Source of the DNA: Lactifluus volemus
Taxonomy: Eukaryota > Basidiomycota > Agaricomycetes > Russulales > Russulaceae
Direction: 5' to 3'
DNA length: 64,000 bases
Assembly: GCA_022376515.1 (NCBI GenBank)
Contig: WTXI01000190.1
Location: 1 to 64,000, forward strand
The notes beneath the pieces were generated by a model. The model was not told the DNA's origin. It ran no database searches and worked only from the letters and a program-made list of their open reading frames with translations. The translations under genes and the position numbers were made by a program. Below are positions 1 through 64,000 of this stretch, piece after piece; the first letter of the stretch is position 1, and each line of letters opens with the position of its first letter.

Positions 1-83
1 GAACTCTTGGACAGGCTTTAATGAATTTTTTCTCTCGACTTTAGTTACACCTTGTGCCTGCATCAGCAATTGTCCATGTTGCT

Positions 84-250
84 TAATGTGTGCTTAACGT
101 GCTTATTAAGCACGTTAAGCACAAATTAAGCACAAAACGATTAAGCAGGTTAACGCCACCCCGGTGCTTGATTAAGCACCATTCTGCTTAATTGTGCTTG
201 ATTAAGCACAATCTGCTTGATCAAAGACTCATCTAAGTGACTTTAAGCAC
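84..250. repeat. Left subterminal TTAAGC repeat array of E1
   Basis: Dense copies of gcttaatt/ttaagcac in both orientations. A matching cluster lies at about 1800-2000. Such arrays are typical transposase-binding regions of CACTA-like elements (family knowledge); here they could titrate a transposase acting in trans. Confidence 0.7.
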
Positions 251-499
251 ATCTTAATCACAATTCAAACAGTGCTAAATGGCTTTCAAAACATTTTTAA
301 TCACACCAAACTTTTAGGCACCACATTAGTATATTTAAGAGACAACTAGCTACAACATGAATGACTATCAATCTACTGTGATACTGAAAGGCAAGAAGAT
401 AATGATAGAGTTGGAACTGAGATGGTGTGGTGCGAGTAGATGACGGAGACAGGATGACGGGCTCAAGCTCTGAGTCAGGAAGCGAGCAGCATGAGGCTC

Positions 500-760
500 G
501 AGCTCTGTGAGCAAGCGGCGTCGGACTCGAGCTGTGTGAGTGAGCGTCATGGGATCCGAGCGAGCGGCATCGGGCTCGAGCTGTGTGGGTGAGCATCGTG
601 GGATCTGAGCGAGCGGCATCGGGCTCAAGCTCGTGTGGGCGAGCGTCGTGGGATCCAAGCGAGTGGCATCGGGCTCAAGCTCGTGTGGGCGAGCGTCATG
701 GGATCCGAGCGAGCGGCATCGGGCTCGAGCTCGTGTGGAGCGAGCAGTGAGACTCAAGCT
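500..760. repeat. 50 bp minisatellite inside E1
   Basis: Four to five degenerate units of about 49-50 bp, each with gggatc(c/t)gagcgag and catcgggctc. Unit starts are near 548, 597, 647 and 697. The repeat keeps the minus strand open as low-complexity Ser/His/Arg-rich frames, so those long frames are probably a composition by-product. Confidence 0.75.
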
Positions 761-1061
761 CCATAAGCGAGCGTTTGTCGGAACGGTTTCGTGATGGCGT
801 GTGTGCCCGTGCTGAAGGGGGAACAAGGGCACCGGTGCGACGACGGTGTGGCTTGATGAGAAGGGGGCGTTTGAGTCCCGGGGGCTGTGGTTTCTCCAGC
901 GGAAATTGTAGGAAACATTTCCCCCCCCTTGCGAAGAATCTAGAGGCATCGACGAGAGTAGCTTCAATGTGCGTAGTGCCGTGGTGCTTGTCAGGGCAAT
1001 GATTGCTGAGGCTTCTCGGGACGGGAAGCGCGAAGGAGGTCCACGATCGGACTTGAGAAGC

Positions 1062-1723
1062 CTACTCGTGGACAGCTAGCGAGTGATTGATAGGAAGGAG
1101 AGAGGGAGGGAAAGGACCTGGGAGGTGGGGTGCAGCCTTAGCGTTCTTCGTCGGGTTGAGAACAGTGGTGGTCTCGAGCTTGATTTGAGAGCGGGGAATG
1201 TTGGAGGTAGTCTGGGAGGAAGCGCAGGAGGAGGAAGCGAAAGCGGGGGAGGAGGCGCAAGAAGCAGAGGCGGCAGTAGTGGTGGAGGCATAGGAGGCAG
1301 AGACAGAGGCGGAGGAAGCAGAGGGCAGAGGAAGAGGAGAGGAAGCATCGTCAGAGCGTGTTGGGGTGGGGTGGGCAGCGTTATAAGGCGTTGGGGCGGG
1401 TGGATGCGAGGAATATGACAAATTAGAAAAAAAATTAGTGTTAGAAGTGGAAATAAAAAAAGTCGCGACGCACCCAGGCCGTGCTTATAAACAACGGCGT
1501 TGCAGCGGCAAAGGAACACGCTGCTGCTGTTGCAGCGATGGCAGCAGGGACGGGGTTCCAGAGGGTGAGACATAGTAGCGACAGAAGGCAGAAGAGCCTG
1601 AAGAGGCAACACAGGTGACAAAAGTGGCGACGAGATGACCATGTTGAAGCAACGAGAGGGAGGGAGAGGGCCGAGGCACATCAACATCGGGAAAGAACGT
1701 GCACGTGATTTGTGCATTGGCAC
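1062..1723 (-). other. GC-rich low-complexity core of E1 with overlapping open frames
   Basis: Purine-rich on plus (gaggcggag-type runs). Minus frames of 119 and 215 aa are Pro/Leu/Ser/Ala-rich with no domain, signal or conserved motif. I do not call a gene. Confidence 0.4.
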
Positions 1724-2600
1724 GACTTAGTGAAATTTTCATGAATCACAACTTGCAAACTTTTTCAGACAGATTAGTTAAATTATGTAAATTCTGTTTT
1801 TTTGCTTAGCACAATTAAAAGTCCCTTAAATTTTCATTATTTGCTTAAATATGTTAAGTGTGCTTAATGTCAGTCTTAATTGTGCTGAGCATGTTGAGCC
1901 TGCTTAAGCTGCTTAATGGCACTTAAACAAAATTTTCATCAAGCAGAATTAAGCAAAAAAGTAAATTTAAGACTATTAAGACCACTAATCACCATTAAGC
2001 AACATGGACAATTGCTGATGTGTAACATATGCAGATATTGTTTCACAGATTTTAATCTGCTGAGTTTAAACAATGGAGTCAACAGACCACAAATGGCGCA
2101 CCCTGACTCTTCTATTTTCTCAGGTGAAGATTTTGAGCAGAAATCGTTGACAATATCATGTATCAACCTTTCATCAGGGGGAGAAGGAGGAAAGCATATT
2201 ACTGCTGATCCACATCTTTTCTTTTTTGACATACAAGAACGATTCACATGGTTAGGTGAATTGTTAACGGAAAATGAAACATGAGCATTGGTGGCTGCAT
2301 CCCTTTGTGCACTAATAATGGTTTCCTCACTCGATTTCAGGTTATTGAGTTTACATTTTCTTATTCTCCTCTGACAAATTGTATTGCAAGTAACTCTACT
2401 TTTGACAATTGAAAACACAGTGACCAAGTCATCACAATTTTCATAGTGATAATTTTCAAACAATGATATGATAGTAGCCTTTGGATCATGCGATAAAACA
2501 TCCAAATTATGAAATTTGGCGATTGTCATGATCAATCTAACTGACATGTGAGCAATGATGTTCCGAAGAGGGATATTTGGTTTAACGAAGCCCTCCACAT

Positions 2601-3468
2601 TGTAATCCTTATCACTGTCAAAATCACCATGAGCTACAAACATGAACACGTTTTTGGCACTACCAGCGTACCCTTTTATGACATACAGTGCAATCTCGGC
2701 AAATGTGAATTCATGCAGACTGCCACCACCATAAGGACATCTTGGACACGTGTTATCTATTGTACTCACATGGCCATTCATACTCCAAAGATGAATCAAT
2801 CGTAGACTACCACGTATAGCAAAAAAGGGGGCACAACATAGATCACGATGAAAACAGGTCAAGAACACCCAAATGGTGAAAATGATGACAAAAACAACAA
2901 ATACTAACTTGCATGAGTATTCATGTACAAAACTGTAACATAGCCTGTATAGATAAAGGGTTATCTGAAGCAATCTATACACAACTCAAGAGATCGTGTA
3001 AGACCATCTATCAACACGTGACATGTCCAGTAAGAGTTTGTATATATAGCAAATTGCATTGCAATTGCAACTTGCCAAAATGGAAATAGTGGACAGGAAC
3101 AAGTTCAAATGCAGACATAGACACAAGTAGATATGGACAAGGTCCACATTAGCAATAGAACTTGTTTGTAGACACAGTGGAGCCGTCATAACTTGTTTTA
3201 AGATGAGAAAAAAGATGTCATTACAAATCCCATCATGACAACAAATGATGAGAAATTATGATACTACAAAAAATGTTTCAAAAGTTAGTACTTTTTCTTT
3301 TTTTCATGAAATGAAACGCAAGATATATCAAAGACTTACCAAACAACGACAAATTCCCTCAAGTCTTGACATAGTATATATACCAAGACATACAGTTGAC
3401 TTGCACAATAGTGAATATAACCTGCATTTACAAATTTCGAGATAGAGAATATGTAAGTGCATATATCT
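2601..3468. other. No supported gene
   Basis: AT-rich sequence upstream of the Helitron N-terminal frame. The minus frame continues to 2982 with hydrophobic residues, but nothing recognisable supports coding beyond about 2650. Confidence 0.4.
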
Positions 3469-3473
3469 GGCAA

Positions 3474-4024
3474 TGTCAAGGCTCAGAGGGGCCTTGGCGC
3501 ACGATGTGTGCTTGGATAGTGATCGAGGAGAACTGAATGTGGCACATAGCCTTAGTTCGACGAAGATCACTCAAGTTCTTTCCTTGGCTTTACTATAGAG
3601 GAGAGCGTCACGCTGATGGATGCACTCTACTGTATCGTCAGAGAAGAGGTCAAGGGTAATCACAAGATGAGACTAAGTCTTGGATGATAACAGTCAGGAG
3701 GTCTGACTTGAAGGGCAAGGAAGGGAAGATGGTTTAACTAGTCTGATTGCAGACGAAGCAAAGTCTAAGGAGACAAGCTACAACAGGCTGGTATTTATAC
3801 TACTACAGTGTGACACTGAGTCAGGGAGTCCCAGGCATGTCACACTGTGACATGCCTTGTAAATAGTATATTGTAGATCTGGACAGAGAAACATCAGACT
3901 AAACTCAGAACAGACAGAGATCTGTATCATAAAGTGTCTTGTGATATTGGTCAAGAAAAGAAAAAGATACCCAGGGTCACGTGTAGTGGCGTATCTCAGT
4001 AGGTCACATGGAGAAACTGTAACA
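3474..4024 (-). mobile_element. Solo LTR (551 bp) with GGCAA target duplication
   Basis: On plus the unit starts tgtcaaggctc and ends ctgtaaca, so on minus it begins TGTTACAG and ends CTTGACA (TG...CA). GGCAA occurs at 3469-3473 and 4025-4029. A TATA-like box (gtataaatacc on minus) fits LTR promoter structure in the minus orientation. No internal region flanks it, so it is a solo LTR left by LTR-LTR recombination. Its first bases resemble the gypsy-1 LTR, but the rest differs. Confidence 0.85.
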
Positions 4025-4707
4025 GGCAAGTACCCAGACACGTACCTTGAAACGATCACACTAGCTAAATCAATGTAGTAAATGCCATAAAGCGAAGCTA
4101 ACAACATTGTCAACAGACAAATTGAAAAGGTGTAGCAATAGAGCATGTAGCAGGAACAGAACATTCCCAATACACAGATGAAAAATGTATGTCTGAGTGA
4201 TATACATGCCAGAAATAGTGTCAGCAGAGACAGGAAAAAAAAAGGCTACCCTCGGGGTATTTATTCATATATACAGATTTTAGATACTTAATTATGCTAA
4301 TATTAACGTACAAAAATGTGAATCACACACAGAAGCATTTTTGGAATATACTTACATGGAAAAACAGGCTACATAGTTGTAAATGAGATCCCAACCTCAC
4401 AATTGTATAAATGAATAAACGCAACAAAATAGAACAACAATATTGGCCATCTGATGTGTGTGAAGGATCTGTACAAAGATGCAATACGAACTTGAATGTA
4501 TACACCATAATAATGACCACTATGACAACAACACCAATACAAAGAACTAGTAGAATTTTTTTTTGGAAACAACATATGAACTTTAAAAAATAGAAAACAA
4601 AAACAAAAAGAAGAAGAAAACAGAGACAGAAATGTACGCAACGACATCAAAGATGCAAATTATTTTTTTTGTTAATTTTAGCAAGAAAGGGAGCTATACT
4701 TTAATGG
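4025..4707. other. No supported gene
   Basis: AT-rich; only short, unrelated frames. Confidence 0.4.
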
Positions 4708-7002
4708 TTACCCAAGAGAAAGCAAAATGACGGAAATCAAGTTGGAGGACAAAACAGGACCAGCAGATCCACGGTATGTACCAAGAGTGTATACCACTGA
4801 GACAACTGACTCCAGTGGAACCATGGCAGCCCCTTCTCTGTAAAGAGGCCACACCAACATGTTCTTAAAGTCAGCCTCTCTAAAACCAAAACCTTTACGA
4901 TCATTCGTAGCTCTGCCATCATATACTGGAACTGGCCAATGTTTACATGATCAATAGAGCACAAGGAAAACAGAGAGATGCCTTACTTAATTCATTGAAT
5001 GCACGCAAATGATATCAGAAGAAGCAGCAACCAACAAAGAGGACACTGTCTTCAAAACACTCAACTTTCCCTTAATGGGAGAAGCCGGAGCAGACACTAA
5101 CAATGTTGCATCAGGAAAACAATTAACAGTTCACCTGATAAAATTTAAAAAGAAACTCACAGGGTCACCAGCCATCACCTCTACCCTCTTCTCTAGTCGT
5201 AAATCCAAAACCTGCTTGAGATGTCATACCATATATTACATGGAAGTCGAAAAGCAATTCCCATAAAGCAGTATCATGTCGGAAGTCTTGTTCGAAAGGT
5301 GCAATGGTGACTTTGTGAATGGCATAGGGTGAATGTGGTGGACCAGCTTCAGCAGATCCAACTAAATAACTTTCAGTAACTGTATCAGTCATAACACACA
5401 GTGCCATTGACTTGGTTTCAGTGATACGCAAGCAGTTGTTGACAATGCTTAAGATTTTTGGATTGACTCTGGCGGTGTTAACATAACTGCCACACTTAAC
5501 AAACCACAATACCTTGATGATTGTCCTGATAAGTTCATTGTGTCAAGAGAACAAGATAAAGACAAAGATTAAAATGTGTGCACAGACGTACTTGACATCT
5601 TTAATTGGTATTCCTTCACACTTTGCAGAAAATAGTGTGTGGAGAGACTCCAAAGATCCAGAAAAAGATTTGATTTCATATACACAACTGTGGGAAAAGC
5701 ATGCAGAGTATATCAACACAAATGTATGATAACAACAACGAGCTAACGTACAGAAGGTGAGCGAGACCCTTGTATATATCCGTAAGTGCTGGGTCCAGAC
5801 ACAGAACCAACATGACTGAATCTGCGTCAGTATGTGTAGGTGTAGGATCATCATCCCTAATAAATGTAATAATTCAACAATGCATTGGGTCAAACATATG
5901 AATAAAAAAAACCAAGGAAAGAAGCACACTTTGTGACATTGTTGACATCGAGACACATTGGCAACTGTGCATGTTCAGCATCCCTAACAATATGTGTAAG
6001 AATCCAATGATGCATCCTATCAAACACACAAAAAAAAAGTAAAGAAAGTAGCTCACCTCATTTCATCCTTGACAATGACTTGTTCTTTTTCCACAGCAGA
6101 ATTAGAACTTTCTTCTTTCAATACTGGTGACCTGAGACAACATTCAGCACATAAAAATATAAAGGAATAAGATCGTATGAAGGAATGGATGATCCAAGAA
6201 GACCTAATTTGTCAATAGCCTTCACAACAACCCTGTGATACACATTAGACAATAAGTAATACACATATGAAACATAAGACAAGACATACGAAGTCGATGC
6301 AAAGGGAGGTGGAGCCTTCTTCTTTTGCAAAGAATCTGCAATGATGCTATGACGCGGTGATCAGAACGGAGACAAAGGTTGCAAAGTGGAATACAACTTA
6401 CGATGAGATGGAAGGAAACTTGATTCACTATCGCTATCTTCTACATTAACAGTGCGTGCACGTGTCCTGTGGTCAATATTAGAGAAATACAAGAAATCAA
6501 AACGAAAGAAATAAAATGATGACGCAATGAACCTTCTGTCCTGATTTTCTTCAAGTGCTTTTGCCTTCTCTGACTTTATGGGAGTACATCTTCTAGAAGA
6601 TCAGAAACCTTCGCAAGCGACAGAAAGAAACGAACTTAGGCCTGATTTTTCTGAAACAAAACAAGTCCAGAAACAAACCAGAACAATAAAAATAAAAAAA
6701 TGAATGATAAAACGAAAGGTAAAAAGTAGAAGTAAGGGTAAGAGAAAAACCAATCAACAAATGAACATAAAAACACGTACCTCAGACTACCACTGAAAAT
6801 GACAGTCGGAGATGGGGATCGCTTTCGGGCCACAGCAACCTCCACCAAATCACTGATATAAATGGTCAAAGGTTACTAAACAACACAATTATAGAATTAC
6901 ACACAAGATAGAACAACTGGTAACAGGTCAAAGCCAGAAGTACCAGGTGGAGGAGGGGATCAGCGCAAATGCTTCACTTGATGAACAGAATTGATGACTT
7001 CT
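4708..7002 (-). CDS. Multi-exon fungal gene of unknown function (5' end not found)
   Basis: Frame and splice signals give a chain of small exons in minus order: 7002-6944, 6852-6781, 6592-6533, 6466-6402, 6335-6290, 6232 to about 6180, 6131-6057, 5856-5752, 5687-5592, 5512-5240, one or two unresolved small exons, and 4931-4708 ending in TAA. Donors are GTACGT, GTAAGT, GTGAGC; acceptors are mostly CAG. The N-terminal part is Ser/Lys/Glu-rich; the last exons are better ordered (VYDGRATNDRKGFGF; VVSVVYTLGTYRGSAGPVLS) and resemble hypothetical Agaricomycete proteins I cannot name functionally. The intron at 5239-5212 would be only about 28 bp, so that junction may be wrong or damaged. No domain identified; the start exon is missing. 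Confidence 0.55.
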
Positions 7003-8443
7003 CTGCGTGGATAATAAAAATCATATAGGTCATGGCACCATGAAGGAAACATACACATCTGATAAATCACTAGACACCACACCTCTGCACTTGTTGATAC
7101 ACAAGGGGTTGAAGAAGTCCTAATAAAATTTATGAGACCCAAAAAATGAAAACACAGCCATATACAATATCATATGTGGTGCCACTAAAAGAAGTCTCCT
7201 CAGCAACAAGTCTATGAAAGCTTGTCAGCAGATTACTAAAGGGTAAAATGAAAACACATACTGTTCCAGGCTCGTGTTGTCACTACATTTCATAAATATT
7301 TAGTCTATGTTACTCAAGAACATCTTACAAACTCACATCAATCTTGGTTTTTTCTTCAATAGACTATATATAGTGCATAGACAGCATAGCATCAAAATCA
7401 GCAAACAATGACAGATAAGTTCAAAATAAAATAAATAAACATATGACAACCCCTTTTTCTGTGTTCTAGAATCTTCCTTCATAAAGAGAACCACACATGT
7501 TAATGAAAGGAATGTAAGAAACGCACGATGAACCCTTCGGCATGTTTTTATCGCAGTTTTACTATCAAGTCAATATCACAGGTTATCTGAAGGCAAGTAG
7601 AAACTGGAACGATGGATGGTGATTTGATTCCAAATACCAATCCAATTGAAGACCTTATATGCAATTTCTGTGATGCAGACAAATAACAGGAACACAAGAA
7701 ACCGCCAGACCCCCTCCCCCCCCCATAAAAAAGATTGTTGACAAGACAACAGTAATAAAGCCAGACACCCAGAAACATCTGGTAGAGGTCAACTTCACGT
7801 TGCATATAACAATAACCTTTTTTGAACAGTGACCAACTTCTGCGACTCTGTGCGTGAATCAGAGCAAGAATCACATCAGAGTCATGTAATGCACACGGAC
7901 ATTGCAGCCATGTACAGACAATGAATTAGAACAACAGAAGTAGAGCGTAGCAACGCTCGGTAAGGTGTGTCATGTATCTGAACCTCCAACTGATGCATGA
8001 ATACTAAAAATGTACTTGTGAGACATACAAAACAGACAAAGTGAAAAAAGAAAACAAAAATACTAATAATAATGATGAATCAAAAGGACAAAAGTACTTG
8101 TCATTTTGAACAGATTCAGTCTCTCAGTTCACAACAAAGACCCACACTCTGATATCATGGAAACCATATACAACATTGAAGAAGCACATACATTGTTTGT
8201 AACACAAGAGACAAAAGCAGCCACAACTAATTGTAAACAGGCAACGGAATTGAACAAAGTACCATAAAGCTCTCTGATCATGAGGGACACATCAAACTAG
8301 CAAGTGTTTACACGGTGAGTGACTATAGAATTAAACCAGGATATGTGTATGACTCAATATAGATGTGCATGACCTTTTGGGATGAGAACAAAATCCAAGA
8401 ATTTTCAAACCCAGCCTCCTGGTGAGTTGTGAAACAAAACACA
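7003..8443. other. No supported gene
   Basis: AT-rich; short frames only. May hold the 5' end of the minus-strand gene at 4708-7002, which I could not resolve. Confidence 0.35.
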
Positions 8444-8448
8444 GATGA

Positions 8449-8890
8449 TGTTATGGATTTGTCTGGACCTCTGCCTCCCTGTTGCCTCATGTTTTTCATT
8501 TCTGTCTACATTCTTGCTTACGGACAGAGCCTCACCTTGTACAACACAGAACAGCGTGTTCATGACTCATAGTGACCCTTATGACATCATTAGCCTAGAA
8601 CTTTGATGACGTCATAGTTAGACCCAGGCTCATGACATCATTACTAATGTCACTCACCCTTTGCCCTGTACAGTATATAAGGCTTCTCATCTTGTGTCCT
8701 TGCTCTCCAGCTTGGACTTCTCTCCAATACTAGCCTCTGAACTCCCTCACAAGTCCTCTGTGAACCTTCTCTCTCTTGAAGCCCTCTAAGTGCTATAACT
8801 TAGCTAGACCCAATCTAGACTCACATCTCTGTTGGTTCCTCTTGAACAACTTGATCCTATCTTAGAACTAGGAACAGCTAGTCCCTAACA
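8449..8890. mobile_element. Solo LTR (442 bp) with GATGA target duplication
   Basis: Starts TGTTATGGATT and ends CCCTAACA, with a five-base terminal inversion (TGTTA/TAACA). GATGA at 8444-8448 and 8891-8895 is a perfect 5 bp target duplication. A TATA box (tatataagg, near 8672) with CT-rich sequence downstream fits a plus-strand LTR promoter. The first eight bases match the gypsy-2 LTR at 59803-60406 (minus), suggesting a related lineage. Confidence 0.9.
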
Positions 8891-9583
8891 GATGACGATG
8901 ATGTGGAGGAGGTAGTCTTCACGGTTCGTGGTGTCATACACACAAAGGAATTGCCACCTATCAATAAAAAGCCAAGGTACATATCTGACAATACCAGAAA
9001 ACAATACTAACGCAAAACCAATAACTTAGGATTCCTGCACACAAATATAGGTTTATTTGGCAGGGTGTTTCACTAACAGGACTGGAAACACCAACATTTA
9101 CAAGGGCCTTTCAAGTGATACAAATTATACATTCACATTTTGACCAACACTTCCAGGAAGGCGCACTTGAGAAACGATCTGAAAGCAATGAACTCTATAT
9201 ATGGAACAGGTACCTTACACCTGCGCATGAGGCTAAAGGGATGCGGATAATCCCTTTCTTACCAGGAGTCAACCCCAATGGTACATTACGCAACATGGCC
9301 CAAGAAGACACCAATTGCCCTTATGTTCATACAGAAGACAATCAAGTTCATTATTTTTCGGCACATCAAGATAATGAAGGCGATTATATGTAAGTACCAT
9401 TTCCAAGAGCAAATACATTTTCAAACAGTTTGCAGGTACAAATGAACTGAACCACAGATGTTTTGTGTTGGGAACTTGGTTGAAGCACAACTATCATTCA
9501 TTGTGATACCAATTAAAGGAGGTCATCACAAAATGCTCATGGTACTCCGTTCACTTGCATTGATCAAAGGGAACTTCATAAAG
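8891..9583 (+). pseudogene. Exons of an unknown fungal protein (VGNLVEAQLSF family), disrupted
   Basis: Three plus exons join by frame and splice sites: 8891-8976 (acidic DDDDVEEVVF), 9030-9389 (RAFQVIQIIHSHFD, RIIPFLPGVNPNG) and 9436-9583 (FCVGNLVEAQLSF, KMLMVLRSLALI), with a donor at 9584. The third exon opens with an in-frame TGA where CGA would fit. The solo LTR at 8449-8890 landed just downstream of an AG acceptor (acacag, 8439-8444), so the 5' end is disrupted. The motifs recur in hypothetical Agaricomycete proteins of unknown role. Downstream exons were not found. Confidence 0.5.
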
Positions 9584-11364
9584 GTAAATACTAGTCTCCC
9601 ATATAAAAGTGTGCAACTAAACTAGTACGATGAAATTAGATGGAGACAAAACATGAAGTAAAAGATGTACTGACTCCAAAAGCAACAACAATCAAGTGAA
9701 AAGCAGGATATTACAATGTGGTCGAGGAAAAGAGGATGAGATTAGATGACATGTTCCTTGAACCACAGTCTCCAGACTGTTAGGATACCGCTCAAAGTAT
9801 ATCTACATGTCGTGAATAAAGATAAATTCTTGCCATCTGCAACGCACTAGCGTCACAACACAATACAGTTTAATTTCTATCCAAACTCGAACAACATAAT
9901 CGAAAAACATAGAATCATCTATTGTACATACATTCTTGTAAATATGCCAGAATGAGCATTCATGGTGACATTGTGTTGGTGTCATTTCACAACCAGAAAA
10001 TGCAATGATTACTTTCAGAATTTAATTGACCCACATTTCTGAAACGTTCAACAAATTCTGCTGATCTGCTAAAATGACAAACACAGATGGCACACCGATT
10101 AGTAAAACAGACATACAAAAACAGATCATTTCGTGGAGGTTTGAAATGTGGCATCACATATTTAGATAACTCGTTCAACTATTGCGCAACATCAACAAGT
10201 GGCAGACACCATACCACATTAAACTATAGTTGCTTCATCATCATAAAATGACCACCGAATACATTGCACAAAATAGTGTTTACAGTAGAACAAATATTGA
10301 GATCACAAACAGTGGATACCATATGACAGTGCCAATGACAATGCTTTTCTTGTGCATCAAATTATCCTAAATTCAACAAGACAAAAAAAACATACCTGTA
10401 AACCCCCTGACGATCTGATCAGCAATCAATGATGGAAGTTTTTTTTTTTCCTATAACAAGCAAACGGACAAACATTTTAAATTATGAGCTCCATGCATAT
10501 GATCAGCAGTAAATGAAGGAAGCCTTCTCCAAGTATGCCCATCAACTCGATTGAAATCTCCACAAAATGACCCTGGAGCATGTTCCGTGTTGACTAAAAA
10601 AAACACAAAAGGGATACCCATATGAACAAATAAGTGGAATCCAGGCCTTGCAAGGTTGATTTGCATAAGTGTGCCAAAATTTACCTACATATTCAACAAC
10701 GGGTATCAAAATTCACACCTGAACGGCATGTTCAATCAGAAGCCGCTTCTGATAATCTTCAGATGAATAACTGCCACATGTGGTAGTATATCAACAGCAT
10801 ATTCAACCATAACCATGCATAACCCCCATCCCACTTCTCCCATACCATGTCCCACATTGACCACATGACCAAAAGATCAGCATGTCACTATTTCACCAAT
10901 TCATGTACTTGACACATTTGATTAAGCAATGCATTAAAGAACAATATGTAAAACCTGCGCCGTGATGTTTTCTAGAACAAGACCCGCTCCATGACCACTT
11001 CGATGATCATGCTGGCATGAAAAAAAGGTACACGATGGTCACGTTAGTTGTTCAGCTGCGTGGGCATTGACAATGCTATTTTCTAGTCTATTACCCCCCA
11101 TCACCCCCCCCCCCCACCCCCACACACACACACACCCAAGACACAAATTTATTATAAAATTGAGTAAGACATCAATTGTTTACCCTTGCCTCCTGTGCCC
11201 CACCACTGAGGTGACCTCTCCTGCCCATCAAAATGAACTTGCAAAAATGTGCTAAGAAATGCCCTTTGGTTAAAATTTTGAGCGACCGTTGTGTCAAAAA
11301 GATGTGGTACAGCAGGTGATCTCACTCTCGGACACTTTACATCCCCTTACATTCGCACTTTCAG
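9584..11364. other. No supported gene; simple repeats
   Basis: AT-rich sequence with a C-rich then CA-rich tract at about 11094-11135. No exon chain could be built. Confidence 0.4.
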
Positions 11365-12587
11365 GACAGGACTTGGGTTGCTTGGCGATTACAAAACGCT
11401 TGCTCAATGGATCGGAAGATGTGAAGACACATTCATCAATTTCATCCAAGTCTTCGCTATTGGGATAAACAAGGACTTTCCTGCAACCAATACAGATAAT
11501 GATGACGAGGAACATGATGATAATGATGACACCACACCGTGAGTTTACCCTTTTTTTTTTCTTAAGTTGTGAGACTCATGCACACACCAGAGAGGATGAG
11601 GAAGAATACATCTAGCATCACTTATGCATCTATATGATCATTTCCGAGAGGATCAAAACTTTCTCCATGGATATCAAGACACTATCTGAGCAAGAAGATC
11701 AACTTCATTCTCTATGTGAGCAAGTAAGTGCACTGTTGCATGCATGCGCACATAGATTTTTTTTTCATCCATGGTTCTCACCTGGGCCACATCTCATTCA
11801 GATGAACACAGCACTTAGTATTTCACGTTCAGACGACATCAGAAGCCTTTGTGAAATAGGCCTCTCATATGTTGCAGCTCTTCAACCAAACAAAGTTTTA
11901 CTCCTCCCGATACTGCCCAATTCCTTAAAAGAAGACTACTGTGGTTGGAATCATGCTGTCCTTGCAGAGTTATTGTGTCCAATCGAACATATTGCAGCAT
12001 TCAGAAAAGATCTGAGCGGGTATGTAAAGAAAATATTTTTGATGTGTTTTCCATGCTTATCTATTTTTTAGGACATGTCAAAAATTTCAAGACAGAACTC
12101 TCTCCATAACTTCAGACCAGCTCATGTTATACATGTACTGTGGTCAAAGAGTCAATGTCGAGAGGATCGACGATGGTCTCATGTGTTCTGAGCTTATCAA
12201 ATTAGTTCATATATGACCAATGTTCTATGCCAGTCCAGCACAATAATGTAACACAGACATGGCATCATCTGTTCCAAAGCTCGAGGTCTGTAACAGAAGG
12301 GCGTCGCATAAGAACAAAGTGTGGAATAGCAGATTACAATGAAATCACAACAGTTACTCCAAGGACCATCATATACACAACCATTCACACATGTATAACC
12401 CATTTTGAAAGCCATATGAAGATTATCTCACATATTACCAGATGCAATGGTTTTTATGCAGATTAGATGATTGGCAATCAAATGAACTGAACTTTAGCAA
12501 GGACGAGCTGTTCAACACTGTCCTCGATCTTTTCAAACAAGAAGTATCCAGATCATGGGCAAAGGCAACATTGGAGGAATGGAATAT
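11365..12587 (+). pseudogene. Gene A: intron-rich fungal family, paralogue of gene B
   Basis: Exons by splice sites and by comparison with gene B (51368-52436): 11365-11538 (LLGDYKTLAQWIG), 11591-11723, 11802-12019 (SDDIRSLCEIGLSYVA, VLAELLCP), 12072-12204 (SDQLMLYMYCG), 12234 to about 12441, and 12442-12587 (RLDDWQSNEL, ATLEEWN). Stops include a TAG in exon 2 and TAA codons in the fifth exon, so this copy looks dead. Function unknown; no catalytic motif seen. The first exon, matched by 51368-51489 in gene B, was not found here. The 3' side runs into an antisense gypsy relic. Its main value is as the uninterrupted counterpart of gene B. Confidence 0.6.
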
Positions 12588-12882
12588 GTGCGTGACACTA
12601 TTGCAAATTCACAGTATCAGATTTTCTAACAGCACACAGAGAGATATTTCCCAAACAATCGAAGAGACCTGGGACAAGGTCAATATCTCTTGCAACATTT
12701 TATTCCCACTGTTGTGGCCAGACTATTACAACTGCACCTCCATCCCTATCTGTTCTCAAGTCACCCAGGCCACCTCTCAGATGGTGCCACACTTCTCCAG
12801 TCACCATGATGTCTGGCACCACACCCCATACAAATCCACGCTGGGTCAATTCTAGTCCTGTGGATGCCAGTCCCACCACTTA

Positions 12883-14148
12883 GTGATCAACAGGGGTATC
12901 TCAAACCCCTGGGGTTTGAGGGTAGGGTAACTGTGGGGTAAGGGTAAGGGTATTTCTTTACATGCCCCAACAGACCCCCAGACCCCAGAGGTACCCCAGA
13001 TGCCATAGCAGGTGGAGACAATAGAAAAGTAACAGAGAAGATGTCTGAGGATGCAACAGGGGGGGATGTGTTGGTAGGGGCCCAGGCATACTCAGAGAAG
13101 CAATGAGAGGAGCAGGGGGAGAGGTGGTGGTGGAAATGGATGCTGTGATGAGGTGCAGTGGTGTGCATATGGCAGGGAGGCAAGAAGAACAACAGGAGGG
13201 TGGGAGAGATGAGAATGGATGCTATGGCAATGCGCAGCTGCACATGCACAGCAAGGAGGCGAGGTGAATAACAGGGTGGCAGAGAAGGAGGAAGTGGATG
13301 CTATGGCAATGTGTGATAGTGCATGCATGACAGGGAGACAAGGGGAACAGCAGGAGGGCAGTGGCAGTGGAAGTAGATGTTGTGGGAAGGCACAGCAGCG
13401 TGCACAGTAGAGAAGGGGTCAGATGAACAGGGTAATGAGGCAGCGGAAATGGACACTTTTATGAGATGCAGTGGCGCACATGCAGAAGAGAGGTGGGGGA
13501 GACAACAGCAGAGTGGACATGGCAGAAATGGACACTGTGGAGAAGCTCAGTGGCACACATGTGGCAGGGAAGTGAGAGGGCAATAGGATGATAGATGAGG
13601 TGGGGTTGGACAATATGGCAAGGCATGGTGGCACACATGTAGCATGGAGTCAATAAGAGAAGCAAGGAGAAAGGTAGAGGCAGAAATGGATGCTGTGATG
13701 AGGCGCAGCAGTGCGCAGGCAGAATGGAGGTAAGATGAACAACAGGAGGGTAGATAAGGTAACAATGGATGTTTTGGCAAAGTGCAGAAGTGTGCATGTA
13801 GCAGGGAAGCAAGAGAGCAGCAGGATGACAGATGAGGCAGGGTTAGATAATATGGCAAGGTACAGTGGCATGCATGCAGCAGGGAGACAATAATGGAAGC
13901 AAGGAGACAGGCAGAGGTTGAAACAGATGCTTTAATTAGGTGCAGTGGGGTGGCAGTGGCAGCAGCAGTAAGTGGAGACAATGGCACACACAGTGACACA
14001 CTTACCTGATAGGAGGCATGACCCCAACACTAACCTCCAGGTCAGGTCTGTGTACCCCTGCCTGTACCTCACAAAAACCCCAACCCCAGCCTTGGGGTAA
14101 GGGTAAGGGTATCAATAAAGATACCCCAGGGTTACCCTTGTTGATCAC
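12883..14148. mobile_element. TA-duplicating TIR element T1 with telomere-like subterminal repeats
   Basis: Termini are GTGATCAACA (12883) and TGTTGATCAC (14148), with TA on both sides (12881-12882, 14149-14150). It lies inside the gypsy zinc-knuckle relic. Both ends carry ggggtaagggtaagggta blocks (about 12935-12953 and 14093-14111), and the core is a purine-rich minisatellite. No transposase. The TA duplication suggests a Tc1/mariner-type mechanism (inference). Confidence 0.75.
13090..13960. repeat. Degenerate minisatellite core of T1
   Basis: Irregular units of roughly 80-90 bp, recognisable by gaggtgcagtgg/gtgcacatg, aggagg and tggatgctatggcaa blocks. They keep several minus frames open (Cys/His/Ser/Leu-rich, up to 150 aa), with no recognisable domain. 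I treat these frames as composition artefacts. Confidence 0.6.
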
Positions 14149-14330
14149 TAGGGACAACCATCAAACTTGTGGGTGACACCATCCTTATTGCACTTGCCAC
14201 AGTAATAGATGGGTGTCACCTTCTCTTTCTATCCACACTTGTGCTTCTCCCCAGCCTGAGTCTCCTTCAAGGAAACTCCTGAATGGCTAAAAGGCATCCC
14301 CCTGAAAAGTCCGCCGTAACAAAGAATAAC

Positions 14331-16440
14331 GTTATTTTCATGTGATGGTAACAGTCACATTTTCACTTCCCACACTTTAGACAACCCCAAGTGTTACCCA
14401 CTCATGGATGTGACTGTCACCATAACTCCCCGACCTGCCTCTTTCCAAATTAGCTATGTATACCCTCCTCCTTAGATAGTTAGTCCTTCTCACCCCTGGA
14501 ATTACCAGTTGTAGCTAGACCTTTGGTTGTTATGAAATTGTGTATATCCATGGCATGTAAAAAATTTTGACCTACACATTCAACCCTACACAAAGAATGA
14601 CAAAATAAAATTTTGTTCACTGAATGCAGGCCATTTACCTGGCAGTTGGTACTCAGAATGCAGAGTTGCAACAAGCTTGCAACAGAATGAAATTATGAAT
14701 TTACAAGTGGTATAAATACATGACTTTTTGTTCAGCAAAGCCAACAGGCAATGCCAAACATTGTTGCAAACCCTGGCATGCTCTAAACTCCCAACACTCT
14801 CAAGTATAACCCCATATTCCATCCATGGAAACAAAAACTCCAATATGCTACTTTTATTAGGTTCTTTGTTAACAAAGATCAACCACTGAAGCCAGTCCCA
14901 TAGTAAGTTATCTTTCCCACATTGGTTATGTGCATACTACTCACACTTCTTGACTGCAGCCCTGAGATGCCCAGTGGCAAGCATGTTGCTATGTCTGAAC
15001 TTAAAGACTACTATAAAAAACAGTGCTGGGAGATGCCCATGTGTTTCTGTGAACTTGTGGATAATATGGACCATCCTGTCCTGTTTCATGTGCCACAGTC
15101 TTCTCGAAGCCCCAACTATGAATACCCTATCATCATGTGCTCTATCATAAAGTGCTCATACTGGGTTAAGTGATTGTACAAGCTATATGAGTAGATCACT
15201 TACAGGCTCTCCAAACAGTTGATCTACAGGAATTTATCACAGCAAATCCTGATGTGCCACAATGCATCTATCCTCTTTGAAATGGTAAGTACCCTTACCA
15301 CCTATCAAGTACCTTACCAGATGATCCTTTCAGCACTGCGCTTGACTGCAAGCCAACTAATGGGGTCACCAGATCAGGATGGGAAACATCCCAGCCCATT
15401 TGAAACACCTATGAGAAAGTAATGGTTATACTTGCAATGAATTCTCTAATCACCCTTGTGCAGTCACACCTAAGGTCAAAATGATACCAACTATGGCCAG
15501 CTTCTAGCTGCCCCAGGTCAAGGCTGAGACACTGCCACTGTCTTAGGCCAGGCCTAGTTTCTACTCTGCAATCTGAAGAACTAACACAGAGCTGTTGGAT
15601 TATGGGGCCCCTCATGAGTTCAATTTAACCTACAGAACTGTCAAAAGATGCTTACACTCACCAGGTATTCCAGATATTTTTGGTATAGACTTTCAGCTCC
15701 AACAGGAACTCAAAGTGGCAATGGCCCCTTCAGGTGTTAAGGGCTCCTGGGCATTGCTCCTGACAATGTTCAACCCCAACTGCCCAGGGATTTCAATGTC
15801 CAAGTTCATACATTTTGTCATACAGTGCCCACTGTGCAAGCTGTTGACATCTTTCAGTTTGAAACACATGCATTGTTGTCCATCTAGTGGCTCCAGTAAG
15901 CAACATAACGCCAAGCAGTATGAGGCCAGTGGTACCATCTGTAAGCACCATGAGATAGAAGGCCCTGTGTCCAGTGCAATTGCCATGGCATAACAAAACA
16001 GTACTAGAGAAAGTGGTACTAAACCAATGTGAAATCCTGTAGCCTTCTTCTCTCTAGAGCCTAAGCCAGTGATTGAACCTTCTCCAGAGCCAGTGGTCAT
16101 ATTTAAAATCTCTTCAGATGATAACTAATTGATACCCTGAGATTGTACCAGCATTGTAGATAGTGAAGATATCTATGTTATATATCAGCATTGGCTCATA
16201 CAGTTAAGTAAAATACCACTTATCTCATAAGTCTTGAATTACATGTAGTGTTTCTGCCTAGGCAAAGAAATAAGAGACGTACTATGTTGCATAGTCTTTT
16301 GGATCCTCTTACAGCCCCTCTTCTCACTGTGCAATACATTGTAATGTCCATAAATTACAATGGTATAGAACACAAATTGTCAGGAACATACTCTAATGGG
16401 CTCTAACATGGTGAGGTGCTCATGAGGGAGATTCATGTCC
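14331..16440. other. Decayed sequence with possible exon fragments
   Basis: A minus frame at 14586-14882 (VILESVGSLEHARVCNNVW) and a minus frame at 15693-16100 have protein-like composition but no family I recognise and no consistent splice chain. A short inverted repeat (about 16 bp arms, near 14341-14432) is present. Confidence 0.3.
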
Positions 16441-17663
16441 AGTGAAGTACTTGGGGTTGCAAATCATATGATGAACTGACTGTTGTCCTTTCTGTCAATT
16501 ATAGTACCTGAACAGCCAACTAGCTGGCAGTTCCTACTTATGACTACCACATCACCACCTGCCTTTAGCTCCCATGAAGAGAGGTAGTTGGGATCTATAC
16601 TCTTTTGAACAATGTTCACACCTCTAACCATGCTGATGATGACTTCACCCTCTTCTGGCAGAGAGTCCCACTGAATGTCAGGTACTGACCTGGCCATCTT
16701 GTTTTTATATATCACCAAATCAGTTGAAGTCCACTCCACAGATGGTAAACAGTATCCTCTTGGTCTGGAAAAGTGCACATATTGTGGGAAAAAACAGCCA
16801 ATGATCTAAGGACATATGTTAACTTTCACTGAGAGTCTGAGATGGTAATAAGATATATCTACCTCTCTGAGAGCCCTTCAGTTCCAGTGTGAGCCTCTCA
16901 AAGTCAACAGGTGCACCAGATAGTGGAGTGATAGGACAAGGAGAGGGTGGCCTTGCACATTCTGTCATGGGTCTTATCTCTGTAAATTCACGTGTGAGAG
17001 ATCCTATGTAAAAAAACACACACACACACACTCTTACATGAGTATGAAGTCACACCATGAAATGAGCTGCCTTAGTAAGCTCTTGGCAATCAGGAGAGCT
17101 TGCAGTTCCACTATCACCCCAGATGGGCTGACATCCTTAACAAGGGCATGGTAAGACTTGAAGGCATCACACTTGATCATGACTCGCCGACTGATAAAAG
17201 GATGGATTGGATCATTCTGTGAAAAAGAAGGACCCTGTACAGCACAGATGTTAAAGTGTTGCTCATTGATCATAAACTATATAAGAACATTAGAAATGTT
17301 TCTTCAAGATACTAATACTTACCTCACAGAAAGAATGTTCATCCACTATGTGTGCAGTACCACCATCGATCTCCTTGATGAACCCACACTGCTTTTCCTA
17401 TTGACCATTGCTATCTGCATGGAACTTAACCCAAGTCCCTACCTGTTGTTGTAACCACTGAAGCAGAGGATTGTAGAACTTGACAAAATCAGTTAAAGTT
17501 GTAACCTTCTAATTGTCAGTAGCAGTTATCACTGTAAAATCTAATCACTTACCTCTTGGATCAGGTTAGATCAGATATAAACCAATCTTTAATTAGCATT
17601 GTTGACCAATTCAACAATCCTGGATGAGTTGCCACAGGGCCTTGACTTTGACTTCTGGAACAT

Positions 17664-18407
17664 TGTTACAGTTATGTGGGCTGGGTGGCCCATTTTCTGC
17701 ATATTTTTCCAGCTGTTTTTGACTTGTGTTACAATCCTGATCCCCACTTTCTTGGCCAGCCCCCTATTTCGCTTCTAGGGGCTGTGCATTGCTCTTTTGA
17801 ATGTGTATTGACTCAGATATCTTGACTTAGCCCTTGAGTCAGACACATTGAGTCAGTTCTTGAGTCATCAGAACTAACTCAGATACTTAGTCAATAGTTC
17901 TGACTACATGTTTTTCTTGTAGGATAGTTGGCTAGCCCTCTGTACACATAAATAGGGCTCTATAGACAAGCTAAAGCCCCAGCTTCAGCTTCATTCAGAA
18001 TCACAGTTGTTGTTCACTTGCTCAGAACTTTCCTCTCTACTTGTTCATCCCCTCTTCATACCTTTGGTTCAGGTACCTTCATGCTACCATCAGACATCTG
18101 TTCACCTGTTTATGCTACTTGTAAACAAGCTCACAGATGCCTAAACCCTAATACGAACATATTATGAAGACTTGGTTTAATTCTTCACTCTCCATTCGCA
18201 TTAAACCTTAGTTCAACCTTGTATGAACATACTAGGACTAGGGTTAGACAGGTCTCTTCTAACTCTAATATGTTCATGCCCACATTGCAGTTGAACTTAC
18301 AGACCATCTTTGTCCATCTGCCACCATTTGTCCTATTTGGGAATAGTAACTCCAACCATCGCATGCACCAGCCTGTATTACCCACCTCACATGATACAAT
18401 AATGTGG
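17664..18407 (+). mobile_element. Old gypsy-1-family solo LTR, left part of an inverted pair
   Basis: Starts TGTTACAGTTATGTGGG, aligning with the intact LTR at 31695 but with CpGs replaced by TpG/CpA. Similarity ends near gatac at about 18402-18407. The rest of the same LTR is at 18943-19100 in reverse. AACAT precedes the start (17659-17663). Confidence 0.8.
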
Positions 18408-18942
18408 ATGCCATAACTCATTGGACTTAGATATAGTTGTTGCACTCATCCCTCAGATTCCCACCAAGACCAATCTGCATAGTGCAAGTCATATCAGTAA
18501 GAGGAAGTGGTCTTTCAGACCACACCCACATACTTGGTCCAAAGCCCAAGTTGCATATGAATGGACTGCTGCAAAAGTGCAGAACATCTCATCTGACATG
18601 TTCATATTCTGCAATAAAATATATGAATCTGGCTTGCTCATGAAAAGCTATTCATTAACTACTCTTGTCATTGTTAGCTCACTCTCCCCTTCTACCTTCC
18701 TTATTTTTCTCTCTGCCTTAAGCCTCAGTGAGAGGCCCTCATTCCACCAGTGTCAACACCACTTTGTCTAAGATTCACTGCAGCCCCAGTAAAGGGTTAA
18801 GGTGGAATTGGGGGACCTCATTGGCCTCATTGGCCATATAAATGAAATCATTGATGGCATTGTCTCTATTATACCAGAGAAAGAAAATGACTTCCAGGTG
18901 ATGCCCCTAGTTGCTCTCCATGATTTAGCACTACATTATGTT

Positions 18943-19100
18943 TGTCACAGTTCACAGGGACTGTGGCTTGAAGTGAGCTTCATTTGGTGTTGGCGATTTG
19001 GTGGGTCAAGTAATGCTTACTTGGCACACCAGATTGTCAATGATGGATGCACAGACAAGTTCCTGTGAGGGATAGACTTGACTGTGCGAACTCTCTAGTT
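18943..19100 (-). mobile_element. Remaining 3' part of the same solo LTR, inverted
   Basis: On plus it starts tgtcacagttcacagggac, the reverse complement of the intact LTR end (gtccctgcgaaccgtgaca), and runs to gtgcgaactctc. It begins almost exactly where the left part stopped. The adjacent ATGTT (18938-18942) is the complement of AACAT, so both target duplicates survive, one of them flipped. Confidence 0.8.
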
Positions 19101-19498
19101 TGTATGAGGACCACATACAAACTTAATATCTTTGTGATAAAGTCCATAGGTTATCTGCACCAATTGACCTTTCTGGATAGAACAGGCTAATGGGTTACAG
19201 CTACTGAGTAATGCAATACACTCCTCAATGGGGACAAGCTGTGGACTATGATGGGCGAAGACAGTTGTGCACTGGCAGAAAATTTGAAGAACCAGACTGT
19301 CAAATAAATACTTATGCATGATGCAATGACTTACCTTGACCTGGACAGCCCATATACCAGGATCAGAGTCTGTTGGGATGAGTAAATGCTGTGGGACAAC
19401 ATCTACCTTGTACCGATATGCTTCTGCAGAGTTCTTAGCAGAGTCTTTCACCTATGCTTCCCATTCTGAGGCCTCTGTAGCCAAAACCCGATTGTCTG

Positions 19499-19670
19499 CA
19501 TCAGGAAAACCCATCTGGCCTTAGACTGTATTAGATGCTTCTTAAAGCTTACTTAAGTGTCTTATTGACATTGGTAAGTAGAAGGATCTACTTACCAATG
19601 TCAATAAGACACTTAAGTAAGCTTTAAGAAGCATCTAATACAGTCTAAGGCCAGATGGGTTTTCCTGATG
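19499..19670. mobile_element. Near-perfect 172 bp foldback MITE
   Basis: Arms from catcaggaaaacccatctgg inward are near-perfect reverse complements around a centre at about 19583 (gtagaaggatctac). It sits within the SPT5-like relic. Partial or diverged relatives lie at 30406-30516 and 31110-31375. Confidence 0.85.
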
Positions 19671-20423
19671 TGGTAAGAATGCAGGATGTTCACTCAGATC
19701 TGCAACACTTTCCTCCAGATCATCAGCCAAAAAATCATCTAGTAAGACAGTTAATTGATGTACAAACTGATACAGAATTTACTTTTCTAGTTCTTCCTCA
19801 TACTTCACATCTTCTTCATCTTCATCAGCTATGATCGCTTCAAGATCAAGTAAATTGTAGAGCTAAATAAAGCAAAATTTTAGCATGGTTCTTAAGCACA
19901 GTCTATATTGTCTGAAACTCACACACTGAGATGTCTGTCATAGGTGAAGGACATTGAGAGAAGAGGGCATTGAAGGCTGGGTGTAAAGTCTTTGATATAA
20001 GGACTGAGCTTTTACCACATCAGATGCATGTTTCATACCCAAGAATGCATAGACTCACCTTGGCCGCTCCACACACCTGTGCTCTACCAAAAGTATTAAG
20101 AGAAGGCAATATCAGGTGCAGGATCAGCTCCACTTGTGCTAACCATGATAAGACACATACCAAAAGTTATGTACTGAACAGCCCCATGGGTTCAGCATGC
20201 CTTCTATTAGGTGTGTGCTCCTCACAGTGATGTTGAAGTGTCCAATGCCAATCCCTCTCCCCATTATCAACAAGGGGCCATGCATTTGTTTCATCTATTT
20301 CCCTACCCTTTCAGATCTTATGAACTGTTTTTTTTGGTTTATTATATAGAAATAATTCAACTTTATTCTACACAGATCTTATTCTAATCTATTCTAAGTC
20401 TAATATGGGCAGACGTGATGAGT

Positions 20424-20720
20424 GAGGGAGGAGGAAGATGGTGGGGCAAAAAGAGAAAGTGCCATGCCTGAGTTAATGAATGAATATGAGCCTACTGCAG
20501 CCCCATACAATTTGACACACATGTTAACCACTGGCAGACTGGTCCCAGCCCAGGAGATGGGAATTTTGGAATCCAGTAAAGCAACCGGTAAAGTTTTTAC
20601 TGATTAGTCCACCAGTGGTTGACACATGCACCAAAATGTATGGGGCCACAGTAGGCATGTATTTATTCATTAACTCAAGTGCATCATTCTCTCTTTCTCA
20701 CACCACCATCTTCCTCCCTC
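20424..20720. repeat. Imperfect inverted repeat (~115 bp arms)
   Basis: Left arm from gagggaggaggaagatggtg, right arm ending caccatcttcctccctc. The arms match over about 115 bp with scattered substitutions, including gagttaatgaat and the accactgg blocks near the centre. Likely a diverged MITE-type foldback; no target duplication identified. Confidence 0.6.
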
Positions 20721-20856
20721 ATAGCTAGCACATTTCCCTATCTCCCTGAGATGTGACTGAGGGAAGATGTATGCTATGCCCATCTCCTGGATGAATCCCT
20801 GCAAATTGACCAGCACTGTTAGTTAAAAAAGAGGTGGCCCTGATGCTGCAGGTTGC

Positions 20857-21912
20857 TCAATCCCAGAGACCCAGAAGGGATTCAGGTTGCAGGCTAAGAG
20901 CCTCTGAAGTGATCTGATGGTTGGCTGAAAGGCTTTCCCAACTATCAACTCCAAATATTTCTAGATAGGAGAGAGTTAGAGAAGAGGGGATGGATAAGGA
21001 AGAAGAGAGGGAGACCATGAATGGTAGAAAGGGCTGTGGCCGGGCTACTAACTGGACTGCTGGCTGGATGAATGACTGGTCCTCCTGTATGTAGGCAGAG
21101 CTGATCTGGGTGTTGTCTGGTGAAGTGTCTGTGACAAGGGACATGTCTGGGAAGTGTCACTTGTCCCCCTGGCAGACAGCAAGGGTGTTGAATGACAAGT
21201 TGAGGATCGCAAGGTATTTTTCTGTAGAGTTGGGGTGTGAGAGTATGAGTTGTAACGCATTACTCATGGGGAAGGTAGTGGCAGTGGTAATGGTTTAGAT
21301 TTGTCATTTTCTCTTCGCTTTTATCCTTTCTTCTCCTTTTGCATTGGGGTTGTGTAGGTAGAACTCCTTAATGAGCTCTGGTGCCTTCACATTCTTGGCA
21401 GGTTCCCAACTATCATGAGCAGGTGAATATCCCTTCTAGTGAAGGAAATATTGAAGCCTTTCAGCCTTTCCCTTTTTACACACATCAATCACCTGCTCTA
21501 CTTTATATTCTGGTTCACCTTCCATCAGATCAGGTGGCAGTTCCATGAAATTGTGCCCATGTTCCTCTGTCTCCTTGTAAGGTATTAACAAGGACACATA
21601 GAAGACATCGTAAATATGCTAGTGTGAGGAGAGCTGAAGGCAGTACACCACAGGGGAAATAACATCAATGATGGGGAATGGACCATATCTCTTTGGTCCT
21701 AACTTTGTAGACAGATATATTGTCTTTAGGTTTGTTCCCTCCAATAATACTTGTTGCTCTTTTTCAAACAGATGAAAGTGTCTCTGGCCCTTCTTTCTCT
21801 GACATTGTTGGGGCCACATTTCCTGTGCCTTTCTAATAGCTTCCTGGGCATGCTCCCTTGCCTTCTTAAGCCACATTTGCCTTTGATGCAGCACTGGGAT
21901 ATATGTTTTATC
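20857..21912 (-). pseudogene. Gypsy-1-family pol C-terminal relic with chromodomain
   Basis: Minus frames match the intact gypsy-1 pol: QMWLKKAREHAQEA versus QMWLKEARERAQDA, GPKRYGPFPIIDVISPVVY identical, then a broken chromodomain (KGYSPAHDSWEPAKNV) with a TAG replacing Trp. Downstream, the alternative frame keeps an open 70-codon stretch (21260-21048) beginning MRYNSYSHTPTL, which aligns with the overlapping ORF of the intact copy. Truncated at 21912 by a copia LTR. Confidence 0.75.
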
Positions 21913-22656
21913 TGGAGCTGTGAAGGGCCCTTGAGTCACAGAGGACCAAGGGGACTGCAGTGGAGAGAATGAGACTATATTGACCAAAGACAATGATAAC
22001 AACTGACCTGCAGTGGAGAGAATGAGTGTAAGGCGGCCAAATGCTCCGAGGGCTGATGTTGCATCTTGTGTCAAATGACACAGCCGGCCCCGGGCCGGCC
22101 CGCCTAGATAACAGGCAATTAAGCAACGCTGCGACATTCTGCAGCGTTGCACATTGATCCCAGCAGTGCACCCCAATGGGGTGGCCTGCAATAAATAAAT
22201 TAAATGCCCTAGATTTCTGAGACGCGTGAAAACCGCATGATCAAAGGAAAAATCACAAGAAAATGCGATATGAAACAATCAGGAAGATTGAAACAGATCG
22301 GACTAAGATTATTATAGATCTAGGGTAGTAGAACATGTATTTATTTCGCCTGCCTTCCCCGATGGAAGACAGACTTACTACTCCTACATAGCACTGACAA
22401 TAAACCGCAGATTCAGCTGGTTCTGTTGTTGTGTGCCTTTGGAGAGTTTTAAAGTCAAAATCTCATTCATAATCTAATCTACAACAGGACTTTGTAACGC
22501 TAGAGACTACTCGCGGTACCAAAGTCTTACAATGAGACTGAAGTCCCCAAAACTCCGTCCACTGCAGTAAAGGCAAGCCTGACTAAGCATATACTAAATA
22601 AGGGAGGCAAACAGTTAAAGAAGCGTTGGGCTGACACTACAGTAGCCCAAATAACA
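21913..22656 (-). mobile_element. Copia-type LTR (181 bp), inverted, with a 53 bp duplication and a nested solo LTR
   Basis: On plus it runs tggagctgtgaaggg to gcccaaataaca, the reverse complement of the copia 3' LTR at 25658-25838. The sum is exact: 114 bp (21913-22026) plus 125 bp (22532-22656) minus a 53 bp internal duplication (ctgcagtgg at 21955 and 22008) minus a 5 bp target duplication equals 181 bp. No target duplication of its own is seen. Confidence 0.75.
22027..22531. mobile_element. Solo LTR (505 bp) with ATGAG target duplication
   Basis: Starts TGTAAGGCGGCC, ends AAGTCTTACA (TGTAAG/CTTACA inverted termini). ATGAG at 22022-22026 and 22532-22536. Inserted in the inverted copia LTR; retains CpG-rich blocks (ggccccgggccggcc), so it is younger than its host. 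Confidence 0.85.
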
Positions 22657-25632
22657 GGACTGGGACCTCTGGCATTAATGCCTCTGTCACCAACACCTTG
22701 CTGGGGTCAAGAAGCTGCTCTCAGGTAACCTGGTGACTGGATTCAAGCTTGATTCTCAAGCTGATCCTGATCCAGTGTGTGAAGCCTGTAAAGCTGGCAA
22801 GATGCACTCAGATCCGTTCCCTCCATCTACGTCTAGAGCATCTAGACCCCTCCAACTCGTCCACAGTGATCTCCATGGGCCTGTGAAGGTGTCTACTCAT
22901 TAGGGATTTTGCTACTGGGTTGCTTTCATTGATGACTTCTCTCACTTTAAGGCTGTCTATCTGTTGAAGCGCAAATCTGAGACATTCTCTGCCTTCAAAC
23001 AGTTCAAGGCATGGGCAGAGAATGTCACAGGACAGAGGATTGGGACGCTTAGAGATGACAAGGGAGGAGAGTACATGTCTAAGGAGTTTCACAACTTCTG
23101 CATTGATCATGGCATCCAGAGGCAGCACACAGCTAGGAATTGTCCACAGCAGAATGGGGTCGCTGAGAGGGCTAATAGGACGATGGAGGAGGGCATTATC
23201 TGTATGCTTCATGAGTCTGGCATGCCACCATCTTTCTGGGGAGAGGCCTTGGCTTCATTCATTCATATCAGCAACAGGATCACCACTTCTACTCTCTCTG
23301 ATTCTACACCTCACCAGGCATTCCTTGGGTCTAAGCCAGATGTCTCTAGGCTCCGAGTTTGGGGCTGCAATGCTTATGTTCTCATTCAGAGGGACAAGCG
23401 TCCACTTGGCAGCCTTGGAGTGCACATGGAGAAGTCTGTCTTCATTGGATACCCTGATGGCTACAAGGCATGGAAGTTCTACAATCCAGTGACCAAGAAG
23501 GTGATCATCTCAGAGAGAGCTGACTTTGATGAACGCTTTTTCATGCTTCAGAAGCATTCTACTCCTTTCATCCCACCCTCTCGCCTCAATTCCCTTCTGG
23601 AGGCTCCTACCCCTCTTGTTGCGCTTCCTGAGCTGCTCCCTGACGCCCCTAGTGATTCTGAGCTCTCACAGATGCCAGCTCATGGGGGAGATGCGTCTAC
23701 TTCATCTGATCTGCCTTCAGTTCGCCCTCAGACACCTCCATCTGCTCCCTTCTACACTGCTGAGCCAGACTCCGATCCTTCACCTTCCTCATTACACCAT
23801 CCATCTCCTAGCACTCCTTTCTCGTCCATCTCACTTCCAATCAGTCCATCTCCCTCACCAGCACCTTCAGACACTCTTCCCTCACGCCCTCAGCGCCTCA
23901 GACGTCCTAGGGAGGAGTGGTTAGCTGAGCAATGGACAGTCCCACAGCGCTACAGACAGCACAGAGAGCCTACTCCGACCATTCCATCCAGTGATGAAGA
24001 GGAGGAATCATCTGATGATCCCCTTGACCTCCTGAACGCCCATGGAGCCTCTGTAGCTGAACCCCCTTCCTATAAGCTCTCTCAGCGACGCTCTGATGCA
24101 GATCTGTGGCACAAGGCTTGTGAAGAAGAGATGGAAGCCCACAGCGTCAATGGCACTTGGGAAGTTGTCAAATTGCCCCCTGGGAAGCGTGCAATAGGCT
24201 CCAGATGGTTCTTCAAGGTCAAGTACAATGCTGATGGCTCCCTTGAACGCTACAAGGCGAGATTGGTCGCAAAAGGCTACTCCCAGCGCCCTGGCTTTGA
24301 CTTCAAGGAGACATTTGCTCCTACTGTTCGCTATTCCACCATCAGAATCATCCTTGCCATTGCTGCTTTGGAGGACCTTGAGCTCCGTTCTGTGGACATC
24401 TCTCATGCTTATCTGAATGGCACTCTTGAGGAGGAGATCTACATGCAGCAGCCTGAGGGATTTGAGGTTGGTGGACCAGACCATGTGTGTAGGTTGAGGA
24501 AGTCATTGTATGGGTTGAAGCAAGCTGGTTGAGTTTGGAACCAGACCCTCTACTCTGTGCTCAAGTCTATGGGCTTCCAACACGTCCAGTCTGACCATGG
24601 ACTGTATATCTACCTCAGAGGTGATGTGCACATCCTAATGCCTGTCTTTGTGGATGATATCACCCTGGCTTGCAAAGATGGTGCCCAGATTGACTCAGTC
24701 ATTCAGGAGCTGTCTTCTCACTTCAAACTCCGTGATCTTGGAGCCACTACTCAACTCCTGGGCATGGAGATTCACAGAGACCGCTCCAAACATTCCCTTT
24801 CCCTCTCTCAGAGCCAGTTCATTGCCAACCTCCTCCAGGAGCATGGTCTGCATGATTGTAAGCCTGTCTCCACTCCTCTCAACCCTGGATCATGCCTTTC
24901 CACCTCCATTTCCCCTCAGAGTGATGCAGAAGCTGCTGAGATGCGGCAACTTCCCTATATCTCCATTGTTGGGTCCCTCATGTATCTGGCTGTCACCACA
25001 AGGCCAGACATTGCCTACTCTGCCGGAGTTCTTGTCAGATTCAACTCCAATCCTGGTCTTCAGCACTGGCAAGCAGTTAAGCATGTTTTGCGCTATCTCA
25101 AGGGCACAATGGACTACAAGCTTGTCAGACGTATCAGCCTTCTGACTGCCCAGAGCCCTTTATCACTTACTCTAATTTGGACCATGGAGGCAATCCTGAC
25201 AATGGGAAGTCCACTGGAGGGTTTGTGGTCAAGATTGGCACTGGTGCAATCTCCTGGAGCTCTAAGCTTCAGCCACTTGTTGCTCTGTCCACCACTGAAG
25301 CAGAGCACATTGCTGCTGTTGAGGCTGGAAAGGAGATCCTTTGGATGCATCAGTTCATGGGGGAGCTTGGATACTTGATCTCTGGACCATCATTGCTCAG
25401 GATGGACAATCAGAGCGCCATTGCTATGAGCAAGAACCCAGAGCATCACAGCAAGATGAAGCATCTTGCTCTTTGCTTATTTTGGTTGAGAGATGCTGTT
25501 CAGGATGGATTTATTACACCTATATTTGTTTCTACTTCTGACATGGCTGCTGATATCTTCACAAAGGCCTTAGACTGCTTCAAAGTACATAGGTGCATTT
25601 CAATGCTTGGATTGACTTCTGATTTACATTAG
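22657..25632 (+). pseudogene. Ty1/copia pol: integrase, reverse transcriptase, RNase H; 5'-truncated
   Basis: Integrase remnants appear first (CEACKAGKM, then VHSDLHGP, LRDDKGGEY and QNGVAERANR, the D-D-E signature). The reverse transcriptase follows (GTWEVVKLPPGKRAIGSRW, YKARLVAKGYSQ, SLYGLKQAG, FVDDITLAC) and then RNase H (STGGFVV, ALSTTEAEHIA, MDNQSAIAMSKNPEHHSKMK). Gag and protease are missing. Breaks: TAG near 22901, TGA at 24530-24532 where Arg CGA would fit (after GLKQAG), and a one-base frameshift near 25127. The frame order integrase-RT-RNase H defines copia. Dead copy. Confidence 0.85.
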
Positions 25633-25657
25633 AACCTGTTGTACTGACATGGGGGAG

Positions 25658-25838
25658 TGTTATTTGGGCTACTGTAGTGTCAGCTCAACGGTTCTGTGAC
25701 TGTTTGCCTTCTTTATTTAGTAAATGCTTAGTCAGGTTTGCCTTTACTGCAGTGGATGGAGTTTTGGGGCCTTCAATCTCATTCTCTCCACTGCAGTCCC
25801 CTTGGTCCTCTGTGACTCAAGGGCCCTTCACTGTTCCA
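25658..25838 (+). mobile_element. Copia 3' LTR (181 bp) with adjacent polypurine tract
   Basis: Starts TGTTATTTGGGC right after a polypurine tract (gggggag, 25651-25657) and ends ACTGTTCCA. The same 181 bp unit occurs reversed at 26296-26476 and, interrupted, at 21913-22656. Confidence 0.85.
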
Positions 25839-26295
25839 GTCAAAACAAAGCTTAAGTTAATAACACATAATTGCTGATTAGGTGTTTGTTGGATGACTGC
25901 TCCCTCCCACCTTCATCTGTGCCTTATTCAGTAGCACAGCCTTTCTTCTTGTTCTCTGGCCCTTGTCTCAATTGGGTTGCTTTTGGGATGCTACATCCTC
26001 TTTTCTCTGTGCTTGCACTTTATCTCACTAGGTGTGGGTTTCAGTCAAGGGTCAAGCCCATGACAGTGGCAGTTTTCACAGTGTCAGGGTTGTGGGATCC
26101 TCTTGTCTGATATGAGATGCAAGTCTGCTCCCACCTAGACACCCTTCTCTCCTTGTCTCTTACTTGCACTCTGTCAGGTCAGTGCCATCTTTTAACCTTT
26201 CTCTCTCACTGTGTGTTTCTTAACTTGCTTTGCTACCTTAGCAGTCACCCACAATGTACATTTTTTTGTTACTTACTATGCCCATTTGTTTAGAC
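25839..26295. other. No supported gene
   Basis: Pyrimidine-rich spacer between two copia LTRs of opposite orientation. Confidence 0.4.
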
Positions 26296-26476
26296 TGGAA
26301 CTGTGAAGGGCCCATGAGTCACAGAGGACCAAGGGGACTGCAGTGGAGAGAATAAGACTGAAAGCCCCAAAACTCCATCCACTGCAGTAAAGGCAAACCT
26401 GACTAAGCATATACTAAATAAAGAAGGCAAACAGTCACAGAACTGTTGGGCTGACACTACAGTAGCCCAAATAACA
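26296..26476 (-). mobile_element. Second inverted copia LTR (181 bp)
   Basis: On plus it runs tggaactgtgaagggcccat to cccaaataaca, full length. Flanks (tagac / ccatt) do not match, so it is not a clean solo insertion. Confidence 0.8.
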
Positions 26477-26684
26477 CCATTCCCCTTCTTTCTGTCTTGC
26501 TTTTGGCTTCTTTTGTCCTGTGTTTCACCTCATTAGCAGTTACCCACAATCCATGTTTTTTGTTTTTTTATCAATTTCATCTTTGACCATCTTGTGATTC
26601 ACTCTAGATGCCTGATAATGAGAGCATCACATCACATACCCAAGAATTGCTAATATTACAGTTGGAAGGTACCATCTCTCCTGC

Positions 26685-27113
26685 TCAGAATGTTAGAAGG
26701 GTTTCAATCACCACAGCATTCATACAAGCATGTGACCAGATTGTTGTAGACTTTAGTAAGACAAGGTGTTCAGAGGAGAAGTGGTGCTTAGGATCCTTTG
26801 GCAAGCAGATGATGAGCATGAACAGCTGGGATTTGTAGAATGTAATCATATCCACTGTTCTGTCATCACTTACATTGATTCCCTCAAAGATATTAGGCAG
26901 GAAAGCCATCAGGTGGTCAGAGATACAGTTCAATAACATCCTCTGAGGGTTCCCAACCAGAGAGTGACAGGTTGATGACAGCAATAATGAGAAGTGAAGT
27001 TCAGCATAGTTGGCAAAAATGATATCACAAGAAAGATAACAACTTGGATGACTAGTGATGGACATAGATAACCCATGGGCTTTTTGATAGGTACTTATAC
27101 CCATACCTACCAA
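26685..27113 (-). other. Possible coding fragment, unknown
   Basis: A 142-codon minus frame with ordinary protein composition (LSSTCHSLVGNPQRMLL, LIICLPKDPKHHFSSEH). I recognise no family and see no splice partners. It could be an exon remnant of a multi-copy fungal protein. Confidence 0.3.
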
Positions 27114-29128
27114 AAACCCATATCTCAGACACAGGTATGGGTTCCCACAGATAAACTTGCAGGTATCTGGAAAAACTATTGCAGCTAAGTCTAATGTTAT
27201 ACCACTCTGGTCCTTATTTAGTTACCAGTATCTGTATAAGTACTTGGGGTCATGAATCTTGATTAATCTAATCTCTTTCTTTTAAGGTAGGTGTCATGAG
27301 GATGCAACACCTTTATGTAAGCTGGCTAACCCTAGAGGTAGGTCACATGACCAGTGCCAAATTTTGAGAGACTTAGCATTTGGAAATTTAGAAGGACACA
27401 TAACATTACTATATTATAACATGTATATACACCCATAAGGTCTCTAAATGCCCTTTTTTACAGCTGTCACCATCTTAGGTGGCAGTGTTCAATGTCCATG
27501 ATACCTCTTGTTCACCTAAGCTGCTTGTGAACCTGGCAATCCTTCCTAATAGGTGCTAATGAAATGCATGGAACAATTTGCATATCTAAAAACACATCCA
27601 GTAGTAAGAAAGATAAAAAAGATTGTAAGAACTTACCATTGAATCTGCTTCAATGTAAGGTAGGCTCAGTGGCTGGGCTTGAAATCTATCATCTTCAACT
27701 TTGCGCCTGCCCTCAACAACCTTGGCTCAATTTGAACAACTTGTTTTTGTCATCACACGCTCATCCCCAACTCTTTCCAATCGCTTCGACATTGTCCAAC
27801 ATTGACATCCTTTAGCCAATTCCAACTCCCCAAGCAACACCTCAAACCCATTCATCTGTACATATCAGATATTGCCCACTTTTTGGGCCTCTACCATACC
27901 TCCTTTGGACTTTTTACTGCTAGCCTTTAACCCTCTTCTTAATCTCTTTTAGATCTTTCTTTATGACTGGTGCTATGAGACAATGTCTTAGACTCATTTC
28001 CAACTCTACCACCACCCTCATCTACCCCTTTTTGGACTACCAAGTGTTAATGCACAAGGCCCAAGCCCATTGGGGGTGTTGTCTGACGCAGCATCCTTAC
28101 AGCCAAGACCTTACATGCCTTTATCACCTTATCATTTTCTAGCTTTTCTTTAAATTTTTGCATCTCCCTCTTGTTTCAGAAAGTGGTGTCTTGAGCTCGC
28201 TATTCATACTTACTCCTTTTGTGACCCTCAGACATTTATCATAGATCTACTGTTAAAGTAGATAAAAGGGCCTTGCTCAATGGCCTGTAAGAGCATCCAA
28301 TAGATTCCCCATCGATTTGGATCACAACCATCTGCTAAGATAACAAGTCTATTCTGTCTTGCTCATCTCCCATCATCTACTCTTTTCATCTCTCTACATC
28401 TCAATGCCATGTTCTCACTATCAAATGCCTCGTGTCCCCCTTTCCCAAACTGTGCTGAGCATTCCTGTTCGACTCAGCACGCATCTCTTCTCGTAGCCTT
28501 AAATGGCCCTTCTTCTAATTCCGAACTCACCTGGGCACTCAGGTGCTCGTACATTAAGGAGACATCATCAAGACAATTAATGACAAGGCACTTCATCTCT
28601 TTGATGGTTGCTGCGTGGCTCACCTTTTAAAATCAGAATTTCAATGCATTTCAGAATTGCTTAATAAAATTGAGCTCATAATGGTATTTGGGTAAAAGTC
28701 ACAGATGTGCTCATGAGACTCAATAAGTTTCTCTAGAAGGAACTTCTGTGTGATAAAATCTGGCTAGGTAAAAAAGAAATGGCAGCCAGCAGCAATCAGT
28801 GTGTCCTGGGGGGTAATTGATGCCATAGCACTGGGCATTAAGCCTCTCAGGTCCTTCTGGCCAGAGCCCCCACTCTTGAATAATGATTACTATGCCTTTA
28901 AATCACCCTGGCATGGTGAGGTGGTTATTAAAAAAGTAAAACAGCTGTAAATCACTATTGAGCAACACATCAGGGCACATCTGTGGTCCATATAAATAGT
29001 GGGTCTAGCTACATTTAGACCCTAGAGAATCAATGAGTAATATACACGGAGATAAAGAGGGGATGCACCTTTCACCATGTGGCAAGCTGATATTGTATCT
29101 GAAGCATGCTTCTGATAAGAAGGTACAT
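27114..29128. other. Gene-poor decayed sequence
   Basis: AT-rich, many stops in all frames. A plus CT-rich stretch at 27700-28550 gives short Ser/Pro/Leu-rich frames without domains. Nothing else supported. Confidence 0.4.
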
Positions 29129-29130
29129 TA

Positions 29131-29331
29131 GGGTGTTTCACAGTAGCCATTATTTAGCTCATTAATTTGGCTATTCTCATGATTTCCACCAGTTTTCTTT
29201 ACTTTTTTCCTTTATTCCTATCTTTCTATTGCCATCATTGATGATAATCAAAGAAAAAGATGAGAAAAACTGGTGGGAATCATGAGAATGGCCAAATTAA
29301 TGAGCTAAATAATGGCTACTGTGAATAACCC
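29131..29331. mobile_element. MITE (201 bp) with TA target duplication
   Basis: Termini GGGTGTTTCACAGTAGCC and GGCTACTGTGAATAACCC flanked by TA (29129-29130, 29332-29333). Arms of over 60 bp are near-perfect inverted repeats. Fits a Tc1/mariner-derived MITE. Confidence 0.8.
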
Positions 29332-29333
29332 TA

Positions 29334-30405
29334 TTGTTAAAGATAAACAAGCCCTGGGCCTGTCTATTTAACATGTGATTAAAGAGATTAATGGCCCAAT
29401 TGACCTGTTTAAGGAGGTAGTTCAAGTTGAACTAACCATCACACTGCTTGCCTGGTCTGAAGATTATGCAAGCCTCACTGTCAAGTAAAGTTAGTATGAT
29501 GTGAGAAGAGAGAGAGGAATGACACATCTCACTTCATCACAAAGGGGACCTCACTCTGTAGTTAAGATGAATTACCTGTCCCCCTTGGGTCTTAAGGTCC
29601 CATTTGTATTGCCATGGCTCTAATGATTCTGTCTTATATCATTTTAAAAGAATATTGACTTATCATGTGTGACAAAAATAAGGCATGTGAGTTACTAGGT
29701 GAATGGGAGTGGTCACATAGTTGAAAGTGGAAGAGAAAGGAGCTTTCTATTCTTATTGATATGGAAATATGACTTGTATTCCCCCCATTACATAACAAAT
29801 GCATGCTAATATTTCACAATTTCATCCTTAGTTGAAAATAACCCCATGCCCATATTCACATGCCCTTACATCTGTTGGACTTTCTTGACATGCTCCTTAT
29901 CTGACAGTATTGCCCAATAAGATTCTTTAGTCTGAAATCCATGATCTACCTATCTGAAGATACCACCTGCTGTATACTAAGTAACAGAGTAGTGTGTAGA
30001 GTTTTCAGAAATAGAAACATTTGAATGGCTGATTACTGCTAAGGGGATGAGAATTGTTGACCCAGGAAAGAACTCAATAACCAGACCACATTTCTAGAGA
30101 ACAAGGTGGCTACCTTCTTTTGGGTTATTCATAGCTGTCTGCAGAAAAGATAGAACAGATGTCAAATGAAAGGTTGACAAAGTTAGCATGTTGAACACTG
30201 TAAGTTTAAGGGCCAAAATTGATTATCATTAATGCCCAGACACTGTTGTGAAAGTTTCAGTAAAGTTAATAATCATGGTTTAGAAGATAGTTAAGATGGT
30301 TAACATAGTACTGATGTAGCCTTTGGCATCTATGTGAAAAACACTTCTATGGCATATTTAGTTATATGATAATAAACGTAATTCTATATGCACTTACCCA
30401 AAGCA
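29334..30405. other. No supported gene
   Basis: AT-rich; only short frames. Confidence 0.4.
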
Positions 30406-30516
30406 CATCAGAAAAACCTATCTGGCCTCAAAGTGTATTATATGCTTTTTAAAGCTTACTTGAGTGTCTTATTAATAGTGGTAAGTAGATCAGGCCAGAT
30501 GGGCTTTTCTAATAAG
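30406..30516. repeat. Truncated foldback MITE
   Basis: catcagaaaaacctatctggcc up to gtggtaagtaga matches the left arm of 19499-19670, then jumps to a short terminal piece (tcaggccagatgggc). The right arm is mostly deleted. Confidence 0.65.
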
Positions 30517-31109
30517 GACCTTTTTTATACTGTTACCAGAAATAAGGTTTGATAAATTAGTGGCATTGGTTATATTGTAGAAGAGGTTCTCAGATTTCTA
30601 GTGGGCATCATCATGTTAGAGGGGTAAACATCAATAAATATTAAGACATATAGCTTGGCCACTGCTATGAGATATTTCTATCAACATTGTCTGAAAGTCC
30701 TCTTGCCAATTCTTCAAGACCTTCAGAAACTTGCACTTTGATTACACAGCCTCAATGTTTCATGAAATGTCCTTATTGATGCTATCTCAAGACTTGTCAG
30801 TTAGCTACCCTGCCAAAACAGCAATGACATGTTTTAGTTTGTCTAGAATTGAGGTAGATGTTCTGTCTTATAAGTCAGCCTGAATAGTAAACAGTAAATG
30901 AAATCAACATATATGCTATCTCATAAGATTAGCTAGAAACAGGACCTTAACTTTTCTCCCACTAGCTTATTTAAGGCCCAAAGCTTTTTCAAATATAGCT
31001 CTCTAAGGCCAATATACCTAGTAAACAACATGTTCATTGCATTAATGGAAAGGTCAATTTTCATGGGGTTAAAGGACACAATATATTTGTCAAGAGCTCT
31101 CTTTACCCT

Positions 31110-31375
31110 GTATCAGGAAAACCCATCTGGCCTTAAAGTATATTAGATGCTTCTTAAAGCTTCTTTAAGTGTTTTATTGACAGTAGTAAGTAAAAGAATC
31201 TAATTACCAATGTCAATAAGACACTTAAGTAAGCTCTAAGGAGCATCTAATTCACTTTAAGGCCAGATGGGTTTTCCTGATGTAAAAGGATCTACTTACC
31301 ACTGTTAATAAGACACTTAAGGAAGCTTTAAGGAGTATCTAATATACTTTAAGGCCAGATGGGTTTTTCTGATGT
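31110..31375. repeat. Foldback MITE copy plus an extra half-unit
   Basis: 31110-31281 is a diverged full hairpin of the 19499 family. 31282-31375 repeats a right arm in tandem (aaggatctacttaccactg ... gatgggtttttctgatg). The family shows at least three states here: full, truncated and arm-duplicated. Confidence 0.7.
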
Positions 31376-31694
31376 GTGTACATTCACTTTTTGATGCTTG
31401 GCCCATTTCTTGTGTGACTGGTTCTTCTTGCAGAATGTTACTTTGGAAACTTCACCCACTAGCACATAGACAGCCATTGGTTGGCTAGTAAAGGGTATGG
31501 GTGAGAGGGTGTAGGGCAGAGGCAAGGTTGGAGACAAAGGTAGAGATAAAGGTAGAGATAATATGGAAAAGAACAGAGAAGAGTTCATGTCAGGTAGTTT
31601 ATCAGCTTCTTTAGCTATAGCAATGCCCATGAGAGTTTTGAAGTCAAAGGTCAGGTTGGTAGAGATTGTCCAGGAGGAGATCATAGCTTCAGAG

Positions 31695-32630
31695 TGTTAC
31701 GGTTATGCGGGCCGCCCGGCCCATTTCTTACTGTTTCCCGTCTGATTTTCGACTTGTGTTGTGACCTAGGATCCCTTCCCTTGGCCAGCCCCTTCTGTTC
31801 CGCTTCTAGAGGCTGTGCGTTGCCGTTTTGGACGTGTATTTGACTCAGGGATCATGACTCAAATCTTGAGTCAGCGTTCTTGACTCAGATCTTGAGTCAG
31901 ACGCACTGAGTCAGTTCTTGAGTCATCAGAACTGACTCAGGTCCTTAGTCAATAGTCTTGACTTCGCTACTGTACTGTGACCTTTGTAGGATAGTTGGCT
32001 GGCCCTCTGTACGCATAAATAGGGCCCTGTAGACGAGCTAAAGCCCCAGCTTCAGCTTCGTCTAGAATCGCAGTTCATTGTCTCCTGCTCACACTCGCAT
32101 AGCACCTTCTCCCTCTACTTGTTCATCCCCCTCTTCGTACCTTGATCCAGGTACTTCGCGCCACGATCAGACATCTGTGAACTTGTTCCATTTCCTTGTA
32201 ACAAGTTCCCAGACGCCTGAACCCTAATACGAACGCGCTGTGAGAAGTAGTCTCACTTCTCACCCCGCGTCCGCGTCACAAATCTTAGTTCAACCTCACA
32301 CGAGTGTCCTTGGAAGGCGAGACCCCCTTGCATTCCAAATACACTCGCGCCCGTGTCGCGGTTGAACCTACACATCGTCATTAACCCATCTGCCACCGTC
32401 TATCCTCTTTAGGAACGGTAACTCCGACCATCGCGTGCGCCGGCCCGCATTAACCGCCTCACGCGATACGAACCCCGAGAGTTCGCACAGTCAAGTCTAC
32501 TCCTCGTTGGACCTTGCCTGCGCGTTCTAGAATCGACTATTTGGTGTTGCTAGTCTTGTCCGACTCGCCACAGCAAATAGCCAATCAAAACGAAGCTCAC
32601 TTCGAGCCACGGTCCCTGCGAACCGTGACA
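31695..32630 (+). repeat. Gypsy-1 5' LTR (936 bp)
   Basis: TGTTACGG ... CCGTGACA. Contains repeated TGACTCA/TGAGTCA-type motifs at about 31851-31937 (AP-1/Gcn4-like sites; possible stress-responsive control, inference) and a TATA-like cataaatag near 32015, with predicted transcription start about 30 bp on. Confidence 0.95.
31848..31940. promoter_or_regulatory. Cluster of TGACTC/GAGTCA motifs in the LTR U3
   Basis: At least six copies of tgactca, tgagtca or close variants within 95 bp, upstream of the TATA-like box. TGACTCA is the bZIP (Gcn4/AP-1) consensus. The cluster is preserved in the old LTR copies at 17664 and 58920, suggesting functional constraint while active. Confidence 0.5.
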
Positions 32631-32631
32631 T

Positions 32632-32642
32632 AAGCTGAAGCT
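32632..32642 (+). promoter_or_regulatory. Primer-binding site of self-priming type
   Basis: AAGCTGAAGCT, one base after the LTR, is the exact complement of AGCTTCAGCTT at 32048-32058, which lies about 30 bp after the TATA-like box, at the expected mRNA 5' end. No TGG (tRNA 3' CCA complement) follows the LTR. This matches Tf1/sushi-type self-priming. Confidence 0.65.
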
Positions 32643-32843
32643 CCTACCCCTCCACTTCTTCATCATAAGAAGTGTACCCCGAACGAACCAGACCGTTGCC
32701 CACTTTCTTTTCAGGCCGAGAAAGTGTGTGCCAGAGTGCACAGGAATTTTTCGTTCCTCTTGCTAGAGTGAACAACTTATAGGCTACTGAGACCGCTCCT
32801 CTTGCAAAGAGTGGGCGATTGATCGACAAAACGGCTTCCATAA

Positions 32844-34749
32844 CTGTTGGTTGGACCTCAGAAAAGGGAAGCTCTCCAGAGTCGAGACCAGAGACGCACC
32901 AGACCTCCCAGACCACGTAGTTGGGCACGCTTTTGGATAGAACGTCAAGAAAACCCCAAGCAAAGTGCCTATTGGGCTTTTGACAAAGGAGATCCACACG
33001 GGCCCATCGAGTTTATCAACCAGAAGTGGTATCACGTCGAGTGGTTTGATAAACAACAGACTTACGCGACAGAGATAGGGAGATACATCACAGACGACGA
33101 CATCGCACGATTTGAACTCGGCTGGTGGAAACCAAGTGATCCACAGCACCCAGACTATCCAGTACACGCACTGTCCTTGACACCGGCAGGCTCAGGATCT
33201 GGAAGTACCCCAGAACGACCCGAAGCACTTTCACCTAGTGGACAATTATTTGAACCGGTCTATCAAGCCGCACAACCTCCTTTGACCAGTGTTCCCCCTG
33301 GAATTCATCAGCAGCTTGAACCAACCTCGACGTTGCAAGTGCCCCCAGTACAAAAACAAATGGAGTCGCCATACTCCGACATCAGTGTGTCGATGGTGAC
33401 AGACCCAACCACTGGAATGTTGGTAGATCCCACCATGTTTCCAGCCGCTCTCTCCCCCTCTCCACAACCTCATCCTAGTGTGCCTAGTGGTAGTGCGTTC
33501 ATCAGGTCAGCTGCGGTCAGCACTGCCATTACCGCACCAACAGCACTAGCTGGCATCACAGGATTCAGCTCCTCTGGGCAACCTGGAGGAGGACCTCCGG
33601 CTGGGGTACAGCCGGGAGGAAGTGGAAGCGGTGGTGGAGGTGGCGGTGGAGGCGGAGGTGGAGGTGGAGGTGGAGGTGGAGGCGGAGGCGGAGGAGGAGG
33701 AGCTCCCCCTCCGGGAGGACAAGTGGCAGGTGGTCAACCACACCACCCTTCAGGCCTCTATGGCACGATCCCTGAAATCTTCAATGGGGATCGTGATGAC
33801 CTCGCACGTTTCCGTCGCGCCTTCTCGGTCTTTTGGGAAATGAACCGGGACCACCCCTCCATAAGCAACCCTTACATGCGGGTCCTCACCTGTATAGGAA
33901 GGATCCGAGGCAAAGCAGTCGACCAATGGGTCGATGGGATCATCCAGCCTCTCATGAATGGAGTGGCGATGTGGCGACAGCATCCGCACCACCTCCTAGC
34001 CACTGATCCAAACGATGAAATGGTTTGGACAAACTTCGACAACGCATTCAGGACACAGTTCGAAAACACTGTGGCCAGAGAGGAGGCATTGGGAGCCTGC
34101 TCACCCTGGAGATGCAGGGGGAGGACCTCAAAACGTACATCAATAACTTCAACACACTAATCGCTCTCGCCAAGTGGGGTCCAAACGAGCAAGGAACCCT
34201 CCTTCGGTTCAAGGATGGGCTGAAGCGAGCCCTCCGCGAGAAGATCATTGATTTTGAACCCACCTTGCCCGATACCCTGGCAGGATGGCAGGCAGCGGCC
34301 CTGAGGCGTCAAGGGAGGTGGATCGAAGCCAGAGCCACCTCTGGAGACAGGCCCGGCCAGGACTTCCGCCGACGCCTTGCTGCGGCCTTGGGAAGGTACC
34401 AGCCGGGCAAACAAGTGAAGCCACGGCCCTCAGACGCCATGGATGTGGACGCCATTCGCACAGGGGGACCTACCCCTGAAGAAAAGAAGAAGCTGCGGGC
34501 GGAAGGACGTTGTTTCTTCTGCCGCCGCAGGGCCACATGAGTAGCTCATGCCCTGAGAAGAAAAAGAGCCAGCACAAGGACAGCAAGCCTGCACAGCGCC
34601 CCGCCGCAGTGCGGGCTGTCGAAGAAGAAAGAAAGGAAATCACCCGCGACCAGCTTATGGACGGACTTATGAAGTTGTCTGACGACGACAAGGAACGCTT
34701 TATCAAGGATATGGTTGACTCCACCGACTCTGCGCCCCAGGATTTTTGA
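32844..34749 (+). pseudogene. Gypsy-1 gag: capsid and zinc knuckle, two frame breaks
   Basis: Gag forms the particle and packages RNA. Open from 32844; no ATG before 33360, so the start is unclear (AYWAFDKGDPHGP and following look coding). A Pro/Ser-rich part and a glycine tract precede the capsid-like region (RFRRAFSVFWEMNRDH, LEMQGEDLKTYINNFN). Frame breaks: about 34080-34095 (before LLTLEMQG) and about 34530-34537, inside the zinc knuckle (CFFC | GHMSSSC, a CX2CX4HX4C once rejoined). Ends TGA at 34747-34749, overlapping the protease frame. Confidence 0.8.
33620..33706 (+). repeat. (GGNGGN)n tract encoding ~28 glycines in gag
   Basis: Uninterrupted ggtgga/ggcgga repeats between the Pro/Ser-rich region and the capsid domain; the shifted frame reads Val/Glu/Ala. 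A likely length-variable linker. Confidence 0.85.
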
Positions 34750-35512
34750 AGAGCTCGTGCCGCGCGACCTGGGTACGAGCCTTAGGACTGAAACGAATGT
34801 ACATTAGCTATGCCAATGCCAATGCTTTGAATTTGCCCATTTCGTTTTCAAATGTCCACAAAATGGTCGCAGATGTCGCCTTAGTCGACAGTGGAGCCAC
34901 GGAAAACTTCCTTGATCAGCGCACAGTCCGCCGATGGGGACTCAGCACTCATAAACTTCCTCACCCCCGCTACGTCTACAATGTGGATGGAACCCAGAAC
35001 CAAGCTGGGACACTCACGGAGTATTGTGTTCTTCGCTGCGTCGTAGGAGACAAAGACACCCTCCAGCGGTTCTACGTCACCAATCTGGGCAAGGATCGCG
35101 TACTCCTGGGGCACCCTTGGCTCTCAGAGTTCAATCCTCGCATCGATTGGACCAAGGGGAAGTGCAGAATGGAGGAGTACGGATCGAAACCAAGTGGAGG
35201 AAGTTCCAGCGCCCTCGACAGATACACAAGGACAGGGAGAAGGAACCAGCACGCATTGATCGCACCAATGTGGCCCAGGAATGGGCCATAAAAGCGCACC
35301 AAGAGCAGGTAGCCAGTGGGGAAAAACGCGAGGTGTTACCACCCCAGTACCGGGACTATGCGGACGTCTTTGACGAGGAGAAGTCCCATCGCTTCCCACC
35401 TTCACGACCAGAAGATCATGCCATTGTCTTGAAGGAGGACGCCCCAGCTACCATCAATGTAAAGTCTATGCCCTCACAAGGGAGGAAAGGGAAGCGACCC
35501 AGAAGTTCTTAA
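34746..35512 (+). pseudogene. Gypsy-1 pol N-terminal part: aspartic protease and linker
   Basis: Retroviral-type protease with DSGAT (ALVDSGATENFLD) and the later VLLGHPWL typical of gypsy. It lies in the -1 frame relative to gag, overlapping the gag stop at gatttttga (34741-34749). Frame breaks near 35165-35190 (to the frame with REKEPARIDR, YRDYADVFDEE) and near 35460 (to the RT frame, YALTREEREA). No methionine is required if expressed by frameshift. Confidence 0.8.
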
Positions 35513-38500
35513 AAGAGAATGAGCAGTGGGGATTCATCGAAAAATCCAACTCTCCTTGGTCAACCCCTTGGTTCTTCATAAAGAAGAGAGATGGGAGCCT
35601 TCGACCCATCCAGGACTACAGGGAGGTGAACAGTTGGACGATTCGAGATGTGTACCCCATCCCTCGCATCGAACAAATTCTGGAAGCACTGCATGGACGC
35701 ACTCTCTTCACGGCATTAGACATTCGTTGGGGCTATCATAACATCCAGATTCGTCCTGAGGATCGATGGAAGGCCGCGTTTAAGACTCCCTTTGGCCTGT
35801 ACCAACCAAAGGTGATGCTCTTCGGCCTCCAGAACTCTCCGGCCACCTTTCAGCGCTGCATGGATCGGGTCTTCGCTAAGATCATGAACCGCTACCCGGG
35901 GAAGGTGTTTGTGTACATGGACGATGTCTTGGTGGCCACAGGGGGAGATGTGGAGGAACACAGGAGGATAGTCCGAGAAATCCTCGAGATGTTCCGCCAA
36001 GAATCCTTCTTCCTCAAACTGTCGAAGTGCAAGTTTGAGCAGACCAGCATTGACTACCTTGGCATCCGCGTGGAACATGGGACTATCCGCATCGATCCTA
36101 CGAAGAGGAAAGGACTATCTCAATGGCCTCGAACCTTGTCTTCAGTAAAGGAGGTCCGGAGCACGCTTGGTGTTTTGGGGTACCAAAGACCATTCATTCC
36201 CCACTTTGCACATCTTGCGGCCCCACTCACTGCTTTACTGAAAAAGGGACGACCATTCAAGTGGACGGATGAGTGCACCAAGGCCTTGGATGCACTCCTC
36301 CAGATCATAGAGTCCGATCCTGTCCTCCAAAGACCTGACTATGACCGCCCCTTCGAGATGGAGGTGGACGCGTCCCAGTATGCCACTGGGGCTATCCTCT
36401 ACCAACGAAATGACAAACAGAGGCTCTGTCCAGTGGGCTACCACTCTCAGACATTGAACGAAGCTGAGAGAGGGTATGACGTCCATGACAGAGAGCTCTT
36501 GGCAGTAATTCGGGGTCTGCGACGATGGAGACACTTGTTCCTCTCCTCTCCCTTCACTGCCATTGTGCACACCGATCATAATAATCTTCGATACTACCGG
36601 CAACCCCAGAGAATCAACCGACGCGTGGCAAGGTACCTTAGTGACCTTGCAGACTACAATTACAAGCTGGTGCACCGCCCAGGCAAGCTGAACAAGGCTG
36701 ACGCGCTGTCCAGACCACCAGGAGTGGACGAAGGGAAACACGATAACGAAGACACCCTTGTCCTACCTGACAAACTCTTTGCGCGGGCAGTGGAGGTCAC
36801 TGGACTTGAGCAGCGGGTTTGGGATTGGCAAGCACGCACACCGAACTACTTCACGGAGCTGCACCGCTCCTACCCACTCGATTCAGTGAATCACCACTGG
36901 GTGCACCAGGGGAGACCTGTGGTTGCAGACCGGGAAGATCTGAAGCGACAGATCCTACATGAATACCATGACCACGCCTTGGCTGGGCATCCAGGCATTG
37001 CCACGACACTTCAGAAGGTGTCTGAAGACTACTGGTGGCCGACGATGCGACAGTTCGTTCAGAACTACGTCAAGGGTTGTGCAACTTGTCAGATGACGAA
37101 ACCCAATACTGTGAAACCCAAACCACCGTTGATGCCGATCACTGTTGAACCGAAGGCAATCCCTTTCCAGACCATTTCCCTTGACCTCATCACCGATCTC
37201 CCGGTCTCAAAGGGGTACGACTCAATCCTCACAGTAGTGGACCACGATTGCTCGAAGGCAGCCTTCTTCTTGCCCTGTCAGAAGACAATTGACGCAGAGG
37301 AAGTGGCCCAGCTCTATGTGGAACACATCTTCCCTCTCTTTGGCTGCCCCCACCACGTCATCTCGGACAGAGATCCCCGTTTTACTGCACACTTCACCCG
37401 CCAGATGTGTGAACTGCTAGGAATCACACAGAACATCAGCTCTGCTTATCATCCGCAGACTGATGGACAATCAGAACGCGCTAATCAGTGGGTGGAGCAG
37501 TATTTGCGGATCTATGGAAGCAGCCAACAAGACGACTGGGCAAACCTTCTTCCTCTTGCCCAATTTGTTCACAACTCCTGGCCAAATGCGAGCACAGGGA
37601 AGGCTCCCTGTGAGCTCTTGTGGGGCGCAAACCCAATCATCCACCCCTCCGGAAAAAGCACAAATATCCCAGAATTGCATCGAAGACAGATGTGGCTTAA
37701 GGAGGCTAGGGAGCGCGCCCAGGATGCTATCAGAAAAGCGCAGGAACTGTGGCTAAAGAGGCGCCAGAGAAAGAAGGGTCAAAGGCACTTCTACCCATTC
37801 GAAAAAGGACAACAAGTATTGTTGGAAGGAACAAACCTAAAGACAATATATCCGTCCGCAAAGTTGGGACCAAAGAGATATGGTCCATTCCCCATCATTG
37901 ACGTCATTTCTCCTGTGGTGTACCGCCTTCAGCTTCCCCCACACTGGCGCATTCACGATGTCTTCCATGCGTCCTTGTTGACACCTTACAAGGAGACGGA
38001 AGAGCATGGGCGCAACTTCGCAGAACCGCCACCTGATCTGATGGAAGGCAAACCAGAATATGAGGTGGAGCAGATCATTGATGCGCGCAAGAAGGGGAAG
38101 GCAGAAAAGCTTGAGTATCTCCTTCGTTGGAAGGGATATTCACCCGCTCATGATAGTTGGGAACCCGCTGGCAATGTGAAGGCTCCGGAGCTCATTAAGG
38201 AATTCTACCAGCGCAACCCCAATGCGATAGGAGGGGGGAGGATAAAAGCCAGGAGGAAACAACGTATTCGCACCATCGTCACTCCCACTACCTCCTCCGC
38301 CTCCATGAGTAATGCCCTACAACTTGCGCTCCAATACCCCAACTCAGAGGAGGACTACCTCCAACTCCTCGACTCGTCGTTCAACTCCCTCGCGGTCTGT
38401 GAGGGGGGAGAGTGGTCCCTCTCAGAGGCGTCCCTTGCCGAGGACACCCCAGCAGAACCAACTCAGATCCGCACCTCCACCGTACAGGAGGACCACCCGC

Positions 38501-39204
38501 TCGCCTCGCCAAGAGCCTCGCCGCAGCCCCTTGTACCACCCAAGGACCCCGTCTCCTCTCCCAGGCCCGACGCCGCCTCCCCAACTCTCGCCTATCCAGG
38601 AGGCCCTGGAGACGCTAGCAGCGGACATGAGGTTCCAGCCAGAAGTCATGTCGCTGGAGACCCCCACGCGCTGCGATCCGAATCCCCTTACGATCCCTGG
38701 AAGGTCTTCAGCTGGGCCCAACCTTCTGCAGGTGACAGTGCTCATCAACTCCAGGGGATACGTGCAGCAGATGGGGACGGCCTACGTCCACTCGTCGTCG
38801 CGTCTTCGTCGCATGGGGGGCCGTCTGGTGGTGATTCCGGAGTCAGCCCTCTGAGAATCACTGGCAAGCGTAAGAGGAAGGGGAAGAGGTCATTTTATTG
38901 CGGCAAGTGCAACAAGGACGGGGTGGACCACAAGTACGAGAACTGTCCTTTGTGGAGGGAGTGCCTCTATTGCCAGAAGAGAGGGCACTACTCCCATGAC
39001 TGTCACCACCCCCACACGCGTTGCACCGTCTATAGGTGCCGGGTCTTCCCTGACCACCAGTACTATGGGAGGAACTGTCCTGTCAAGGCCACGGAGTTGC
39101 GGCCCGTTACTCATCTTTGGGATGAGTATGATGCAGATGACGTCGACGCAGGTGAGGCGCTTTGGGATGACATTGACTGGGAGTCCATGGACAGGGGTGA
39201 CTGA
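35466..39204 (+). CDS. Gypsy-1 pol: RT, RNase H, integrase, chromodomain, Cys/His-rich tail
   Basis: One open frame of about 1,245 codons. Numbering from the GTG at 35626: RT catalytic Asp32 (TALDIRW) and YMDD 97-100; RNase H (MEVDASQYATGA, YDVHDRELLAVI, TDHNNLRYY); integrase zinc finger (H448/H450, GHPG, C485, C488) and catalytic Asp520, Asp581, Glu617 with 35 residues between the last two; chromodomain about 811-868 (YLLRWKGYSPAHDSWEP), which may bind modified histone. After a Ser/Pro-rich linker comes a Cys/His cluster (about 1092-1160: CGKCNKDGVDHKYENC, CLYCQKRGHYSHDC) and an acidic WD-rich end (LWDDIDWESMD). All catalytic residues are intact; upstream frame breaks disable this copy. Confidence 0.93.
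38312..38854 (+). CDS. Overlapping ORF (180 aa) in the +1 frame of gypsy-1 pol
   Basis: Begins ATG (MPYNLRSNTPTQRR) just after the chromodomain and ends TGA at 38852-38854, before the Cys/His cluster. Basic Ser/Thr/Pro/Arg-rich first half; ordered second half (LLQVTVLINSRGYVQQ, SSRLRRMGGRLVVIP). The pol frame is open across the whole overlap. A comparable ORF in the same relative frame exists in gypsy-2 (60584-61396), ending in a similar block. Function unknown. Confidence 0.5.
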   Translation: MPYNLRSNTPTQRRTTSNSSTRRSTPSRSVRGESGPSQRRPLPRTPQQNQLRSAPPPYRRTTRSPRQEPRRSPLYHPRTPSPLPGPTPPPQLSPIQEALETLAADMRFQPEVMSLETPTRCDPNPLTIPGRSSAGPNLLQVTVLINSRGYVQQMGTAYVHSSSRLRRMGGRLVVIPESAL

Positions 39205-39225
39205 GGCGCATGGTGGTACATGCGC

Positions 39226-39241
39226 CTAGGAGAGAGGGTAC
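39226..39241 (+). promoter_or_regulatory. Gypsy-1 polypurine tract
   Basis: aggagagagggtac directly before the 3' LTR (TGTTACGG at 39242); expected plus-strand DNA primer site. Confidence 0.75.
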
Positions 39242-40177
39242 TGTTACGGTTATGCGGGCCGCCCGGCCCATTTCTTACTGTTTCCCGTCTGATTTTCGAC
39301 TTGTGTTGTGACCTAGGATCCCTTCCCTTGGCCAGCCCCTTCTGTTCCGCTTCTAGAGGCTGTGCGTTGCCGTTTTGGACGTGTATTTGACTCAGGGATC
39401 ATGACTCAAATCTTGAGTCAGCGTTCTTGACTCAGATCTTGAGTCAGACGCACTGAGTCAGTTCTTGAGTCATCAGAACTGACTCAGGTCCTTAGTCAAT
39501 AGTCTTGACTTCGCTACTGTACTGTGACCTTTGTAGGATAGTTGGCTGGCCCTCTGTACGCATAAATAGGGCCCTGTAGACGAGCTAAAGCCCCAGCTTC
39601 AGCTTCGTCTAGAATCGCAGTTCATTGTCTCCTGCTCACACTCGCATAGCACCTTCTCCCTCTACTTGTTCATCCCCCTCTTCGTACCTTGATCCAGGTA
39701 CTTCGCGCCACGATCAGACATCTGTGAACTTGTTCCATTTCCTTGTAACAAGTTCCCAGACGCCTGAACCCTAATACGAACGCGCTGTGAGAAGTAGTCT
39801 CACTTCTCACCCCGCGTCCGCGTCACAAATCTTAGTTCAACCTCACACGAGTGTCCTTGGAAGGCGAGACCCCCTTGCATTCCAAATACACTCGCGCCCG
39901 TGTCGCGGTTGAACCTACACATCGTCATTAACCCATCTGCCACCGTCTATCCTCTTTAGGAACGGTAACTCCGACCATCGCGTGCGCCGGCCCGCATTAA
40001 CCGCCTCACGCGATACGAACCCCGAGAGTTCGCACAGTCAAGTCTACTCCTCGTTGGACCTTGCCTGCGCGTTCTAGAATCGACTATTTGGTGTTGCTAG
40101 TCTTGTCCGACTCGCCACAGCAAATAGCCAATCAAAACGAAGCTCACTTCGAGCCACGGTCCCTGCGAACCGTGACA
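39242..40177 (+). repeat. Gypsy-1 3' LTR (936 bp)
   Basis: Same length as the 5' LTR and identical where compared. Followed by CAGAG. Confidence 0.95.
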
Positions 40178-40296
40178 CAGAGTGTGTCTTAAAGTAGATA
40201 TTACCTTTAAATGGAGAAAGTTATTAAAGAACTCACTCTATGAGTTATAGTATTTGTAATCTCTGTGAACAAAGCTGGTGGTATAGGTTGTAGTTT

Positions 40297-40590
40297 TGTT
40301 GCCACATGTTTTCCCAACTAACATTCTCAGAGTCCCATGTGACAAGAATCCACAACACATTTAAAAGAAGTAGCAAGAGACAAAAAAAGCTAAACTTGCT
40401 ACATATTTTCCCAACAAATGTGCTTGAAGTCCTGTGTAATGAGAATCCACAATGCATTAGAGGGAGTAATGAGAAACAAGAAAAACTAAACTTGCCACAC
40501 ATTTTCCCTATCAGACATGCTTGAAGTCTCATGTGACAAGGATCTACAACATATTTGGAGGGAATAATGAGGGCAAAGAAAGTTAAACTT
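40297..40590. repeat. Three ~97 bp tandem units
   Basis: Units share (t)acat(a/g)ttttccc, ctt(g)aagtc, gagaatccacaa and agctaaacttgc. Starts near 40303, 40402 and 40498. Noncoding. Confidence 0.7.
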
Positions 40591-40984
40591 ATCATGCTAA
40601 ATGTTAACCATAGTTGATTGACCAGGTGAGAGGCTGGTGGGATCTAGGCAGTAAGCCAAAGCAAGAGCCAAAAACTTAGTTAATTGCTGATAATAAGAGC
40701 ATAGTGTCAAAACTAAGAAAAAATTAATCAAGCAAGAGAGGGAGAGAGGTGAAAAAGACAAAAGAGGCTGCATGGGTGAGAAATCAACCAATGTGCAACA
40801 AGCAAACAAACACAACCAAACAGATGCAAACCTGTCTCTACTTTGTCATCGACTTGTTGTTCTTCTGGGGGTACCATCTCTCTGAGCGCCACTAAGTATG
40901 TTGTTCTTCTTTCTTTTTTTGTATAAGTTAACTACCTTACCATTATCCTTTCTAATCCTATTGCTGTTACCTGCTGCCACTACC

Positions 40985-41800
40985 TATAGTGCACTTGAGA
41001 AAGGCTAGTTTGCATGGGCAGCAACATTCTATTTATTTCAAAACCACCTGTGTTGAAAAGATATTAGGATGCCTAAGAGATGCTTTCCTGTTAGGCATTA
41101 CTAGTACTAGGTATAATGCATCTACTCATCCACTTTACTAACTTCTCTGTAGTTTTTTTTTTCTTTACACTCCCTTTGTTCTCTTTTGATAAGGGATGAC
41201 ATTGTATCATTTCCTGGCACCAAGGGGAATTTCTCACATTATGTTGATTTCTTGATGTCAGGATCACTCTGGCACCACATTTGTGGCCATCTGAGGCACT
41301 CACACCCTCACTTGCTACCATCACTAACAGCACACTTGAGAGAAGCTGGGTAGAGCCATTTGCATGGCATTAACTTCTCATTCATTTTAAACACACATGT
41401 GTTGGAGGGCCATTAGGATGCCTGAGAGGTGCTCTCCTAAGAGATATTGCTAGGTATGCTCTCTCTACCCTTTTATCTCACTAACTTTTTTTATATCTTC
41501 TGTTCACATTTTGTTTGCTTACTTTCTCTTCATTTTACTTCTCACTTTATCTCTTTTAATTGCTAATGATAGGGAAGGCCTTGCATCATTTCTTGACACT
41601 GAGGAGTGCTACTTATGCTACATCAACTGGGCATTAGGATTGTACTACCAGTGAGCCTCCTTCTCTCTATTACTTTCCCTGCCACTTTAGAATTCACACT
41701 TACATGTACACTGGCTCCTTTCTGCTGCCACCAATGTGGCCTTGACATAGCACTTGAGCTAGTGGGCCATTACTTCATATGGCATTTTCAAGTTCTCTCA
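40985..41800. repeat. ~345 bp tandem repeat, about 2.5 copies
   Basis: Units begin near agtgcacttgagaaaggct (40989) and agcacacttgagagaagct (41329), both followed by gatgcct(a/g)agag and later ttgataaggg/atgatagggaagg and catcatttc. A third partial unit starts near 41741 (agcacttgag). Satellite-like. Confidence 0.65.
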
Positions 41801-42283
41801 TATATATATTGAAACTATCATATGTACTGTCAAAATGATAGTTAGCTTTGGTTGTAGGGTATTCTGTGTATACAAACAACATCAAAAACGTACTATGTTA
41901 TTTCTACACTGTGTCATGTTTAAATGGGAACATGTCCAGAATTAAATAAACCTTCGATTTCAATTACTCAACATGAATAATATGTTTTATCATATGACAA
42001 GTGGATCCTTTGGTAGATTCTCTAACTTTGTTGAGCTTCATTACTGGATCATTTACGTCGCAATAACAGGCCAGACAGATTATCCTATTATTTGACATTG
42101 CGGAACTGTCCCATGACATGCACTACTTTTTATACTATGCTAATGAAAGAGTAAACATGAAACAATGGTTCAAATCCCATGATGGTGGGATGATGATATC
42201 AAGGACAATTTGGGCTTCAAAATTTGTTAACCCCCCCTTCTTCGACATACGGATTATCCATTAATAGTTTTCAACACTTTATT
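41801..42283. other. No supported gene; expected Helitron 3' end region
   Basis: The 3' terminus (hairpin plus CTRR) of the minus-strand Helitron should lie here, but I could not fix it by eye. Confidence 0.35.
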
Positions 42284-43981
42284 TTAGACAATATATGTAT
42301 CACAAACATATATCGCCAAAATAGAATCGGTTACAGGAATTGAAGATATATTCGTCGGCTCATGAATCAATCGACTTCCTGTGAATATTCCATCGTGAAA
42401 CCATATCATTCCATTATTAGTTATAATCCTTGACATGAAGTGTTCACACAAAAAGTAGATTACACCACGCAAATTGTACTGGCAGAATGAACCACTCACT
42501 TTGATATTCAAAACGATGTCTAATACACGTATATTGAAGGTTGTTTGACCTTCTCCACTGTCACTGATGCAGATGTAACCATTCTCCCTTCATGTACAAT
42601 GCCTTTCAATGATTCTGATTTATTTTTCACTAACAGAGATCATATAATTTTCCATTTGATTTCTCCATTATGTGACTCATCACATTTGAAAAATGGATCG
42701 TGTTTATTCCACCTCAAAGCCTTGTGTAATTTACATGGCATATAATGTGAACCCCTTTTTTCTCTAAAGAGAGCAATGAGTGTCTTCCTATGGTCTGCCA
42801 TTGCAACTTTTAATGGCAATTTGTTTTCAAAACGTAGCATTGTAATATCATCAAGAAGTTCAAGTTCGCGAAATTCTTGTCACAAAGCCCCCGAAGCCCC
42901 CCCTGTGATTTTAGAGGGGTGGAATCCACCTAATATCAAAGTTCCTGTGGCACTTGTTCCACATGAAAGCACAGTGTAATATCCCTGATGTGTTCACGTA
43001 TATCTCAAGTCTACCACATTGTCCACCCATGTTTTTCCTTGAGAAGCATAGTTGGTCATACCGAAATTAGGCAACACATCAGGCTGTGAACGTGATATAC
43101 CGATAGAAGAATCATCTGGCAAATGACAAGTAGTAGTAATACTATTCTTAGTCAACAGAATGACATTTAACAGGAGACCATTGAGCTTCACGTCAAGCAG
43201 TGGATCCTTGAGTTGGACAAAAAGTGTATCTAATGTGTTAATACCATTTATTAATTGTGACTGCCATCCATACACAAACGCTTCTTGTCCCTTTGTGATG
43301 CAAAGTTCTGTTGCAATATTATTTCTTATCATGACAGGCATTCCTACGTAAAGCGACAATTTTCCTGGTATAAGTTTTGTATTTGCACAAGGTGGTTGAT
43401 CCCACAAAACCCTCTAAAGATCTGGCATAATTTTCCTATCATAGGCCCCTTTTGATCTGGACTTTACCCTTATGTTCCTCTTCTTACATTTAATGTCTTT
43501 TACATCATCTGAAGGTAGTGAATCTATAGAAAAGAAGTCCACCAATTTCTGATTCAACTCTTCTGCAAATCGTAGTGAACCCAACCGACTAATCTTGTCC
43601 TTTAGTGCATTTAGGCATGTAATGATCGACACATTTCGAAAACGATCATCATTTATCAAAGCTTTGATTACTCGAGACATGAGATCTAAGAAAGGTAATA
43701 TCAGCTGGTGTACACACTTTATATCACATACTGTAAAGGGCTTTGTGGAAGGCACTATCTTCGACAGATTCAACACGCTGCCTCATATTTTGGTGCAAAA
43801 TAACCACCGTTGTGACTTGATGCTATAGAGCCTTACTAATTGCAGCCTGTTGGTCCTTCAATGCTGTCACAATCTTGCCTGCAGTTCGACTGTAAAGCGA
43901 AGTATATTCACCACCAATTGCAGGTGGTAGTTGAGCAAAGTCACCTGCGAAGATCATATTTATCCCTTCAAATGGCATGTC

Positions 43982-44526
43982 TGTTGGAATGTATCTCCAA
44001 TTGGAGGGGAGCTGCAAGGCGATAGTGTAGCAGGGGATATGGCCGTGGCAGGCCAGAGGAGCCCGATGATGCACCTGCCATTGTCACAGACAGGCCAAGG
44101 GCAACATGGTGAGGATAACAATGCTCCCCATTGGGGGCGATCGCCCGAACTGTTTCTACTATACCCCTTCACGATTCTGACTTATATTGATCATTTTTAT
44201 TAGTTATAATAGTTATGAGGCATAGCCTCAAGTTGTATCAAGCCTGAAGTCTCGATTTTGGATCGAGCACACCCGGTCATCACACTGAGGCATTTGGACT
44301 CTCCACTCTTCGCGTTTCATCGTTTATTACTCTGATATTGCAATCAGTAGCTAGGATACTAGTTACTATGGACATCTAGTTAAATACTTCGAATGCACAA
44401 GTTGCAAAGGCAGTCTAATCTTGCCTTTTGGTTTTCCCTTCCTTATCTCGTCTGATCTCATTTTGTCTCTTCTCATGCCGCTCGTTTTTGTTCCCCTTCC
44501 CATGCGGACCCTCAATTTAATCACTA
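43982..44526. mobile_element. Solo LTR (545 bp) with ATGTC target duplication
   Basis: Begins TGTTGGAATG and ends AATCACTA (terminal CA mutated to TA). ATGTC at 43977-43981 and 44527-44531. Excising it with one duplicate rejoins the Helitron frame (NNPD to MPFEGINMIF). Confidence 0.8.
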
Positions 44527-45493
44527 ATGTCTGGATTATTTAATACACATGCCAACCTTTCACTGATAAGATACATATCCATCAGCAAAATGTCTGAGCA
44601 GCTTAAAGTTACTTAAAGTCACTTAAAAAGTTTTACTTAAAATGTGCTTAAAATATGCTTAAAATGTACTTAAAATTGCTTAAAATTACTTTTTAAGTAG
44701 TTTTAAGTACATTAAGCGAAGCTTAAGACAATTAAGTCATTTAAGCACAATTAAGCAAGTTAAGTGATGCCCATTTTTTAAGCAAAAAGTAAAGTGGTCA
44801 CATGATTTTTAATCAACTGCTTAAGTGTCATGTCTGTGTACTTAATTGCACTTAAAATATCTTGTTGACTGCTTACTGCACTTACCAGTTGCTTGATTAT
44901 CAGGTGTCACTTAATTGTCACTTAAAACCACTTAAAACAATTGGTTCACTGGTTACTAGTTATTGTGTTTGCTTAATTGTTACTTAAACATGTACAGTCG
45001 CTTAAAGTCACTTAAATTCGCTTAAAGTCGCTTAATTATCACATAATTAGCTAAGCACACTGAAAATTTTGTGAAGTCGCGAAGTTTTTGCCAAAGTCAC
45101 GAAATTTTGGCTAAGTCGTTCCGGTGCACCTGCATCGGTTGTTTACTCTTGTTTGCTTGATGTTGATTTTCGTTTGCCTCATCATTTTCGTGCCTCTCGT
45201 TGTCTGCGCCTATCCTCCCTCTGTCCCCTCTGTCGCTGACTCCATGTCACGGCCTCTGCTGTCGCCACCACCGCTCGCCGTCTTGCCCCGTCACGTCTCA
45301 GCGTCCCTGCATTCTTGCCACCGCTTCTTGTTTTTTTGACTTCCCCCGCCCCAACGCGTCCCACTGTTGCCCACCTCCGCCCCCTCTCCTCCTCTGCCTC
45401 TGCCTCTGCTGCGTCCTACTGTCTTCCTCACTCTTTGGATCCTATGTGCTACGACCGTGCTATGCCAAATACCTTCCCAACGGCCTCCTGCGC

Positions 45494-45985
45494 CTGCGCC
45501 TGCGCCACCTCTACCGCTTTCGCCACGACCACATCGCGCGCCTCCTGGACCCACTGGCACTGCCAGGCGGTCCACGGCGTCATGCTGCCTGCGCTGACAC
45601 CTTCTGCACCTCCCCGGTATGTTGTCACGCTGTCTGCCCCAACCCAAAGTGTTCTGACTTTCTCTTTTTTTTCTTCTTCCGCCTCCGCTGCCTCCTCCTG
45701 CGTCGTCGCCTGCACCACCTCCTCCTGGGCCTACTGGGCCACTTCCGTCTCCGCTGCCTGCACCGCATTTGCCTCCATATCGCACGCCTCCTGGACCCAC
45801 TGGCACTGCCGGGCGGTCCACGGTGTCATGCTGCCTGCGCCGATGCCTTCTGCACCTCCCCGGTATGTTGTCACGCTGTCTGCCCCAACCCAACCGTTCT
45901 GACTTTTTTTTTTTCGCCTCCGCCTCCGCCGCCTCCTCCTGCCCCACCGCCTGCCCCACCTCCTGTGCCTCCTGGGCCACTTCCG
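45494..45985. repeat. ~246 bp tandem duplication in E2 core
   Basis: The block ctcctggacccactggcact ... tatgttgtcacgctgtctg occurs at about 45540 and 45786 with few differences. Confidence 0.8.
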
Positions 45986-46539
45986 TCTCCTCCGCCGCTG
46001 CCTCCGCACCTGCGCTTCCCGCGCCTCCCGCGTTTCCCGCGTTTCCCGCGTTTATCGCGCCTCCCGCGCCTCCCGTGCAGGCACCGCATATACTCACCTT
46101 CGCTATGCCACCCGGTGTCGCTGTCGTCGATGCGTTTAAAACTCCCTTTTTTTCTATCTTCTCTTTGTACGTCCCTAACTTTGACCCCTTTTTTCAGACC
46201 TTATCCGGCATGGCAAAAACCACGTTCATGTCTGTCAAGATGACCACCCCGCCTATCCATCTTCCGCTGCTCCCCCATCTGATGCTCAACCGGACCAACG
46301 GACTCAGCCGGAACGCCGCTAGCAGCAGGTACATGCTCAGCCGCAATCACAGCCAAAGCGCCAACAGCAACAGCAACCCATCAAGGCGCAGCCCCGCGTT
46401 TGGAGCGCCTCCCGCATTTGGAGCGCCCCCCACACCTCCCGTGCCTCCCGCGCCTCCCGTACCTCCCGCGCCTCCCGCGTTTGGAGCACCTCCTGTGTTT
46501 AGAGTGCCTCCCATGCCTCCACCACTGGATTGTATTTAG
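45769..46539 (+). other. Low-complexity Pro/Ala ORF in E2 (256 codons)
   Basis: Open plus frame with PPAFGAPPA and PPVPPAPP repeats (46022-46080, 46395-46520) and no domain. Other frames on both strands are also open for long stretches, as expected from GC-rich repeats. It might be expressed, but nothing proves coding. Confidence 0.3.
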
Positions 46540-49461
46540 TCCTAGTTACTAATGTTGTAGTGTAATCTCAAATAAATTTTGCTTAAAATGTTCTTAAAAG
46601 TGCTGAAAACTAAACATGCTTGAAATTCACTCAAATGTCAAAATTGACCTGATTTTAAGTAAATAAAAAAACAGAAAATAAGCGAAATTAAGCGAAAATA
46701 AGCGAAAATAAGTGAAAATAAGCAAATTCCTGGAGGCCGACTTGTCTTAAAATGACTTAAAGTGCTTAAAGTGCTTAAAGTACTTAGGAGTACTTAAAAA
46801 AACTTTTTAAGTAACTTTAAGTAGAAATAAGCTGCTTGGACATTTTGCTGATGTCTCTACACAACATAGAAACTTCATCCAAGAAAATATATTGAACACC
46901 TACTAATCTAGTTTTTATCTACAAGAGCTATACGTTGGATGACTGGTTGCCATCAGAGCTGATACTGAGTACAGAATGATAAGTAGAACCTCTCAATAAA
47001 GCAGTGGCACTTCTGGTTGGGGCCAATATAAGAAGGCGATACAACTCATTTCTTCGTGAAAAGAATTCTGAGATAGCACGAAGTACCTGTGATTTTCCAG
47101 TACCTGCTATTCCACCGATGTACATCTTTAATTGTCCAAATTTGGGTCCACAGGAATGATTAACGACGATACGAAATACACGACCCTGTTCTGTATTCAA
47201 TTTGAAGGATGTCTTTATTTCTTCAATCGTATGACACCATTCTCTTGATTCGTACGCACGAGATAAATAAGATTTGTTAACAATATGCACTTCATTAGGT
47301 ATAAACTGTGAATTCACTACACAGGCCGTAGAGAAAGCATTTGAAGTTGCTGGCATGTTTCATGAACAAACATTGATAACCTCAGCATGTTTTTCCGCAA
47401 CAACCCTTTTCCACGCCGCACTGTTCTGCTTAATTTCAGGAGGAGTGCGATTGCAATTTATAATGAAAGCCATTGAACCAGGGATATGTGCCATCCATCC
47501 AAGATCTCAAAGTGTCGACCTCATTTCAGATATGAGTATGCACCGACCCTGTTCCCGTTTACCCAATACATCTGACAGATTACCAAGGTCTTTTCCAAGC
47601 ATATTATCATCACATATATTGGCTTTGGTAACCCCTGCTATATTTTCGTTCATATCTCATATTCCTTTAACATATTCTTCCTCCCATGAACTGACACCAA
47701 ACTCTTCCTTACTTAATTGTGCATGGAAGTCATCTCTTGCATCAAGACACTCGTATCTTATGTTCATATTCTTCATAATCTCTCTATGCCTGTCAGCGAA
47801 CGAGTAAGTGCTAAACGCATTGTCCCACGATTGCTCCCATGTTTTCAAATCTAATCCTGATCACCAAGGTTTAAACAATGTCATCATGGTACTACAATAA
47901 ATTTCGTGGTTACCTTGATCATATCTAGGGAGAGTTGGTCCAGCAAAGTTAGGAATTTTCTCTTTATCAACAAGACAACATCTAGTACCATGAGTATTCG
48001 TGAGTGGATGTTTGGGAAGGAATGGATACATCTTCGAACACTTAATCTCAACACCTATATCAGGGCATGAGGATTGACACTCATGATCAGGAGGACTGGA
48101 AGCTTCCATTCCTTCCGTTTTCATGGTATTGGGTACATGCCTTTTTGGCAACTTTATTTGTTTGCATCTTGCAATCCAATCATACAAAGTCATATCACCA
48201 AGAGCCTCAGACCTGTATACATAGTCATCAACTACTGAAAGACTGATGATTTTGTCTTTGCATTTGAAGATTGCAACCTGTTCCCTTTGACAACTGAGAT
48301 TTAACAGAATTAGTGTTCATGACTGATCCCAGTATATCTTCCACATTAGAACCCATAGACACAACTTCCATATTTTCACTGTGTCCAGATGATTCTTGTA
48401 ACAACCAAGGCTTCCTAGTGGCGTTAATGAAAGATGTCCAATAAAATACACGAAACTTATGGCTTTTGTAATGGTCTGGATTTCCCAACAGATACATACA
48501 TATCATTGGACTACCCATTTCCATCTTTGCACTGAGTGAGTTCACTATCTTTGTCAACAACTTCCGAGCCTTTTCTATACTAGAATCACTACCATTTACT
48601 ACATCAGGATTTCTTTCAAATATAGACCGTATCGTGTCAAATACCACATATGTTTTCAAAGGAGCCTTTGTCACATAATTTGTAACATACAACAGCACAG
48701 ATTTTATTGCAGTACCTGATCGGAGGCTGGTAACATCTGTATTACACCTAAAGAGATATGTGACTATATAAGAGAACATGTTTAGCCATTGCTCTGACTT
48801 CTTTAGGAATATACTGCCGGTTACTGGGTCGATATCAGAACAAACATATGTAGAGTGTGGAAATCTCGCTTTACACTTTCCATGAATGTTATCAAGACAG
48901 CCCTTGAATGCACGTCCCTTATTCTGAGAACCATCTTTATTCCTAGTACTCGAACATTTGTGTACATTTGATCTAAATAACAATGCATTCACCACTGAAT
49001 GGAATCATGACCACCAAGAACGCAAATCAATGCATTTGTCACAATTACCACAATTAATGTTCAAGCAAAGCAGTGGTGGTGCTTCAGGCAATGTTTCAGT
49101 AGGATCGAGGTAATGTTTTAATGTCAACGAGTGTCGCATTTCAGCATCCACCTCACTCATATTAGCAGATATGAAATCACCAGCATGTGCACCTTCTAGA
49201 TATGCTATCAGCCGCTCTTTGAACTTGGACAATGGATCAAGAATTTGTTGACACATTTCATCAGGGGACAGAGTTCCACGTATCCATATAAGCATATGTA
49301 AATGTAGAGACAACCTGCCTTGTTGCTCTATGGTACCGTAGAAGGCAGACGCATTACCATAAAGACCATTTCTTTTCTTACCAAAGCCTAATATGTGTTC
49401 TATAAACAAATTGACCATGAAATGAAAGAACCTAGCACATGTGACTGGATTATTTGCAATA

Positions 49462-50960
49462 GTGTTTTAAGGTCTGGTCTAGTCTGGTTTTTTGACCCCA
49501 AAGATGGGCAACTGGGACCGCAACTGGTCTAGACCGACACCCAAATTGGCAGGACCACAACTGAACCGAATAGGACTGGTCCTTTTCAGTTCATTGCCTC
49601 CAAAAGACCAGTTAAGACCAGTTTTGACTGGTCTTACTGGTGTTTTTTTTAGCATAATTTGATTGCATAAACTAAATAAAACTAATTACATTCAACTGCT
49701 CGCAGCCATGGTGTATGAGAATAATAAATAAAATGAGAAACAAAATAGGAAATGAAATAGAAAAAAGAAATGGCGGTCTCGCGTTTGTAGTGAGGGTGGG
49801 GGCCCTGCATTCTGGCACATCGTCGTTCCTGGCATTCGTCATCCCCTGCTTCTGTCATCATGTTCGCCATCTTGCCACCTGTTGTCATCATCCCTCCCAT
49901 TCGTTGTACCCTTCGTCCTCCCCAGCGTTTGTTAGCGTGGCCATTTGTTGTCATGGCCATACTCGTGGTTTGTCATCCTGGCTGTGGTGGTGGCCGACAT
50001 TGCTGATGGGAGGGTGAAGGACGTCAATGTGCAATGGACACTGAGGTGATGGTGGTGGAGGTAGAGGCAGAGGCAGAGGCAGGGAGGAGGCCGTGACACA
50101 TGCCGGTCACAGGCGTCAGGCACTCAGGCGGTCGCAATGGCACTGCTAGTGTGATCCTGACGCCAAGGATGTCGACGTGGCACAGGTGTGATGGACATGG
50201 AGGTGGTGGTGGTGGTGGCAGAGGCAGAGGTAGCAGAGGAGGAGGAGAAGGCAGAGGAGGATGTCCCGATGCGAGAGACAACAGCTGGAGGAAATGCAGC
50301 ACCCAAAAAAAGAGGGGAGCAACGTGCGTAAGAGCAAGTGGCGGGCCCTGATGGCATAGCGATGCCAATGCTGCAGGCATTGCCATGGGTGTATGCGAGA
50401 GAAAGAAAATAAGACAAGTCAGCCTGAGAATCATAAAAAAAAGAACGATCCTAGAACCGCACTTGATAACAGAGAAAGTGACCAACAGAGGGGGCAGCTG
50501 GCAATACTTTCGCAGTGAGGACGACGAGGCAGGACCCACTGTTGTCGTGGGGCTTGCTGGCCATTGCCGTGTAAGGACAGAGCCTGAAGGCTTGCAGCGG
50601 CATAAGCTTACTCTGGCAGCACATGACCAAAAGGTCCGTGTGCAGCCACAGGCTATATAAACCCTCACCAAATGAGTCTTTTTTCCCCGGGCATGTCCCA
50701 TCATTTTATAATGTTAGATAGAGTAAATATTAATAGTGTCTACATTAGTATATATTCTTTTAATGACTGTAATTTTGAGTACATCTACAATATTATATGT
50801 ACTGTGAGAAGACTGGTTGCAACTGATTGCAACTGGTTTTTAAATGGTTTTTAAATATTGTCAAATGAGGGCAACCACAGCCAGAAGTCCAGTCTCTTCC
50901 AGTTGGGTTGTGTTGGGTTGCCAGTCTTTTTGAGGTCCATAGGACTGGACCTGTAAACAC
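49462..50960. mobile_element. TA-duplicating TIR element T2
   Basis: Termini GTGTTTTAAGGTC and (reverse) GTGTTTACAGGTC, flanked by TA (49460-49461, 50961-50962). Left subterminal region is full of ggtctggtct and aagaccagtt-type motifs; right end has actggttgcaactg and agtctttttgaggtcc. Core is GC-rich (gaggtggtggtggtgg) with no transposase. The left side abuts the Helitron frame (IANNPVTC); the right flank is not clearly Helitron, so a rearrangement may accompany it. Confidence 0.65.
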
Positions 50961-50962
50961 TA

Positions 50963-51367
50963 CATCTACATAAGTCGAACACACATAAACCGTCAGAATC
51001 CATTGGATAAACCATGTACAGTAGGCAATGATGCCCCATAACACAGACTAGTGTCGTGTAGACCCTCATATTTCTACAATGAGCAAACTAAACAAGTGTT
51101 CTGATAAGAAACTACAGGCACAATTAAATCTGAAATGAACAGGGTATGGAACTAGTACTGCCTAAAATGTGGAAGGTCTCACTTGTAAATCAAAATAGTT
51201 TCAGGCATTGACTACATTATCATGTCAGAAACCATAAGCAATAATCGCCATGCAAACAGTCTATCCAATTCTTTGTCTTCTGTATCGCCCTCACTCTACA
51301 CTTTAAATCACACTCATATAACTTGCCCAGCTGAGCCCTGATTCTCTCGTGTGCCCATCACATCTCA
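50963..51367. other. No supported gene
   Basis: Spacer; possibly the promoter side of gene B. Confidence 0.4.
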
Positions 51368-52436
51368 ATGAGCAACAATGAAGGCAACGACTCTGACAGA
51401 GAATCTGTCTCAACACATCAATCCTCTCAGGCTGGCAAAAAACCCTCTATTATGAAAGCACTGAGCAACCCCAAAATGAAAAATAAAAGGTGAGATCCGT
51501 CATAAGCTTTCCACATATGTACCACTAACATGAACAACATCAGGACCGGGAGTAGGGTTGTCGGTGACTACAAAAGACTTGCTCAGTGGATTGGCCATTC
51601 AGAGGACACCTTCGTCGATTTTGATCTTGTGTTCCACATCGGGATGGAATGCGAAGGATCAGACAATGACATTGGCGACGATAATGCGAGCACAAGAACA
51701 GACACAGAAAGGTAAGCAACACGAGAACATACGCTGGTAATCATGGAACTGATGGTAAATACTAGAGAGGACGACAACATAGATCATTCCCATTATCAGC
51801 ACGTCTTTACAATAATTTCAGAGAATATACCAACGTTCGAGTCAGACCTCAAGAAGTTCAAAAAGAATCCTAGGGCCCTTGAAAAAACTATGTAGCCAGG
51901 TGTGAGAATCTTTTACACTTCCACATATTGCTAAATAATACTTGTGTCGTTACATTAGATGACCACATCACTTGGATTTGCACATTCAGACGACATCAGA
52001 ATCCTCTGCGAAGATGGCCTCGACTACGTCGCAACCACCAGCTGAATAATGATTTAATGCCCGACATCCCTCCCCACTTGTCCAAGCCAACTTACTGTGG
52101 GTGAAATCACCCTGTTCTGGCCGAGCTTCTGTGTCCATCAAACACCTCGATAAATTCCGAGCATATCCAACTAGGTAAATGATAACTATCGACACGAAAT
52201 GTCATACTTACAGATTTTTTTTTCTTTTTTACAGGACAATACATGACTTCATGAATGGATCTCTAAGAGTTACCGCTGATCAACTCTGTCTCTTCATGTA
52301 TCACAATTATTCCATCGACTATGAAAACCTCATGGATGGACTCCTGTGCTCGGACCTCATCAAAATGGTACACGAGTTTGTAACACGTATTTTTGTTCAC
52401 TGTTAACAGTCTTTAATGTGGCACAGACATGGCATT
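51368..52436 (+). pseudogene. Gene B 5' part (paralogue of gene A)
   Basis: Exons 51368-51489 (starts MSNNEGNDSDRES), 51544-51711 (VVGDYKRLAQWIGHSEDTF), 51766-51899, 51959 to about 52173 (SDDIRILCEDGLDYVA, LAELLCP), about 52236-52366 (TADQLCLFMYHNYS), then a short exon (about 52411) that is cut at 52436. Stops (TAG in exon 3, TGA in exon 4) and a frameshift near 52137 mark a pseudogene. The 3' part resumes at 57888. Unknown function; introns 50-60 bp. Confidence 0.65.
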
Positions 52437-52575
52437 AGACCGGTGACCGTCTCTCGGCGAGACCTAAAACGGATCTCTTGCTAGAGAGACTGGTCAATCT
52501 GAGTTTTAATCTCGCAGGCACCTGAAAATCCCTATAAGGATAGGCTCGATAAGGGAATTAGTCATGTGATCACAA
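52437..52575 (+). repeat. Left TIR of the helicase/DUF6589 transposon
   Basis: Pairs imperfectly with 57749-57887. Best blocks: gtgaccg(t/g)ctctcg, tctgagttt, ataggctc(g/a)ataagg(g/a)aa, tcatgtgat. Confidence 0.75.
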
Positions 52576-52604
52576 ATAAAGACGTGTTCTACCTTCAAAC
52601 GTTA

Positions 52605-54690
52605 ATGAGTATGGCTCAACCTGACGCGTCTTTGCTTGCGAATGAGCTCGAAAACATTCGAAACCTTACTGGGGACTTGCTGCTCTCAAGATTTGAAAAA
52701 ATATGCCCTATTAAACGACCTGGACCTGAATTTCTGGCAACATTGGACACTTCTGAACGAGATACTGTCTACAAATGCTGTCTCCTACTGTCTACAGTCA
52801 CGAACGGCGAAAAAATACCTCAGGAGTTTTAACTTAAGGCTGTGCTAGCTCTTCTCTCTGGTCAGGACACTCTGATTGATGCTGGGACTGGCTCTGGCAA
52901 GACTCTGTGCATGATCCTGCCGGCTCTTTTGGACCCTACAGCAGTGTCTTTGGTAATTTCGCCTTTAAAGCGACTGCAAGTGCTTCAGGTGAGCAGTACT
53001 AGTGACGCAATAGTTCACTTCTAATTAAAAGTTTCAAGGTTGCTGAATTTCAGTCCTATGGACTAACGGCTGCATGTGTCAATGAAGACACCCCGAATTC
53101 GAGCGAATTTTGGAAGGTATAATCGACTCGGAATCGAATCTTTTTTTTTTTTTGTTTCGTTGATGTTTCGTTAGTCTGTGCAAGCGGGGGATTTCAATAT
53201 CCTCGTTGTACAACCCAAACAGCTGCAAACTTACAAAGGGCATCTGCCTCGTCTTGCACAGGCTCTACGCAATTCCCGGCTACCCAAAATAATCAAACGA
53301 GTCCACGTTGATGAAGCGCACTCAATTCACACAGCGGGGATACCATTATACGGCCAACCAGCTTTCCGACCTGCCTGGGGCAATCTTGGTAAACTTCGCC
53401 TCTTACTGCCGAAGACCATCCCTGTTCAGGCGCTTTTGGGGACGCTTCCTCCTCATATAACCCGCTGTGTCACGGAGAAGCTTCTGTTCCCATCGGACTA
53501 TGTTACAATTGCGCTTACATCAAATCAGCCAAATATCACATATGCCACCCATCCTGTCGTAGGATCGCTTAGCAACTTTCGCAACCTTCAGTTCCTCGTT
53601 CCAGAACATGGAAATAAGACTTTTGATCCCAAATTGATCCCCAAAATGATCATTTTCTTTGATAACGTCCAAGAAGCTACTAACACCACAAACTACCTTA
53701 ACAGCCTCTTTCCTGAGACCATGCAGCACTTGCGATTTGTCAAACATTATCACAGTAAGATGTCATTGGAGTATCTTGAAAGCACGTTTCAAGATTTTGC
53801 CTCACCAGATGGAACAACAAGAATACTATGCGCAACATCTGGCGCATCGACCGTAAGTGGACAAATTCTCTTCTTTTTTAACTGGCTTTTACTACTTTCA
53901 TGTTAGGGACTTGACGTGTTGGACGTTGAATGTGTTATCCAGTATGGCATGTGCAGAGACATCACAAATCTCATCCAGAGGGGTGGCCGTTGTGGACAAG
54001 CAACATCAACTCCCGCACTCTTCCTTATACTCTATGAACCTTGGGCCATGACTGCAGACCTCTCCTCGTTGATACAGGACCCTGGTGATCCAGACCAACC
54101 ACTACGTCCGATAACGAACACTTCGAGAAAGCCTGAGCGAACTGGGGTGGCGATGTATCAACTGGTCCAATCGTCTGACTGCACCCGCCTCTTTTTTGCA
54201 AATTACCTTCATGATTGTACACCAAATGGTGAGTTTCATTTGTGTTGTTGGCGGGGGAGTTCTCACTTGTAAACCACTAGCATTGAATTTCACTAACAAA
54301 TTTTGCTGCGATAAGCACAGCGATGGCTTTAATCTTGCTGATTTCTTTCCGGGGAAGTTTTATTCAGCCGAAACACTGGTATTCATTGATCAAGAAGTCA
54401 ATGTGGCCTCCTCAAGACCGAAATATCGCCCAAAGAAGGAGCATGAACCTCTGAGAGCAGCTTTGTATTCTTGGCGAGCGCATACACATGAAAATGATCC
54501 ATTATGCGGAGTGCGACAAATCTCATGGATTCTCACCGACACTGAGATCGAAGTTATCTGCAAAGCGCCACGAAAACGTGTCACCGATGTTGATCAGCTC
54601 AAGACTTTGCTGGATGCCAGTTCTGACTGGGTAGATGAGTGGGGTCAGAAAATCGTTGACGAGATCTGTTCATTCGATGCATCCATGTGA
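52605..54690 (+). pseudogene. RecQ-like superfamily 2 DNA helicase of the transposon
   Basis: ATP-dependent helicase fold. Exons: 52605-52988, 53039-53116, 53175-53852, 53907-54228, 54281-54690; introns 50-58 bp, all GT-AG. Motif I AGTGSGKT (after LLSGQDTLID), motif II VDEAHSI, motif V region ATSGASTGLDV, motif VI QRGGRCG, then a Cys/His patch (FCCDKHSDGF), as in RecQ zinc regions. One in-frame TAA at 52830-52832 (EF*LKAV) stands where Gln CAA fits; otherwise open. Start: ATG 52605, second ATG 52611. Convergent with the DUF6589 gene. RecQ-like is from motifs; true RecQ orthology is unlikely. Confidence 0.8.
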
Positions 54691-54706
54691 AATTTTTTTT
54701 ATGTAA

Positions 54707-57688
54707 CTATGTATTGTCAAATTCAATGGTCAATTGCATACTTGGTATCTCGTCCTCTTCAATCATCCCTGCCATTTCATCTACATGTCCTGCCTTTATG
54801 CATGCAAGCTTTTGTTGAATGTTTCGAGACTTGATGACAACAGCTTCCTCTCCCCGATGTCAATTAGATTTGTAACCAACCTCTGTTTGTCATTCCCCTT
54901 ACGACCAGGCTGATATTTGCTGAGCGCAAGCTCTCGGACTTCGTTGGCAACCTTCCAGACGAGCATTGATGTGTCTGGTGTTGTATGCGTCTTTCCTTCA
55001 TATGATGCACCCAAGGCTTTTGTGACTTGCTTCTTAACATTTTGCAACTGAAGAACGGCTGCTGAGATGTCGCCAAGCTTGTCCCAGCTTGAACGAAGAC
55101 CTTTAGCGACAAAAAACATCTAAAACGCTAGTTACAGCTAATTGCATCGGCATAGAAATATTTCCACACCTTTAGATAACCAATGAGATGTTCAATATTG
55201 AGATCAACAGCCATGAAGTGACCTGGCAACCCTGAGACATTGACGATCATATTGTCACGCATAATATCACTAACATCATTCAGAATTATCTAAATCGGGA
55301 CCTCTTAACTTGAACTCACGCAAACTTGGGCATCCAGATATGCTTCAGGTTTGCAAGAAAGTGAAGAATCTCCATGCAGTAGTTGTTTGAGCCAGCACCC
55401 CGGAAGATTTTCACCAAGACAGGGAGAAGGTCTTCAACATGTCCAAAATCGCCCTCAGAGATTGCCAAAGTCAGTTCTATCATATATAACAAATCACGAG
55501 TGAGGAGGAGTGTATTTTGATGAGCAATATCATGAAGCGGATCAAGTGCACCAGCATATGGTGGGATTGGGGGATCTTTAGCCTTAGATCCCTTTTGCCA
55601 GTTTCCCAAGGGACAAGCAGACCGGTTCAGGATACTCTGAGCTCGGAGGAGAAGATCCTGAGCACTAGGATTCATCTTCGCAAATTCAGCAAAATCCCCA
55701 AGTTCATCAAGCCATGCGCCAAGGATAATACCCTCCAGTACCTGCGTCAGAGCTGCCAGGAGTTTGTGGTAGTCAGGATAATCAGCGCCAAGGCATGCTT
55801 TCTCCATTAGACCGAAGAAGTAAGTCAGGCTGCCGGTTTGTTGGAGCGAACCACGGTGAACATGAAGGAGAGCCCAGATCAAGTTCATGCACAGATGGAA
55901 TAGGCCAAAACCAAGCTGAAAGATGTCTTGTCGAGTCCAGGGATCAAGATCATTGACACACATAACTTGTCCTCCACGAATACGAGCATTGGTTGACTGG
56001 TCGTTGACACTTGGGATCGCATACTTCACCAGATCGTCTGCATTTCGCTTAAGCTGAACCAGATAAGCGTCATCATGTACCATAAGATTTCCGTGAATCA
56101 ATGATTCCTCAATTGTTGTTGTCCAAAGCGGGAACTGCTCTGTTTTACCACCAACTGCTAGAGGATGCCGAGAAATTGACTGCAGAGCCGGGTGAGAGCT
56201 ATATCCAGAGTAAAGGGGGCAATGCTTGAAGAGAATTCGAAGAATAATCACGGAAAATTGATGGTTGAGGCATTTGAGTTGGTCAAGACTGAGGCGGAGG
56301 TCTGAGGGCGAAAGACCCTTGCAGTTTCGATATCTATTGATGATGGGCTGTAGTTTCAAGTCATCGAGTGTTGCGTTTCGAAGTCCATAGAGTATACCAA
56401 ACGTGCCAGATTGGACTTTCGCAGGAGTTGCAGCACCACGTTGTTCCACAAAGATAGATGAGCTGATATTGATGTTATCATAACAGAACATGTGTGGAGA
56501 GGATGCTATTTGTTTCGCAAGGGTGATATAACGCTGGCTTAACTGAGATAGGAGTTTCCCAAAGCTGTCATAAGAGATAGTGAGGCTGCAGCGAAAGAGG
56601 GCATCGATAGTTTTCCTCGAGGACCCTGTGCTCCAAAGAAAAAGACCAAATACTGATTGAAACTTGATGCTACGATTTGACCGTTGATATGCGAGCTGGG
56701 AGATGATCACGTTGCAAGCCTAATCTGTTTGAGTAGATGTATATGTGCAGTAGATATTTCTGCTCACTGTCTTCGGGAATTTGATCTTGTTCTTTCGTTT
56801 AGCTTCCTGGGTCTGAGCAGCCGCTTCGAGAATGTGTAAAAGTGATGGACAAAGCTTTGTAGCGGGTTCTACGACTCTCTCAAGGGTCCAATTTGATATG
56901 AACTCGGATGAGACATCTTCAACGCTTGGAAAAGAGAGTTCCTTTACGACAAGGTCCATTTCCGAAGCAACCATCGTACAGATGGCTTCGAGCGAATGGG
57001 GACGAACCCAATGTAATATTAAATCATGGCCTTTTGGGTGTGCAAAGATAAGATCGAGAAGGACAGAAATTTTGTTACAATTCAAAGAGAACCATCACGT
57101 TTGGTAATGTTCATATTCGTCTTGGCCAAGGTCAAGGAGATCAATAATAAGGTCCAACGGCGATCGGCCAGCATCAGAGAATAGCTTCAAGACCTCCTTC
57201 TTGCAGTCGTTCCAACCGTTTTGGGTCCCAGGAGAGATAATGTCTGGAGATTCATACACACGCAAGTTTGAAGTCTCAAGCACATCACCCAGGGTGTTGG
57301 AGAGCTCTAGCACAACAGAAGGGCTCTCTGAAGGCGAACAAGACGTCTCGTTAGCCCCTCCATTATCCAGAGTAGTACCGCATGAGCTGAGCTTGTTGAC
57401 AGTAGCATTCAGATTCCATGATGAGCTCGAGAGCTCAGACCCAGAGCCAGTGTTTGACAGAAATTTGGAGGGGTCCCAAGTCTTAAATCGAGGGGTAGGG
57501 ACCCAAGGACTCCCTAACATTGGATGTGGCTGGTTTTCATCTTGAGTACGCGAAGATTTCAAGGAGTCCGAGCCTGAGGGTATGCTGCCAAAGCTTAGAA
57601 GTTCTCCGTAGTTAATTGACGTCTTTCGTCTTCGTTTCTTGGGTGAGTTAGCATTTACGAATACAAAGGCATCATTTGGATGCTTCAT
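54707..57688 (-). pseudogene. DUF6589-family protein, candidate transposase
   Basis: Minus exons: 57688-56768, 56719-55320, 55269-55170, 55119-54707; introns 48-50 bp. N-terminal basic, Ser-rich part (PKKRRRK, a possible nuclear signal), then the conserved part: LFLWSTGSSRKTIDAL, YDNINISSSIFVEQRG, KVQSGTFGILYGL, AIPSVNDQSTNARIRGGQ, LGFGLFHLCMNLIWALLH, LLAALTQVLEGIILGAW. I recall this as DUF6589 of fungi. The spaced Asp/Glu residues (YDN, NDQ) could be an RNase H-like centre; inference only. Breaks: TGA at 57095-57097 (CGA fits, T*WFSLN) and a two-base insertion near 54855 that hides the C-terminus (RNIQQKLACIKAGHVDE). Start ATG chosen at 57688. Confidence 0.75.
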
Positions 57689-57748
57689 TGCAAAGCACAA
57701 GTGGAAGAGGAGGTGTAGTAACACGTTCTGATGGTTTGCTGCTCCCTT

Positions 57749-57887
57749 GATTTCGCAATCACATGATAGATTTCCTTATTGAGCCTATCTATATACGGAA
57801 CGATCAGGTAGCTATATAATTTAAACTCAGATCTACCAGGCTCTCAATTGAGGTTTACCTCATTATCGAGAGCCGGTCACGAGGCTA
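57749..57887 (-). repeat. Right TIR of the helicase/DUF6589 transposon
   Basis: Reverse complement of the left TIR with substitutions; ends ...ggtcacgaggcta at 57887. Confidence 0.75.
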
Positions 57888-58520
57888 ACATGGCGTTGCC
57901 TTTTCCAAATTGCCAAATCAGGTACAGTGGGCCGTCAAATCAAACGTAAGTGACAAAAACCTGATACATACTTTTTATCATCCGTCACGCCAAGGAGCAT
58001 CGCCTATGTGACCCTCCACGTATGTATTTATTCACAACATCTTGAGCGTTCTGACAAATTATTAATTACAGATGCGATGGTTTCTATCCAGTGTAGAGGA
58101 CTGGAGAAAGGACGACAGCAAAGTTGACAAAGCGGTGTTTTACTACACCATCATCAACCTCTTCAAGAGAAAGGACATGAAATATTAGTCCAATGGTGTA
58201 TTACAGGAATGGAACAAGTAAGTCATTATGAACATATCAGAACTGATACTAACATATTATAGAGAAATGTTCCAGAAAAGGAAGACATACAAAACACTTT
58301 CCACCTCCCTCTCAGCGTTATATGAACAGTCTTGGCGACGATCACTTGCTCTTATGAGTACCATTACCGCCAGTACCGTGAATCACGCGTCTTCACCACC
58401 TGCCACACCTGGAGCATCATGTTGTTCTTGGTCCCCCGCGTCTGTCAGGGTATCACGCCCTTCATCTCCATCCGCAACCACCAGGGCCACACGTCAATGA
58501 TCTCCACCCACTCCAAATAG
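57888..58520 (+). pseudogene. Gene B 3' part
   Basis: Continues gene B after the transposon (CAC AGA CAT GGC, then SKLPNQVQWAV). An exon at about 58072-58217 carries SSVEDWRKDDSKVDKAVFY and, after a TAG, VLQEWN, matching RLDDWQSNELNFSKDELF and LEEWN in gene A. The following exon from 58262 is Ser/Thr/Pro-rich. Damaged by stops and frameshifts. Confidence 0.55.
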
Positions 58521-58679
58521 TGCCTCACACCCACGTGACACAGTATCACCCCCCTCCTCACCATCTGTGGCTGCCATGTCTACACACCATTTGCCTGCAT
58601 CAATCAGAGCCCCACATCAGTCAACCAGAGTATCATGTTCTTTCTCGAGACTTGCATCAGCCAAGCCATCATGCCAATC

Positions 58680-58830
58680 CACCCAAACATTGTCCCCACC
58701 TGTGGCAGCCAGTGCCTCATGCCAATCTGCCTGAGCGTCATCCCCACCTGTGACAGCCAGTGCCTCACGCCGATCCACCCAAGCGTTGTCCCCACCTGTG
58801 GCAGCCAGTGCCTCATATCTATCAGTGCCA
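58680..58830. repeat. 48 bp minisatellite, about three units
   Basis: Unit: c(a/g)t(t/c)(g/a)tccccacctgtggcagcc, then agtgcctcatgcc. Starts near 58689, 58737 and 58785. Length is a multiple of three, so 16-residue repeats appear in several frames on both strands; a shorter, diverged version continues left to 58530. Confidence 0.75.
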
Positions 58831-58919
58831 TCTGCGTCGGCCCAATCATCGTGTCTATCACCACCCACAGCACGGCTCACCTTTCCATCTGCGAGCCAAC
58901 CCCCCTCCAACACTGTCTT

Positions 58920-59802
58920 TGTTACAGTTATGTGGGCCATCTGGCCCATTTCTTTCTTGTCTCGTCTATTTTTTGTTTTGTGTTATGACCTAGGATCCCT
59001 TTCCTTGGCCAGCCCCCTCTATTTGGCTTCTAGGGGCTGTGCGTCATCTTTTTGGACATGTATTTGACTCAGGAATCATGACTTAAATCTTGAGTCAGAT
59101 GCACTGAGTCAGTTCTTGAGTCATCAGAACTGACTCAGGTACTTAGTCAATGGTCTTGACTACACTACTTTACTGTGACCTTTGTAGGATAGTTGGCTGG
59201 CTCTCTGTACACATAAATAGGGCCCTGTAGATGAGCTAAAGCCCCAGCTTCAGCTTCATCTAGAATCACAGCAGTTGTTCACTTGACACTCAATCTCCCT
59301 CTCTTCTTGTGAATCCCCTCTTCGTAACTTTGGTTAAGGTACCTTTGCACCACCATCAGACATCTGTTCGCTTGGTCCATTATTCTTGGAACAAGCTCAC
59401 AGACACCTGAACCTTATCATGAGCATGTTGCAAAGAGTAGTTCCCACTCTTCATGCCCCGCTTGCATTGAACCTTAGTTCAATGTCACACTAATGTACTA
59501 GGGCTAGAAAGATCCTTTCTAACCCTTGTACACTTGCACCTGTGTTGCGGTCGAACTTACACATCGTCATTTACCCATCTGCCACCATCTATCCCTTTTA
59601 GAAACAGTAACTCCAACTATCGCATGTGCCGGCCCGCTTGTCTGCCTCATGCAATATGAACCCCAAGAGTTTGCAGTCAAGTCTATCCCTCACAGGAACT
59701 TGCCTGTGTGTTCTTAGATTGACTATTTGGTGTGCCAAGTCTCGTCTGACTCGTCACTCCAAATCACCAGACCAGAAATGACGCTCGCTTCAAGCCACAG
59801 TC
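58920..59802 (+). mobile_element. Old gypsy-1-family LTR, cut by gypsy-2
   Basis: Starts TGTTACAGTTATGTGGG and follows the 936 bp LTR, including the TGACTC cluster and taaatag box, to gccacagtc, where the gypsy-2 LTR begins. The last about 16 bp should lie beyond the right edge. CpGs are largely lost compared with 31695-32630. Confidence 0.85.
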
Positions 59803-60406
59803 TGTTAAGGTTCCAAGTGGGACCTTTGTACAAAGTGTACGATCGTTCGTGAAGTCAAGAGCGAGACTTGCAAGACGTGCAAGTCAAGATCAAAGGTTTG
59901 ATAAAGACGAGACTTAGTAAATGACTAAGTCAAGGGCGTTTCAGAGGTCAAGGGCTTTGGGCTCAGGGATGAGACCAAAGTGTCGAGAAGTCGAAGAGCG
60001 TGATGTCAAGAGGGTTCTCTCAGGTCTGATGCTTCTAGGCAAGCAAGGTTCTAATAGATAGAAGACTTGGATTGCGAAACAAAACTGAGACTTAAGGTCT
60101 CTAGGACAGAAAGTACAGGGTTTATATACAAGAAGACGAGGCTATGTACACAGCCATAGGGGCTGTGACCTTCGTACAGCTTTCAGGGTTTGAAACATGT
60201 TTCAGGAATCAGCAAGTCATCCTGTACATGTGGCTGTTGCTTGCGGCTGTACGGTGCTGTGCGGGCTGTATTGTGAGAGAATAAGTAAGCGATCTGAAAC
60301 AAAGTGATTGGCAGTCCATTCGCATAAGCAAGGGAGTCAGCAGAAATGAGTCAGCAGTCCGAAAATGTACAGTATGAGTCAGCAAAGCACGTGTCAGTCC
60401 ATAACA
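59803..60406 (-). repeat. Gypsy-2 3' LTR (604 bp)
   Basis: On minus: TGTTATGGACTG ... CCTTAACA, TATA box tatataaacc near 60125. Preceding CAGTC (59798-59802) should be the target duplicate. Begins with the same eight bases as the solo LTR at 8449. Confidence 0.85.
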
Positions 60407-60423
60407 CCATCCCCCATCTAAGG
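60407..60423 (-). promoter_or_regulatory. Gypsy-2 polypurine tract
   Basis: Minus strand agatgggggatgg directly before the LTR start. Confidence 0.7.
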
Positions 60424-60440
60424 CGCAGTCCCACCTGCGT

Positions 60441-63289
60441 TCATTCATGGTCAGCAGCATAGTCCCAGTCACTCATCTCCACGTTGATCCAGCCAGATGT
60501 GGAGCGATCGACACCGTGGCCATACCAGAGGTAAGCCTTCTTGTCGCTGGTGTAGGGACACGACCAGTGCCAGTGAGGGTGTTCTAAGGGGACTCTACAA
60601 GCATCTCCGAACTTGCATTGCTGGTGGGGTTCATGACACGAAGGGCCTGAATGGCCGTAGTCAGCGCACCATTCGCACCATTGGTGGAGGGGGCACTCGA
60701 TGTAGAGGTGCCCGGGGTTTCGTCGCTTGCATCGACCACAATAGGGTGTGTGCGTGACCCTGGCTGCGGCACTATCAGCGGCGGTTCCACTGCTACTATT
60801 GACGACCCGTTCCACGCAAGTCTTGCAGTAAAGGGGATGCGTGCTGTCATAAATTGGACTCCTTGGCCACTTGTCGTCGTCAGCGTTGCCGTCATTATCA
60901 AATGCCCATCTGAGTTCGTCGTCCTGGATAGGGGAGACAGATGAGGCGGGCGAGTCGCGGACATTAGAGGTCGGTGAGCTTGGTAAGGAGGGTAGTTGGT
61001 TGTTTGGTGGGGAGGGGGCAGCGTCGCTCCGTGGGAGTCCACCAAAATCGGGGAGGTTCTCATGCCATGTTGGTGATGCGAGGACGGGGAGTAGGGACCG
61101 CGGGTGGTCGGAGGTAGGTGTGAGGTAGTCCCAAAGCGAACTCGTCGGTTTGGGTTGCTGTATGGCCCATGCTGTGAACTCGCAGGCCTGGAAGAGCGAT
61201 TCTCTGAGGGCGTCGTCAAGTGGGGTAATTCGCGGGTATAAGGTGGGAGAACGGGGGTCGGGGAGCGGTTTCTCGGACGCCGTGTATAGGTCACTGGGAT
61301 AAATGGTGGAGAGGCTGAACAAGGATTGGTAGAGGGACGACGGGTGGATCGGGCGGATGGGACGTGGTGTGGGTAGGTCATATTGGGCTGGGACATGTTG
61401 CATACGGTGAACTGTGAGGGAGGTTGATAGTGGTGGTGTGGTAGTGGTGGGGATGAAAGTTGGTGATGTCGTTTCTTGTTGAAGCAAGAGGGTTCTTATA
61501 GCTTTTGGTTGAGCTTTGTAAAAGGCTGTGAGTAGTTCTGGGGCGTCAACATTCTCAGCTGGTTCCCATGTGTTGTGTGCAGCGGAATAGCCTTTCCACT
61601 TTAGGAGATATTGGAGTCTTGTCTTGTTCTTTGGTCCGATACGTCTGGACCCTAGAACAGCTTCTACTTCGTACTCCTCTTCTCCGTCTACAAGTTCCGG
61701 TACAGGCTGTTCAAAGTTCGGACCATGTTCGGGTGTTTCCGTATAGGGGGCGATCAGTGATGTGTGAAACACATCATGAATCTGCCATCGATCTGGGAGT
61801 TTGAGGCGTACAACTACTGGTGATATGACTTTGGTGATTGTAAAAGGTCTGTAGCGTTTTGGGGCTAGTTTGCTGCTAAGGTGCGTCATTTTGAGATTGG
61901 TACCTTCAAGCCAGACTTTTTCTCCTACGGCATATTTTCGGTAGTGGCGTTGACCCTTCTTGTGTTCCGTGCGTTTGTGAAGGAGGGTCTGTGCGTGTTT
62001 CATTGCTGATCGGGCTTTTTCCTGGATGTTTTTGAGTTCTTCAGATCTTTTATTGACATAGGGTAGATGGCTTGTGATCTGAGAAGTCGCAACAAGAGGG
62101 GTGTATCCAATGAGGAGTTCGTATGGAGTAAATCCGGTTGTGGCGTTTGGCCATGAGTTATGGACAAACTGGGCCATGGGTAACAGCGTAGACCAATCGT
62201 TCATGTAGTCATTGCCGTAGATGCGGAGATATTGTTCTACTCGTTGGTTACTTCTTTCTGATTGGCCATCCGTTTGAGGGTGGTAAGCGGTACTAATGTT
62301 TTGCGATATTTTGAGTTTCTGACAGAGTCCTGTGGCCAGGTGTGATGTGAAGTGGGGATCTCTATCAGAAATGATTCTTCGGGGAATGCCGTAGTTTGGA
62401 AAAACGTTGGAGATGTATAGGTTGATAACTTCTTCCGTGGTGATCTTCTTTGTACATGGTAAGAAGACGGCAGCTTTAGTGCAATCGTGATCAACGATCG
62501 TGAGGATGGAATCATATCTGTGTGATTCGGGAAGATCTGTGATAAGATCCATCGCAACAACTTGAAAGGGAACGTTGGATGCTTCCTTTTCTCGTGGTTT
62601 GATGGGAGCGATAGGGGGTCTTGGTCGGTGGGTAAGGGGTTTTGTCGACTGACACGTAACACATCCCTTGACATATTGTGTGACGTATTGTTTGAGTCCA
62701 GGCCACCAGAAGTTATGGAAGACTTCTATCATGGTGTTGGCGATGCCTGGATGGCCAGCAAGCTGATGGTCATGATAACGCCAGAGTATATCTTTCTTCA
62801 GCTGATCGTCTTCAGGAACTACTGGGGCGTCTGCTTTCCACCAGTGTCCTTCATGATCTTGTTCTAGCTGATGTTCTTCAGCCCATCGTTTCATGAGGTC
62901 GTCGCTTTCCTTTTGTGCTAACCAGACACGGTCTTCAATGGAATAAAGTTCCATCGCTTGGACGAAGAGTTTGTCAGGTAACACCACAACGTCTTCGTTG
63001 TCGTCATCGCCTTTTGGAATGGCGGGATGTCGTGATAAAGCATCAGCACGATTTGTGGCCCCTGGTTTATGGATAAGTTCAAAGTTGAACTCTGCTAACT
63101 TGCTCAGATAGCGCGCTACTCTTCGTGCGATGTTTCGTGGTGACCGATAAAATCGAAGATTGTTGTGGTCGGTGTATACTTTGATTGGGAAAGGTGAGGA
63201 TAGTAACACATGTTCCCAGCAAAGGAGTCCTCTGACGACTGCTAAGAGTTCGCGGTCATAAACTGGGTAATTTCTTTCTGCAGCGTTTA
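60441..63289 (-). CDS. Gypsy-2 pol: RNase H (partial), integrase, chromodomain, Cys/His-rich tail
   Basis: Open minus frame from the interruption at 63289 to the stop at 60441. Order: RNase H C-terminal part (NYPVYDRELLAVV, YTDHNNLRFYRSP); integrase zinc finger (HDHQLAGHPGIA, CVTCQ); catalytic core (AMDLITDLPE, ISDRDPHFTSH, QTDGQSERSNQ, the D-D-E triad); chromodomain (YLLKWKGYSAAHNTWEP); Pro/Ser-rich linker; Cys/His cluster (YCGRCKRRNPGHLYIEC, WCEWCADYGHSGPSCH); acidic end (MSDWDYAADHE). It differs from gypsy-1 throughout, so it is a separate lineage. No internal stops in the visible part. RT and gag lie beyond the inserted element or the window edge. Confidence 0.9.
60584..61396 (-). CDS. 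Overlapping ORF (270 aa) in the +1 frame of gypsy-2 pol
   Basis: Starts ATG (MSQPNMTYPHHVPSARS) after the chromodomain and ends TGA at 60584, within the Cys/His region. Basic Ser/Pro/Arg-rich first part; ordered later block (IMTATLTTTSGQGVQFMTA, RLAWNGSSIVAVEPPLIV). That block can be aligned by eye with gypsy-1's (VTVLINSRGYVQQMGTA ... RLRRMGGRLVVIPESAL). Same relative frame (+1) and same place as the gypsy-1 ORF. Unknown role. Confidence 0.5.
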   Translation of the reverse strand: MSQPNMTYPHHVPSARSTRRPSTNPCSASPPFIPVTYTRRPRNRSPTPVLPPYTRELPHLTTPSENRSSRPASSQHGPYSNPNRRVRFGTTSHLPPTTRGPYSPSSHHQHGMRTSPILVDSHGATLPPPHQTTNYPPYQAHRPLMSATRPPHLSPLSRTTNSDGHLIMTATLTTTSGQGVQFMTARIPFTARLAWNGSSIVAVEPPLIVPQPGSRTHPIVVDASDETPGTSTSSAPSTNGANGALTTAIQALRVMNPTSNASSEMLVESP

Positions 63290-64000
63290 GTGTTTAAAAG
63301 TCCGGTTATAGGACTGCAAAAAGACCATTAACTGGACCTAACTGGACCGATATGGACCGGACCAGCAGTTAAGGTTAAGGACTGGTCTTTAGCAGTTAAG
63401 GTTAAGGTCTTTCAAATTTGAGAAATATTGTTAACCGCAAAAAGACCAGTTTAAACCGGTTAAGACTGGTTATTGATCACGTGAGCTATCCTCCCTAATT
63501 TCCCTGCTTATTGCCTTGAATTCAGCCCTTGGTTCATCCAAAACGGTCAAGAACTGAGAAAGATACAACCAAATATATTTTAATACCATTATTTTTTCAT
63601 AATCAGAATAACATTGATGGTACTGCTTATAACTTGTGCTACAAAATGTGGAGTACAGTTAGACATCATCCACAACATTGAGATAATGCACATTAACATC
63701 TGTACCTTGTATATTTCATTCCTTTAACAGCCCTGACAAGTTGTAAACTACATATCACAAACTACAACTGCAAACCACAAACTAATACATTGCACTTTTG
63801 TTTTGGACATAACTTGGTCAATTCTTGATGGAATCCCTTAAAAATTGGATCACATGCCAGGGAATTACAATGTCTATCTTTCCCCATAATGGCTAAGTGT
63901 TCCGGGTAATATTTGTTGAGATACATATAGGTTTTATAGTACAACAAATTTTATGACAAAAAACCGGTCTTAAGACTCTTAACTGGTCTTTTTTCAGTCT
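63290..64000. mobile_element. TA-duplicating element T3 (left part only)
   Basis: Starts GTGTTTAAAAGTCCGG after TA (63288-63289), inside the gypsy-2 RNase H frame (TLN|AAERNYP). Rich in actggacc and aagaccagtt motifs shared with T2; similar motifs (aaccggtcttaag) near 63963-64000 may be the approach to its right end. No gene seen. Confidence 0.65.

What the first reader, a model, noticed from the sequence alone, without database searches (positions are those of the whole stretch)
52437..57887. Two-gene TIR transposon pairing a RecQ-like helicase with a DUF6589 protein
Seen: imperfect ~139 bp TIRs, a ~10 bp flanking duplication (one mismatch), insertion inside gene B at a point where gene A is continuous, and two multi-exon genes facing each other with stops about 16 bp apart. 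Known: helicases occur in Helitrons and some large elements, but a SF2 helicase with a DUF6589 protein in a TIR element is not a class I can name. Inference: DUF6589 is the transposase and the helicase assists excision, replication or repair. Each gene carries only one nonsense change plus one small indel, so an intact relative may exist in the same genome.
Basis: partly seen in the sequence, partly recalled or inferred. Interest (0 to 1): 0.92.

Follow-up and report, generated by a model that had tools for sequence, protein, structure and literature searches.

The report
Helicase-carrying DNA transposon in milk-cap mushroom
This is a real cut-and-paste jumping gene of a milk-cap mushroom that carries its own DNA-unwinding enzyme next to a transposase hidden under the label DUF6589; it most likely belongs to a class described in 2020 (AcademH), so it is a good new example rather than a new kind.

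Summary
Real. Window 52436-57887 is a 5,452-bp DNA transposon with imperfect inverted ends of about 140 bp (TAG...CTA) and a 9-bp target duplication (8 of 9 matching here). The ends recur at six other places in the assembly: two contig copies of this insertion, one independent insertion and three 77-88-bp mini-elements; three of these four independent insertions have exact 9-bp duplications. Paralogues of the host sequence show the empty site.

Homology to Academ transposases could not be tested. New member of a known kind; no paper in the library searched mentions DUF6589.

The parts
52427..52435 (.). left target-site duplication ACATGGCAT (9 bp)
   Evidence: flank comparison; single copy at eight aligned empty paralogous sites
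52436..52577 (+). left terminal inverted repeat, begins TAGACCGGTGACCG
   Evidence: 101 identities in 150 columns with the right end; same end at six further places
52605..54690 (+). RecQ-like SF2 helicase gene, 5 exons (52605-52988, 53054-53116, 53175-53852, 53907-54228, 54281-54690), 618 codons before the final stop, one in-frame stop at 52830-52832; GTGSGKT 52884-52904, VDEAH 53307-53321
   Evidence: splicing model; Pfam Helicase_C E 6.7e-14 and DEAD E 3.6e-10; RecQ and BLM chains in the PDB E 2.8e-15 and 4.6e-15; Russula emetica protein 75% identical
54691..54795 (.). 105-bp gap between the two convergent stop codons
54796..57688 (-). DUF6589 gene (proposed DDE transposase), 4 exons (57688-56768, 56719-55320, 55269-55170, 55119-54796), 914 codons before the final stop, one in-frame stop at 57095-57097; candidate catalytic codons D 56477-56479, D 56000-56002, E 55191-55193
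   Evidence: splicing model; Pfam PF20231 E 4.1e-63 for the largest exon; structure of the Russula relative; conservation
57746..57887 (-). right terminal inverted repeat, ends CACGAGGCTA
57888..57896 (.). right target-site duplication ACATGGCGT (8 of 9 to the left copy)

Best explanation
A decayed, formerly autonomous cut-and-paste DNA transposon of the AcademH type. The DUF6589 protein is an RNase H-fold DDE transposase that binds the TAG...CTA ends, cuts the element out and joins it to target DNA with a 9-bp stagger; gap repair then makes the 9-bp duplication. The RecQ-like helicase encoded on the other strand is an accessory enzyme that probably unwinds or resolves DNA at the ends or the target joints. 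Shown by sequence: ends, duplications, empty sites, the two genes, mini-elements. Shown by prediction or indirectly: transposase fold and D/D/E assignment (predicted structure plus conservation), travelling of the two genes together (equal contig lengths). Inferred: chemistry, cut-and-paste mode, helicase role, AcademH membership.
Confidence: 0.85

Rival explanations
1. A separate, unnamed superfamily: a DDE transposase unrelated to Academ that independently acquired a RecQ-like helicase, as KolobokH did.
For: Of 49 relatives scanned, 49 match PF20231 and none matches a named transposase family at E <= 0.01; no paper in the searched library mentions DUF6589; a RecQ helicase is also found in another fungal lineage, KolobokH (passage of PMC9587614).
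Against: Helicase, fungal host, low copy number and 9-bp duplication all coincide with what passages say of AcademH. That Pfam has an Academ transposase family at all was not checked, so the missing match says little.
Confidence: 0.12
2. KolobokH, the other fungal DNA transposon lineage with a RecQ helicase.
For: RecQ-like helicase; KolobokH is reported only from fungi (passage of PMC9587614).
Against: The helicase lies on the other strand as a separate convergent gene, not downstream of the transposase domain; duplications are 9 bp, not the TTAA recalled for Kolobok.
Confidence: 0.01
3. A Mutator-like element (long TIRs, 9-bp duplication) that captured a helicase gene.
For: A 9-bp duplication lies in the 4-10-bp range given for IS256/MuDR (passage of PMC10045372); long TIRs are usual in Mutator-like elements (recalled).
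Confidence: 0.02

Closest known systems
AcademH (helicase-encoding lineage of the Academ superfamily; Kojima 2020, Mob DNA 11:15, not held; known here only through passages of PMC10045372 and PMC10799480)
   Same: DNA transposon of Basidiomycota with a helicase gene, DDE transposase, 9-bp duplication, low copy number
   Different: nothing known to differ; transposase homology and terminal bases could not be compared here
KolobokH (passage of PMC9587614)
   Same: fungal DNA transposon with a RecQ helicase
   [quoted passage not shown] here it is a separate convergent gene and the duplication is 9 bp
AcademX (nuclease-encoding Academ; passage of PMC10045372)
   Same: DNA transposon with an accessory DNA-processing enzyme
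   Different: nuclease instead of helicase, 3-4-bp duplications
hAT (Hermes) and P element transposases
   Different: no sequence similarity found; 8-bp duplications (recalled); no helicase (recalled)
Helitron
   Same: encodes a helicase
   Different: HUH nuclease/Y1 transposase with helicase for single-stranded transposition (passage of PMC12730594); no TIRs and no duplication (recalled)

Membership tests
AcademH | encodes a helicase | tested here: met
   Pfam Helicase_C and DEAD, RecQ and BLM chains in the PDB
AcademH | target-site duplication of 9 or 10 bp | tested here: met
   of 5 independent insertions, exact 9 bp at three, 8 of 9 at one (window), none at one (C597)
AcademH | terminal inverted repeats | tested here: met
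AcademH | DDD/E transposase (RNase H fold) | tested here: met
   predicted structure, structural second look and conserved D/D/E; a prediction, not an experiment, and weak by Foldseek alone
AcademH | transposase homologous to other Academ transposases | not testable with these tools
   no Academ sequence or profile available; defining paper not held
[quoted passage not shown]
   helicase is a separate gene on the opposite strand
KolobokH | TTAA target duplication (recalled) | tested here: not met
   9-bp duplications of varied sequence
hAT / P | 8-bp target duplication (recalled) | tested here: not met
   9 bp
hAT / P | transposase sequence similarity | tested here: inconclusive
Mutator-like | MULE transposase domain | tested here: not met
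   no named transposase family among the Pfam matches of 49 relatives at E <= 0.01

The most novel reading that the evidence does not exclude
DUF6589 defines its own superfamily of eukaryotic DDE transposases, structurally nearest to hAT and P element enzymes, that works with an obligatory partner RecQ-like helicase across mushroom-forming fungi; the helicase sets the 9-bp stagger or is needed for strand transfer.
Probability: 0.13. Interest if true: 0.6.

Novelty: new member of a known kind. Interest (0 to 1): 0.38.

Why it matters
It gives a large fungal protein family of unknown function (DUF6589) a testable role as a DDE transposase, offers candidate cis ends as short as 47 + 30 bp for a transposition assay, and makes the question of what a partner helicase does in cut-and-paste transposition directly testable.

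Tried and rejected
Relatives in viral contigs and in prokaryote genomes: 75 and 312 pattern matches, none confirmed by tblastn, so no other-species loci with flanks could be read. Foldseek against PDB and viral models alone: nothing at E <= 0.001; only the second look by VIA-align 2 was informative. Paper searches: DUF6589 (0 papers), PF20231 (1, an unrelated optics paper), AcademH (7 papers), wider Academ terms (13; 10; 10; 4; 50, of which 20 listed), Lactifluus volemus with transposable elements (0). Papers were seen as listings and passages only; none was read whole, and supplementary files were not searched. Passages of PMC8290104, PMC12210899, PMC9970103 and PMC12411881 mention Academ or cite Kojima 2020 without giving its defining features. 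The three full-length copies were first taken as independent; they share flanks, differ inside the element by 17 one-base alignment columns, each an indel, with no substitution, and match collinearly at 46.5-48.5 and 61.5-63.5 kb, so they count as one insertion. Animal Academ relatives of DUF6589 were hoped for in the profile search; of 219 hits only 120 are listed and those with an organism name are fungi, while many are unnamed, so animal relatives are not excluded.

Rows dropped before the contig count: of 101 helicase hits the last 25, all at E 8.5e-11 or weaker and where named bacterial RecQ or other helicases, and five unnamed ones were left out, leaving 71; of 103 DUF6589 hits 18 without an organism name were left out, and 16 further named ones from the 120 listed were added. 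The first version of the count, without those 16, gave 16 pairs. The 60-Mb genome size in the expectation is an assumption. The transposase alignment A1 holds 49 of the 103 proteins, mostly the longer ones.

Full report
What was checked. The window lies on contig C102 of a 62.4-Mb fungal assembly. A public DUF6589 protein of Lactifluus volemus sits on a contig of 145,078 bp, exactly the length of contig C611 of this assembly, which carries the same element; the host is therefore very probably L. volemus, a milk-cap mushroom.

The element. The left and right ends pair as imperfect inverted repeats over about 142 nt (101 identities in 150 columns; local score 64 against at most 25 for 1,614 random window segments). 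A whole-assembly scan for the terminal 21-nt pattern gave 23 hits; 14 with 0-1 mismatch form both ends of exactly seven places and the remaining nine, with 2 mismatches, are at control level (13). Three of the seven (C102, C217, C611) are the same insertion: same flanks, 17 one-base indel columns and no substitution inside the element, and collinear matches at 46.5-48.5 and 61.5-63.5 kb. C252 is an independent insertion that keeps 654 bp of the left and 187 bp of the right part around about 11.6 kb of other DNA. C591, C597 and C615 are mini-elements of 77, 88 and 86 bp made of little more than the two outermost ends: 47-51 bp of the left and 30-47 bp of the right, overlapping in two of the three.

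Target duplication. C252 (ACTTATGAT), C615 (CTTCCCTTA) and C591 (GATGTATGC) have exact 9-bp duplications; the window has ACATGGCAT/ACATGGCGT (8 of 9); C597 has none. All five have the same T next to the repeat on the left, so the T belongs to the element, which reads TAG...CTA and starts at 52436. The window's apparent tenth base is this T.

Empty site. The two host flanks joined at one copy of the target gave 20 matches in the assembly: ten run through the join, six are the halves at the three occupied contigs, four are partial. The eight fetched of the ten are 83-92% identical and carry a single target copy; two pairs among the eight look identical over this stretch.

Genes. The + strand gene has five exons (52605-54690) with GT-AG introns of 52-65 bp and encodes a 618-codon SF2 helicase. 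Its nearest solved chains are a RecQ-type helicase (1oyw, E 2.8e-15; E. coli RecQ by recall) and BLM (E 4.6e-15), and it is 75% identical to a Russula emetica protein. The - strand gene has four exons (57688-54796) with introns of 48-50 bp and encodes a 914-codon DUF6589 protein (E 4.1e-63 for its largest exon), 77-85% identical to a Russula emetica protein depending on the stretch compared. Each has one in-frame stop (52830-52832 and 57095-57097); no frame change is needed. The stop codons are 105 bp apart. No further DUF6589 gene was found in the assembly: eight profile matches, all in the three contig copies (a lower bound by the tool's note). No other helicase of this family was found beyond these copies and the C252 fragment, apart from six weak matches at E 1.4e-4 to 8.3e-4.

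The pairing. Of 71 named helicase hits, 49 come from species with a listed DUF6589 hit, and 20 of these, in 17 species, sit on a contig of exactly the same length as a DUF6589 protein of the same species; about 2 are expected by chance in a 60-Mb genome, and on contigs under 200 kb 7 of 22 against 0.08. In Dentipellis fragilis the two are consecutively numbered genes on one 5,161-bp contig. 29 of 49 did not share, including R. emetica; the lists are capped and show one contig length per protein cluster. Order, strand, ends and duplications could not be read outside this genome.

Mechanism. Most likely cut-and-paste transposition by a DDE transposase with a 9-bp stagger. The mini-elements suggest that 47-51 bp of the left and 30-47 bp of the right end suffice in cis, unless they were deleted after insertion. 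The helicase may open or resolve DNA at the ends or joints. That the lineage with a helicase makes 9-10-bp and the lineage with a nuclease 3-4-bp duplications was read by the author of PMC10045372 as related to the accessory enzyme (passage). The helicase step is inference here.

What it is. AcademH, helicase-encoding Academ transposons of animals and fungi, is the only known kind I found or can recall that fits helicase, DDE transposase, TIRs and 9-10-bp duplications together. It is described as low copy in Basidiomycota, Ascomycota and Mucoromycota (passage of PMC10799480). The defining paper is not held, so homology of DUF6589 to Academ transposases is untested; KolobokH and Mutator-like elements fail tested features. 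Verdict: a new member of a known kind, with the added result that DUF6589 is probably a DDE transposase family, a name that no paper of the library searched mentions (PF20231 only in an unrelated paper).

Noticed in passing
L011 1043-9500 and L012 1-3985 (C252:1043-13485): An independent copy whose interior is replaced by about 11.6 kb of other DNA, including ORFs that look like hAT transposase fragments (recalled motif, not tested) and an inverted pair of stretches related to window 45081-46069; ends and 9-bp duplication intact.
   Followed up: partly
L015 1038-1125 (C597:7837-7924): Mini-element with perfect terminal 21-mers but no recognisable target duplication.
   Followed up: no
window 61500-63287: 1,788-bp stretch with 37 further listed places at 90-93% identity in the assembly: an abundant repeat family.
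   Followed up: no
window 46500-46853: About 354-bp repeat with many listed copies, several at 99-100% identity: a recently active element or its terminal repeat.
   Followed up: no
window 31695-32614 and 39242-40161: Two stretches that match the same flank sequence with the same extent and identity (76.7%), suggesting a direct duplication about 7.5 kb apart.
   Followed up: no
window 58658-58800: Three tandem units with 48-bp spacing in the host sequence just right of the insertion.
   Followed up: no
contigs C102, C217, C611: Collinear near-identical stretches, differing inside the element only by one-base indels: redundant assembly or very recent duplication; the two public L. volemus DUF6589 proteins (P0103, P0104) probably stem from one insertion.
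   Followed up: partly
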